DNA of 41,483 nt from Bradyrhizobium sp. (GTDB taxonomy: Bacteria > Pseudomonadota > Alphaproteobacteria > Rhizobiales > Xanthobacteraceae). The notes under the pieces are model-generated. The model was given only the letters and a program-made list of their open reading frames with translations, was not told the origin of the DNA and made no database searches. Every line of letters begins with the position of its first letter. Within the stretch, counting starts at the first letter, position 1. Below are positions 1 through 41,483 of the stretch, piece by piece. Location: assembly GCF_019242285.1 (NCBI RefSeq), contig NZ_JAFAVV010000697.1:1-41483 (forward strand), written 5' to 3'. A program made the translations under genes and the position numbers.

Positions 1-756
1 CGGCCTCAGCACCATGTCGGACAGGATCGCGACCCCCTGTCCGTTCGCCACCATCGAGCGCACCGCCTCGACCGAGGAGGTGCGCAGCGTCACCGTCGGC
101 CGGTACGGCGTCTTGCTCCAGTATTTGAGCGAGGTGTGCGCGGCCTCGTCGACCGTCAGCATGATATAGGGCTCGGCCGCGACTTCCTTCAGCCCGACGG
201 AATCGCGCTGCAGCAGATGGTGCTTCGATGCGACCCACAGCCGCCGCCGCGAGCCGATCAATGTCTCCATCGACAGGTCCGGGTTCTGCACGTTGGAGGT
301 GAGCAGCACGGCGATGTCGTAGCGGTTCGACAGCAGGCCTTCCTCGATCGCCTCGCGGTTGAGCTCGAACAACTGGATTTCGAGCTTGGGATAATGCCGC
401 CTCAGGCGTTCCAGATGGCTGGGGAGGAAATAGCCGATCACCGTGTAGGTTGCCGCGACCGTCAGGCTGCCTTCGACGTCGTTGGCCGGCACCTTGAGGC
501 TGGTCGCCTCCGCGACCTTATTCAGGATGTCATAGGCATGAAAGAGGAACTGGCGCCCGATCGCGGTCAGCTCCATGCCTTGGGGCGAGCGGCTGAACAG
601 TTCGGCGCCCACCGCCTGCTCGAGATCCTTGATGGCGTTGGTGACGGCGGATTGCGAGATCGCAAGCGCAACCGCGGCTTGGGTGATCTGCCCCTGCTCG
701 GCCGTGGCCACGAAATAGCGGATCTGACGCAGACTGATCGACACGAACTGACCCAT
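1..756 (-). CDS. LysR-family transcriptional regulator (3' end outside window)
   Basis: Not in the ORF track because it has no stop in the window. Translating the minus strand from the ATG at 756-754 gives 252 uninterrupted codons beginning MGQFVSIRQIRYFVATAEQG. Residues 1-60 form the LysR winged-helix domain (ITQAAVALAISQSAVTNAIKDLE, then LFSR); the rest is the start of the substrate-binding domain. The C-terminal roughly 50 residues are missing at the window edge. An in-frame ATG at 792-790 would add 12 residues (MRIGYDIKSDYR); the downstream start fits family length better, although neither has a clear Shine-Dalgarno sequence. The gene is divergent from the pxpA/biotin operon, so by the usual LysR arrangement it probably controls that operon. 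The effector is unknown; the operon content suggests a lactam or related amide (inference). Confidence 0.93.
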   Translation of the reverse strand, partial: MGQFVSISLRQIRYFVATAEQGQITQAAVALAISQSAVTNAIKDLEQAVGAELFSRSPQGMELTAIGRQFLFHAYDILNKVAEATSLKVPANDVEGSLTVAATYTVIGYFLPSHLERLRRHYPKLEIQLFELNREAIEEGLLSNRYDIAVLLTSNVQNPDLSMETLIGSRRRLWVASKHHLLQRDSVGLKEVAAEPYIMLTVDEAAHTSLKYWSKTPYRPTVTLRTSSVEAVRSMVANGQGVAILSDMVLRP

Positions 757-781
757 ACGATAATCAGATTTGATATCGTAT
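755..781. promoter_or_regulatory. Inverted repeat, candidate LysR operator
   Basis: A perfect 8-bp inverted repeat, ATACGATA and TATCGTAT, is separated by 11 nt and lies at the very start of lysR, overlapping its ATG, in the AT-rich part of the divergent region. Interrupted dyads of this size are typical LysR recognition sites. Its position suggests autorepression. Whether it also activates pxpA, about 220 nt away, cannot be judged. Confidence 0.5.
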
Positions 782-999
782 CCTATTCTCATAAAACGAA
801 TAGCTTCGAGTTTGTGCAGCTCGCCGGATATTTGGTCATCCAATCGGCGGGAAATCACCTTGAGGCTCGTCGCAGGCGCTCAGGGCGGATCGGGGAGATA
901 TCTGAAAAACGAAATCTGTGCTTTCAATAAGAATAATTCTCCACGGTCGACCGACCACCTAACGTTCGGAGCGACGAGAATATGGGAGGGGAGCGGCTC

Positions 1000-1794
1000 G
1001 TGCCGGTAAGGACCGTCGACATCAATTGCGACATGGGGGAAGCCTACGCCAATTGGCGGCTGAGCGACGCCGACGACGCCAAGCTCATGGAACTGATCAG
1101 TTCGGCGAACATCGCCGCCGGCTTCCATGCCGGCGATCCCAACCTGATGGATGCAACGGTACGACTTGCCACCCAGTGCGGCGTCGGGATCGGCGTGCAC
1201 CCCGGCTATCGCGACCTGCAGGGGTTCGGCCGCCGGCGGATCGATGGCGCGGCCGAGGAGGTCGTCAACGACGTGATCTATCAGATCGGCGGCTTGCGCG
1301 AATTCGCGCGCCGCCACGGTGCGCATCTCCAGCATGTCAAGCCGCATGGCGCGCTGTACATGGAGATGGCGGTCAATGAGGGGCTGTCGCGCTCTTTCAT
1401 CCAGGTCATGCGGACGGTGGCGCCGACCGCATTCGTCTATTGCATGGATATTTCTGCGACCTGCCGGGTTGCGACCGAGGCCGGCCAGCCGGTGATCCGG
1501 GAATTCTACGCCGACCGGGAGTATGACCGTTCCGGCTCGATCGTGTTCACCCGCCATGGCGCCAGGCTGGATCCGCAGGCGCTGGCCGAGCGGGCCGTTC
1601 GGGCCTGCCAGACCGGCAAGGTCCGCACCATCGACGGCGACGACATCGACATTGCCTTCGAGTCGATCTGCTTCCATTCCGATACGCCCGGCTCGCTGGA
1701 GATCGCCCGCGCTTTGCGCGACGCGCTGATCGGAAATGGCATCCGGATTGCACCAGCTTCGGAGATCGTTCCGCAGACTTCCGTCAACGAATAG
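1000..1794 (+). CDS. pxpA: LamB/YcsF family protein, 5-oxoprolinase subunit A-like
   Basis: This is the family that, with PxpB and PxpC, forms the ATP-dependent 5-oxoprolinase of bacteria (5-oxoproline to glutamate). Family motifs are clear: VDINCDMGE at the N-terminus, SSANIAAGFHAGDP, HVKPHGALY and FYADREYDRSG. Length (264 aa) is close to the usual 245-255. I chose the GTG at 1000 because GGGAGGGGAG sits 6 nt upstream; the track's ATG at 982 would place that purine tract inside the gene, but it remains possible. It is the first gene of a five-gene operon, with the next start 7 nt after its stop. Biotin carboxylase and carrier genes in the same operon, which classical PxpABC does not need, suggest a carboxylation-dependent variant whose substrate may not be 5-oxoproline (inference). 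Confidence 0.9.
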   Translation: MPVRTVDINCDMGEAYANWRLSDADDAKLMELISSANIAAGFHAGDPNLMDATVRLATQCGVGIGVHPGYRDLQGFGRRRIDGAAEEVVNDVIYQIGGLREFARRHGAHLQHVKPHGALYMEMAVNEGLSRSFIQVMRTVAPTAFVYCMDISATCRVATEAGQPVIREFYADREYDRSGSIVFTRHGARLDPQALAERAVRACQTGKVRTIDGDDIDIAFESICFHSDTPGSLEIARALRDALIGNGIRIAPASEIVPQTSVNE

Positions 1795-1801
1795 GGATGC
1801 G

Positions 1802-2044
1802 ATGAGCATAGCCGACATCAAATCGCCGCTGCCCGGCGTCTTCTACCGCAAGCCGTCGCCGGAGAGCCCGCCGTTCAAGGACGACGGCGATGCCGTGAAG
1901 CCTGACGATGTGATCGGCCTCGTCGAGGTGATGAAGTCGTTCCACGAGGTGCGCGCCGGCATCGCCGGTGTCGGCATCCGCTTCGTCGTCGAGGACACCG
2001 ACGCGGTCATGGCCGGCCAGACGCTGGCCGAGGTCCAGGCATGA
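1802..2044 (+). CDS. Biotin carboxyl carrier domain protein (80 aa)
   Basis: A stand-alone biotinyl/lipoyl domain, MSIADIKSPLPGVFY...VEVMKSFHEV...ETLAEVQA-type. The biotin-attachment motif is VMKS rather than the canonical AMKM, with the lysine kept; preceding PLPGVFY and following DAVMAGQTLAEV are the standard strand-turn elements. The track ORF begins at 1736 inside pxpA; the ATG at 1802 is the sensible start because it lies just after the pxpA stop. It overlaps the next gene by 4 nt (ATGA), implying translational coupling. It should carry carboxybiotin between the biotin carboxylase encoded next and the PxpB/PxpC-like carboxyltransferase. It lacks the N-terminal region of the housekeeping AccB elsewhere in the window, so it is a dedicated carrier. 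Confidence 0.85.
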   Translation: MSIADIKSPLPGVFYRKPSPESPPFKDDGDAVKPDDVIGLVEVMKSFHEVRAGIAGVGIRFVVEDTDAVMAGQTLAEVQA

Positions 2045-3423
2045 ACATCCGCTCGGTCCTGATCGCCAACCGGGGCGAGATCGCGGTGCGGATCGTCCGC
2101 GCTGCGAAGGCCCTGGGGCTTCGGACCGTGCAGGTCCACAGCCAGGCCGACACGGATTCGCTCGCGGTGAAACTCGCCGACGCGGCGGTCGAGATCGGGC
2201 CGCCGCCGGCGAAGAAATCCTATCTCAACATCGACGCGATCCTCGCGGCGGCGAAGGCCGCCAATGTCGATGCGGTACATCCCGGCTATGGCTTCCTGGC
2301 CGAGAACGCCGATTTTGCCGATGCCGTGACCGCGGCCGGCATGACGTTCGTCGGGCCGAGCGGCGATGCGATCCGGCTCCTCGGCGACAAGGTGATGGCG
2401 CGTGCTGTCGCGGTGAAGGCCGGCGTTCCGACGGTACCGGGCAGCGACGGCCGCGTCGCGGACCTTGCCGAGGCCGTGGCGATCGCGTCCGATATCGGCT
2501 TTCCCGTCATGGTCAAGGCCGCGGCCGGCGGCGGCGGCCGTGGCATCCGCATCGCGCACGACGCCGACGAGTTCGCGCGGTTGTTCCCGCAGGCCTCGGC
2601 GGAGGCCGCGGCGGCGTTCGGCGATGGTGGCCTGTATTTGGAGAAGGTCATCGAGCGCGCGCGCCACATCGAGGTGCAGATCCTCGGCGACGGCGAGAAC
2701 TTTGTTCATTGCTTCGAGCGCGAATGCTCGCTGCAGCGGCGCCGGCAGAAGGTGTGGGAGGAGGCACCCGCGATCGGGCTGCCGGACGACGTGCGATCCC
2801 GGCTGTGCGAGAGCTCGGTCGCGCTGGCGCGACAGGTCGGCTACAGCAGCGCCGGCACGGTGGAATATCTCTACGACGACGCTACGCAAGACTTCTATTT
2901 CATCGAGGTCAACACCCGCATCCAGGTCGAGCATCCCGTCACCGAGATGGTTTCCGGCATCGATCTCGTGCAGGCGATGCTGCGGATCGCGGGCGGCGAG
3001 AAACTGTCGCTGCGGCAGGATGACATCCGCATCCACGGTCATGCCATCGAGTGCCGCATCAATGCCGAGGACCCGTACAAGAACTTCATGCCGTGGCCGG
3101 GCCGCATCGGGCAGCTCCGCGTGCCGGAAGGCGAGGGCATCCGCTTCGACACAATGCTGTTCGAAGGCTACCAGGTGCCGCCGTTCTACGATTCGCTGCT
3201 CGGCAAGCTCATCGTGCACGGCGCCGACCGTGCCGACTGTTTGGCGCGGCTGCAGGGCGCGCTGAAGGAACTGGTGATCACGGGAATTGCGACCACCATC
3301 CCGCTGCATGCGGCGCTCGCGTCTGATCCCAGCGTCGGCGAAGGGCGCACCCACACCCGCTTTCTCGAACCCTGGCTGGAAACCGATTTCGCCGCGCTCA
3401 AGCGCGCAAGGGAGGATGCCTGA
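2041..3423 (+). CDS. Biotin carboxylase, AccC paralogue of the pxp operon
   Basis: 460 aa, the normal length for a biotin carboxylase subunit. Seen: N-terminal ILIANRGEIAVRIVRA-type motif, HPGYGFLAENADF, the ATP-grasp glycine loop KAAAGGGGRGIRI, ECSLQRRRQKVWEEAP, the catalytic ENVTRIQVEHPVTEM-type segment (here IEVNTRIQVEHPVTEM), and a C-terminal PPFYDSLLGKLIVHG. It uses ATP and bicarbonate to carboxylate biotin on a carrier protein, here most likely the 80-aa carrier just upstream. It overlaps both neighbours by 1-4 nt. A second, clearly housekeeping accC lies at 12261-13610, so this copy is probably dedicated to the operon rather than to fatty-acid synthesis (inference from context). Confidence 0.92.
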   Translation: MNIRSVLIANRGEIAVRIVRAAKALGLRTVQVHSQADTDSLAVKLADAAVEIGPPPAKKSYLNIDAILAAAKAANVDAVHPGYGFLAENADFADAVTAAGMTFVGPSGDAIRLLGDKVMARAVAVKAGVPTVPGSDGRVADLAEAVAIASDIGFPVMVKAAAGGGGRGIRIAHDADEFARLFPQASAEAAAAFGDGGLYLEKVIERARHIEVQILGDGENFVHCFERECSLQRRRQKVWEEAPAIGLPDDVRSRLCESSVALARQVGYSSAGTVEYLYDDATQDFYFIEVNTRIQVEHPVTEMVSGIDLVQAMLRIAGGEKLSLRQDDIRIHGHAIECRINAEDPYKNFMPWPGRIGQLRVPEGEGIRFDTMLFEGYQVPPFYDSLLGKLIVHGADRADCLARLQGALKELVITGIATTIPLHAALASDPSVGEGRTHTRFLEPWLETDFAALKRAREDA

Positions 3424-4298
3424 TGACGACCCGCTACTCCTTCGGAGGCGACGAGCACCTGTTCGTCGAGTGCGACGAGGCGATGTCGCTCGAAGCCTTC
3501 TTCAAGAGCCTGTCGATGACGAATGCGATCCGCGACAGCGGCATCGCCGGCGTCACCGAAATCTGCCCGGCCAACGCCTCGTTCCAGATCAAGTTCGACC
3601 CTGATGTGATCAAGCCGGACGACATCCTGAAAGAGGTGAAGGCGATCGAGAGCGCGGCGGTGAGGACCGAGCCCGTCATCAAGACCCGGATCATCGAGAT
3701 TCCGGTGTTCTATCGCGATCCCTGGACTCACGAGACGCTGATGCGGTTTCGCGAGCGGCACCAGGACCCGAAGGGGACCGATCTCGAATATGCGGCGCGG
3801 GTGAACGGACTGCCCGATGTCGACGCCTTCATCGCCGCGCATAGCGGCTCGCCCTGGTTCGTCTCGATGGTCGGCTTCGTCGCCGGGCTGCCGTTCCTGT
3901 ACCAGATGGTCGAGCGCCAGCGGCAGCTCGAGGTGCCGAAATATCTCAGGCCCCGCACCGACACGCCGAAGCTCACGATCGGCCATGGCGGCTGCTTCTC
4001 CTGCATCTATTCGGTGCGCGGCGCCGGCGGCTACCAGATGTTCGGCATCACGCCGATGCCGATCTTCGACCCCGAGCAGCAGATCGGTTATTTGCGCGAC
4101 TTCATGGTGTTCTTCCGGCCCGGCGACATCGTCAAGTTCAAGCCGATCGACCGCTCGGCCTATGACGGGGCGATCGACGACGTCGCGGCCGGCCGCTTCG
4201 CGCCGCTGATGCGCGACGTCACCTTCGACTTCAACCAGTTTCAGCAGGACATGAACGGCTACAACGCCAAGCTGGAGGGCGCGCTCCATGGCCATTAG
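3423..4298 (+). CDS. pxpB: PxpB/KipI-like carboxyltransferase domain subunit 1, divergent
   Basis: Allophanate-hydrolase subunit 1 / KipI family. The alignable core is RIIEIPVFY, then WFVSMVGFVAGLPFLYQM, corresponding to the family's GFxPGFPYL region, and GGYQMFGITPMPIFDP near the C-terminus with RPGDIVKFKPI. At 291 aa it is much longer than E. coli PxpB (218 aa), with an insertion around residues 95-125 and a roughly 45-residue C-terminal extension. The usual VPAGSVGIGG-QTGIYP stretch is replaced by LTIGHGGCFSCIYSV, which has two cysteines. The start overlaps the biotin carboxylase stop by 1 nt. It should pair with the PxpC-like protein encoded next. The symbol is given for family membership only; the divergence makes a different acceptor substrate likely. 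Confidence 0.8.
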   Translation: MTTRYSFGGDEHLFVECDEAMSLEAFFKSLSMTNAIRDSGIAGVTEICPANASFQIKFDPDVIKPDDILKEVKAIESAAVRTEPVIKTRIIEIPVFYRDPWTHETLMRFRERHQDPKGTDLEYAARVNGLPDVDAFIAAHSGSPWFVSMVGFVAGLPFLYQMVERQRQLEVPKYLRPRTDTPKLTIGHGGCFSCIYSVRGAGGYQMFGITPMPIFDPEQQIGYLRDFMVFFRPGDIVKFKPIDRSAYDGAIDDVAAGRFAPLMRDVTFDFNQFQQDMNGYNAKLEGALHGH

Positions 4299-5259
4299 GG
4301 TGCAGAATCCGGGTCTGTCGACCACCGTTCAGGATCTCGGCCGTCCCGGCTATTTCCATTTGGGCATCCCGATCGGCGGCGCGATGGACCGGCTGGCGCT
4401 GCGTGCGGCGAACCTGCTCGTCGGCAACGACGAGGGCGCGGCCTGCCTGGAAGCCGTGTTCATGGGCCCGCAGCTCGAGTTCACCGCGGATACCGGCATC
4501 GCGGTGACCGGCGCGACCATGCCGATCAAGCTCGACGGCGAGGAGAAGCCGGGCTGGACCGCGCTCGAAGTCAAGGCCGGCCAGGTGCTGAGCTTCGGCT
4601 ATCTGCAAGCCGGCGCGCGCATCTACGTCGCCGTCGCCGGCGGCATCGACGTGCCGCTCGCGCTCGGCAGCCGCTCGACCTATCCGATCGGTGCGCTCGG
4701 CGGCTTCAAGGGGCGGCCGATCGCCGCCGGCGACGAGCTGCCGGTCGGTGCCGTATCCGCCACGAAGGCCGGGCGCAGCGTTCCGGAGGCGCTGCGCCGC
4801 TCGCCCGGCAATCCGGCCGAGCTGCGGGTGGTGCCCGGGCTCTATTGGCACCGCATCACGCCAGACTCGCAGCGAGGTTTCTTCGCCGATCCATGGAAGG
4901 TCGCGCCTGAGGCCGACCGCATGGGCTATCGCTTTCGCGGCGGGCATGCACTCGACTTCGTCCCGCGCGAGCAGCCGTTCGGCGCAGGCTCTGACCCGTC
5001 CAATATCGTCGATAGCTGCTATCCCTACGGCTCGATCCAGGTGCCCGGCGGCAAGGAGCCGATCATCCTGCACCGCGATGCGGTGTCGGGCGGTGGCTAT
5101 TTCATGGTCGGCACCGTGATCTCGGCGGACATGGACCTGATCGGCCAGCTCCAGCCGAACATGCCGACCCGGTTCGTCGAGACCGACATGGCCGACGCGC
5201 TGAAGGCACGCGCCGATCGGGCGCAACTGGTGCAGAAGATCCGGGACGCGCTGGCTTGA
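4288..5259 (+). CDS. pxpC: PxpC/KipA-like biotin-dependent carboxyltransferase subunit 2
   Basis: Allophanate-hydrolase subunit 2 / KipA family, 323 aa (usual about 310). Family signatures: N-terminal VQNPGLSTTVQDLGRPGYFHLGIPIGGAMD, AANLLVGNDEGAACLE, YVAVAGGIDVP, EADRMGYRF, and C-terminal GSIQVPGG-PIILHRDAVSGGGY. It overlaps pxpB by 11 nt. In urea carboxylase the homologous domain transfers the carboxyl group from carboxybiotin to the acceptor, and in PxpBC it takes part in ATP-driven activation of 5-oxoproline. With a biotin carboxylase and carrier in the operon the former mechanism is favoured (inference). Its stop is only 2 bp from the stop of the convergent esterase gene, leaving no room for a separate terminator. 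Confidence 0.88.
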   Translation: MAIRVQNPGLSTTVQDLGRPGYFHLGIPIGGAMDRLALRAANLLVGNDEGAACLEAVFMGPQLEFTADTGIAVTGATMPIKLDGEEKPGWTALEVKAGQVLSFGYLQAGARIYVAVAGGIDVPLALGSRSTYPIGALGGFKGRPIAAGDELPVGAVSATKAGRSVPEALRRSPGNPAELRVVPGLYWHRITPDSQRGFFADPWKVAPEADRMGYRFRGGHALDFVPREQPFGAGSDPSNIVDSCYPYGSIQVPGGKEPIILHRDAVSGGGYFMVGTVISADMDLIGQLQPNMPTRFVETDMADALKARADRAQLVQKIRDALA

Positions 5260-5261
5260 CG

Positions 5262-6203
5262 TCAGGCCTGCGCCCTGAGCCAGGCGCCGATCTCGTCGGC
5301 GGCGACATGGGCCTGCGGCAGCAATTTGCCCATGGTGAAGAAGCCGTGGAATTGGCCCGGGAAGTGCCGGTAGGTCACGCTCACGCCCGCGCTCTTCAGC
5401 CGCGCGGCGTATTCGTCGCCCTCGTCGCGCAGGGGATCGGCGCCCGCCGTCAGCACATAGGCCGGCGGTAAACCGGCAAGGGTGCTGGCGCGAGCGGGCG
5501 ATGCGCGCCAGTCGGCGATGTCGGCATTGCCAAGATAGTGGTTCATGAACCAGCCGATCACCGTATGCGTCAGCAGCACCGAGGTCTCGGGCTCACGATG
5601 CGAGGCATGCCGGCGCGAGAAGTCAGTGGCGGGATAGATCAGCACCTGGCCGGCGAGCCTGGGCCCGTCCCCGTCGCGCGCGGCCAGTGCCACCACCGCA
5701 GCGAGATTGCCGCCGGCGCTGTCGCCGCCGACGAAGAGGCGGGATGCGTCGATGCCGAGCTGCGCCTGCCCGGCGACCCAGGTCGTTGCCGCGATCGCAT
5801 CTTCGACGGCGGCGGGAAATGGATGCTCCGGCGCGAGCCGATAGTCGACCGAGATCACGATCGTTTCGCCGGCGTCGGCGAGCTTGCGGCACACCACGTC
5901 ATGGGTTTCGAGATTGCCGATCACCCAGCCGCCACCGTGGAAGAACACCAGGGCCGGCGAAAGCCCGTCCGACTTTCTCAGCCGGTTCGGCGTATAGACG
6001 CGCGCCGGGATCGTGCCGGCAGGCGAGGGGATATCGAGCGGCGCCACTGATGCAAGCGCCGGCGGCTCGGGATTGCTGACGATGCGCGCCTGCATATAGT
6101 AGGCGCGAGCCTCGTCCGCCGTCAGCGTCTCATAGGGCGGGCGGCCAGCCTCCTGGAACGCCTTGTAGACGGCGGCAGCATCGGGATCGAGAACGACGGG
6201 CAT
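5262..6203 (-). CDS. Alpha/beta hydrolase, HSL-type esterase
   Basis: 313 aa, hormone-sensitive-lipase family (alpha/beta-hydrolase_3). Visible are the oxyanion motif HGGGW (about residues 89-93), the nucleophile motif GDSAGG with Ser162, Asp256 in ADPLRD and His286 in GQFHGF. No signal peptide, so cytoplasmic; it probably hydrolyses short-chain carboxylic esters. The track ORF runs to 6488 but its N-terminal part is a shadow of the SDR gene. I start at the ATG at 6203-6201 (MPVVLDPDAAAVY), preceded by AGAGGA at 6-nt spacing. It follows the SDR gene by 14 nt on the same strand, so the two probably form an operon. Substrate unknown. Confidence 0.9.
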   Translation of the reverse strand: MPVVLDPDAAAVYKAFQEAGRPPYETLTADEARAYYMQARIVSNPEPPALASVAPLDIPSPAGTIPARVYTPNRLRKSDGLSPALVFFHGGGWVIGNLETHDVVCRKLADAGETIVISVDYRLAPEHPFPAAVEDAIAATTWVAGQAQLGIDASRLFVGGDSAGGNLAAVVALAARDGDGPRLAGQVLIYPATDFSRRHASHREPETSVLLTHTVIGWFMNHYLGNADIADWRASPARASTLAGLPPAYVLTAGADPLRDEGDEYAARLKSAGVSVTYRHFPGQFHGFFTMGKLLPQAHVAADEIGAWLRAQA

Positions 6204-6217
6204 GGAGCATCCTCTGA

Positions 6218-7000
6218 TCAGGCGGCGGTACGGCCGCCATCGACGGTGTAGGCCGCGCCGGAGACATAGCTTGCATCGTCGGACGCCAGGAACGCGACGA
6301 TGGCGGCGACCTCGTCCGCCTGCCCGAGGCGCCGCGCGGGAATCCGCTCCACGATCTTGTCCTGCTGCATCGGAGCGTTGATACCGGCGTGGCGGCCGCG
6401 GGCCTCGATGATCGTGCTCAGCATGCGGCTGTCGATCATTCCGGGGCAGACGCAGTTGATGCGCACGCCGGTGCCGGTGTATTCCCATGCCGCGCTCTTG
6501 GTGAGCCCGATCACGCCATGCTTGCTCGCGCTGTAGACTGCGATGTTCGGCGAGCCGAACAGGCCGGCGATCGAGGCGGTGTTGATGATGCTGCCCTTGT
6601 CCTGCTTCAGCATCACCGGCAGCACATGCTTCAATCCCAGGAACACGCCGACCAGATTGACGTCGATCACCTTGCGGAAGGTCTCCAGGCTGTATTGCGT
6701 GATCGGCTTCACCTCGCCCTCGATGCCGGCGTTGTTGAAGAAGGCATCGATGCTGCCGAACCGGTCGACCGCGGCGCGGACATAGCCTTCCACCTCATCT
6801 TCGTCGGTGACGTCGGCGGTGATCGCCAGCGCCTCGGCGGAGGCCGGCAGCGCCTTCACCGCCGCCTCGTCGCGTTTGCGGTCGATGGCGACGATGCGGG
6901 CACCGCGCGCGGCGAGCAGGCGGGCGGTCGCGGCGCCGATGACGCCGGCAGCCCCGGTGACGACGGCGGTCCGGCCGTCCAGACGAATGCGATCAGGCAT
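6218..7000 (-). CDS. SDR-family oxidoreductase
   Basis: 260 aa, classical short-chain dehydrogenase. Cofactor motif TGAAGVIG (15-22), Asp40 at the end of strand 2 (favouring NAD), NNAG (89-92), catalytic Ser143, Tyr156 and Lys160 in YSASK, and the C-terminal SGAAYTVDGG. The track ORF extends to 7108; the ATG at 7000-6998 (MPDRIRLDGRTAVVTG) is chosen because GAGGAAA lies just upstream and homologous proteins begin here. It is the first gene of a two-gene unit with the esterase. SDR plus HSL esterase suggests catabolism of an ester or lactone-like compound, but no specific substrate can be read from the sequence. Confidence 0.92.
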   Translation of the reverse strand: MPDRIRLDGRTAVVTGAAGVIGAATARLLAARGARIVAIDRKRDEAAVKALPASAEALAITADVTDEDEVEGYVRAAVDRFGSIDAFFNNAGIEGEVKPITQYSLETFRKVIDVNLVGVFLGLKHVLPVMLKQDKGSIINTASIAGLFGSPNIAVYSASKHGVIGLTKSAAWEYTGTGVRINCVCPGMIDSRMLSTIIEARGRHAGINAPMQQDKIVERIPARRLGQADEVAAIVAFLASDDASYVSGAAYTVDGGRTAA

Positions 7001-7180
7001 GGGGTTTCCTCGCTGAGCTCCGGTTGTTCCGGACGGTTGGAGGCGCGGGAGGCGCCGTTTGAGCGTCGGAACTATTCCATCCGAACCGGGCGCTGGCCAG
7101 TAGGCCAAAGAGGAGGGTGGGTTGCGCCCTTCCCCCGCCGTATTCGGCGTGTTAACCGGTCCCTGCGATCGGCGGATAAA

Positions 7181-7225
7181 ATCGTACGGATGAAAATCGT
7201 ACTCCTGGACATCGTACTCCTGGAC
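7181..7225. repeat. Three tandem 15-nt units upstream of DUF2155 gene
   Basis: Units 2 and 3 are identical 15-mers (ATCGTACTCCTGGAC at 7196-7210 and 7211-7225); unit 1 (7181-7195) shares only ATCGTAC. They lie 45-90 nt upstream of the DUF2155 start in the divergent SDR/DUF2155 spacer. This could be a recent slippage duplication or a repeated regulator site; the sequence alone cannot tell. Confidence 0.6.
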
Positions 7226-7269
7226 AATGCCTTAGCCTTACGGGCCGATTCGCTGTAAAAGCACGCGAA

Positions 7270-8250
7270 ATGCTCCGAACAGTTGCCTTGGCCAGTCTTG
7301 CGGTCGTCGTTGCCGCCTTTGCGAGTACGCTGCCGCAAGCTGCGCACGCGCAGATCGGCAATATTTTTTCCGATCCCGTGCCGCGTCCGCCCGGTAACGT
7401 TCCTCGCGGCAATCAGCCGCCACCCGACGAAGAGGAGGATATCCCGGAACTGCCGCCGCAGGGCCGGGTGCTGCCGGCGCCGAATCGAGCCTATCCAGGG
7501 CAGGCGGCGGTGACGCCGGGCGCCGTCCAGTCGCAGCCGCTTGCGCCGCCGCCGGGCACCACGGTCATTCCGCAGAACGTTCCCCCGGGTGCGCCTCCCC
7601 CGCCGGCCGGGCAGCAGGCCAATGTGCCGCCGGGCGCCAACCCGGCGCCCCCGGGACAGCGCCAGCCCAAGGGGGCGCCGCCAACGGCTGCGCCGCCGAC
7701 GCCGGCGACGCTGCAGCCGGGCGACGAGGTGGTGACCGAGCCGCCCGCGCAGAAGATCGTCAACAAGAAGGCGAGCTTCACCGGTCTCGACAAGATCACC
7801 GGGCGCATCATCAATTTCGACGAGGATATCGGCGAAACCGTCCAGTTCGGCGCGCTGCGGGTCAAGACCGACGCCTGCTACACGCGTCCCGCGACGGAGG
7901 CGGCCAACACCGACGCCTTCGTCGAGGTCGACGAGATCACGCTGCAGGGCGAGGTGAAACGGATCTTCTCCGGCTGGATGTTCTCGGCAAGCCCCGGTCT
8001 GCATGCGGTCGAGCACCCGATCTACGACATCTGGCTGACCGACTGTAAGGAGCCCGAGACCACCGTGGTCAGCGCGGCGCCGACCGATACGCCGAAGCCG
8101 CCTCAGCAGCCGGCGCAGAAGCGGCAGCCGTCGCAACGGCAGGCCGCGCCGCGGCCCGCGCAGCCTTTGCCGCCGCAGCAGCAGAGCCAGCAGCTTCCGC
8201 CGCCGCCTCCGCCGCCGCAATCCGGCGGCCCGTTCGGGATATTCAGGTAA
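7270..8250 (+). CDS. DUF2155 domain protein, secreted, proline-rich
   Basis: 326 aa. It begins with a signal peptide (MLRTVALASLAVVVAAFASTLPQAAHAQ, cleavage near residue 27). Residues about 35-145 are a Pro/Gly/Ala/Gln-rich linker. The conserved DUF2155 region is about 170-260: FTGLDKITGRIINFDEDIGETVQFGALRVKTDACYTRP, then FSGWMFSASPGLHAVEHPIYDIWLTDC, with two cysteines that could form a disulfide. A second Pro/Gln-rich tail follows, ending in GGPFGIFR. The family is widespread in alphaproteobacteria and has no established function that I know of; periplasmic or outer-membrane-associated location is inferred from the signal peptide. It converges with aat. Confidence 0.92.
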   Translation: MLRTVALASLAVVVAAFASTLPQAAHAQIGNIFSDPVPRPPGNVPRGNQPPPDEEEDIPELPPQGRVLPAPNRAYPGQAAVTPGAVQSQPLAPPPGTTVIPQNVPPGAPPPPAGQQANVPPGANPAPPGQRQPKGAPPTAAPPTPATLQPGDEVVTEPPAQKIVNKKASFTGLDKITGRIINFDEDIGETVQFGALRVKTDACYTRPATEAANTDAFVEVDEITLQGEVKRIFSGWMFSASPGLHAVEHPIYDIWLTDCKEPETTVVSAAPTDTPKPPQQPAQKRQPSQRQAAPRPAQPLPPQQQSQQLPPPPPPPQSGGPFGIFR

Positions 8251-8330
8251 CGCGAACTCGGTTCACCTCCGCCCGTAACAACGGGGCGAGGGAGCGCACC
8301 TTCTGCATCGCTTGAGCGAACCTGATCTCA

Positions 8331-9005
8331 TCAAGCGCCGATGATCGCGAGCGCATCCGCGCCTGCGATGGGCCGGTGGAGCGCGAGACGGGCGAAATCC
8401 GCAGGTTCGCCCTTCAGCGCCTTGTCGAGCAGGGTCGTGTAGCGGCGCCGCGGGATTTCGATGGCGCCGAAGCTCCGCAGGTGCTCGGTGACATATTGCG
8501 TGTCGAGCAGCTCGAAGCCGCCGGCGATCAACCGCGCCACCAGGTGCACCAGCGCCACTTTCGAGGCGTCGCGGGCGCGATGGAACATGCTCTCGCCGAA
8601 AAAGGCGCGGCCAAGGCTCACGCCATAGAGGCCGCCGACCAGATCGCCATTCTGCCAGGCTTCCACGCTGTGGGCGTGGCCGAGCGTATGCAGCCCGCAA
8701 TAGAGCTCGCGAATCCGCTTGTTGATCCAGGTGTCCTCGCGGCCTTCCTGCGGCGCAGCGCAGCCGGCGATCACGGCCTTGAACGCGCGGTTCGCGGTCA
8801 CCGTGAAGCCATCCGAACGCACGGTGCGGGCGAGGCGCGAGGCGATGCGGAATCCGTCGAGCGGAATCACCCCGCGCATTTCGGGCTCGACCCAGAACAG
8901 GGTCGGATCGTCGGCGCTCTCTGCCATCGGGAAGATGCCGCAGGCGTAGGCGCGCAGCAGCACTTCGGGGGTGATCTCGGAAATGGCGGAGTCGCGCGAC
9001 GTCAT
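8331..9005 (-). CDS. aat: Leucyl/phenylalanyl-tRNA-protein transferase
   Basis: 224 aa, full length. It transfers Leu or Phe from aminoacyl-tRNA to N-terminal Arg/Lys of proteins, marking them for ClpS/ClpAP degradation (N-degron pathway, cytoplasm). Diagnostic stretches: [37 protein letters not shown] near the N-terminus, then [50 protein letters not shown] and [23 protein letters not shown]. Start ATG at 9005-9003. It is separated by 82 nt from the downstream kinase operon end and lies tail-to-tail with the DUF2155 gene. Confidence 0.97.
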
Positions 9006-9087
9006 GCGGAGAGGATAGCAGGGCTGCGCGGATCAGGCCAACCGCGGCCGACGCCGTGCTGCGGTTGCGGACGGCTTCAGCCGTGAT

Positions 9088-10191
9088 TCATTTCGCCGCC
9101 GCGGTGGCGGCGCCAGGCGCGGGCGTCCTGGTGCGGCGAAAACGAACCACGATGCGGGTACCGGCGTGATTGGGATCGCGCTCCACGCTCGCCTCCAGCT
9201 TGGAGGCCATGGCGCTGACGATCCGCTGGCCCATGCCGGTGGAGCGCGGATCGGACTTGGAATCGGATTCGGAGCTGAAGCCGACGCCGTTGTCGGCGAT
9301 CGACAGCGCCAGGTCTTCGTCCTCGGCAAAGAGGTCGACGTGAATGGGTCCCGCGCAATCCGGATAGGCGTATTTTACCGCGTTCATGACGAGCTCGTTG
9401 ACGATGATGCCGATCGCGACCGCGCGGTCGGGGTCGATCTCGATCGGCTCCGCCTTCAGCGTCAGCCGCGACATCTTGTTGCCTTCGGCCGAGCGGCGAA
9501 GATCGTCGAGCAGGGCGTCGAGATAGGCGTTCAACAGCACGCTCTTGAGGTCCTGCGAGGTGTAGAGCCGGCGGTGCACCTGCGCGACCGCCGCCACCCG
9601 GCCCATCGCATTGGTCAGGGCCGCCTTGACGTCGTCCTGAGCCGCGGAATTGGCCTGCAGATGCAGCAGCGACGCGATGATCTGCAGGCTGTTGCCGACG
9701 CGGTGGTTGACCTCGCGCAGCAGCATCTCGCGCTCGGCGGCGAGCGCCGCGTAGCGGTCGCGCGAGGCGTGGACCTCGGCTTCGGCTTCATCGCGCGCCT
9801 GCTGCAGCGCGGCCTGGCGCAGCGCGCCATCGACTGCGACCTGGAGCAGGGGGATGAAATCGCCGCGCACGTCCTTGACCAGATAGTCGGCCGCTCCCGC
9901 CTTGAGCGCCGTGACCGCGATGTTGGAGTCCTGCGAGGCCGTGACGAAGACGACAGGCGGCGCACCGGGGATCGCCATGATCCGCTCCAGCGTCTGCAGC
10001 CCGTCGAGGCCCGGCATGTACTGGTCGAGCGCCACCACGTCGATGCCGCCCTGCTTCAGGCGCTCCAGGCCATCGGTGCCGCTTGCCGCCGGCACGACCT
10101 TCATCCCGAGGCGTCTCAGGCCGCGCTCCACCAGGCGCGCCAGCGCCGGGTCGTCGTCGATGTAGAGCACCGTGGGCTGCGCGGGGGTCAT
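9088..10191 (-). CDS. Response regulator-histidine kinase, Rec-HisKA_2-HATPase
   Basis: 367 aa, cytoplasmic. An N-terminal receiver domain (about 5-122) has acidic pocket residues DDD12-14, phospho-acceptor Asp56 (VVALDQYMPGLDG), Thr84 and Lys106. A coiled linker leads to a HisKA_2 dimerisation domain with His163 in REVNHRVGNSLQIIASLLHLQA, then a HATPase domain with NELVMNAVKYAYP and DNGVGF. Receiver-first order means kinase output is probably gated by phosphorylation of its own receiver. It is the last gene of a three-gene operon, overlapping the response regulator by 4 nt (ATGA). HisKA_2/HWE kinases feed the alphaproteobacterial general stress response via PhyR in several species; such a role here is inferred only from the EcfG-type promoter of the operon. 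Confidence 0.92.
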   Translation of the reverse strand: MTPAQPTVLYIDDDPALARLVERGLRRLGMKVVPAASGTDGLERLKQGGIDVVALDQYMPGLDGLQTLERIMAIPGAPPVVFVTASQDSNIAVTALKAGAADYLVKDVRGDFIPLLQVAVDGALRQAALQQARDEAEAEVHASRDRYAALAAEREMLLREVNHRVGNSLQIIASLLHLQANSAAQDDVKAALTNAMGRVAAVAQVHRRLYTSQDLKSVLLNAYLDALLDDLRRSAEGNKMSRLTLKAEPIEIDPDRAVAIGIIVNELVMNAVKYAYPDCAGPIHVDLFAEDEDLALSIADNGVGFSSESDSKSDPRSTGMGQRIVSAMASKLEASVERDPNHAGTRIVVRFRRTRTPAPGAATAAAK

Positions 10192-10628
10192 GAGACGGCC
10201 GGAGGAACCTGTATGACGGAGAAGAACAACCCGAGCTGGCGAATGGCGTTGGCGAAACTTTCGTAGTTGACCGGCTTGGTGATGTAGACGTTGCAGCCGA
10301 GCTCGTAGCAGCGCTTGACTTCCTGCGAGTCGTCGGTGGTGGTCAGCACCACGACCGGCGCGCTCTTGAGAAACTTGTTCTCCTTGATCCGCCGCAGGAT
10401 ATCGATGCCCGTCATGTCGGGCAGGTTGAGATCGAGCAGGATCAGCAGGGCCTGCCCATTGTGGTGCTGACCCGTGCCATCGCCGCCGAACAGATACTTG
10501 ACCGCTGCTGTACCGTTGCTGAACGGGATGATCTCGTTGTTCACGCCGGACCGGCGGATGTTCCGCTCGATCAACCGGGCATGTCCTTCGTCATCCTCGA
10601 TCATGAGGATGGTCACGGGGTTGCTCAT
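10188..10628 (-). CDS. Single-domain response regulator, Rcp1-like
   Basis: 146 aa, a receiver domain with no output domain. Acidic pocket EDD (11-13), phospho-acceptor Asp66 in LLDLNLPDMTG, Thr97/Thr98 in VVLTTTDD, and Lys118 in YITKPVN. The long loop after strand 2-helix 2 (FGGDGTGQHHNG) and the C-terminus resemble the Rcp1 type that partners phytochrome-like kinases. The track ORF begins 5 codons upstream; the ATG at 10628-10626 overlaps the upstream kinase stop (ATGA) and is the natural start. It may pass phosphate between the CHASE3 kinase and the receiver-HisKA_2 protein (inference from operon order). Confidence 0.93.
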   Translation of the reverse strand: MSNPVTILMIEDDEGHARLIERNIRRSGVNNEIIPFSNGTAAVKYLFGGDGTGQHHNGQALLILLDLNLPDMTGIDILRRIKENKFLKSAPVVVLTTTDDSQEVKRCYELGCNVYITKPVNYESFANAIRQLGLFFSVIQVPPAVS

Positions 10629-12133
10629 GTGCCTCCACTCCAATTGATCGGCAGGGTTATCGTAAAGGTGCTGCCGCTGTTGAGTTCCGAAGAAACCGAC
10701 ATGGTGCCGCCGAGCCGCCGGACCAGGGCGCGGACATGAGCGAGGCCGATCCCCTGGCCCGGCTTGTCCTGGGTGCCTGCGCGGCGGAACAAGTCGAAGA
10801 TGCGCTGATGGTCCTTGGGATCGATGCCGCGGCCGTTGTCCGATATCTCCAACACCGCAAAGCCGAGCTTGGTGCGGCCGCGGACGGATATCGCGCCGGG
10901 AACGTCAGGCCTGAGATATTTGACCGCGTTGTCGAGCAGGTTGGAGAAAATCTGCTCGAGCGCCAGCCGGTCGCTGACGATCGACGGCAGCGAGTCAACG
11001 TCGATTTTGACGCCGGCCTCCGCGACCTGATGCGCCAGCGTGGACACGATGGCCTCGATCAATTCGCGGATATTGATCCGCTCCGGCACGAAGGTGCGGC
11101 GGCCTTCGCGCGTGAGGTTGAGGATCGCGTTGATCAGCCGGTCCATCTTGTCGATCGACGACTTGATGAACCCCAGCGCCTCGGAGAAGTCCTGCGAGAG
11201 CCGGCTATCTTCACCGCGCAGCTCCGGCTCCTCCTGGTCCGCCGGCACGAGCGCCGGCGCCGCATCGGCGCGCGCAAGCGAGGCGATCCGGCGGAAGATA
11301 TCGCCCCGCAGCTCCTCCAGCTCGCTGGTAAAGCCCATGATGTTGACGAGCGGCGACCGCAGGTCGTGGCTCACGATATAGGCGAAGCGCTGGATCTCGT
11401 CATTGGCTTCCCTGAGATCGGCGGTGCGTTCGTCGATCGTGGCTTCGAGATTGAGATTGCTGTCGCGCAGCGCGGCCTCCGCTTCATCGCGGGCGCGCGC
11501 CGAACGCCGCACCAGGAAGATCGAGATGGCGGCAAGCACGATGACCATGGCCGAGCCCGCGATCGTCACCAGCGTGGCCAGCTGCTCGCTGCGATCGGCG
11601 TTCGCCGTGCGCAGGTTGAACAATCGATCTTCTTCGGCGCGCATGGCATCGGCGACCTCGCGGATCGTTCCGGTCGTGTCGCTGGCTGCCGCCTCGCGGA
11701 CCAGCGCAGCCGCATCTGGCAGCTTGCCCTGTTTCACGAATCTCGTCTCGCGAGCGAACTGGTCGAGCCGGATCTCGATCGCTGCGCGCAGCTTCTTCAG
11801 GTTCTCGACCTGGGCCGGATTATCGGCGGCAAGGTGGTCGAGCCTGTCGAGATCGGGAATGATCCGGGCCACTGCATCCTGATGGTCGGCGAGAAACTCG
11901 GATCCTCCTGTGAGCAGGTAGCCGCGGGCACCGCTTTCGGCGCGACGGATTTCCAGCAGCAGCGCGTTGGTCTGGTTTTCGACCTCGATCGTGTGCACGA
12001 CCCAGCTACTGTCATCGCGCGCCTTGTTGACCAGCAGCACCGATGCCGTGCTGATGGCAACCAACACCAGGAATGCCGCTGAGAGCAGCAGGACTTGTCC
12101 CATCGCGCGGTGGCGCCAAGCAGGCAGCGTCAC
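10625..12133 (-). CDS. CHASE3-domain sensor histidine kinase
   Basis: 502 aa, inner-membrane sensor. TM1 about 13-35, periplasmic CHASE3 domain about 40-185 (NQTNALLLEIRRAESGARGYLLTG), TM2 about 188-208, coiled coil, HisKA with His256 in SHDLRSPLVNIMGF, HATPase with SNLLDNAVKYL, SDNGRGID and GQGIGLAHV. About 45 extra residues, acidic and alanine-rich, separate the H-box helix from SSIDKMDRLINAILNLTREG, longer than usual for HisKA. The start shown is GTG at 12133; an ATG at 12103 (MGQVLLL) would lose 10 residues but keep TM1, and neither has a good ribosome site. First gene of the operon, transcribed from the EcfG-type promoter at 12205-12229. Confidence 0.92.
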   Translation of the reverse strand: MTLPAWRHRAMGQVLLLSAAFLVLVAISTASVLLVNKARDDSSWVVHTIEVENQTNALLLEIRRAESGARGYLLTGGSEFLADHQDAVARIIPDLDRLDHLAADNPAQVENLKKLRAAIEIRLDQFARETRFVKQGKLPDAAALVREAAASDTTGTIREVADAMRAEEDRLFNLRTANADRSEQLATLVTIAGSAMVIVLAAISIFLVRRSARARDEAEAALRDSNLNLEATIDERTADLREANDEIQRFAYIVSHDLRSPLVNIMGFTSELEELRGDIFRRIASLARADAAPALVPADQEEPELRGEDSRLSQDFSEALGFIKSSIDKMDRLINAILNLTREGRRTFVPERINIRELIEAIVSTLAHQVAEAGVKIDVDSLPSIVSDRLALEQIFSNLLDNAVKYLRPDVPGAISVRGRTKLGFAVLEISDNGRGIDPKDHQRIFDLFRRAGTQDKPGQGIGLAHVRALVRRLGGTMSVSSELNSGSTFTITLPINWSGGT

Positions 12134-12204
12134 TACGCGCTCGCGTCGTCAGAATTGAGAATTTCGACGTCCCCCGAACGGAAAACGGCACTAAGCCCAA
12201 TCCT

Positions 12205-12229
12205 AACGCGGTGGAAACCGTTTGGTTCC
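12205..12229 (-). promoter_or_regulatory. EcfG-type (general stress) promoter
   Basis: On the minus strand the spacer between accC and the CHASE3 kinase holds GGAAC (12229-12225), 16 nt, then CGTT (12208-12205). This is a perfect match to the known alphaproteobacterial EcfG consensus GGAAC-N16/17-CGTT. Transcription would begin near 12198, about 65 nt upstream of the GTG start. The near-palindrome TGGAAACC/GGTTCCA within it is probably incidental. Confidence 0.75.
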
Positions 12230-12260
12230 AACGAGCTCGCGGGGGCTGCCAAGAAGTCGC

Positions 12261-13610
<1,350 letters not shown>

Positions 13611-13619
13611 GTTGTCCCA

Positions 13620-13673
13620 AGGGGCGAATGGCGAATGAGAAGATACCATTCGCTGTTCGCTACTCCCTACTCA
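13620..13673. repeat. Inverted heptanucleotide repeat in accB-accC spacer
   Basis: The spacer is nearly all degenerate 7-mers: GGCGAAT, GGCGAAT on one side, and CATTCGC, TGTTCGC, TACTCCC, TACTCAC on the other, the last overlapping the accB stop codon. The two sides are inverted, giving an 8-bp hairpin GCGAATGG (13624-13631) with CCATTCGC (13646-13653). I recall similar TATTCGC-type heptad runs from Bradyrhizobium intergenic regions; this was not checked. Confidence 0.65.
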
Positions 13674-14162
13674 CTCAATGATCACGAGCGGCTCACCGAA
13701 CTCGACCGGCTGGCCGTCCTCGACGAGGATCTGCGTCACGGTGCCCGCCCGAGGTGACGGAATCTGGTTCATTGTCTTCATCGCTTCGATGATCAGCAGT
13801 GTCTGGCCGGCCGTGACCCTGGTGCCCACCTCGATGAACGGCTTGGCGCCGGGCTCGGGCGCCCAATAGGCGGTGCCGACCATCGGCGAGGGCACCATGC
13901 CGGGATGCTTGGACAAATCCGCAGCGGCAGCCGCGCCCGGCGGCGGAGCGGCGACCGGCATCGGCACGGCCGGTGCGAAATGCGCCGGCATCGGAGCCGC
14001 GGCGACGCTGAGATTGCGTGCGACCCGAAGCCGCAAACCGGCGCGCTCGATCTCGATCTCCGAGAGGCCGGTTTCATCCAGCAGGATCGCCAGGCCGCGA
14101 ATAAGCTCGCTGTCCTCGGTCGAAAATTTTTCGGCTGTCTTCTCGTCAGGCTGGCGCGCCAT
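13671..14162 (-). CDS. accB: Acetyl-CoA carboxylase biotin carboxyl carrier protein
   Basis: 163 aa. The N-terminal helix region (residues 1-55, [36 protein letters not shown]) is typical of AccB and interacts with AccC in the family. A Pro/Ala-rich linker (about 58-85) is followed by the biotinyl domain ([24 protein letters not shown], then [13 protein letters not shown] with the biotinylated Lys). Start ATG at 14162-14160. Located 42 nt after aroQ and 60 nt before accC on the same strand, the common alphaproteobacterial aroQ-accB-accC order. Full biotin motif EAMKT here contrasts with EVMKS in the small carrier at 1802. Confidence 0.97.
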
Positions 14163-14204
14163 GATCTTGATCCGGAACTGGTCGTTTGAATGAAGAGTGG
14201 GCGG

Positions 14205-14678
14205 TCAGCCCCTGGGCTTGGCGTCGGCGCTGATCCGGGCGGCGAGGCCGGTGATCGCGAGACGGTAGCCGTCGATGCCGAAACCGCAGAGCGTTGCGAA
14301 CGCTGCCCGGGCGGTGAAGGTGTGATGGCGGAAACTCTCGCGGGCGTAGATGTTGCTGATATGCACCTCGACGGTCGGAATCCTCACCGCCATCAGCGCG
14401 TCGTGCAACGCGATCGAGGTGTGCGAATAGGCGCCGGCATTGATCACGATGCCGACCGCCTTGCGGGCATGGGCTTCGTGGATCAAGTCGACCAGCTCGC
14501 CCTCGTGGTTGGATTGCCTGCAATGCGCGGTGAAGCCGAGTTCGGCCGCGGTCTTCTCACAGAGCTGCTCGACATCGGCCAGCCGGGCATGGCCATAGGT
14601 CTCGGGCTCGCGCGTCCCCAGCAGATTGAGGTTCGGCCCGTTGAGCACGTAAATCGTCTGGTCAGGAGTATTGGCCAT
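14205..14678 (-). CDS. aroQ: Type II 3-dehydroquinate dehydratase
   Basis: 157 aa, full length. It dehydrates 3-dehydroquinate to 3-dehydroshikimate in the shikimate pathway (cytoplasm; dodecamer in the family). Visible: [19 protein letters not shown] with catalytic Tyr28 and Arg23, [33 protein letters not shown], and [17 protein letters not shown] with His106. Start ATG at 14678-14676. First gene of the aroQ-accB-accC unit. No clear promoter motif was recognised in the 209-nt spacer upstream. Confidence 0.97.
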
Positions 14679-14835
14679 CCCAATCCCGGAGGTCCTTCAA
14701 AAGGGTGGCGGGGTTATAGGTAACAACCGGGCCGAGGGGAAGCCTTGAGACATCCGGCGGGCCCCTCCAGTACCATCGCCGCCGGGCGGGAAAGCGCGGG
14801 CAGGTTGTGGAAAAGCGGGCGCCTACCACCCAGCA

Positions 14836-14865
14836 GAAAGGGGGCGGACCCGAGGCCCGCCCCCT
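14836..14865 (-). terminator. Possible Rho-independent terminator of the DUF1236 gene
   Basis: A 9-bp stem (AGGGGGCGG with CCGCCCCCT, 9-nt loop) lies 23 nt beyond the DUF1236 stop. Read on the minus strand it is followed by TTTCTGC, a short T-tract, so termination strength is uncertain. Confidence 0.5.
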
Positions 14866-14887
14866 CAACTCAAAGCTCGCTCGAAGA

Positions 14888-15736
14888 TCAGGATTCGAGG
14901 ATCGCCACGATCTCGAACGTCGCGGGATCGATCACGACGATCTGGTCGCGGACCAGGATGAAGTCATAGCCGCGCCACTCCGGATAGATCGTCACGACCT
15001 CGGTGGGGAGCGGGCGGTATTGCACGTCGCGCGGCACGCGGGTGCCGACCGACACCGAGAAGTTCACGTTGGTGACCGGAGCCACGTGCTCGTTGCGGAT
15101 CACGGTCGTGATCTTGGTGCGCTGCTCGGTCGAGAGCTTGGCGCCGGAGGCGGCCATACCCGTCGTGGTCTGAGACCGTCCACCTTCGCGACCCTCGGCC
15201 TTCAGGTTGTTGTTGTCGCGGCCCTCGCGGCCTTCAGCCTTCATATTGTCGCGGCCTTCACGGCCTTCGGCCTTCATGTTGTCGCGGCTTTCACGGCCTT
15301 CGGCCTTCATGTTGTTGTCGCGGGTCTCCCGGCCTTCAGCCTTCATGTTGTTGTTGTCGCGGCCTTCGCGACCCTCGGCCTTCATGTTGCCCTTCTGGCC
15401 CTCGCGGGTCTCGGCCTTCATGTTGCCGCTCTTGCTCTCGTTCTCGGAGCTCATGTTCTTGGACTTCTGGCCCGGGGCGCCTTCCTCGGCGCGCTGGCCC
15501 TTCGGCGCAGCCTGCTCGGATTGCGACGACTTCGCCTCGGACGGCCCGCCCTTGGTTTCGGCGGATTTCGGCTCGGCCGCCTCGCGGCCCGACGGCGCGG
15601 CGGCGCCACCGGCAGGCGCGCCCTGTTGCATCGCGGCGCCACCCTGCTGGTGCGTGCCGCCCTGCTGCGCATTGGCTACTCCGGCACCGGCGACCAGCGC
15701 GAGCGCGGCGACCGAGACCATGAAACGATTCGTCAT
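14888..15736 (-). CDS. DUF1236 protein with tandem NMKAEGREGRD repeats
   Basis: 282 aa. Signal peptide MTNRFMVSVAALALVAGAGVANAQ (cleavage near 24). Residues 25-100 are Gly/Ala/Gln-rich then charged. Residues 105-188 hold seven tandem copies of an 11-13-residue unit (NMKAEGREGRD plus 0-2 extra Asn). The C-terminal 200-282 is DUF1236 (STEQRTKITTVIRNEHVAPVTNVNFSVSVGTRVP, then IYPEWRGYDFILVRDQIVVIDPATFEIVAIL). Exported, probably periplasmic; function unknown. AGGAGA lies 7 nt before the ATG, and a perfect EcfG-type promoter lies 40 nt upstream, so it is probably induced in the general stress response. The repeats are very hydrophilic and lack order-promoting residues, so probably disordered. Confidence 0.9.
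   Translation of the reverse strand: MTNRFMVSVAALALVAGAGVANAQQGGTHQQGGAAMQQGAPAGGAAAPSGREAAEPKSAETKGGPSEAKSSQSEQAAPKGQRAEEGAPGQKSKNMSSENESKSGNMKAETREGQKGNMKAEGREGRDNNNMKAEGRETRDNNMKAEGRESRDNMKAEGREGRDNMKAEGREGRDNNNLKAEGREGGRSQTTTGMAASGAKLSTEQRTKITTVIRNEHVAPVTNVNFSVSVGTRVPRDVQYRPLPTEVVTIYPEWRGYDFILVRDQIVVIDPATFEIVAILES
15173..15424 (-). repeat. In-gene minisatellite, 33-39-nt units
   Basis: DNA encoding the seven tandem peptide units of the DUF1236 protein (residues 105-188). The core unit is 33 nt, expanded by one or two AAC-type codons in some copies, so all unit lengths are multiples of 3 and copy-number change would stay in frame. Copies 2-6 are most alike; the first and last are degenerate, the usual pattern of a tandem array. 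Confidence 0.85.
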
Positions 15737-15775
15737 CTGTTGTTCTCCTCACGTGTTGGCATTGCCCGCGCCGAC

Positions 15776-15800
15776 AACGAGAAGAGACAGCAGATGTTCC
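15776..15800 (-). promoter_or_regulatory. EcfG-type (general stress) promoter of DUF1236 gene
   Basis: On the minus strand: GGAAC (15800-15796), 16 nt, CGTT (15779-15776), a perfect match to GGAAC-N16/17-CGTT. Transcription would begin near 15768, leaving about a 30-nt leader that includes AGGAGA before the DUF1236 ATG. The position is exactly what is expected for a real promoter. Confidence 0.8.
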
Positions 15801-15904
15801 GCGTCACTTGCGGTTCCATCACCATCGCTTGTGAATGCTGGATGAATGGCGTGTGCACGCGCACCGGAACGAGGCGGAGCGGCTGGCCGCGCCGCCTGGA
15901 GCAA

Positions 15905-15937
15905 AAAGAAATCCGGCTGGAAGGCCCCAGCCGGATT
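15905..15937 (-). terminator. Rho-independent terminator of the DsbA-family gene
   Basis: A perfect 11-bp stem AATCCGGCTGG / CCAGCCGGATT with a 6-nt loop, followed on the minus strand by TTCTTTTTGC. It lies 26 nt beyond the stop of the DsbA-family gene and isolates it from the DUF1236 gene's EcfG-type promoter. Confidence 0.88.
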
Positions 15938-15963
15938 AGCGTCAGCCGCCGAACGAGCTCAGT

Positions 15964-16725
15964 TCAGCAGGTAGCCTTGCCGCAGCGCGCCAGTCCGATC
16001 TTCTCCTTCAGGCCATCGAGCCCGACGGCGCCGACGACGATCTGCTTGCCGATCACGTAGCTCGGCGTGCCATTCATGCCCATGTCCTCGGCGAGTTTGA
16101 AGTTCTCTTCGATCGTGCCCTGGACTTCGGGGCTTGCGAGATCCTTCTCGATCCGCGCGGTGTCGAGGCCGGCCTCCTTAGCCGCCGCCAGCGCGCGCGC
16201 CTTGTCGGCCGGGCCGCGGCCGCCCAGCAGCTTGGTGTGAAAGTCGAGATATTTCGAGGGGTCCTGCATGCGCACGGCGACCGCGACCTTCGCGGCCTCG
16301 ACCGAGCCTTCGCTGAGCACCGGGAATTCCTTCAGCACGACCTTCAGCTTGGAGTCGCTCTTCATCAGATTGAGCATGTCGGACATCGCGCGCTTGCAGT
16401 AGCCGCAATTGTAGTCGAAGAACTCGACGAAGGTGACGTCGCCGCCCTTGTTGCCGAGCACGACGCCGCGTGGCGAGTTGAAGATCGTGTCGGCATTCTT
16501 GGCGACCGATTCTTCGTGCTTCTTTTCCTCGGCCGCGGCCTGGCGCTTGCTCAGTTCGTTCATCGCCTCCTCGAGCACCTCCGGATGCGCGACGAGGTAA
16601 TTGTGGACGATGGTCTCGATGTCGCCGCGTTGGCCGTCGGAGAAACTCTGCGCGGAAGCCGCATATGGCGCGCCGCACAGGGCAGATGCGAGCAGGGCGG
16701 GGGCGAGCAGGCGGAGTACACGCAT
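15964..16725 (-). CDS. DsbA-family thiol:disulfide oxidoreductase, periplasmic
   Basis: 253 aa. Signal peptide MRVLRLLAPALLASALCGAPYAASAQ. An N-terminal helical segment (about 30-80, DIETIVHNYLVAHPEVLEEAMNELSKRQAAAEEKKHEE) precedes the thioredoxin fold, the arrangement of the Com1/ScsC-like branch of DsbA. Active site FFDYNCGYCKRA with Cys107-Gly-Tyr-Cys110; cis-proline in NGTPSYVIG. A second cysteine pair at the C-terminus (RCGKATC) is extra. The track begins with TTG at 16731; the ATG at 16725-16723 with AAGGA 8 nt upstream is better. It may act as disulfide isomerase or oxidase; the extended N-terminal helix suggests oligomerisation (inference). Confidence 0.9.
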   Translation of the reverse strand: MRVLRLLAPALLASALCGAPYAASAQSFSDGQRGDIETIVHNYLVAHPEVLEEAMNELSKRQAAAEEKKHEESVAKNADTIFNSPRGVVLGNKGGDVTFVEFFDYNCGYCKRAMSDMLNLMKSDSKLKVVLKEFPVLSEGSVEAAKVAVAVRMQDPSKYLDFHTKLLGGRGPADKARALAAAKEAGLDTARIEKDLASPEVQGTIEENFKLAEDMGMNGTPSYVIGKQIVVGAVGLDGLKEKIGLARCGKATC

Positions 16726-16853
16726 TGGCAAATCCTTGTTGTGAAGCCGGTTCCGAAGGTCCCGGTCCCGAGACTACTCGACGTAGTCTAGTCCCGATTA
16801 GTGGCTTTATTCCGAAAGCGGCGAAGTTACCAGCCGAACGCGGCTTACCGCCG

Positions 16854-18260
16854 TCAATTGCTCTTCTGGCCCGGCAACGGCTTGGCGCTGACGATGTCGT
16901 CGGCCTTCACCCATCCAGGCGTGCCCACCGCAAAGCGGGTCTTCGCACGCGAAGCGAGCTCACGGGCGGTCTTGTTGTCGCCGCGCAGGTAGGCAGCCTG
17001 CGCCGACGCGAGATCGGCTTCCGCATAGTTGCCTTTGCGGCCGTAGGCCATGGCGAGCTGGGAATAGCCAAGCGGCGCCTCGCTCTCACGCGCCACGGCG
17101 GCACGCAGGATGCTGATCGCCTCGTCAGTATAGGCCTTGTTGTCGGTCGCCACGAGGGCTTGCCCCAGTAACATCTCGATGAGGGCGGCATTATTGGAGA
17201 GCTGCAAAGCCTTGTGCAACGGCGCGATCGCCTCCGCGGGCTTGCCGCCTTCCAGCAGCGCCTGGCCGCGCAACTCGTAGAAATAGGGGTTGGCCGGCTG
17301 GGCCTGGATCAGACCGTCGATCTGGGCCAGCGCGTTATTGAGGTCGCCGTGCAGATAGGTCGAAATGGCGCGGGCATAGCGCGCCGGCAGGCCGGTATTC
17401 GACAGCGGATAGCGGCGGTAGACGGTGTCCTGCCGTTCCATGAAGGCGGAAATCTTCGCCCTGACCATGTCGTGGCGCATCTGCAACGCAGGCTCGTCCT
17501 TCTTGTCCCAATAGGGACTTTGACGTGCGATCTCCTCCAGCGCCGCGACGCGGTCGGCGGGCATCGGATGCGACTGCAGATAGGGGTCGGCGCCGCGTGC
17601 GGCAAACAGGCTCTCGTCGGTGAAGCGCTTGAAGGTATCGTACATGCCCTTGGCGGACTGCCCGGTTGCGGTCAGGAATTTCACGCCGGCGCGGTCGGCA
17701 TTCTCTTCCTGCTGGCGCTGATAGGACAGCAACGAACGGCGGATCATCTCCTGCGGGCCTGCGATGGCGGCGGCGCCGGCATCGGCGAGACCGTTGGTGC
17801 CGCCACCTCTGGCGCCGGCCACGACGGCGCCAGCACCGAGCAGCATGGCGATGATCATCTGGGTCTGCGCCCGCGACAATTCCTCGCGAAGTTTGGCGAG
17901 GTGGCCGCCGGCCAGGTGCCCGGTTTCGTGCGCGAGCACGCCGATGAGCTGGTTCGGGGTCTCCGATTGCAGGATCGCGCCATAGTTCACGAAGATGCGG
18001 TGACCATCGGCAACGAAGGCGTTGAACGACGAATCGTTGATGATCGTCATCTGGATGTTCTGCTTCTCGAGCCCCGCGGCCCGCAGGATCGGGCGGGTAT
18101 ATTCGCGCAGGAGCTGCTCGGTCTCGGTATCGCGCAGGACGGGCGGACCTTTGCCCTGCTGGGCGAGCGCGGGCGTGACCGGCGCGCAAGCGAGCGAGAT
18201 TGCAACGGCGAGCGCGGTCAGGCCCGATATCGACTTGCGGAGCGCGAAGCGGAGCAACAT
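16854..18260 (-). CDS. M48-family metalloprotease with TPR region (BepA-like)
   Basis: 468 aa. Signal peptide MLLRFALRKSISGLTALAVAISLACAPVTPALAQ. The M48 peptidase domain (about 50-260) has the zinc motif HETGH with His111, Glu112, His115, a probable third ligand Glu185 in QEENADRAG, and the SHPMPADRVAAL motif. Residues about 310-455 form tetratricopeptide-like helices. The same layout is seen in BepA/YfgC, a periplasmic protease that controls assembly and turnover of outer-membrane beta-barrels such as LptD; that role is assumed here by homology. A hydrophobic Gly/Ala stretch near 135-150 is part of the domain. Single gene between the DsbA-family gene and the divergent aminotransferase. Confidence 0.93.
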   Translation of the reverse strand: MLLRFALRKSISGLTALAVAISLACAPVTPALAQQGKGPPVLRDTETEQLLREYTRPILRAAGLEKQNIQMTIINDSSFNAFVADGHRIFVNYGAILQSETPNQLIGVLAHETGHLAGGHLAKLREELSRAQTQMIIAMLLGAGAVVAGARGGGTNGLADAGAAAIAGPQEMIRRSLLSYQRQQEENADRAGVKFLTATGQSAKGMYDTFKRFTDESLFAARGADPYLQSHPMPADRVAALEEIARQSPYWDKKDEPALQMRHDMVRAKISAFMERQDTVYRRYPLSNTGLPARYARAISTYLHGDLNNALAQIDGLIQAQPANPYFYELRGQALLEGGKPAEAIAPLHKALQLSNNAALIEMLLGQALVATDNKAYTDEAISILRAAVARESEAPLGYSQLAMAYGRKGNYAEADLASAQAAYLRGDNKTARELASRAKTRFAVGTPGWVKADDIVSAKPLPGQKSN

Positions 18261-18384
18261 GAGGGTTCTTTGGCGATTGGCTGCGGGCGGGATACGGGCT
18301 AATCCCTAACAAGCCACGGATTGCGGCCAGTCTGGGGCATTTTGCGGGCCGTCGTCCGGAGCCTGGATGGGATAGCAGAAATCG

Positions 18385-19578
18385 ATGCTTGATGCGACTT
18401 TGAGGAACCGGGCGGCGCAGCTTCTGACGGCGTCCCGCCGCAGCGAGGTTCCACCGTTCATGGTGATGGACGTGATGGCGGCAGCCGAGCGAATCGAGGC
18501 GGCCGGCGGCCATGTCATCCACATGGAGGTCGGGCAGCCTGCAGCACCGGCGCCGCAATCGGCGATCGCCGCAGCCCGGGCCGCGCTTGGAAGCGGGCGC
18601 ATCGACTACACCTCAGCGCTTGGCATCCCATCGCTGCGCGCCCGGATCGCTCGTCACTATCGCGACGCCTATGGCTGTCCGCTCGATCCCGAGCGAATCG
18701 TGGTCACCACGGGCTCCTCGGGCGCCTTCATCCTGGCATTCCTGGCGATGTTCGAGTCCGGCGACCGCGTCGCGGTCACCGTGCCCGGCTATCCGCCGTA
18801 TCGCCATATCCTGACCGCGCTCGGCTGCGAGCCCGTGCTGATCGAGACCACGAGCGAAACCCGGCATGCCCTGACCGGCGAGGCCCTGCTCGAAGCCCAT
18901 CGGCGCACGCCGCTCAAGGGCGTCCTGGTCGGCAGCCCGGCCAATCCGACCGGCACCATGATATCGCGGGAGGCGCTGACCGCCCTGATGGCCGCCGCGC
19001 AGGACGCCGGCATCCGCTTCATTTCCGACGAAATCTATCACGGCCTGGACTATGCCTTTCCGGCGGTCACGGCGGCGGAGCTTTCCGAGCGGGCGCTCGT
19101 GATCAACTCATTTTCCAAATATTTCTGCATGACCGGTTGGCGGGTCGGCTGGATGGTGGTGCCGGAGCCGTTGGTCCGCCCGATCGAGCGCCTGCAACAG
19201 AATCTCGCGATCTCCGTTCCTACGCTTTCGCAGATCGCCGCCGAAGCCGCCTTCGAGGGCCGCGACGAGATGGAGGCCGTCAAGGCCGGCTATCTGGAGA
19301 ACCGCCGCATCCTGATCGAAGGGCTGCCGCAAGCGGGCCTGACCAAGTTCCTCCCCGCCGATGGCGCCTTCTACCTCTATGCCGACGTATCGGACTTCAC
19401 GTCAGACAGTTTCGCATTTGCCAGGACGATGCTGGATGAGGCCCATGTCGCGGCGACCCCTGGTGTCGACTTCGATCCGTTCCACGGCAGGAATTTCGTC
19501 CGCTTCTCCTACGCACGCTCGGCGGAGGACATGCGTGAAGCGGTCGCACGCATCGCGCGCTGGCTTCGGCGGCGATAA
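18385..19578 (+). CDS. PLP-dependent aminotransferase, class I/II
   Basis: 397 aa, fold-type I aminotransferase of the aspartate/LL-DAP group. Seen: HMEVGQPAAPAP near the N-terminus, the PLP phosphate region TTGSSGAF, GSPANPTGTMISREAL (184-), Asp215 with ISDEIYHGLDY, and PLP lysine Lys245 in NSFSKYFCMTGWRVGWMVVP. The C-terminal RNFVRFSYARSAEDMREAVARI carries the substrate-carboxylate arginine. Amino-donor specificity cannot be read safely. It is transcribed alone, divergent from the M48 gene and convergent with rne, with a shared-space hairpin beyond its stop. Confidence 0.92.
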   Translation: MLDATLRNRAAQLLTASRRSEVPPFMVMDVMAAAERIEAAGGHVIHMEVGQPAAPAPQSAIAAARAALGSGRIDYTSALGIPSLRARIARHYRDAYGCPLDPERIVVTTGSSGAFILAFLAMFESGDRVAVTVPGYPPYRHILTALGCEPVLIETTSETRHALTGEALLEAHRRTPLKGVLVGSPANPTGTMISREALTALMAAAQDAGIRFISDEIYHGLDYAFPAVTAAELSERALVINSFSKYFCMTGWRVGWMVVPEPLVRPIERLQQNLAISVPTLSQIAAEAAFEGRDEMEAVKAGYLENRRILIEGLPQAGLTKFLPADGAFYLYADVSDFTSDSFAFARTMLDEAHVAATPGVDFDPFHGRNFVRFSYARSAEDMREAVARIARWLRRR

Positions 19579-19597
19579 GCGATCGTCATGACGCCGA

Positions 19598-19626
19598 AAA
19601 GAAACCGCCCGGACGGGCCGGGCGGT
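19598..19626 (-). terminator. Rho-independent terminator of rne
   Basis: Perfect 9-bp stem ACCGCCCGG / CCGGGCGGT with a 5-nt loop, 17 nt beyond the rne stop. On the minus strand it is followed by TTTCTTTTC. The hairpin also lies 26 nt past the aminotransferase stop but has no T-tract on the plus strand, so it mainly serves rne. Confidence 0.85.
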
Positions 19627-19642
19627 CATTGATCAATTCGCG

Positions 19643-22600
19643 CTATTGATTGCCGCCGAAACGGCGCGACCACCATCCGGCCCGTCGCGGCGGCGCTTCG
19701 CCGTCTGCCTCCGCCTCCGAGGCCGGCAGGGGTGCCTCCAGCTCCGATGTCGGCGTGGGCGGGCTGACACTCGTTCCCGGGGTGTCGGATTGGCCCTCGG
19801 CCAGGAATGTCACCTTCTCACGCACGGTGGAGCGGCGCGGCGGCGCCTTCTCATTCTCCTGTCGCGCTGGCTCGCCCGCGGTCGGCTCGGCCGCCGGGCT
19901 CACCACGTCCGGCTCGGGCGCAGGGGGCTGGGCAAGTTGCGGCTCATGGGCCGGTGCGATGGATTCCGGCTGGACCTCGGGCAAGGTCGGGGCAACCGAG
20001 TCGCCTTCGAAGTCGGCGACCGCCCCCTCAGCTTCCGAGTCCGACGGTGGGGACAATTCATCGGCGATGGAGCCGGCAACGCCTTCTTCCATGTCGGCAC
20101 CGCGCCGTCGTCGGCCGCCGCGGCGTCCGCGACGACGCGGCCGCTTTTCGCCTCCGCCGGCTTGGTCGGCGCGGGCCGGATCCTCGCCTTCCTCCTCCTC
20201 GGAGTCGCTCTCTTCGCCTTGGGCCGGTGCGATGGCTGCAGCCTCCACATGAGCGACCTCCTGATCATCCTGGAGTGTGCCCGCCTCGCGCCCATCGCTG
20301 CTACGCCCGCGGCGGCGGCGACGCCGGCGGCGCCGGGGTCCTTCCTGCTCGTTCTCGCCGGCCTCGGCCGCCCGGGCCTCATCGGCGCGGCCTTCGGTCT
20401 CCTCCGTTTCCACGTCCGACTCGAACTCGGCGTCGAGCGGCTCCTCGTCATCAGCCGTTTCCGCGGTGGGCGGCGGCGCTGCGGCCGCTTGTGCGACGAG
20501 CAGCGCCTTGGCGGCCTCCAGCGTGTGCACCTGCTCGCCGCGGTCGATGATGAACGATTGCTGGCCGCTCACGGTCGCATCGGCGATCACCGCAAGCGTC
20601 ACCTTGAAGCCGCTCTCGAGGTCGCGCAGGTGGCCGCGCTTGTGGTTGAGCACGTAGAGCGCGACGTCGGTACGGGTGCGGACCACGAGATTGTGGGTCG
20701 CCCCCTTCATCAGCACCTCTTCGAGGCCACGCAGCAATTGCAGGGCCACCGAGGACACCGAACGCACGTGGCCGGTGCCGCCGCATTGCGGGCAGGGCTC
20801 GGTCGAGCTTTCCAGCACGCTGGCACGGATGCGCTGGCGCGACATTTCCAAGAGGCCGAAATGCGAGATGCGGCCGACCTGGATGCGGGCGCGATCCTGC
20901 CGCAGGCAGTCGGAGAGCTTGCGCTCGACGGCGCGGTTGTTGCGCTTCTCGTCCATGTCGATGAAGTCGATGACGATCAACCCGGCAAGGTCTCGCAGCC
21001 GGAGCTGGCGGGCGACTTCCTCGGCCGCCTCGAGATTGGTCTTGAGGGCGGTATCCTCGATATGGTGCTCGCGGGTGGCGCGGCCCGAATTGACGTCGAT
21101 CGACACCAGCGCCTCGGTCTGGTTGATGACGAGGTAGCCGCCGGAGCGCAACTGCACGGTCGGCGAGAACATCGCGTCGAGCTGGCTTTCGACGCCCATC
21201 CGCGAGAACAGCGGCTGGCCACCGCGATACTGCTTCACCACGCCCACATTGGAGGGCATCAGCATCTTCATGAAGTCGTGGGCTTCGCGATAGCCGGATT
21301 CACCGGCGACCAGGATCTCGTCGATCTCCTTGTTGTAGAGGTCGCGCAGCGAGCGCTTGATCAGCGAGCCCTCCTCGTAGACCAGCGTCGGCGCCTGCGA
21401 CTTCAGCGTCATGTCGCGGACGGTTTCCCACATCCGGATCAGGTATTCGAAGTCGCGCTTGATTTCCGGCTTGGTACGGGCGGCGCCCGCGGTGCGCAGG
21501 ATGATGCCCATGCCCTCGGGCACGTCGAGCTCCTGCACCACTTCCTTGAGCCGCGAGCGATCCTGTGCCGAGGTGATCTTGCGACTGATGCCGCCGCCGC
21601 GGGCGGTGTTGGGCATCAGCACGGCGTAACGGCCGGCCAGCGACAGATAGGTCGTCAATGCCGCGCCCTTGTTGCCGCGTTCCTCCTTGACCACCTGCAC
21701 CAGCATCACCTGCCGACGCTTGATGACTTCCTGGATCTTGTACTGGCGGCGGGGCCGGAACGGACGTTCCGGAACTTCCTCGAGCACATCCTCGCCGCCG
21801 ACGGATTCGACCAGTTCCTCCTCGGCCTCATCCTCGCCGTCCTCGTCTTCGTGAGGTTCGTCGGCCTGCGGTGCCAGAGACGATTCGGCCGGGTGCTCCT
21901 CGAGCGGCGAGGTCGCATGCTCTTCATAGACGTGCTCGGCGGTCGCAGCCTCGGCGGCGGGCGCGATGTTCGCCTGCACGTCTTCCTCGGCCGGCTGCTC
22001 GTCTGGAGCGGGGTCGGTCCCGACAGGCTCCGCCGACTGCGCCGCGGGCGAGGCCGCGACAACCGCCGTTACCGGCGCCTCGACATAGGTGTCCGCTGGC
22101 TGGGCCTCGACGACCGACTCGGAATGGTCTTCGTGGTGTTCATGTGCCGCATCATCATGGTGATCATGATCGTCCAGATCATCATGCGCGGGCTCGTGCT
22201 CATGACCCTCGTGGTCCTGATGCTCGGCGAAGGGCTGCTCATGCTGTTCCGGTTCAGCGGGATGCTCGCCATCATGCGGATGTTCCTGATCGGCATACAC
22301 GCCCGTTTCGGGCGTCTGCCCGGTTCCGACGACGCCGCTCTGGACACGTTCGCCGCTGTTGCGGCGGCGCGAATTGCGATGGCGTGAGCGTCGGCGTCCC
22401 GATCTGTTCTCGTCCTCCTCCTCGGCCTCGCGGTGGGCGCGCTCGTCGGCCTCGATCAGGGCCTGACGGTCGGCGACGGGGATCTGATAGTAATCCGGAT
22501 GAATTTCGCTGAAGGCGAGGAAGCCGTGGCGGTTGCCGCCATATTCGATGAAGGCGGCCTGCAGCGAAGGCTCCACCCGCGTGACCTTCGCGAGATAGAT

Positions 22601-22723
22601 GTTCCCCCGCAGTTGCTTGCGTTGGGCGGTCTCGAAATCAAATTCCTCGACGCGATTGCCGCGGACCACGACGACCCGGGTCTCTTCCGGGTGGGTGGCA
22701 TCGATCAACATTTTGTTGGGCAT
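19643..22723 (-). CDS. rne: Ribonuclease E
   Basis: 1026 aa. Endonuclease and degradosome scaffold for mRNA decay and rRNA processing. The S1 domain starts at residue 40 (GNIYLAKVTRVEPSLQAAFIEYGGNRHGFL), is interrupted by about 235 residues (90-325), and resumes at RRQYKIQEVIKRRQVMLVQVVKEERGNKGA. DNase I-like catalytic aspartates are Asp543 (SIDVNSGRAT) and Asp586 (VIDFIDMDEKRNNR); the Zn-link is CPQCGGTGH. The C-terminus (about 700-1026) is low-complexity: acidic stretches with Arg blocks (RRRRRRRRGR, RRRGRRGGRRRRG), the RNA- and partner-binding scaffold. The insertion holds a His/Asp/Glu-rich stretch at 148-200. The track starts 25 residues earlier; MPNKMLIDATHPEETRVVVVRG matches the family N-terminus. 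Alphaproteobacterial RNase E usually has an S1 insertion; this one is long. Confidence 0.95.
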   Translation of the reverse strand: MPNKMLIDATHPEETRVVVVRGNRVEEFDFETAQRKQLRGNIYLAKVTRVEPSLQAAFIEYGGNRHGFLAFSEIHPDYYQIPVADRQALIEADERAHREAEEEDENRSGRRRSRHRNSRRRNSGERVQSGVVGTGQTPETGVYADQEHPHDGEHPAEPEQHEQPFAEHQDHEGHEHEPAHDDLDDHDHHDDAAHEHHEDHSESVVEAQPADTYVEAPVTAVVAASPAAQSAEPVGTDPAPDEQPAEEDVQANIAPAAEAATAEHVYEEHATSPLEEHPAESSLAPQADEPHEDEDGEDEAEEELVESVGGEDVLEEVPERPFRPRRQYKIQEVIKRRQVMLVQVVKEERGNKGAALTTYLSLAGRYAVLMPNTARGGGISRKITSAQDRSRLKEVVQELDVPEGMGIILRTAGAARTKPEIKRDFEYLIRMWETVRDMTLKSQAPTLVYEEGSLIKRSLRDLYNKEIDEILVAGESGYREAHDFMKMLMPSNVGVVKQYRGGQPLFSRMGVESQLDAMFSPTVQLRSGGYLVINQTEALVSIDVNSGRATREHHIEDTALKTNLEAAEEVARQLRLRDLAGLIVIDFIDMDEKRNNRAVERKLSDCLRQDRARIQVGRISHFGLLEMSRQRIRASVLESSTEPCPQCGGTGHVRSVSSVALQLLRGLEEVLMKGATHNLVVRTRTDVALYVLNHKRGHLRDLESGFKVTLAVIADATVSGQQSFIIDRGEQVHTLEAAKALLVAQAAAAPPPTAETADDEEPLDAEFESDVETEETEGRADEARAAEAGENEQEGPRRRRRRRRRGRSSDGREAGTLQDDQEVAHVEAAAIAPAQGEESDSEEEEGEDPARADQAGGGEKRPRRRGRRGGRRRRGADMEEGVAGSIADELSPPSDSEAEGAVADFEGDSVAPTLPEVQPESIAPAHEPQLAQPPAPEPDVVSPAAEPTAGEPARQENEKAPPRRSTVREKVTFLAEGQSDTPGTSVSPPTPTSELEAPLPASEAEADGEAPPRRAGWWSRRFGGNQ

Positions 22724-23409
22724 TTTTAAACTCATAAAGGCGGCGAAGGCGTATGGCCGCGAGCGCTGGGCGCGCGGGCGGCTGACGCGACGGTCCACCT
22801 GATTCGGGGGTGAGGGGAAGGCCGAAATACAATGGGGAGCGCCCGACCGAACGATCTTCCCGCGGGATCAGGCGACGGGCGGGGCAATCGCTCCGCATCG
22901 GCGCGGCTCTTCCGCAAGTTCTGGTCGGCAACACAGTTTGGCGCATCAAGCGTCGGCCCGTCTGGACGTCCGGCGGCACGAGATGCCGCCTCATATCTTG
23001 CTGACCGCGAGGTCGCGTCGAAGCATGCGCACCCAGACCCGCGGGGGGTAGGGGCCATGCCGTTTCAAACCGTCCCGGAAAACTTGGTGGCCGGGGACCG
23101 GATGCCGCTCGGGCTCAGGAACCGCCCTCCGGGGACCGCGCGCTGCGCTGGCTCGGGGAGGGACGGAAAAACGCTGGGAGCTTCCTTTGGAGATTGGAGC
23201 TTCCACCGCTGCACCGGGAGGCTGAACGCGACACAACCGGGAGTATTAGCCGTCAGCGCCCATTACATACGTGGATTAGGCCGGCTCCGCAAGGGAAGCG
23301 TCTCGAAGCGTCGCCTCAGGGTAACAGTGCCATTCGCCGGTGCCCTTTAAATAACCATTAATCATGTCGCTCTAATGCGCTAGAAGCCTGCTGGGAGGCC
23401 CGAAGTCGT
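22724..23409. other. 686-nt divergent intergenic region (rne leader / amiC promoter)
   Basis: Large spacer between rne (minus) and amiC (plus). The middle is GC-rich and open in several frames, but no frame shows a recognisable protein or a ribosome site, so I call no gene. rne in other bacteria has a long structured leader used for autoregulation; the minus-strand side here is long enough for the same, though I could not define a conserved structure by eye. The last 70 nt before amiC are AT-rich and contain the CtrA-type box. Confidence 0.6.
23347..23361. promoter_or_regulatory. CtrA-type binding site upstream of amiC
   Basis: TTAAATAACCATTAA is a perfect match to the TTAA-N7-TTAA full site recognised by the alphaproteobacterial cell-cycle regulator CtrA. 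It lies 49 nt upstream of the amiC start, where it would overlap the promoter -35 region. The surrounding DNA is otherwise GC-rich, which makes chance occurrence less likely. Confidence 0.6.
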
Positions 23410-24729
23410 TTGGCGAGCCACGCAAATCGCTATGTTTGGCCGGGATATGCGCTATTGTGCGCCGCAGCACTGGTGTGCGCGACGGGTGCAGGAACCCTGG
23501 CGGCGGAAACCCGGTCGCCGCAGGCCCTGGCAAGTTTCCCCGTGGCTTCCGACGCGAGGGTCGCCGGGGACACCAAGCAGACCCGCTTCATTCTCGACCT
23601 GGACAAGACGGTTCCATTCCGGGCCTTCATGCTGGACGACCCCTACCGGGTCGTCCTGGATCTGCCGCAGGTCAGTTTTCAACTCCCCGCCGGAGCGGGC
23701 ACCAACGGCCGTGGCCTCATCAAGGCGTTCCGCTATGGAATGGTGATGCCAGGAGGATCGCGAATCGTGTTCGATCTGACAGGGCCGGCCCGGATCGCCA
23801 ATTCCTACGGGCTCGATTCGGCGAATGGTCAGCCGGCTCGACTGGTTCTCGATCTCGAGCAAGTCGACAACTCCACCTTCTCGCGATCGCTCGCGCCGCA
23901 GGGACCGGCTCAGCCCCAGACTGCGGCCCCGGGCGCCACCGGAACCGCGGCGCCCGCCGTCTCCGTTCCCCAGACCATCGTTGCCGTCCCGCCTCCGACG
24001 GCAAAGCCGACCCCGCCTGATACGCGCCCGGTGGTCGTGATCGATCCCGGACACGGCGGTGTGGACAACGGCACCCAATCCGGCGGCGATCTCATCGAGA
24101 AGTCCCTGGTGCTGGATTTTGCGCTGGCCTTGCGCGACCGGCTGGAAAAGGCAGGCAAGTACCGGGTCGTCATGACCCGTAGCGACGATACCTTCATCAC
24201 GCTCGCCGACCGAGTGGCGGTGGCGCGCAGCCAAAAGGCAGCACTCTTCGTCTCGATTCACGCCGACGCTTTGCCGAAAGGCGAGGGTGAGGCCCAGGGG
24301 GCGACGATCTATACGCTCTCCGACAAGGCATCCGACGCCGAGGCGGAACGGCTGGCCGAGACGGAAAACCGGGCGGATGCCATCGGCGGGCTCAACCTGA
24401 CCGACGCACCGACCGATGTCGCCGACATCCTGATCGACTTGGCTCAGCGCGAAACGCGCACGTTTTCAAACCGCTTCGCCCATCTCTTGATGGGGGAATT
24501 CAAGAGTACCGTCCGCCTGCACAAGCATCCGCTGAAATCGGCGGGCTTCAAGGTTCTCAAGAACGCCGATGTTCCATCGGTCCTCGTTGAGATCGGCTAT
24601 GTCTCGAACAAGGCGGATCTGGACAACATGGCCTCGGATGCATGGCGGGCAAAAGCCGTCGAATCGATGGGCAAGGCCATCGACGTCTTTCTCGCCAAAC
24701 GAGTGGCCAAGGCCGCAGCCGGGAACTGA
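23410..24729 (+). CDS. amiC: N-acetylmuramoyl-L-alanine amidase with AMIN domain
   Basis: 439 aa, periplasmic cell-wall amidase that cleaves septal peptidoglycan during daughter-cell separation. Signal peptide within residues 1-33; AMIN domain about 55-155 (TRFILDLDKTVPFRAFMLDDPYRVVLDLPQVSFQL); Pro-rich linker; Amidase_3 domain about 208-432 with zinc ligands His215 (IDPGHGG), Glu230 (DLIEKS) and His in VSIHADALP, and catalytic Glu in VLVEIGYVSN. The helix that autoinhibits AmiC-type enzymes until EnvC-like activators bind appears to be present (SDKASDAEAERLAETENRADAIGG...). TTG start at 23410, with GGGAGG 11 nt upstream and no alternative that keeps the signal peptide. A CtrA-type box lies upstream. 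The M23 protein at 34211 could be an activator (inference). Confidence 0.93.
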   Translation: MASHANRYVWPGYALLCAAALVCATGAGTLAAETRSPQALASFPVASDARVAGDTKQTRFILDLDKTVPFRAFMLDDPYRVVLDLPQVSFQLPAGAGTNGRGLIKAFRYGMVMPGGSRIVFDLTGPARIANSYGLDSANGQPARLVLDLEQVDNSTFSRSLAPQGPAQPQTAAPGATGTAAPAVSVPQTIVAVPPPTAKPTPPDTRPVVVIDPGHGGVDNGTQSGGDLIEKSLVLDFALALRDRLEKAGKYRVVMTRSDDTFITLADRVAVARSQKAALFVSIHADALPKGEGEAQGATIYTLSDKASDAEAERLAETENRADAIGGLNLTDAPTDVADILIDLAQRETRTFSNRFAHLLMGEFKSTVRLHKHPLKSAGFKVLKNADVPSVLVEIGYVSNKADLDNMASDAWRAKAVESMGKAIDVFLAKRVAKAAAGN

Positions 24730-24828
24730 CGAGGAGGCACGAAGCCCTAGTTTGGCCACAGCGGAGGCCCTATAAACGCCCGAGGGGCGCGTCCCGAAAT
24801 CGACGAAATCGCAACCGCGGCCAATGTG

Positions 24829-24856
24829 TTGTACAGTGTCTTGGCCGGCTTATTGT
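24829..24856 (+). promoter_or_regulatory. Possible sigma70 promoter for the first PBP1A gene
   Basis: TTGTAC, 16-nt spacer, TATTGT, about 70 nt upstream of the first PBP1A ATG in the 197-nt amiC-PBP1A spacer. Both boxes are only partial matches, so this is a weak call. Confidence 0.3.
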
Positions 24857-24926
24857 GCGTCCGCGAAAAGCCTGACCTGCCAAAACCGAGGCGCCCGCGA
24901 GCGGCGCGAGGAACGGATCAGAGACA

Positions 24927-27434
24927 ATGCGCTTTGTGGTGCGTTTTTTTGGGTTCCTGTTCGCCGCCGGAACGATTGTGTTCCTGGTCGGAGTGGCCGC
25001 AACGGCAGGATTGATCTGGCATTTCTCCAAGGACTTGCCGGATTACTCCCAGCTTCAGGACTACGAGCCGCCGGTGATGACGCGCATCCATGCCGCCGAT
25101 GGTTCGCTACTGGCCGAGTATGCCAAGGAGCGGCGACTCTATCTGCCGATCCAGGCGGTGCCGAAGCTCGTGATCAACGCCTTCCTCGCCGCCGAGGACA
25201 AGAACTTCTACGAGCATGGCGGCATCGACTATTCCGGCATGGCGCGGGCCGCGCTGGTCTATGCGGAGAATTATGGTTCCAACCGCCGTCCGCAGGGCGC
25301 TTCCACCATCACCCAGCAGGTCGCGAAGAACTTTCTGCTGACCAACGAGGTATCGTTCACCCGCAAGATCAAGGAAGCCCTGCTCGCGATGCGGATCGAG
25401 CGGGCCTATTCGAAAGACAAGATCCTCGAGCTCTATCTCAACGAGATCTATCTCGGTCTCGGCGCTTACGGCATCGCGGCCGCGTCGCTGGTCTATTTCG
25501 ACAAATCGGTGAACGAGCTCACGGTGGCCGAGGCGGCCTATCTCGCGGCCCTGCCCAAGATGCCGGCGACCCTGCACCCCGTGCGCAACCACGACCGGGC
25601 GGTCGAGCGGCGCAACTACGTCGTCGATCGCCTGCTCGAGAATGGCTGGATCAAGCAGGCCGATGCCGACAAGGCCCGCAAGGATCCGCTGACCGTCACC
25701 AGCCACAACAACGGTGCGCACATCTTCGCCGGCGAATATTTCGCCGAGGAGGTGCGCCGCGACATCTTCGAGCGCTATGGCGAGAAGAAGCTCTATGAAG
25801 GCGGTCTCTCGGTGCGCGCTACGCTCGATCCGAAGGTGCAGGTGATGGCGCGCAAGGCGATGGTGGCCGGCCTCGTGAAATACGATGAGGAGCAGGGCTA
25901 TCGCGGAGCGATCAGCAAGCTCGATCTCTCGGGCGGCGATTGGGGCGTGAAGCTCGCCGATATCAAGTCGTTGTCGGACGTCTCGCCATGGCGGCTGGCG
26001 GTAGTGCTGGAGACGAGCGAACAGTCCGCGCGGATCGGCTTTCAGCCGAGCCGCGAGTTTGGTGGGGCGGTCAGCAAGGAGCGCGAGACCGGCTTGATCA
26101 CGCTCGACGGCGTGAGGTGGGCGCGGTCTGCCTCCGGTGCGCTCCGCGGCAAGACGCCGAGCGCGCTCACCCAGGTGCTTTCGCCCGGCGACGTGATCTA
26201 TGTCGATCCGCTGTTCAAGGATGGCAATCCGGTCGAAGGCCAATATCGCCTGGAGCAACTCCCGGAGGTTTCCGGCGCAATGGTCGCCATGGACCCCTGG
26301 ACCGGCCGCGTGCTCGCGATGGTCGGCGGCTTTTCTTTCGATCAGAGCCAGTTCAACCGTGCGACCCAGGCCTACCGGCAGCCTGGCTCGTCTTTCAAGC
26401 CGATCGTCTATTCGGCTGCGCTCGACAACGGCTATACGCCGTCGACCCAGGTGGTCGACGCGCCGATCGAGATCGACCAGGGGCAGGGAGGTGGCGTCTG
26501 GCGGCCGGAGAATTTCTCGAACGGCAAGTATCAGGGGCCGACGACGCTGCGCAACGCGCTGAAGCTCTCACTGAACACGGTGACGGTGCGGTTGGCGCAG
26601 GACATCGGCATGCCGTTGATTTCCGAATACGCGCGGCGTTTCGGAGTCTATGACGAATTGCCGAACTACCTATCCTACGCGCTTGGCGCCGGCGAGTCCA
26701 CCGTGATGCGGATGGTGACGGCCTATTCGATGATCGCCAATGGCGGCCGGCGGGTGAAGCCGACGCTGATCGACCGCATCCAGGATCGCTACGGCCACAC
26801 CATCTTCAAGCATGATGCGCGTGAATGCCGCGGCTGCGACGCGCCCGCCGGCTGGAAGAGCCAACCCGAGCCACAGCTCGTCGACCGCCGCGAGCAGGTG
26901 CTCGACACCATGACCGCCTACCAGATCACCTCGATGCTGGAGGGCGTGGTGCAGCATGGCACGGCCATGGTGGTCCGCGAGGTCGGCAAGCCGATCGCCG
27001 GCAAGACCGGCACCACCAACGAGGCCAAGGACGCCTGGTTTATCGGCTTCTCGCCCGATCTCGTGGTCGGCATCTATATGGGCTACGACAAGCCGCGGCC
27101 GCTCGGGCGCGGCAATGCGGCGACCGGCGGCCATCTCGCCGCGCCGATCGCGCGCGACTTCCTCAAGCTTGCGCTCGCCGACAAGCCGCCGACGCCCTTC
27201 AAGATCCCGGCCGGCATCAAGCTGGTCCGGGTCGATTCCAAGTCCGGCATGCGCGCCGGTCTTGGCGATAGCGGCAACGTGATCCTGGAAGCCTTCAAGC
27301 CGGGCACGGCGCCGCCGGATAACTATTCCGTTATCGGCGTGGCCGATGCCGATGGCCGCGGCATCATGCCGCCGGGAGGCGAGGTGCCGGGCGCGGGCAA
27401 TATCATGCGGCCGGGCACGGGCGGCCTTTACTAG
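24927..27434 (+). CDS. mrcA: Penicillin-binding protein 1A, tandem copy 1
   Basis: 835 aa class A PBP, polymerising and cross-linking peptidoglycan at the inner membrane. Short cytoplasmic start, TM about 8-30, GT51 glycosyltransferase about 55-230 with catalytic Glu90 (AAEDKNFYEHGG) and RRPQGASTITQQVAKNF, then transpeptidase with Ser488 in SSFK, SLN (548-550) and KTG (693-695, GKTGTTNEAKDAW). A linker domain (about 240-420) matches PBP1A rather than PBP1B/1C. A CRGC motif (HDARECRGCDAPAGW) lies between SLN and KTG. The Gly/Pro-rich C-terminus ends RPGTGGLY. The next gene is a near-copy 76 nt downstream. Confidence 0.95.
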   Translation: MRFVVRFFGFLFAAGTIVFLVGVAATAGLIWHFSKDLPDYSQLQDYEPPVMTRIHAADGSLLAEYAKERRLYLPIQAVPKLVINAFLAAEDKNFYEHGGIDYSGMARAALVYAENYGSNRRPQGASTITQQVAKNFLLTNEVSFTRKIKEALLAMRIERAYSKDKILELYLNEIYLGLGAYGIAAASLVYFDKSVNELTVAEAAYLAALPKMPATLHPVRNHDRAVERRNYVVDRLLENGWIKQADADKARKDPLTVTSHNNGAHIFAGEYFAEEVRRDIFERYGEKKLYEGGLSVRATLDPKVQVMARKAMVAGLVKYDEEQGYRGAISKLDLSGGDWGVKLADIKSLSDVSPWRLAVVLETSEQSARIGFQPSREFGGAVSKERETGLITLDGVRWARSASGALRGKTPSALTQVLSPGDVIYVDPLFKDGNPVEGQYRLEQLPEVSGAMVAMDPWTGRVLAMVGGFSFDQSQFNRATQAYRQPGSSFKPIVYSAALDNGYTPSTQVVDAPIEIDQGQGGGVWRPENFSNGKYQGPTTLRNALKLSLNTVTVRLAQDIGMPLISEYARRFGVYDELPNYLSYALGAGESTVMRMVTAYSMIANGGRRVKPTLIDRIQDRYGHTIFKHDARECRGCDAPAGWKSQPEPQLVDRREQVLDTMTAYQITSMLEGVVQHGTAMVVREVGKPIAGKTGTTNEAKDAWFIGFSPDLVVGIYMGYDKPRPLGRGNAATGGHLAAPIARDFLKLALADKPPTPFKIPAGIKLVRVDSKSGMRAGLGDSGNVILEAFKPGTAPPDNYSVIGVADADGRGIMPPGGEVPGAGNIMRPGTGGLY

Positions 27435-27510
27435 GCCTCCTTCTTCGAGAACATCAGGTCATGTCAGGAAGAAGCGCCGCGCGAGCGGCGCCAGGAATGG
27501 AAGTTTGCCG

Positions 27511-30000
27511 ATGCGCCTGGTAGCGCGATTTTTGGGGTTCCTCTTCACCATCGGAACTGTCTTGTTTCTCGCCGGCGTGGCGACTGCCGCCGCAATGATC
27601 TGGCATTTCTCCAAGGACTTGCCGGATTACTCGCAGCTTCAGGACTACGAGCCGCCGGTGATGACGCGCATCCATGCTGGCGATGGCTCGCTGCTCGGCG
27701 AGTATGCCAAGGAGCGGCGGCTCTATCTGCCGATCCAGGCGGTGCCAAAGCTCGTGATCAACGCCTTCCTCGCCGCCGAGGACAAGAATTTCTATCAGCA
27801 CGGTGGCATCGACTATTCCGGCATGGCGCGTGCCGGGCTGCTCTATATCCAGAATTTCGGCTCCAACCGGCGCCCGCAGGGCGCTTCCACCATCACCCAG
27901 CAGGTCGCGAAGAACTTCTTCTTCACGAACGAGGTCTCCTTCAACCGCAAGATCAAGGAAGCCCTGCTCGCGATGCGGCTCGAGCGGACCTATTCCAAGG
28001 ACAAGATCCTCGAGCTCTATCTCAACGAGATCTATCTCGGACAGGGCGCCTACGGCATTGCCGCCGCCTCGCTGGTCTATTTCGACAAATCGGTGAACGA
28101 GCTCACGGTGGCCGAGGCGGCCTATCTTGCGGCGCTGCCCAAGATGCCGGGGACGTTGAATCCCGTGCGCAACCATGATCGCGCCGTCGAGCGCCGCAAC
28201 TACGTCGTCGACCGCCTGCTCGAGAATGGCTGGATCAAGCAGGCCGACGCCGACAAGGCCCGCAAGGATCCGCTGACCGTCACCAGTCATGACAATGGTG
28301 CGCACACCTTCGCCGGCGAATATTTCGCCGAGGAGGTGCGCCGCGACATTTTCGAGCGTTATGGCGAGAAGAAACTCTATGAAGGCGGCCTCTCGGTACG
28401 CGCTACGCTCGATCCGAAGATCCAGGTGATGGCCCGCAAGACCATGGTGGCTGGCCTCGTGAAATATGACGAGGAGCAGGGCTATCGCGGAGCGATCAGC
28501 AAGCTCGATCTCTCGGGCGGCGACTGGGGCGTGAAGCTCGCCGACGTCAAGTCGCTGTCGGACGTCTCGCCATGGCGGATGGCAGTCGTGCTCGAATCGA
28601 GCGACCAGTCGGCGAGGATCGGCTTTCAGCCCGGGCGTCAATTCGGGGGCGCGGTGAGCAAGGGGCGCGAGACCGGCCTGATCACGCTGGATGGCGTCAA
28701 ATGGGCGAGACCCGCTGGCCGCGGCAAGGCGCCCACCGCGGTGTCGCAGGTGCTTTCGCCCGGCGACGTGATCTACGCCGATCCGCTGTTCAAGGACGGG
28801 AAGCCGGTCGAGGGCCAGTACCGCCTCGAGCAACTCCCGGAGGTTTCCGGGGCGATGGTGGCGATGGAGCCGCAGACCGGCCGCGTGCTGGCGATGGTCG
28901 GAGGCTTCTCCTTCGACCAGAGCCAGTTCAATCGCGCGACCCAGGCCTACCGGCAGCCCGGCTCGACCTTCAAGCCGATCGTCTATTCGACGGCGCTCGA
29001 CAACGGCTATACGCCGGCGTCGATCATGGTCGACGGTCCGATCGAGATCGACCAGGGACAAGGCAATGTGTGGCGGCCGGAAAACTTCTCCAACGGCAAG
29101 TATCAGGGGCCGACGACCCTGCGCAACGCGCTGAAGCACTCGCTCAACACGGTTTCGGTGCGGCTCGCCCAGGACATCGGCATGCCCCTGATCTCGGAAT
29201 ACGCGAGGCGCTTCGGCATCTATGATGAATTGCCGAACTATCTGTCCTACGCGTTGGGCACCGGCGAAACCACGGTGATGCGGATGGTGACGGCCTATTC
29301 GATGATCGCCAATGGCGGCCGGCGGGTGAAGCCGACTCTGATCGACCGCATCCAGGACCGCTATGGCCACACCATTTTCAGGCACGACAGCCGCGAATGC
29401 CGCGGCTGCGATGCGTCCGACGGCTGGAAGAACCAGACGGAGCCGCAGCTCGTCGACCGCCGCGAGCAGGTGCTGGACGTCCTTACCGCCTATCAGATCA
29501 CCTCGATGATGGAGGACGTGGTGCAGCACGGCACCGCCATCGTGGTGAGAGAAGTGGGCAAGCCGATCGCCGGCAAGACCGGCACCACCAATGAAGCCAA
29601 GGATGTCTGGTTCGTCGGCTTCTCGCCTAATCTCGTGGTCGGCATCTACATGGGCTACGACAAGCCGCGCTCGCTCGGCCGCGGCAATGAAGCGACCGGC
29701 GGCCGCCTGTCCGGAACCATCGCGCGGGACTTCTTCAAGCTCGCGCTTGCCGACAAGCCGCCGACGCCGTTTCAGATTCCCGCCGGCATCAAGCTCGTTC
29801 TCGTCGACTCCAAGACCGGCATGCGCGCGAGCCCCGGCGACCCCGGCGCGATTCGGGAAGCCTTCAAGCCCGGTACGGCGCCGCCGGACAACTACTCCAA
29901 CATCGGCGTCGCCGACGCCGACGGGCGCGGCATGATGCCGCCGGGCGACGTGCCGGATTCCGGCACGATCATGCGGCCCGGGACGGGTGGGCTGTACTGA
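27511..30000 (+). CDS. Penicillin-binding protein 1A, tandem copy 2
   Basis: 829 aa, same architecture as copy 1: TM about 8-30, Glu90 in AAEDKNFYQHGG, Ser485 in STFK, SLN (544-546), KTG (689-691), CRGC motif and identical RPGTGGLY ending. All catalytic residues are kept, so it should be active. The track ORF begins at 27346 inside copy 1; the ATG at 27511 matches the copy 1 start (MRLVARFLGFLF versus MRFVVRFFGFLF). It differs mainly at the signal-anchor, a 6-residue gap around RGKAPTAVSQ, and the C-terminal tail (FQIPAGIKLVLVDSKTGMRASPGDPG). The DNA upstream of both ATGs also matches (GCGAGCGGCGC-AGGAA-GGA), so the duplication included the ribosome-binding region. Confidence 0.94.
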   Translation: MRLVARFLGFLFTIGTVLFLAGVATAAAMIWHFSKDLPDYSQLQDYEPPVMTRIHAGDGSLLGEYAKERRLYLPIQAVPKLVINAFLAAEDKNFYQHGGIDYSGMARAGLLYIQNFGSNRRPQGASTITQQVAKNFFFTNEVSFNRKIKEALLAMRLERTYSKDKILELYLNEIYLGQGAYGIAAASLVYFDKSVNELTVAEAAYLAALPKMPGTLNPVRNHDRAVERRNYVVDRLLENGWIKQADADKARKDPLTVTSHDNGAHTFAGEYFAEEVRRDIFERYGEKKLYEGGLSVRATLDPKIQVMARKTMVAGLVKYDEEQGYRGAISKLDLSGGDWGVKLADVKSLSDVSPWRMAVVLESSDQSARIGFQPGRQFGGAVSKGRETGLITLDGVKWARPAGRGKAPTAVSQVLSPGDVIYADPLFKDGKPVEGQYRLEQLPEVSGAMVAMEPQTGRVLAMVGGFSFDQSQFNRATQAYRQPGSTFKPIVYSTALDNGYTPASIMVDGPIEIDQGQGNVWRPENFSNGKYQGPTTLRNALKHSLNTVSVRLAQDIGMPLISEYARRFGIYDELPNYLSYALGTGETTVMRMVTAYSMIANGGRRVKPTLIDRIQDRYGHTIFRHDSRECRGCDASDGWKNQTEPQLVDRREQVLDVLTAYQITSMMEDVVQHGTAIVVREVGKPIAGKTGTTNEAKDVWFVGFSPNLVVGIYMGYDKPRSLGRGNEATGGRLSGTIARDFFKLALADKPPTPFQIPAGIKLVLVDSKTGMRASPGDPGAIREAFKPGTAPPDNYSNIGVADADGRGMMPPGDVPDSGTIMRPGTGGLY

Positions 30001-30098
30001 GTTTCGGCGGATGAGACGATTGCGCTTTGCGCCCGGCACCGCTACATCCACCAATCAGATCAGGCGGGTTTGCGGCTCGCCAGCACCCGAGAACAGCC

Positions 30099-31230
30099 AT
30101 GCGCGACGAGATCAAACGCCTCGTAGAAGAGATCAAGCAGTCGGTCGGGCTGCTGAGGAGGCATCTTTGACGTCGAGAAATCGACGGCGCGGCTGGCTGA
30201 GCTGAACAAGCTCGCCGAGGACCCCAATCTCTGGAACGATCCGCAGAAGGCGCAGCGGCTGATGCAGGAGCGCACCTCGCTGGAGGACGCGCTGTCTGGC
30301 ATCGGCAAGGTCGAGCGCGAGCTTGACGACAATGTCGAAATGATCGAGCTCGGCGAAGCCGAGAGCGATCAGGGCGTCATCGAGGAGGCCGAGCAGGCGC
30401 TCAGGAGCCTGAAGAAGGACGTCGCGCGCCGCGAGCTGGAGGCATTGCTGTCCGGCGAGGCCGACAAGTTCGATTCCTATCTCGAAGTGCATGCTGGCGC
30501 GGGCGGCACCGAAAGCCAGGACTGGGCCGAGATGCTGCTGCGCATGTACACACGCTGGGCCGAGAATCACGGCTTCAAGATCGAATATCTCGAGGAGTCG
30601 CAGGGCGAGGAGGCGGGCATCAAGTCGGCCACCATCCAGATCTCGGGCCACAATGCCTATGGCTGGCTGAAGACCGAGGCCGGCGTGCACCGCCTGGTGC
30701 GGATATCGCCGTTCGATTCCAACGCGCGCCGTCACACCTCGTTCTCCAGCGTGCAGGTGTTTCCCGTCATCGACGACAGCATCAAGATCGACATCAAGGA
30801 ATCGGACGTGCGCACCGACACGATGCGGTCGGGCGGTGCCGGCGGTCAGCACGTCAACAAGACCGAATCGGCGGTGCGGCTGACGCATATCCCGACGGGT
30901 ATCGCGGTGGTCTGCCAGGCCGGCCGCTCCCAGCACAAGAATCGCGCGCAAGCCTGGGACATGCTGCGGGCGCGGCTTTACGAGGTCGAACTGAAGAAGC
31001 GCGAGGAAAAGGCCGCCGCCGAGCAGGCGGCCAAGACCGATATCGGCTGGGGTCACCAGATTCGTTCCTATGTGCTGCAGCCCTATCAGATGGTGAAGGA
31101 CCTGCGCACGGGCGTGCAGACCTCGGACACCTCGGGCGTGCTCGATGGCGACCTCGACGAGTTCATGGCCGCGACCCTGGCGCAACGCGCCTTTGGCACC
31201 GAGCCGGGCACGGTCGAGGATGTCGATTGA
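30099..31230 (+). CDS. prfB: Peptide chain release factor 2, with programmed +1 frameshift
   Basis: Release factor recognising UGA/UAA; 376 aa after frameshifting. The first frame starts at ATG 30099 and encodes 23 residues ([23 protein letters not shown]) ending at an in-frame TGA (30168-30170). The shift site is AGGAGG CAT CTT TGA C: an internal Shine-Dalgarno 3 nt before CTT, the same layout as E. coli prfB (AGGGGG TAT CTT TGA C). Slipping +1 on CTT reads GAC GTC GAG ([13 protein letters not shown]) and continues to 31230. The track shows only 30262-31230, which lacks the N-terminal helices. The peptidyl-hydrolysis motif is [17 protein letters not shown], and the UGA-recognition segment region is intact. 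Low RF2 favours the frameshift, so the gene is autoregulated. Confidence 0.96.
30156..30171 (+). promoter_or_regulatory. prfB +1 recoding site
   Basis: AGGAGGCATCTTTGAC: internal Shine-Dalgarno (AGGAGG), 3-nt spacer CAT, slippery CTT, in-frame stop TGA and following C, all matching the classical autoregulatory frameshift signal of prfB. Confidence 0.95.
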
Positions 31231-32102
31231 TGGCACGGGTTGCCTTCATCGGCCTCGGGCGGATGGGTCATGGGATGGCCGGCCGCTATCTCGATGCGGG
31301 TTTCACGCTCTCGATCTGGAACCGGAGCAAGGCCAAGGCGGAGGATTTGATCGCGCGCGGCGCGCGCTGGTCGACCTCGCCCGAGGATGCCGCAATCGAT
31401 GCCGACGCGGTCGTGACCATGGTGGCCGACGACGAGGCCTCGCGCGCGGTCTGGCTTGGCGCGAACGGCGCGGCGGCGACCATGAAGGCCGGAACGCTCG
31501 CGATCGAATGCTCGACCGTCTCATATGATCATGCGCTGCATCTGTCCCGCGAATTGCAATCCCGCAGCCTGATCTATCTCGATTGCCCGGTGACCGGATT
31601 GCCCGAGGCCGCAGCGCAGGGCAAGCTCAACCTGCTGGTCGGCGCCAACGCCGCCGATCTCGAAATGGCCCGGCCGTTGCTTGATCCGCTGGCGACGACC
31701 GTCCGGCACTTCGGCGAGGTCGGCGCCGGTACAGTCTACAAGCTGATCAACAACCTGATGGGCGCGATCCAGATCGCCGGCCTTGCCGAAGGGCTGGCAA
31801 TGGCGGAGCGGGCCGGCCTCGACATGAAGCTGGTGCTCGAGGCGGTCGAGCTGGGCGTCACCGCGAGCCCACAGGTGCTTCGCCACGCCAGGCGCATGGT
31901 CGCACACGATTTCGCCGGCGCGACCTTCACCGCCGCGCTCCGGCACAAGGATGCTGCCTATGCCGTGGCGCTGGCGGAGTGGCTGCTGCACGAGGCGCCG
32001 CTCATGGGGCGCGCGGCGGTCGCCTCCTACGACCGTGCCAAGGCCGTCGCGCCCGATGACGACGAGGCCAGGATGATCGAGCTGGTGTCGCGGCCGGCGT
32101 GA
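31230..32102 (+). CDS. NAD(P)-dependent dehydrogenase, 3-hydroxyisobutyrate dehydrogenase family
   Basis: 290 aa beta-hydroxyacid dehydrogenase. N-terminal Rossmann motif VAFIGLGRMGHGMAGRYL, then WNRSKAKAEDLIARGA. The substrate motif DCPVTGLPEAAAQGKLNLLVG matches the family's DAPVSGG-type segment, and the catalytic lysine is in GTVYKLINNLMGA. The ATG at 31230 overlaps the prfB stop (TGATG), so the gene is translationally coupled to prfB; the track's TTG at 31227 is less likely. Family members act on 3-hydroxyisobutyrate, tartronate semialdehyde or succinic semialdehyde; the VTG in place of VSGG argues against a confident choice. The pairing with prfB has no obvious functional logic. Confidence 0.9.
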   Translation: MARVAFIGLGRMGHGMAGRYLDAGFTLSIWNRSKAKAEDLIARGARWSTSPEDAAIDADAVVTMVADDEASRAVWLGANGAAATMKAGTLAIECSTVSYDHALHLSRELQSRSLIYLDCPVTGLPEAAAQGKLNLLVGANAADLEMARPLLDPLATTVRHFGEVGAGTVYKLINNLMGAIQIAGLAEGLAMAERAGLDMKLVLEAVELGVTASPQVLRHARRMVAHDFAGATFTAALRHKDAAYAVALAEWLLHEAPLMGRAAVASYDRAKAVAPDDDEARMIELVSRPA

Positions 32103-32162
32103 GCGAGGCGCGCTTCTCCAACGAATCATCCTGCCAACATCTCACCGATACTGACAACGCCG

Positions 32163-32177
32163 TTTCGCTTTGCGGAA
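32163..32177. promoter_or_regulatory. Imperfect palindrome upstream of the ABC binding-protein gene
   Basis: TTTCGC-TTT-GCGGAA, 86 nt upstream of the binding-protein ATG, is a one-mismatch dyad of TTCCGC/GCGGAA half-sites. IclR-type regulators use similar sites in proteobacteria. Assignment is tentative. Confidence 0.35.
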
Positions 32178-32262
32178 TAAGCATGCCAATCGCGCGCTTG
32201 CCAGCCTCCGAACGACTTGCGACACTCGCCGCAAAATCAAGCTTGGTCGGGAGAGGGAAACG

Positions 32263-33492
32263 ATGTCCGCGCGTCTCAGGAAACTCTTTGTCACGGCGGC
32301 GGTGGCCGCAGTCACCGCGACGGCGGCCAATGCCCAGAAGAAATACGATCCGGGCGCGAGCGATGCCGAGATCAAGGTCGGCAACATCATGCCCTATAGC
32401 GGCCCCGCCTCGTCCTATGGCGTGATCGGCAAGGCGGAGGCCGCCTATGTCAACATGATCAACGAGCAGGGCGGCATCAACGGCCGCAAGATCAACTTCA
32501 TCTCCTACGACGATGCCTATAGCCCGCCGAAAGCCATCGAGCAGGCGCGCAAGCTGGTCGAGAGCGACGAGGTGCTGTTCATCTTCCAGTCGCTCGGCAC
32601 GCCTTCCAACTCGGCGATCATGAAGTACATGAACGCCAAGAAGGTGCCGCAGTTGTTCGTCGCCTCCGGCGGCACCAAATTCGGCGATCCCAAGAACTTT
32701 CCCTGGACCATGGGTTTTCAGCCCAACTACCAGAGCGAGGGGCGCATCTACGCCAAATACATCCTGGAGCACTTTCCGGACGGCAAGATCGCCGTGTTCT
32801 GGCAGAACGACGATGCCGGCAAGGACCAGTTCAAGGGTCTCAAGGACGGACTCGGCGACAAGGTCGGCATGATCATCGCCGAAAAGTCCTACGAGGTGAG
32901 CGATCCCTCGATCGATTCGCAGATCGTCGCGCTGCATGATTCCGGCGCCGACATCTTCTTTTCCTGGGCGGCGCCGAAGGGCTCGGCGCAGGCGATCCGC
33001 AAGGTCGGCGAGCTCGGCTGGAAGCCGAAATTCTTCCTCGCCAACACCGCCACCACCATTGCCTCGGTCCTGAAGCCGGCCGGCCTCGAATATTCGAAGG
33101 GGATCATCTCGACCGCCTACATCAAGGATCCGACCGATCCGGTGTGGAAGGACGATGCGGGCATGAAGAAATGGCTCGGGTTCATGGACAAGTACTATCC
33201 CGACGGCGACAAGGCCAACGCCAACAACGCCTATGCCTATGTGCAGTCCCAGGCGCTGATCCAGGTCCTGAAGCAGTGCGGCGACGATCTCACGCGCGAG
33301 AACGTGATGAAGCAGGCCGCCAATCTGCACGACTTCGCTTCCGACATGCTGCTGCCGGGAATCACCGTCAACACCTCGGCGGACGACTACTTTCCGATCG
33401 AGCAGATGCAGCTGATGCGCTTCAACGGCGAATCCTGGGAGCTGTTCGGTCCGATCATCAGTGGCGAAGTCGGACACGACGCCGGCCACTGA
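32263..33492 (+). CDS. ABC transporter substrate-binding protein, branched-chain amino-acid type
   Basis: 409 aa periplasmic binding protein (Peripla_BP_6, LivK-like). Signal peptide MSARLRKLFVTAAVAAVTATAANAQ. Then EIKVGNIMPYSGPASSYGVIGKAEAAYVNMINEQGGINGRKINFISYDDAYSPPKAIEQARKLVESDEVLF, the classical first lobe, and GSAQAIRKVGELGWKPKFFLA in the second. The ATG at 32263 has GGGAGAGGGA just upstream; the track's earlier start is a non-coding extension. No permease or ATPase gene is nearby: the flanking genes are a dehydrogenase and upp. It therefore relies on a transporter encoded elsewhere. Bradyrhizobium-type genomes carry many such orphan receptors; ligands are often aromatic or branched-chain acids, not determinable here. 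Confidence 0.92.
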   Translation: MSARLRKLFVTAAVAAVTATAANAQKKYDPGASDAEIKVGNIMPYSGPASSYGVIGKAEAAYVNMINEQGGINGRKINFISYDDAYSPPKAIEQARKLVESDEVLFIFQSLGTPSNSAIMKYMNAKKVPQLFVASGGTKFGDPKNFPWTMGFQPNYQSEGRIYAKYILEHFPDGKIAVFWQNDDAGKDQFKGLKDGLGDKVGMIIAEKSYEVSDPSIDSQIVALHDSGADIFFSWAAPKGSAQAIRKVGELGWKPKFFLANTATTIASVLKPAGLEYSKGIISTAYIKDPTDPVWKDDAGMKKWLGFMDKYYPDGDKANANNAYAYVQSQALIQVLKQCGDDLTRENVMKQAANLHDFASDMLLPGITVNTSADDYFPIEQMQLMRFNGESWELFGPIISGEVGHDAGH

Positions 33493-33507
33493 GCCGAAGC
33501 GGGGCGG

Positions 33508-34143
33508 CTACTTCGTGCCATACATGCGGTCCCCGGCATCGCCCAGGCCCGGGATGATATAGCCGTGATCGTTCAGCCGCTCATCCACCGCGGCGGTCCA
33601 GATCGGGATATCGGCGTGCTCGGCCTGGAATTGCGCGATCCCTTCGGGAGCGGCGAGCAGGCAGACGAAGCGGATGTCGCGGGCGCCGCGTGCTTTCAGC
33701 AGTGACGCCGCCGCGCAGGCGGAATTTCCGGTCGCCAGCATCGGGTCCATCAGGATCGCCGTGCGGTCGGACAGGTCCTGCGGCGCCTTGAAGAAATATT
33801 CGACCGCCTGCAACGTCTCGGGATCGCGATAGAGGCCAATATGGGTGACGCGGGCGGCCGGGACCAGCGCGAGCATGCCATCGAGGAAACCGACGCCGGC
33901 GCGCAGGATCGGGGCGAAGGTCAGCTTCTTGCCGGCGATCTTGGGTGATTTCATCGGCGTCAGCGGCGTCTCGATGTCGACCAGCTCGAGCGGCAAGTCG
34001 CGGGTCACCTCGTAGCACAAGAGCATCCCGATCTCGTTCAGGAGCTCCCTGAAGCCCTTGGTCGAACGGTCGCGCTCGCGCATCAAGGAGAGCTTGTGCT
34101 GGACCAGCGGGTGATCGACGACATGGAGATTGGTGGAGGTCAT
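33508..34143 (-). CDS. upp: Uracil phosphoribosyltransferase
   Basis: 211 aa, normal length. It converts uracil and PRPP to UMP in pyrimidine salvage (cytoplasm). Motifs: N-terminal [61 protein letters not shown], the PRPP loop [17 protein letters not shown], and the C-terminal uracil-binding [13 protein letters not shown]. Start ATG at 34143-34141. It converges with the ABC binding-protein gene (16 bp between stops) and lies 67 nt upstream-to-downstream from the M23 gene on the same strand, so it may be co-transcribed with it. Confidence 0.97.
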
Positions 34144-34210
34144 GCGCCGGCTTTATCGGCTTTTGCGGGCTTGCACCACCGCCCCATGCAGCACGCATGC
34201 CAGCCTCGGA

Positions 34211-35578
34211 TCAGCCGGCGCTCAACCTCACCCCGGCGCGCAGGAACTTCTGCGGATCGACCGCCTCGCCGTCGATCCGCGTTTCATAATGGAGATGCGG
34301 ACCGGTCGAGCGGCCGGTCGAGCCGACTTCGCCGACCACCTGGCCGATCTTGACGGTCTCCCCGATCCTGACGCTGATCTCCGACAGATGGCCGTAGCGG
34401 GTGGACAGGCCGTTGCCATGGTCGATCTCGACCATGCGGCCATAGCCGCCGCTCCATCCGGCCGACACCACCTTGCCGTTGGCGGTGGCGCGCACGGGAT
34501 CGCCGCTCTGCGCGCGGAAGTCGAGCCCGGTATGCATCGCCGGGCGGCCGAGGAACGGATCGCTGCGGACGCCGAAGCCCGAGGTGAATTCGACCTCGCC
34601 GATCACGGGCTTGCGGTACGGCACCATCGAAAGCGTCCGGCCCAGACGATCCATCTGGGCGCGGGTGAGATTGATTCGGTAGAGCTGCCGGTCGAAGGGG
34701 TTGGCATTGGCTGCAAGCTTGACCGGCACGAAGGGGCCGCCCATCGCAGCGCGCGGGGCGGCGGCTTCGAGCTGTGCCATGTCGAGCCCGAGATCGCTGA
34801 TCACGCCGCGCATGCGGCGCAGCCGCGATTCGGCGCCCTCCTCATACGAATTGAGCGCGGCCATCTGCCGGCTCTCGATCTGATCCAGCGAGGTCTGCAG
34901 CCGCGCAAGCGCGTTGTCGACGCCCTGGATCCTGGCGAATTGGTTGGAGGGCGGGCTCTTGCTGATCGGCGCACGCGATTCCAGGCGAGCCTCGCGGTCC
35001 GGCGGCGCCACGAAGATCACGGTGTCGCTGATCGGCGAAGGTTTCGGCGGCGACGCGCCGATGTCCGACGTCGACGGGTTGCGCGACGGCGGCCTGATCG
35101 ATCCGGTGACGTCGGGAATGGTGCCGAGCGCCGTTGCCCGGGATTCCAGCACGGTCTGCCGCCGCATGATCTGGTCGAGCTTCTGCTCGAACTGCTCCTG
35201 GTCGAGCAGCTGGCGACTGGTCGTGCGATCGACCTTGGCGCGCAGCTCGGCGATGCGATCCTCATAGGCATATTGCATTTCGGCCTGACGGGCGATCAGG
35301 CGGGTCAGCACGTCGTCGCGGAAGGCGAAATAGGTCGCGGTCGCGGCCGACCACAGGCCGAGCAGGGTCACCGTGCCCACGGCGATCCAGAACACCACCG
35401 GTCCGACCCGGACCTGCCTGCCGGCATGGGTCAGGGTATAGCCGGTCTGCGGCTGCGCCGCGGCCGGCTGAGCGGCCGGGACGGGCGCATGTGGTGCGGA
35501 CCGGCGCATGAAGGCGCGGCCGTGATTGTGCGGATGATGCTGCGGGTACTCGGAATATTGACCTGGACGGTACGACAT
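34211..35578 (-). CDS. M23-family metallopeptidase, membrane-anchored with coiled coil
   Basis: 455 aa. A His/Pro-rich cytoplasmic N-terminus (EYPQHHPHNHG), TM about 59-82, a coiled coil about 90-145 (RQAEMQYAYEDRIAELRAKVDR), a Ser/Pro-rich linker, a second helical segment about 230-290, then the LytM/M23 domain about 335-435. Zinc residues are in HTGLDFRAQSGDPV and HLHYETRIDG, so the active site appears complete and the protein could cleave peptidoglycan cross-links rather than being a degenerate EnvC-like activator. The track starts 23 residues earlier; the ATG at 35578 (MSYRPGQYSEY) is chosen because the extension is uncharacteristic. Its likely compartment is the periplasm, tethered to the inner membrane. 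Confidence 0.92.
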   Translation of the reverse strand: MSYRPGQYSEYPQHHPHNHGRAFMRRSAPHAPVPAAQPAAAQPQTGYTLTHAGRQVRVGPVVFWIAVGTVTLLGLWSAATATYFAFRDDVLTRLIARQAEMQYAYEDRIAELRAKVDRTTSRQLLDQEQFEQKLDQIMRRQTVLESRATALGTIPDVTGSIRPPSRNPSTSDIGASPPKPSPISDTVIFVAPPDREARLESRAPISKSPPSNQFARIQGVDNALARLQTSLDQIESRQMAALNSYEEGAESRLRRMRGVISDLGLDMAQLEAAAPRAAMGGPFVPVKLAANANPFDRQLYRINLTRAQMDRLGRTLSMVPYRKPVIGEVEFTSGFGVRSDPFLGRPAMHTGLDFRAQSGDPVRATANGKVVSAGWSGGYGRMVEIDHGNGLSTRYGHLSEISVRIGETVKIGQVVGEVGSTGRSTGPHLHYETRIDGEAVDPQKFLRAGVRLSAG

Positions 35579-35664
35579 CGGCACTCCCGAGCCGATCGGG
35601 AAAGCTTCCGTCCGGCTAATTTTGCGGGAGCGATTTGACCGCCACATGGTTAATTTTTCGACAA

Positions 35665-36363
35665 TCAGAGCGCCCGTGCCGCCGCCAGCACCTCATCGGC
35701 ATGGCCGTCGACCTTCACGCGCCGCCACACCCGGGCGATCCGACCGTCGGGGCCGATCAGCAGGGTGGTGCGAAGGATGCCGAGGAAAGTCTTGCCATAC
35801 ATGGATTTTTCAGCCCAGGCGCCGTAGGCCTCGAGCACGCCATGCTGTTCGTCCGAGAGCAGCGGCACCGCGAGCTTGTGCTTGTCACGAAAAGCATCCT
35901 GAGCCTTGATCGGGTCGGCCGAGATGCCGACAACCGCGGTCCCGGCTTCGGCGAAGGCGTCGGCCAGGCGGGTGAAGTCGATGGCCTCCCGTGTGCAACC
36001 GGGGGTGTCAGCCCGGGGATAGAAGAACAGCACCAGCTTCTTGCCGGCAAAATCCGAGAGTGCGACGTTGTCGCCGCCGTCGCGTGGCAGACGGAACTGC
36101 GGTGCCGCAGCTCCCTCGCGCAGGGCCGCCGGCTTTGCTGTAGCGGAACGCTTGGCGGTCGACGTCGAGCTGGGGGTGGATTTGGATAATTTTAACCGTT
36201 TTGATGCGGCTTCGTGCGATCCTGCTGCCGCGGCCCGCCTGCCGGATTCGCTTGCCACGGATCTGGCTTTGGTCGCGCGGTCCGTTTTCGCCTTCGCCGC
36301 CTTTGCAGGACGGCCGGGGCGGGACGGAGGCTTGGAGGATTTCTTGCGCGATTTCTTGGACAT
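35665..36363 (-). CDS. Peroxiredoxin (BCP/PrxQ type) with basic N-terminal tail, single cysteine
   Basis: 232 aa. Residues 1-78 are a Lys/Arg/Ser/Ala-rich tail (MSKKSRKKSSKPPSRPGRPAKAAKAK...), resembling histone H1-like tails; residues 80-232 are an AhpC/TSA peroxiredoxin domain with LPRDGGDNVALSDFAGKKLVLFFYPRADTPGCTREAIDF. The peroxidatic cysteine in TPGCT is the only cysteine in the protein; the resolving cysteine five residues later in E. coli BCP is isoleucine here, so it should work as a 1-Cys enzyme with an external thiol. The ATG at 36363 has AAGGAAGG 5 nt upstream; the track ORF's upstream 190 residues are rejected. The tail could bind DNA or another polyanion (inference). Confidence 0.92.
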   Translation of the reverse strand: MSKKSRKKSSKPPSRPGRPAKAAKAKTDRATKARSVASESGRRAAAAGSHEAASKRLKLSKSTPSSTSTAKRSATAKPAALREGAAAPQFRLPRDGGDNVALSDFAGKKLVLFFYPRADTPGCTREAIDFTRLADAFAEAGTAVVGISADPIKAQDAFRDKHKLAVPLLSDEQHGVLEAYGAWAEKSMYGKTFLGILRTTLLIGPDGRIARVWRRVKVDGHADEVLAAARAL

Positions 36364-36578
36364 ACGCCTTCCTTTCGTCGCTTTCCGCAGATCAATCATA
36401 GGGATAATGCGGGTTTTTGTCCGGCGAGCCGGAACCGGACCGGCGGCTGTGCAAGTCTGGCGGCGCCGGAGTATGGTTACAAGCAATTCGATCAATCCGA
36501 CGCACCGCCCGTTGGCTCGTTGAGGTGGGCAATTCGCGCCAGATGACGGGCAACGGAACCAATCGGGGATTGGCGGAA

Positions 36579-39500
36579 ATGCCGGCAAAGGAACGCTCGT
36601 TACCGGTCGACGGGCGGGACCCCAACCGCAGCCAGTCCGCCAACGAGCGCCGACTTCGAGAGGCAATGGCAAGGAACTCCCCGCCCCAAAGCCCCCGACA
36701 AGCTCCCCGGAAGGGAGGCAATCCGCGCGCCGATGCGCCGGCAGCCCAGTGGGACGCCGCGGATTGGGAACGGGAGGCCGGGCACCGCGCACAGCGGCTG
36801 TTGTCGCGGTCGGATTCCGGCCTTCATCGCGTCGGCGATCGATTCTCCGCGCTGCAGCGATGGCTATCGGGCGAGCGCTGGGTGAAGCGGCTGGCGGTTG
36901 CCATCGCGGCATTGGTCGTGATCTTCGGCGCCTCATTCTTCGGGCTTTGGTGGCGGCTCGGTGCCGGACCGATCAATCTCGACGTGGTAACGCCTTGGCT
37001 CGCCGCAGCGATCGAGGACAGCATCGGCAACGGCAACTCTGTCGAAGTCGGCGGCACCCAGATCGAGCGGGCCGGACGCATCCACATCGCGGTGCGCATC
37101 CGCGACATCGTGGTGCGCGATCACGACCGCGCCATTGTCGCGACCGCGCCAAAGGCGGAGGTGCGGCTGTCCGGAGCCGCGCTGTTGATGGGTCGGCTGC
37201 GGGCCGAGAGCCTCAATCTGGTGGACGCCGAGCTGTCGGTGCGCATCACGCCGGACGGCTATGTGACGGTTTCGACGGGCGAGACCAACAAGCCGTTGGC
37301 GACCGGTGTCACCTCGAAACGAGCGGCGGCCGCGGCGGCCGCTCCGGACCAGCGGTCGCTGACGCTGCCGATCAATCCGCTTTCCCCGCCGGCCGGCGAC
37401 AGCCGTGACCGCAACGCTGCTGCCTCGAAGGCCAACCCGACGACCAGCGGTCTGCTCGCCGGCCTGGACTGGCTCGACAGCCTCAGCCTGACCGGCCTGG
37501 ACGGCCAGAGCCTCAACGAGATCGGCCTGAAGAACGGCAACCTGATCGTCGACGATCAGCAGCGCGGCAACAAACGGACGTTCGACAACATCAGCCTCAG
37601 CCTGCGCAAGCCGAGCAGCGGCGGTGTCGCGCTGAGCCTGGGTGAGGAGGGCGGCAATCCCTGGTCGCTTCGGGTCACGGTCGGCCCTGCCGCCAACGGG
37701 GTCCGTGCGGTCGACGTCCGCGCGGTCAACGTGCCGACCCGCAACATCCTGCTGGCGCTGCGGCTCAAGGACCTGACCTACAGCACCAACCTGCCATTGA
37801 CAGGTGAGCTCAAGGGCGAACTCGGTCGCGACGGAGTGCCGACCTATTTCCGCGGCAAGATCATCGCCGGCCGCGGCAGCGTCATCGACACCGATACGCC
37901 GGATTACCCGATGGAGATCGATTCGGCGGAAATCAGCCTGGAGTGGGATGCCGGACGGCGCGTGCTGGTGGCGCCCTTCAAGATCGTTTCCGGCGCCAAC
38001 CGGTTCACGCTGCTCGCGCATCTGGAGCCGCCCAATGACGACGTCGCCGCCTGGCAGCTCGGCTTTTCCGGCGGCACCATCGTGCTCGTCGGCGCAGACA
38101 ATGAGTCTCCGCTGATCTTCAACCGCATCAATGTCGCCTTCCGCTTCGATACTGATCGCAAGCAGGTGCTGCTTACCCAGGCCGACATCAGCAACGGCGA
38201 TGTCGGCGTCGCCGGCACCGGCAGCATCGACTATTCGGGCGAGCCGCAGCTCAAGCTGGGCCTGGCGGGAACGCCGATGTCGGCCAGCGCCCTGAAGCGG
38301 ATCTGGCCGGCGCTGGTCCAGCCCGAGGTGCGCCAATGGGTGGTCGAGCGGATCGACCGCGGCGCGGTACAGCGGGTGGATATCGCCGTCAACGCGCCGG
38401 TCAAGGACCTTCCGCGCAAGGGACCGCCGATACCGGACGACGGCCTTTCCATCAACATCGCGGCGACGGGCGTGACGGTGCGTCCGGTGGACCGGCTGCC
38501 GGCGGTGCACGATGCGGATCTGAAGGTGCACGTCACGGGCCGCACCGCGAACGTGTTGATCGGGCAGGGGATTGCCGATACGCCGGCCGGTCGCAAGCTT
38601 ACGTTTTCCGATTTCGTCTTCGATGTCGCCGACACGCATCCGAAGCCGCCTGCCGCCAAGATCAAGATGAAGGTCGACGGTACGGTGCCGGCCGTCGCCG
38701 AAATTCTGGCTTCGGATCGCCTCAGCGACTTGTCGACACCGATCGATCCGAGTGCCAGCAAGGGGACGGTTTCCGCCGTCGTCAACATGGCCATGCCGGT
38801 GAAGGGCGAACTCACCAAGCAGGATACGAGCTATGCCGTGACCGCCGACCTCACCGGGTTTGCCGCCGACAAGCTGGTGATGAACCAGAAGCTCGAAGCC
38901 AATGCGCTGAGAATTGTCGCCAACAATCAGGGCTACCAGGCCAAGGGCGACGTGAAGATCAACGGCCAGCAGGCCTTGCTCGACTATCGCAAGCCGGCCG
39001 ACGGCGACGCCGACATCAAGTTGTCCGCAACGCTCGATGATGCCAGCCGCGCGCGGCTCGGGCTCGATCTCGGCCCGGCCGTCAGCGGCGCGATCCCGGT
39101 CAAGGTGGTCGGCAAGATCAGCGACGGCGACCACGACAGCCGCATGGGCGTCGAGGCCGACCTGACCGCGCTGAAGCTCGACAACATCCTGCCGGGCTGG
39201 GTCAAGCTCCCCGGCAAGACCACCAAGGCGACCTTCAATGTGGTGCCGAAAACCCAGTCGACCCGCTTCGAGGACGTCGCGATCGAAGGCGGCGGCGTGT
39301 CGATCAAGGGATCGCTCGAGGTCGACCAGAACGGCGAACTCCTGAACGCCAGCTTCCCGACCTACTCGCCGACCGAGGGCGACAAGACCTCGCTGCGGGC
39401 CGAGCGCAACCAGGACGGCGTGGTCAAGGTCACCATGCGCGGCGATGTGTTCGATGGCCGCAATTTCCTGAAATCCGCGATTTCGGGCTCCAGCAAGGAT

Positions 39501-40319
39501 GCCGACAGCAGGAACAAGATGAAGAGCGTCGATTTCGACGTCGATCTCAAGCTCGGCGCGGTGGCGGGCTTTAACGGCGAAGCGGTCCGCAGCGTCGATC
39601 TGAAGATGTCCCGCCGCAATGGGCAGATCAAGGCTTTCACCCTCGCCGGCAAGGTCGGACGCGATACGCCACTCAGTGCGGAGTTGCGCAGCCGCGTCCA
39701 GGGCGGGCGCGAGGTGATCGACCTCGCCACCGACGACGCCGGTGCCTTCCTCCGCTTCACCGACACCTATTCCAAGATGAGCGGCGGACAGCTTTCGCTG
39801 GCGATGGAGCCTCCGAGCGGCGATTCCTCCGCCAAGGAGGGCCTGATCAATGTCCGCAATTTCTCCGTCAAGGGCGAGGCGGCGCTGGATCGCACCGCCG
39901 CCGGCGCGCCGGGTGCTCAGGACAACGGCGTGGCTTTCACCGCATTGCGCGCCGAATTCACCCGGCAGAGCGGGTTGCTGTCGGTCCGGGAAGGCGTCGT
40001 GAAGGGACCGACCATCGGGCTCACGATCGAGGGCAGCATCGACTACAACGTCAATCAGGTGCGGATGAGCGGCACCATCGTTCCGCTCTACGGGCTGAAC
40101 AACATGTTCAACCAGATTCCAATCGTCGGGTTGTTCATGGGCAACAAGAACGAGGGCCTGTTCGGCGTGACCTATGAGGTCGTCGGCTCGCCCGGCCAGC
40201 CGGTGCTGCGCATCAATCCGATCTCCGCGATCCTGCCCGGCCCGTTCCGCAAGATCATGGAATTCAACACCGGCAAGCAGAACAACCCGGTCGACTTCCA
40301 GCCGAACAACAACAATTAG
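36579..40319 (+). CDS. Large AsmA/YhdP-like protein (DUF3971 region), envelope-spanning
   Basis: 1246 aa. A hydrophilic, basic N-terminus (1-100) precedes one TM at about 104-126 (RLAVAIAALVVIFGASFFGLWWRLGAG); the rest is predicted periplasmic. PINLDVVTPWLAAAIEDSIGNGNSVEVGGTQIE begins the DUF3971-type region; the middle repeats beta-rich segments; the C-terminus (ALRAEFTRQSGLLSVREGVVKGPTIGLTIEGSIDYNVNQVRMSGTIVPLYGLNNMFNQIPIVGLFM) is the AsmA-like C-terminal signature. E. coli YhdP, TamB and YdbH of this superfamily transport phospholipid to the outer membrane, so the same is plausible here. Start uncertain: the ATG at 36579 has GGGGA 9 nt upstream; 36543 and the track's TTG at 36417 are alternatives. 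Divergent from the peroxiredoxin gene. Confidence 0.9.
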   Translation: MPAKERSLPVDGRDPNRSQSANERRLREAMARNSPPQSPRQAPRKGGNPRADAPAAQWDAADWEREAGHRAQRLLSRSDSGLHRVGDRFSALQRWLSGERWVKRLAVAIAALVVIFGASFFGLWWRLGAGPINLDVVTPWLAAAIEDSIGNGNSVEVGGTQIERAGRIHIAVRIRDIVVRDHDRAIVATAPKAEVRLSGAALLMGRLRAESLNLVDAELSVRITPDGYVTVSTGETNKPLATGVTSKRAAAAAAAPDQRSLTLPINPLSPPAGDSRDRNAAASKANPTTSGLLAGLDWLDSLSLTGLDGQSLNEIGLKNGNLIVDDQQRGNKRTFDNISLSLRKPSSGGVALSLGEEGGNPWSLRVTVGPAANGVRAVDVRAVNVPTRNILLALRLKDLTYSTNLPLTGELKGELGRDGVPTYFRGKIIAGRGSVIDTDTPDYPMEIDSAEISLEWDAGRRVLVAPFKIVSGANRFTLLAHLEPPNDDVAAWQLGFSGGTIVLVGADNESPLIFNRINVAFRFDTDRKQVLLTQADISNGDVGVAGTGSIDYSGEPQLKLGLAGTPMSASALKRIWPALVQPEVRQWVVERIDRGAVQRVDIAVNAPVKDLPRKGPPIPDDGLSINIAATGVTVRPVDRLPAVHDADLKVHVTGRTANVLIGQGIADTPAGRKLTFSDFVFDVADTHPKPPAAKIKMKVDGTVPAVAEILASDRLSDLSTPIDPSASKGTVSAVVNMAMPVKGELTKQDTSYAVTADLTGFAADKLVMNQKLEANALRIVANNQGYQAKGDVKINGQQALLDYRKPADGDADIKLSATLDDASRARLGLDLGPAVSGAIPVKVVGKISDGDHDSRMGVEADLTALKLDNILPGWVKLPGKTTKATFNVVPKTQSTRFEDVAIEGGGVSIKGSLEVDQNGELLNASFPTYSPTEGDKTSLRAERNQDGVVKVTMRGDVFDGRNFLKSAISGSSKDADSRNKMKSVDFDVDLKLGAVAGFNGEAVRSVDLKMSRRNGQIKAFTLAGKVGRDTPLSAELRSRVQGGREVIDLATDDAGAFLRFTDTYSKMSGGQLSLAMEPPSGDSSAKEGLINVRNFSVKGEAALDRTAAGAPGAQDNGVAFTALRAEFTRQSGLLSVREGVVKGPTIGLTIEGSIDYNVNQVRMSGTIVPLYGLNNMFNQIPIVGLFMGNKNEGLFGVTYEVVGSPGQPVLRINPISAILPGPFRKIMEFNTGKQNNPVDFQPNNNN

Positions 40320-40379
40320 GGACCGGCGGGCGGGCAGGCGGTTCATCGCGTTCGGATTCAACGTCTGAAACAGTGGAAG

Positions 40380-40930
40380 GCGTGCGTTGGTATTCTCGCG
40401 ACGGGATTCGTCCGAGCTGTGCGACGACGTCGCCCTCGAAAAAGAAGGAGGGCGCAGGGAATGCCGGGTGAGGGCCTCACCCATGGCCCGCCTGCAACAA
40501 GAACGCAGGCGGCAGTCACCACAGGTAAAGCCGGATCAACCGGCATTCCCTGCGCGATGGTTTACGGCTTATACGTGATCTCCCCGGGGAGCGGGCTTTC
40601 TTGTCCCCGTCATCCGCAAGATCATCGCTTGCGAACTTGACGCCAGCGTCGCGGCGCCAGGACCACACGATTTCGCCGTCCGCCTCGAGCGCGCTCGTCT
40701 CGCGCACTGAGGCGTCCACCGCATCCCGCCTCCCACGTCCGTGACGATCGCGAAACGCCCCTCCGATGGAGGCGGGATAGCGAGAGAAAACACCAATTTC
40801 GGAAATTTGGAAAGATAAATATTTTGTCGGCGAGGACTGGACAGCCCTAAGCGGCTTGAGTCCGCAGGCAAATTTCGGTTTTGGCGCAGTCGGTTTTCCG
40901 GCCCGCGCGGGTTGTGCGAGAGCTGACATC
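40380..40930. repeat. Structured intergenic repeat element (Bradyrhizobium-like)
   Basis: A 16-bp perfect inverted repeat, GCGCAGGGAATGCCGG (40452-40467) and CCGGCATTCCCTGCGC (40540-40555), encloses two smaller hairpins: GTGAG/CTCAC (40468-40480) and CCGCCTGC/GCAGGCGG (40488-40512). A further stem CGCCCTC/GAGGGCG (40431-40454) overlaps the left arm. Flanking phrases (TTTACGGCTTATAC, TTGACGCCAGCGTCGCGGCGCCAGGACCACACG, GTCCACCGCATCCCGCC, CTTAGGGCTGTCCAGTCCTCG on the minus strand reading) match, in my memory, a dispersed intergenic element abundant in Bradyrhizobium. Boundaries are approximate; copy number could not be checked because only one copy is in the window. Confidence 0.7.
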
Positions 40931-41093
40931 CGGATTCACTCGACCGATTCGGCCTCCTGTTGCAGGACTCGCGTCAGGCGCACCACGGCCGATGAAGATG
41001 GGCGCTATTGCTTCACCGTGGCGCTTATGACGCGGCAGCCGAAACCGCGACGATCACCGCAGCGGTTGCCAAGGGTACGCGCCCGCATTCGGG

Positions 41094-41122
41094 TTGAGGC
41101 GATCAAATGCGTATGGCATATT
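41094..41122 (+). promoter_or_regulatory. Possible parD promoter
   Basis: TTGAGG (41094-41099), 17-nt spacer, CATATT (41117-41122), each 4/6 to the sigma70 consensus, 30 nt upstream of parD. The -10 box lies inside the operator dyad listed next, as expected for an autorepressed toxin-antitoxin operon. Confidence 0.45.
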
Positions 41123-41128
41123 ATGCCA
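41114..41128. promoter_or_regulatory. Perfect inverted repeat, candidate ParD operator
   Basis: TGGCATA-T-TATGCCA, a perfect 7-bp dyad with a 1-nt centre, 23 nt upstream of the parD ATG and overlapping the probable -10. ParD-type ribbon-helix-helix antitoxins bind such short palindromes to repress their own operon. Confidence 0.65.
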
Positions 41129-41151
41129 CAGGCTTCGAATAACCTTGGACG

Positions 41152-41445
41152 ATGCCAATGCCCACCAGAAATGTCGTACTGACGGAGCGTCAGGAAGAAC
41201 TCCTTGAGACTCTCGTCAAGTCTGGCCGCTACCAGAATGCCAGCGAAGTGCTGCGCGATGGATTGCGGCTCGTGGAGCAACGCGAGGCGGAGGATGTTGG
41301 CAAGCTGAAAGCCCTGCGGGCAGCGGCTCGCGCCGGCGTCGGGGCGCTGGATCGGGGAGACTTCAAAGAATTCGGAAATATCGAGGAGCTGCAAACCTAT
41401 TTGAATGACCTCTCGGAGAAGGTCATCTCGCGAACCGCCGAATAG
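41152..41445 (+). CDS. parD: Type II antitoxin, ParD family
   Basis: 97 aa. The N-terminal ribbon-helix-helix DNA-binding region is NVVLTERQEELLETLVKSGRYQNASEVLRDGLRLVEQREAED, the ParD/CC2985 signature. The C-terminal half (LKALRAAARAGVGALDRGDFKEFGNIEELQTYLNDLSEKVISR) would wrap the cognate toxin; it is longer than in minimal ParD proteins (about 80 aa) and carries the IEELQTYL extension. Two possible starts, ATG 41152 and ATG 41158, differ by two residues. A dyad upstream suggests autorepression. A ParE-like reading frame begins 7 nt after the stop, completing the usual operon order. Confidence 0.93.
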   Translation: MPMPTRNVVLTERQEELLETLVKSGRYQNASEVLRDGLRLVEQREAEDVGKLKALRAAARAGVGALDRGDFKEFGNIEELQTYLNDLSEKVISRTAE

Positions 41446-41452
41446 AGCCGTC

Positions 41453-41483
41453 GTGGCCGAGCGAGGATGGCGCGTTCGTCTCA
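41453..41483 (+). CDS. parE: Type II toxin, RelE/ParE family (5' fragment, runs off window)
   Basis: Only 10 codons are visible: GTG start at 41453 encoding VAERGWRVRL. The W-x-V-R-L pattern after a short polar start is typical of ParE N-termini (first beta strand), and the position 7 nt after parD is where the toxin gene belongs. Too short for an independent identification; the call rests mainly on context. Confidence 0.6.
   Translation, partial: MAERGWRVRL

Follow-up and report, generated by a model that had tools for sequence, protein, structure and literature searches.

A three-gene operon of two kinases and a response regulator

The window, i.e., the whole stretch of 41,483 nucleotides of Bradyrhizobium sp. 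that we analysed, carries three adjoining signalling genes on its reverse strand. The first, HK1 (10625-12133, with a GTG start at 12133), encodes a KipF-like sensor kinase with CHASE3, HisKA, and HATPase domains (Pfam, 6.1e-36 for CHASE3, 4e-10 for HisKA, and 4.3e-26 for HATPase_c). Its CHASE3 sensor domain (residues 42-177, positions 11603-12010) has a hydrophobic segment on either side, one near residues 14-35 and one near 186-208. The second gene, RR2 (10188-10628), encodes an Rcp1-type single-domain response regulator of 146 aa (Pfam Response_reg), and the third, RRHK3 (9088-10191), a PakF-like kinase made of a receiver (REC), a HisKA_2, and an HATPase domain (Pfam Response_reg, HisKA_2, and HATPase; 6.7e-23 for HisKA_2). 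A first-pass annotation had described a CHASE3 kinase, an Rcp1-like receiver, and a receiver-first HisKA_2 kinase joined by two ATGA overlaps. The open reading frames and Pfam profiles bear out this make-up, and the overlaps lie at 10625-10628 (HK1/RR2) and 10188-10191 (RR2/RRHK3). The same spacing of -4 recurs at both junctions in the loci of the genus Bradyrhizobium that we checked. Upstream of HK1, and outside the module, lies an accC-like gene (12261-13649, reverse strand), an open reading frame that we named by eye from its sequence.

A conserved EcfG-type promoter precedes the operon in Bradyrhizobium and its relatives

Between the stop codon of the accC-like gene and HK1 we found a candidate EcfG-type promoter at 12205-12229 on the reverse strand, an exact match composed of a -35 element GGAAC (12229-12225), a 16-nt spacer, and a -10 element CGTT (12208-12205). 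The perfect site announced in the first-pass annotation is thus there; 71 bases separate its end from the GTG at 12133. A scan for sigma-70 promoters upstream of the operon returned none. Motif counts alone were rejected as evidence: the window holds 2 matches to GGAAC-N16-CGTT against 0.40 expected, a number reached in 8 of 100 shuffles, and the 95 matches in the genome are about as many as the reversed control gives (86).

We therefore relied on conservation, using the accC-like gene as a conserved left anchor to collect intergenic regions. Among 64 distinct accC-kinase intergenic regions of Bradyrhizobium and near relatives, 53 contain a perfect GGAAC-N16/17-CGTT and 62 a copy with at most one mismatch. 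Permuted motifs have a mean of 0.18 perfect copies in the same 64 regions, and it is because of this difference that we count the site as real. In the aligned regions the spacer bases drift while both boxes stay, and the motif keeps a conserved distance from the kinase gene, as expected of a member of the EcfG regulon. The motif is also perfect at locus L007, which is the same place as L036. This phylogenetic footprint supports the EcfG-type control proposed in the first-pass annotation, and the operon is probably transcribed from an EcfG promoter in the Bradyrhizobium family, as judged from sequence conservation.

Several groups of ECF sigma factors share GGAAC-like -35 elements, and the promoters of phyR and nepR in this same genome are imperfect (GGAAC-N16-AGTA and GGAAC-N16-CATT, respectively). 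Both facts would suit a scenario in which the conserved motif serves some other ECF sigma factor and EcfG only seems to be in control. We regard this as very improbable: the other perfect site of the window is also kept before its gene, in 12 of 12 relatives, and both boxes and the 16/17 spacing fit the published EcfG consensus, GAAC-N16,17-C/GGTT (PMC4814048).

The module is more widespread than its promoter

The order HK1-RR2-RRHK3 was found in all 57 order-level loci, in 14 of 20 class-level loci, and in 79/79 testable named loci, the latter including Sphingomonas, Caulobacter, Brevundimonas, Methylobacterium, Azospirillum, and Rhizobium. It is not universal: the parts are spread across separate loci in one genome (G633), and the RRHK3-like genes at three class-level loci come with no clear RR2. 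The first kinase of a Methylobacterium locus (L257) has MHYT-PAS in place of CHASE3.

The promoter has a narrower range. It is present in Bradyrhizobium, Rhodopseudomonas, Tardiphaga, and Afipia, and other families have it at few loci. Beyond the Bradyrhizobium family the motif is mostly missing near the kinase; L145 and L265 are among the sporadic exceptions. EcfG control was accordingly rejected as a general property of the module. Since most of the other lineages that bear the module miss the promoter, autoregulation is not essential to the module's working.

RRHK3 is an intact HisKA_2 kinase headed by a receiver

RRHK3 has its phospho-acceptor, D56, in the receiver and an H-box (N162-H163-R164-V165-G166-N167) in the DHp domain. 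Residues D56, K106, H163, R164, N167, E266, N270, D300, G302, G304, and G321 are present in 137/137 aligned rows. The protein has the features of the HWE/HisKA_2 family as given in PMC12148442: the HRxxN motif, a Glu in place of the first Asn of the N-box, and intact ATP-binding glycines. We rejected the possibility that it is a degenerate phosphotransferase like PhyT, because the ATPase residues are intact in 137/137 rows. It also lacks a membrane anchor of the PhyT type, since it begins directly with the receiver.

The AlphaFold2 model places a continuous helix at residues 112-182 (positions 9646-9858, reverse strand; mean pLDDT 84.4), running from alpha5 of the receiver to the first helix of DHp, and this helix is a candidate signalling coiled coil. 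It models a single chain with a pTM of 0.54: the helix is confident, but the arrangement of the domains and the dimer state are uncertain. The spacing between the receiver Lys and the DHp His is 50 or 57 residues, i.e., one heptad apart, in 109/109 sequences measured. The best full-length fold match of RRHK3 is LvrB (8VC9), with which it shares the REC-DHp-CA architecture and a continuous alphaS helix in heptad steps.

The operon resembles the KipF-PakF pathway

The closest likeness in known systems is KipF-PakF of Sphingomonas melonis Fr1, which likewise pairs a CHASE3-HisKA kinase with a REC-HisKA_2 kinase where the receiver replaces the sensor and the H-box is of the HRxxN type. The description of KipF gives it a CHASE3 domain and suggests that it takes part in salt sensing (PMC10950880). 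PakF is described as being phosphorylated by KipF in the stress response and is likened to LvrB, a kinase that has no sensor of its own (PMC5863495); in vitro PakF phosphorylates PhyR and SdrG (PMC5898713). Six of six Sphingomonas genomes, Fr1 not among them, have exactly one full-length match to RRHK3 (REC plus HisKA_2). Their loci have the CHASE3-HisKA kinase upstream and the REC-HisKA_2 kinase downstream, with the same Rcp1-like regulator in between. The operon thus appears to match KipF-PakF in domain architecture, gene order, and genome uniqueness, the Fr1 proteins being known from their descriptions. One difference stands out: the conserved EcfG promoter precedes the operon in Bradyrhizobium and its relatives, whereas none was found at the Sphingomonas operons examined.

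LvrA-LvrB of Leptospira is a further parallel. LvrB shares with RRHK3 the REC-DHp-CA architecture and the helical linker in heptad steps, and it is activated by phosphorylation of its receiver via an upstream kinase, as proposed for RRHK3. Receiver phosphorylation is reported to make alphaS form a coiled coil that frees the kinase, and LvrC is named as the output (PMC13269768); the accessible text mentions no Rcp1-type middle regulator. LvrA differs from HK1 in that it is a hybrid kinase and carries an acceptor Asp itself (PMC5863495).

RR2 is the most conserved protein of the three

The mean pairwise distance is 0.29 for RR2, against 0.48 and 0.58 for the two others. Its phospho-acceptor D65 (numbering without the initial Met), T95, and K117 are present in 137/137 rows, and E10, D11, and D12 in 136/137. 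The best profile match among solved structures is 3HEB, followed by others that include the phytochrome regulators RcpA, Rcp1, and RcpB. RR2 belongs to the same Rcp1/RcpA structural family as the regulators of Cph1-Rcp1 phytochrome pairs and likewise adjoins a HisKA kinase, but its operon has a CHASE3 sensor instead of a phytochrome and adds a REC-HisKA_2 kinase as the third component. The Pak-SdrG-PhyT-PhyR and CC2874-MrrA-PhyK-PhyR pathways also place a single-domain regulator and HWE/HisKA_2 proteins upstream of PhyR. Their SdrG and MrrA are FATGUY regulators, whereas RR2 is Rcp1-type and operon-bound. At the position of the PFxFATG(G/Y) of SdrG and MrrA it reads PVVVLTTTDD, and we rejected it as their orthologue for lack of the FATGUY motif and for its Rcp1-type profile.

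The first-pass annotation had the three proteins act in series, from the CHASE3 kinase to the single-domain regulator to the receiver-gated kinase. This chain is not supported. Phosphoryl groups are not known to pass directly between receiver Asps, a His having to intervene, and RR2 is therefore unable to charge the receiver of RRHK3; it could at most charge His163. It is more likely that HK1 phosphorylates the RRHK3 receiver directly. A chemically possible form of the chain is a linear phosphorelay from HK1 to RR2, to His163 of RRHK3, which would serve as a phosphotransferase, and on to PhyR. It would have precedents in the transfers from SdrG to PhyT to PhyR (PMC5898713) and from the HisKA kinase CC2874 to MrrA to PhyK/LovK (PMC5964349), and RR2 is kept between both kinases throughout the class. 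We nevertheless find it rather unlikely, since RR2 lacks the PFxFATG of SdrG and MrrA and since RRHK3 retains its complete ATPase and receiver, neither of which would be needed in a pure phosphotransferase.

Our best guess for RR2 is that it serves HK1 as a hub or as a phosphate sink. More speculatively, RR2 might be an active third part of an ancient alphaproteobacterial stress switch, e.g., as a second output or as a phosphate sink by which the threshold of RRHK3 is set, with EcfG autoregulation making the module a self-reinforcing or self-limiting loop in Bradyrhizobium and its relatives; we put this forward tentatively. We found no published role for a middle regulator of this type. A protein that is kept class-wide and is the most conserved of its operon raises a clear question that could be addressed cheaply in any alphaproteobacterial model.

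A putative input of the general stress response

The genes phyR, nepR, and ecfG are all found in the same genome. The role as an input of the general stress response that the first-pass annotation had assigned to the operon is supported by its match to KipF-PakF in domains, gene order, and genome uniqueness; because KipF-PakF is a known two-tier input of this response in Sphingomonas, the operon is likely one as well. We consider it probable that the operon is the form which the KipF-PakF pathway takes in Bradyrhizobium, an input of PhyR-NepR-EcfG that is itself transcribed by EcfG, which suggests a feedback loop. The module is of a kind already known from KipF-PakF, with a probable EcfG control that is specific to the family.

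By analogy with KipF, the membrane kinase HK1 would sense an envelope signal, such as salt or ionic strength, through CHASE3 and autophosphorylate on its HisKA histidine. It would then phosphorylate D56 in the receiver of RRHK3 and, probably, D65 of RR2. The phosphorylated receivers would rearrange so that the continuous alphaS helix zips into a coiled coil and releases the catalytic domain, and the freed RRHK3 would autophosphorylate on H163 and phosphorylate PhyR. Phosphorylated PhyR would draw NepR off EcfG, which would transcribe its regulon, this operon included. We infer which signal is sensed, which proteins are phosphotransfer partners, that PhyR is the target, that EcfG transcribes the operon, and what sign the feedback has.

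HisKA_2 kinases are numerous, and PhyR is a candidate target of RRHK3 in Bradyrhizobium. The operon might be an EcfG target whose output is not PhyR, RRHK3 and RR2 serving another regulator or process. The sequence does not reveal the partners of HisKA_2 kinases here, RR2 lacks an output domain, and 73 places in the genome have some similarity to RRHK3, mostly via the receiver or kinase domain; yet the known PhyR kinases are HRxxN kinases, PakF among them, and we hold another output to be unlikely.

The sign of the loop could also be the opposite of activation. Many histidine kinases are bifunctional, and the EcfG-driven operon could be mainly a brake in which RR2, with HK1 or RRHK3, drains phosphoryls from PhyR or the upstream hub and so turns the response off. 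The strongest conservation among the three proteins, that of RR2, would fit such a role of its own. In Caulobacter, lovKR is under positive control of SigT and is believed to damp the response (PMC5964349). Two points speak against a brake: KipF and PakF, the nearest relatives that have been studied, are described as activators of the response, and the ATPase of RRHK3 is intact in 137/137 rows, unlike that of the degenerate PhyT type. We hold negative feedback to be rather unlikely.

In the accessible literature we found no named PhyR-activating kinase of Bradyrhizobium, although efficient soybean infection depends on the stress response (PMC8092242). The operon provides a specific and conserved candidate for this function. 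It predicts a class of signal, salt or envelope stress perceived via CHASE3, an LvrB-like gating of the second kinase that has a solved precedent, and a feedback link between the general stress response and one of its inputs.

The operon and its probable promoter

The three genes lie on the minus strand. HK1 (10625-12133), with CHASE3, HisKA, and HATPase_c domains, starts at a GTG (12133). It is followed by RR2 (10188-10628), which is one receiver with no further domain, and by RRHK3 (9088-10191), with receiver, HisKA_2, and HATPase domains (all Pfam). They are joined by ATGA overlaps at 10628-10625 and 10191-10188, and an exact EcfG-type motif, GGAAC-N16-CGTT, lies upstream at 12229-12205 (minus strand). 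All the positions of genes and promoter-like site in the first-pass annotation were exact upon re-check. The operon is flanked upstream by an accC-like gene and downstream by a gene for a leucyl/phenylalanyl-tRNA-protein transferase (Pfam Leu_Phe_trans). At about residues 270-320 of HK1, an insertion of variable length lies between the two DHp helices; the H-box and N-box are 139-149 residues apart in sequences of the Bradyrhizobium group, and in most others the distance is 123-135.

Counting motifs was not decisive on the promoter, because the genome has 95 exact matches, close to the 86 of the reversed control pattern. We thus turn to the 64 distinct intergenic versions of the Bradyrhizobium group in which the kinase gene follows accC. 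GGAAC-N16/17-CGTT is perfect in 53 and has at most one mismatch in 62, against a mean of 0.18 perfect occurrences for about 300 permuted motifs in the same test. The single high-scoring permutation, GGAAC with GTTC (22), is explained by a one-base shift of the true motif. The spacer is free to vary, except that GGAAC tends to be followed by C and CGTT to be preceded by G, and the motif lies about 85-115 nt upstream of the kinase start in relatives. Since this footprint is conserved and agrees with the published consensus, GAAC-N16,17-C/GGTT (PMC4814048), the operon is very likely under EcfG control, as had been proposed. Because the motif is absent at most module loci examined in other families, the predicted control is a trait of the Bradyrhizobium family and not a general property of the module.

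A second perfect GGAAC-N16-CGTT occurs at 15776-15800 (minus strand). The gene that begins 39 nt behind it (14888-15736, minus strand) belongs to DUF1236 and encodes NMKAEGREGRD-like repeats. The motif is kept upstream of the orthologue in 12/12 relatives, which makes this gene very likely a further EcfG target. In a genome of another family (G037, locus L043), small genes run divergently from the operon and have a perfect EcfG motif in front of them, on the opposite strand to the operon (minus strand, about 3345-3321); one of these genes resembles, by eye, ferritin-like stress proteins.

A three-gene module across Alphaproteobacteria

Using RR2 as a probe, we found it in 96 of 398 genomes of the order. 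It sits between HK1-like and RRHK3-like kinases, in the same order, in 57/57 examined order-level loci. All three genes occur at 14/20 class-wide loci; the exceptions are one genome whose parts are scattered over different loci, and three RRHK3-like genes that lack a clear RR2. They are also in order at 79/79 testable loci of a set with organism names (Bradyrhizobium, Rhodopseudomonas, Afipia, Tardiphaga, Methylobacterium, Brevundimonas, Caulobacter, Sphingomonas, Azospirillum, Rhizobium, and others). These three sets partly overlap. The pairwise distances of the proteins correlate (r = 0.77 to 0.92, 128 loci), as would be expected from joint inheritance, even if the shared ancestry of the genomes would by itself produce a correlation of this kind. 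In a Methylobacterium locus (L257, 2915-4471), and possibly in similar ones of this genus, the sensor is MHYT-PAS instead of CHASE3, with no loss of the kinase core, RR2, or RRHK3, a natural sensor swap.

RRHK3 as a probable receiver-gated kinase

Unlike PhyT, RRHK3 is most likely a live kinase, because its key receiver and kinase residues (D56, K106, H163, R164, N167, E266, N270, D300, G302, G304, and G321) are invariant in 137/137 rows. In all 109 measurable sequences, the receiver Lys and the phospho-accepting His are separated by either 57 residues (60 sequences) or 50 (49 sequences); the difference is one heptad step, as a coiled coil would require. Residues 112-182, from receiver alpha5 through the histidine, form a single helix in the AlphaFold model. 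Among PDB structures, LvrB (8VC9) gives the best fold match over the full length. PMC13269768 describes how phosphorylation of the LvrB receiver makes the alphaS helices zip up as a coiled coil, freeing the catalytic domain, and states that receiver-controlled kinases generally favour linker steps of seven. Together, spacing, modelled helix, and LvrB fold and mechanism make receiver-gated control of RRHK3 well supported by analogy. HK1 would be the obvious phosphoryl donor to this receiver.

The place of RR2

The first-pass annotation proposed a serial chain from HK1 through RR2 to RRHK3. This goes too far: a phosphoryl group is not known to pass directly between two receiver aspartates, so RR2 should be unable to charge the receiver of RRHK3. 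Instead, RR2 could be phosphorylated by HK1, it could serve as a hub or sink, or it could donate phosphoryl groups to His163 of RRHK3. The last of these has precedents in SdrG, which charges PhyT (PMC5898713), and MrrA, which charges PhyK and LovK (PMC5964349). RR2 is an Rcp1-type regulator, not a FATGUY one. With a mean pairwise distance of 0.29, it is more conserved than RRHK3 (0.48) and HK1 (0.58); we found no role assigned to it in the literature.

Probable relation to KipF-PakF and the general stress response

In Sphingomonas melonis, the CHASE3 kinase KipF has a suggested salt-sensing role (PMC10950880) and phosphorylates PakF, likened to the sensor-less LvrB, during the stress response (PMC5863495). 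Each of six Sphingomonas genomes has exactly one RRHK3 match spanning receiver and kinase, and in both of the genomes examined with Pfam it is encoded behind a CHASE3-HisKA kinase (2/2). For these reasons the operon is most likely the kipF-pakF orthologue, as judged by architecture, gene order, and uniqueness. The window's own genome encodes phyR, nepR, and ecfG; phyR and nepR-ecfG are divergent, and the region between them holds EcfG-like elements. An IS110-family transposase gene (Pfam Transposase_20; locus L082, contig C297, 5082-6251) lies directly 3' of ecfG.

The type of circuit is already known from KipF-PakF and LvrB, and Caulobacter provides a precedent for sigma-factor control of stress kinases. 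Feedback through the present operon may be of either sign; in Caulobacter, lovKR is driven by SigT and thought to dampen the stress response (PMC5964349). New relative to the literature we found are the class-wide three-gene module, with its highly conserved and unexplained middle regulator, the assignment of this operon, and the conservation of its putative EcfG promoter in the Bradyrhizobium family.
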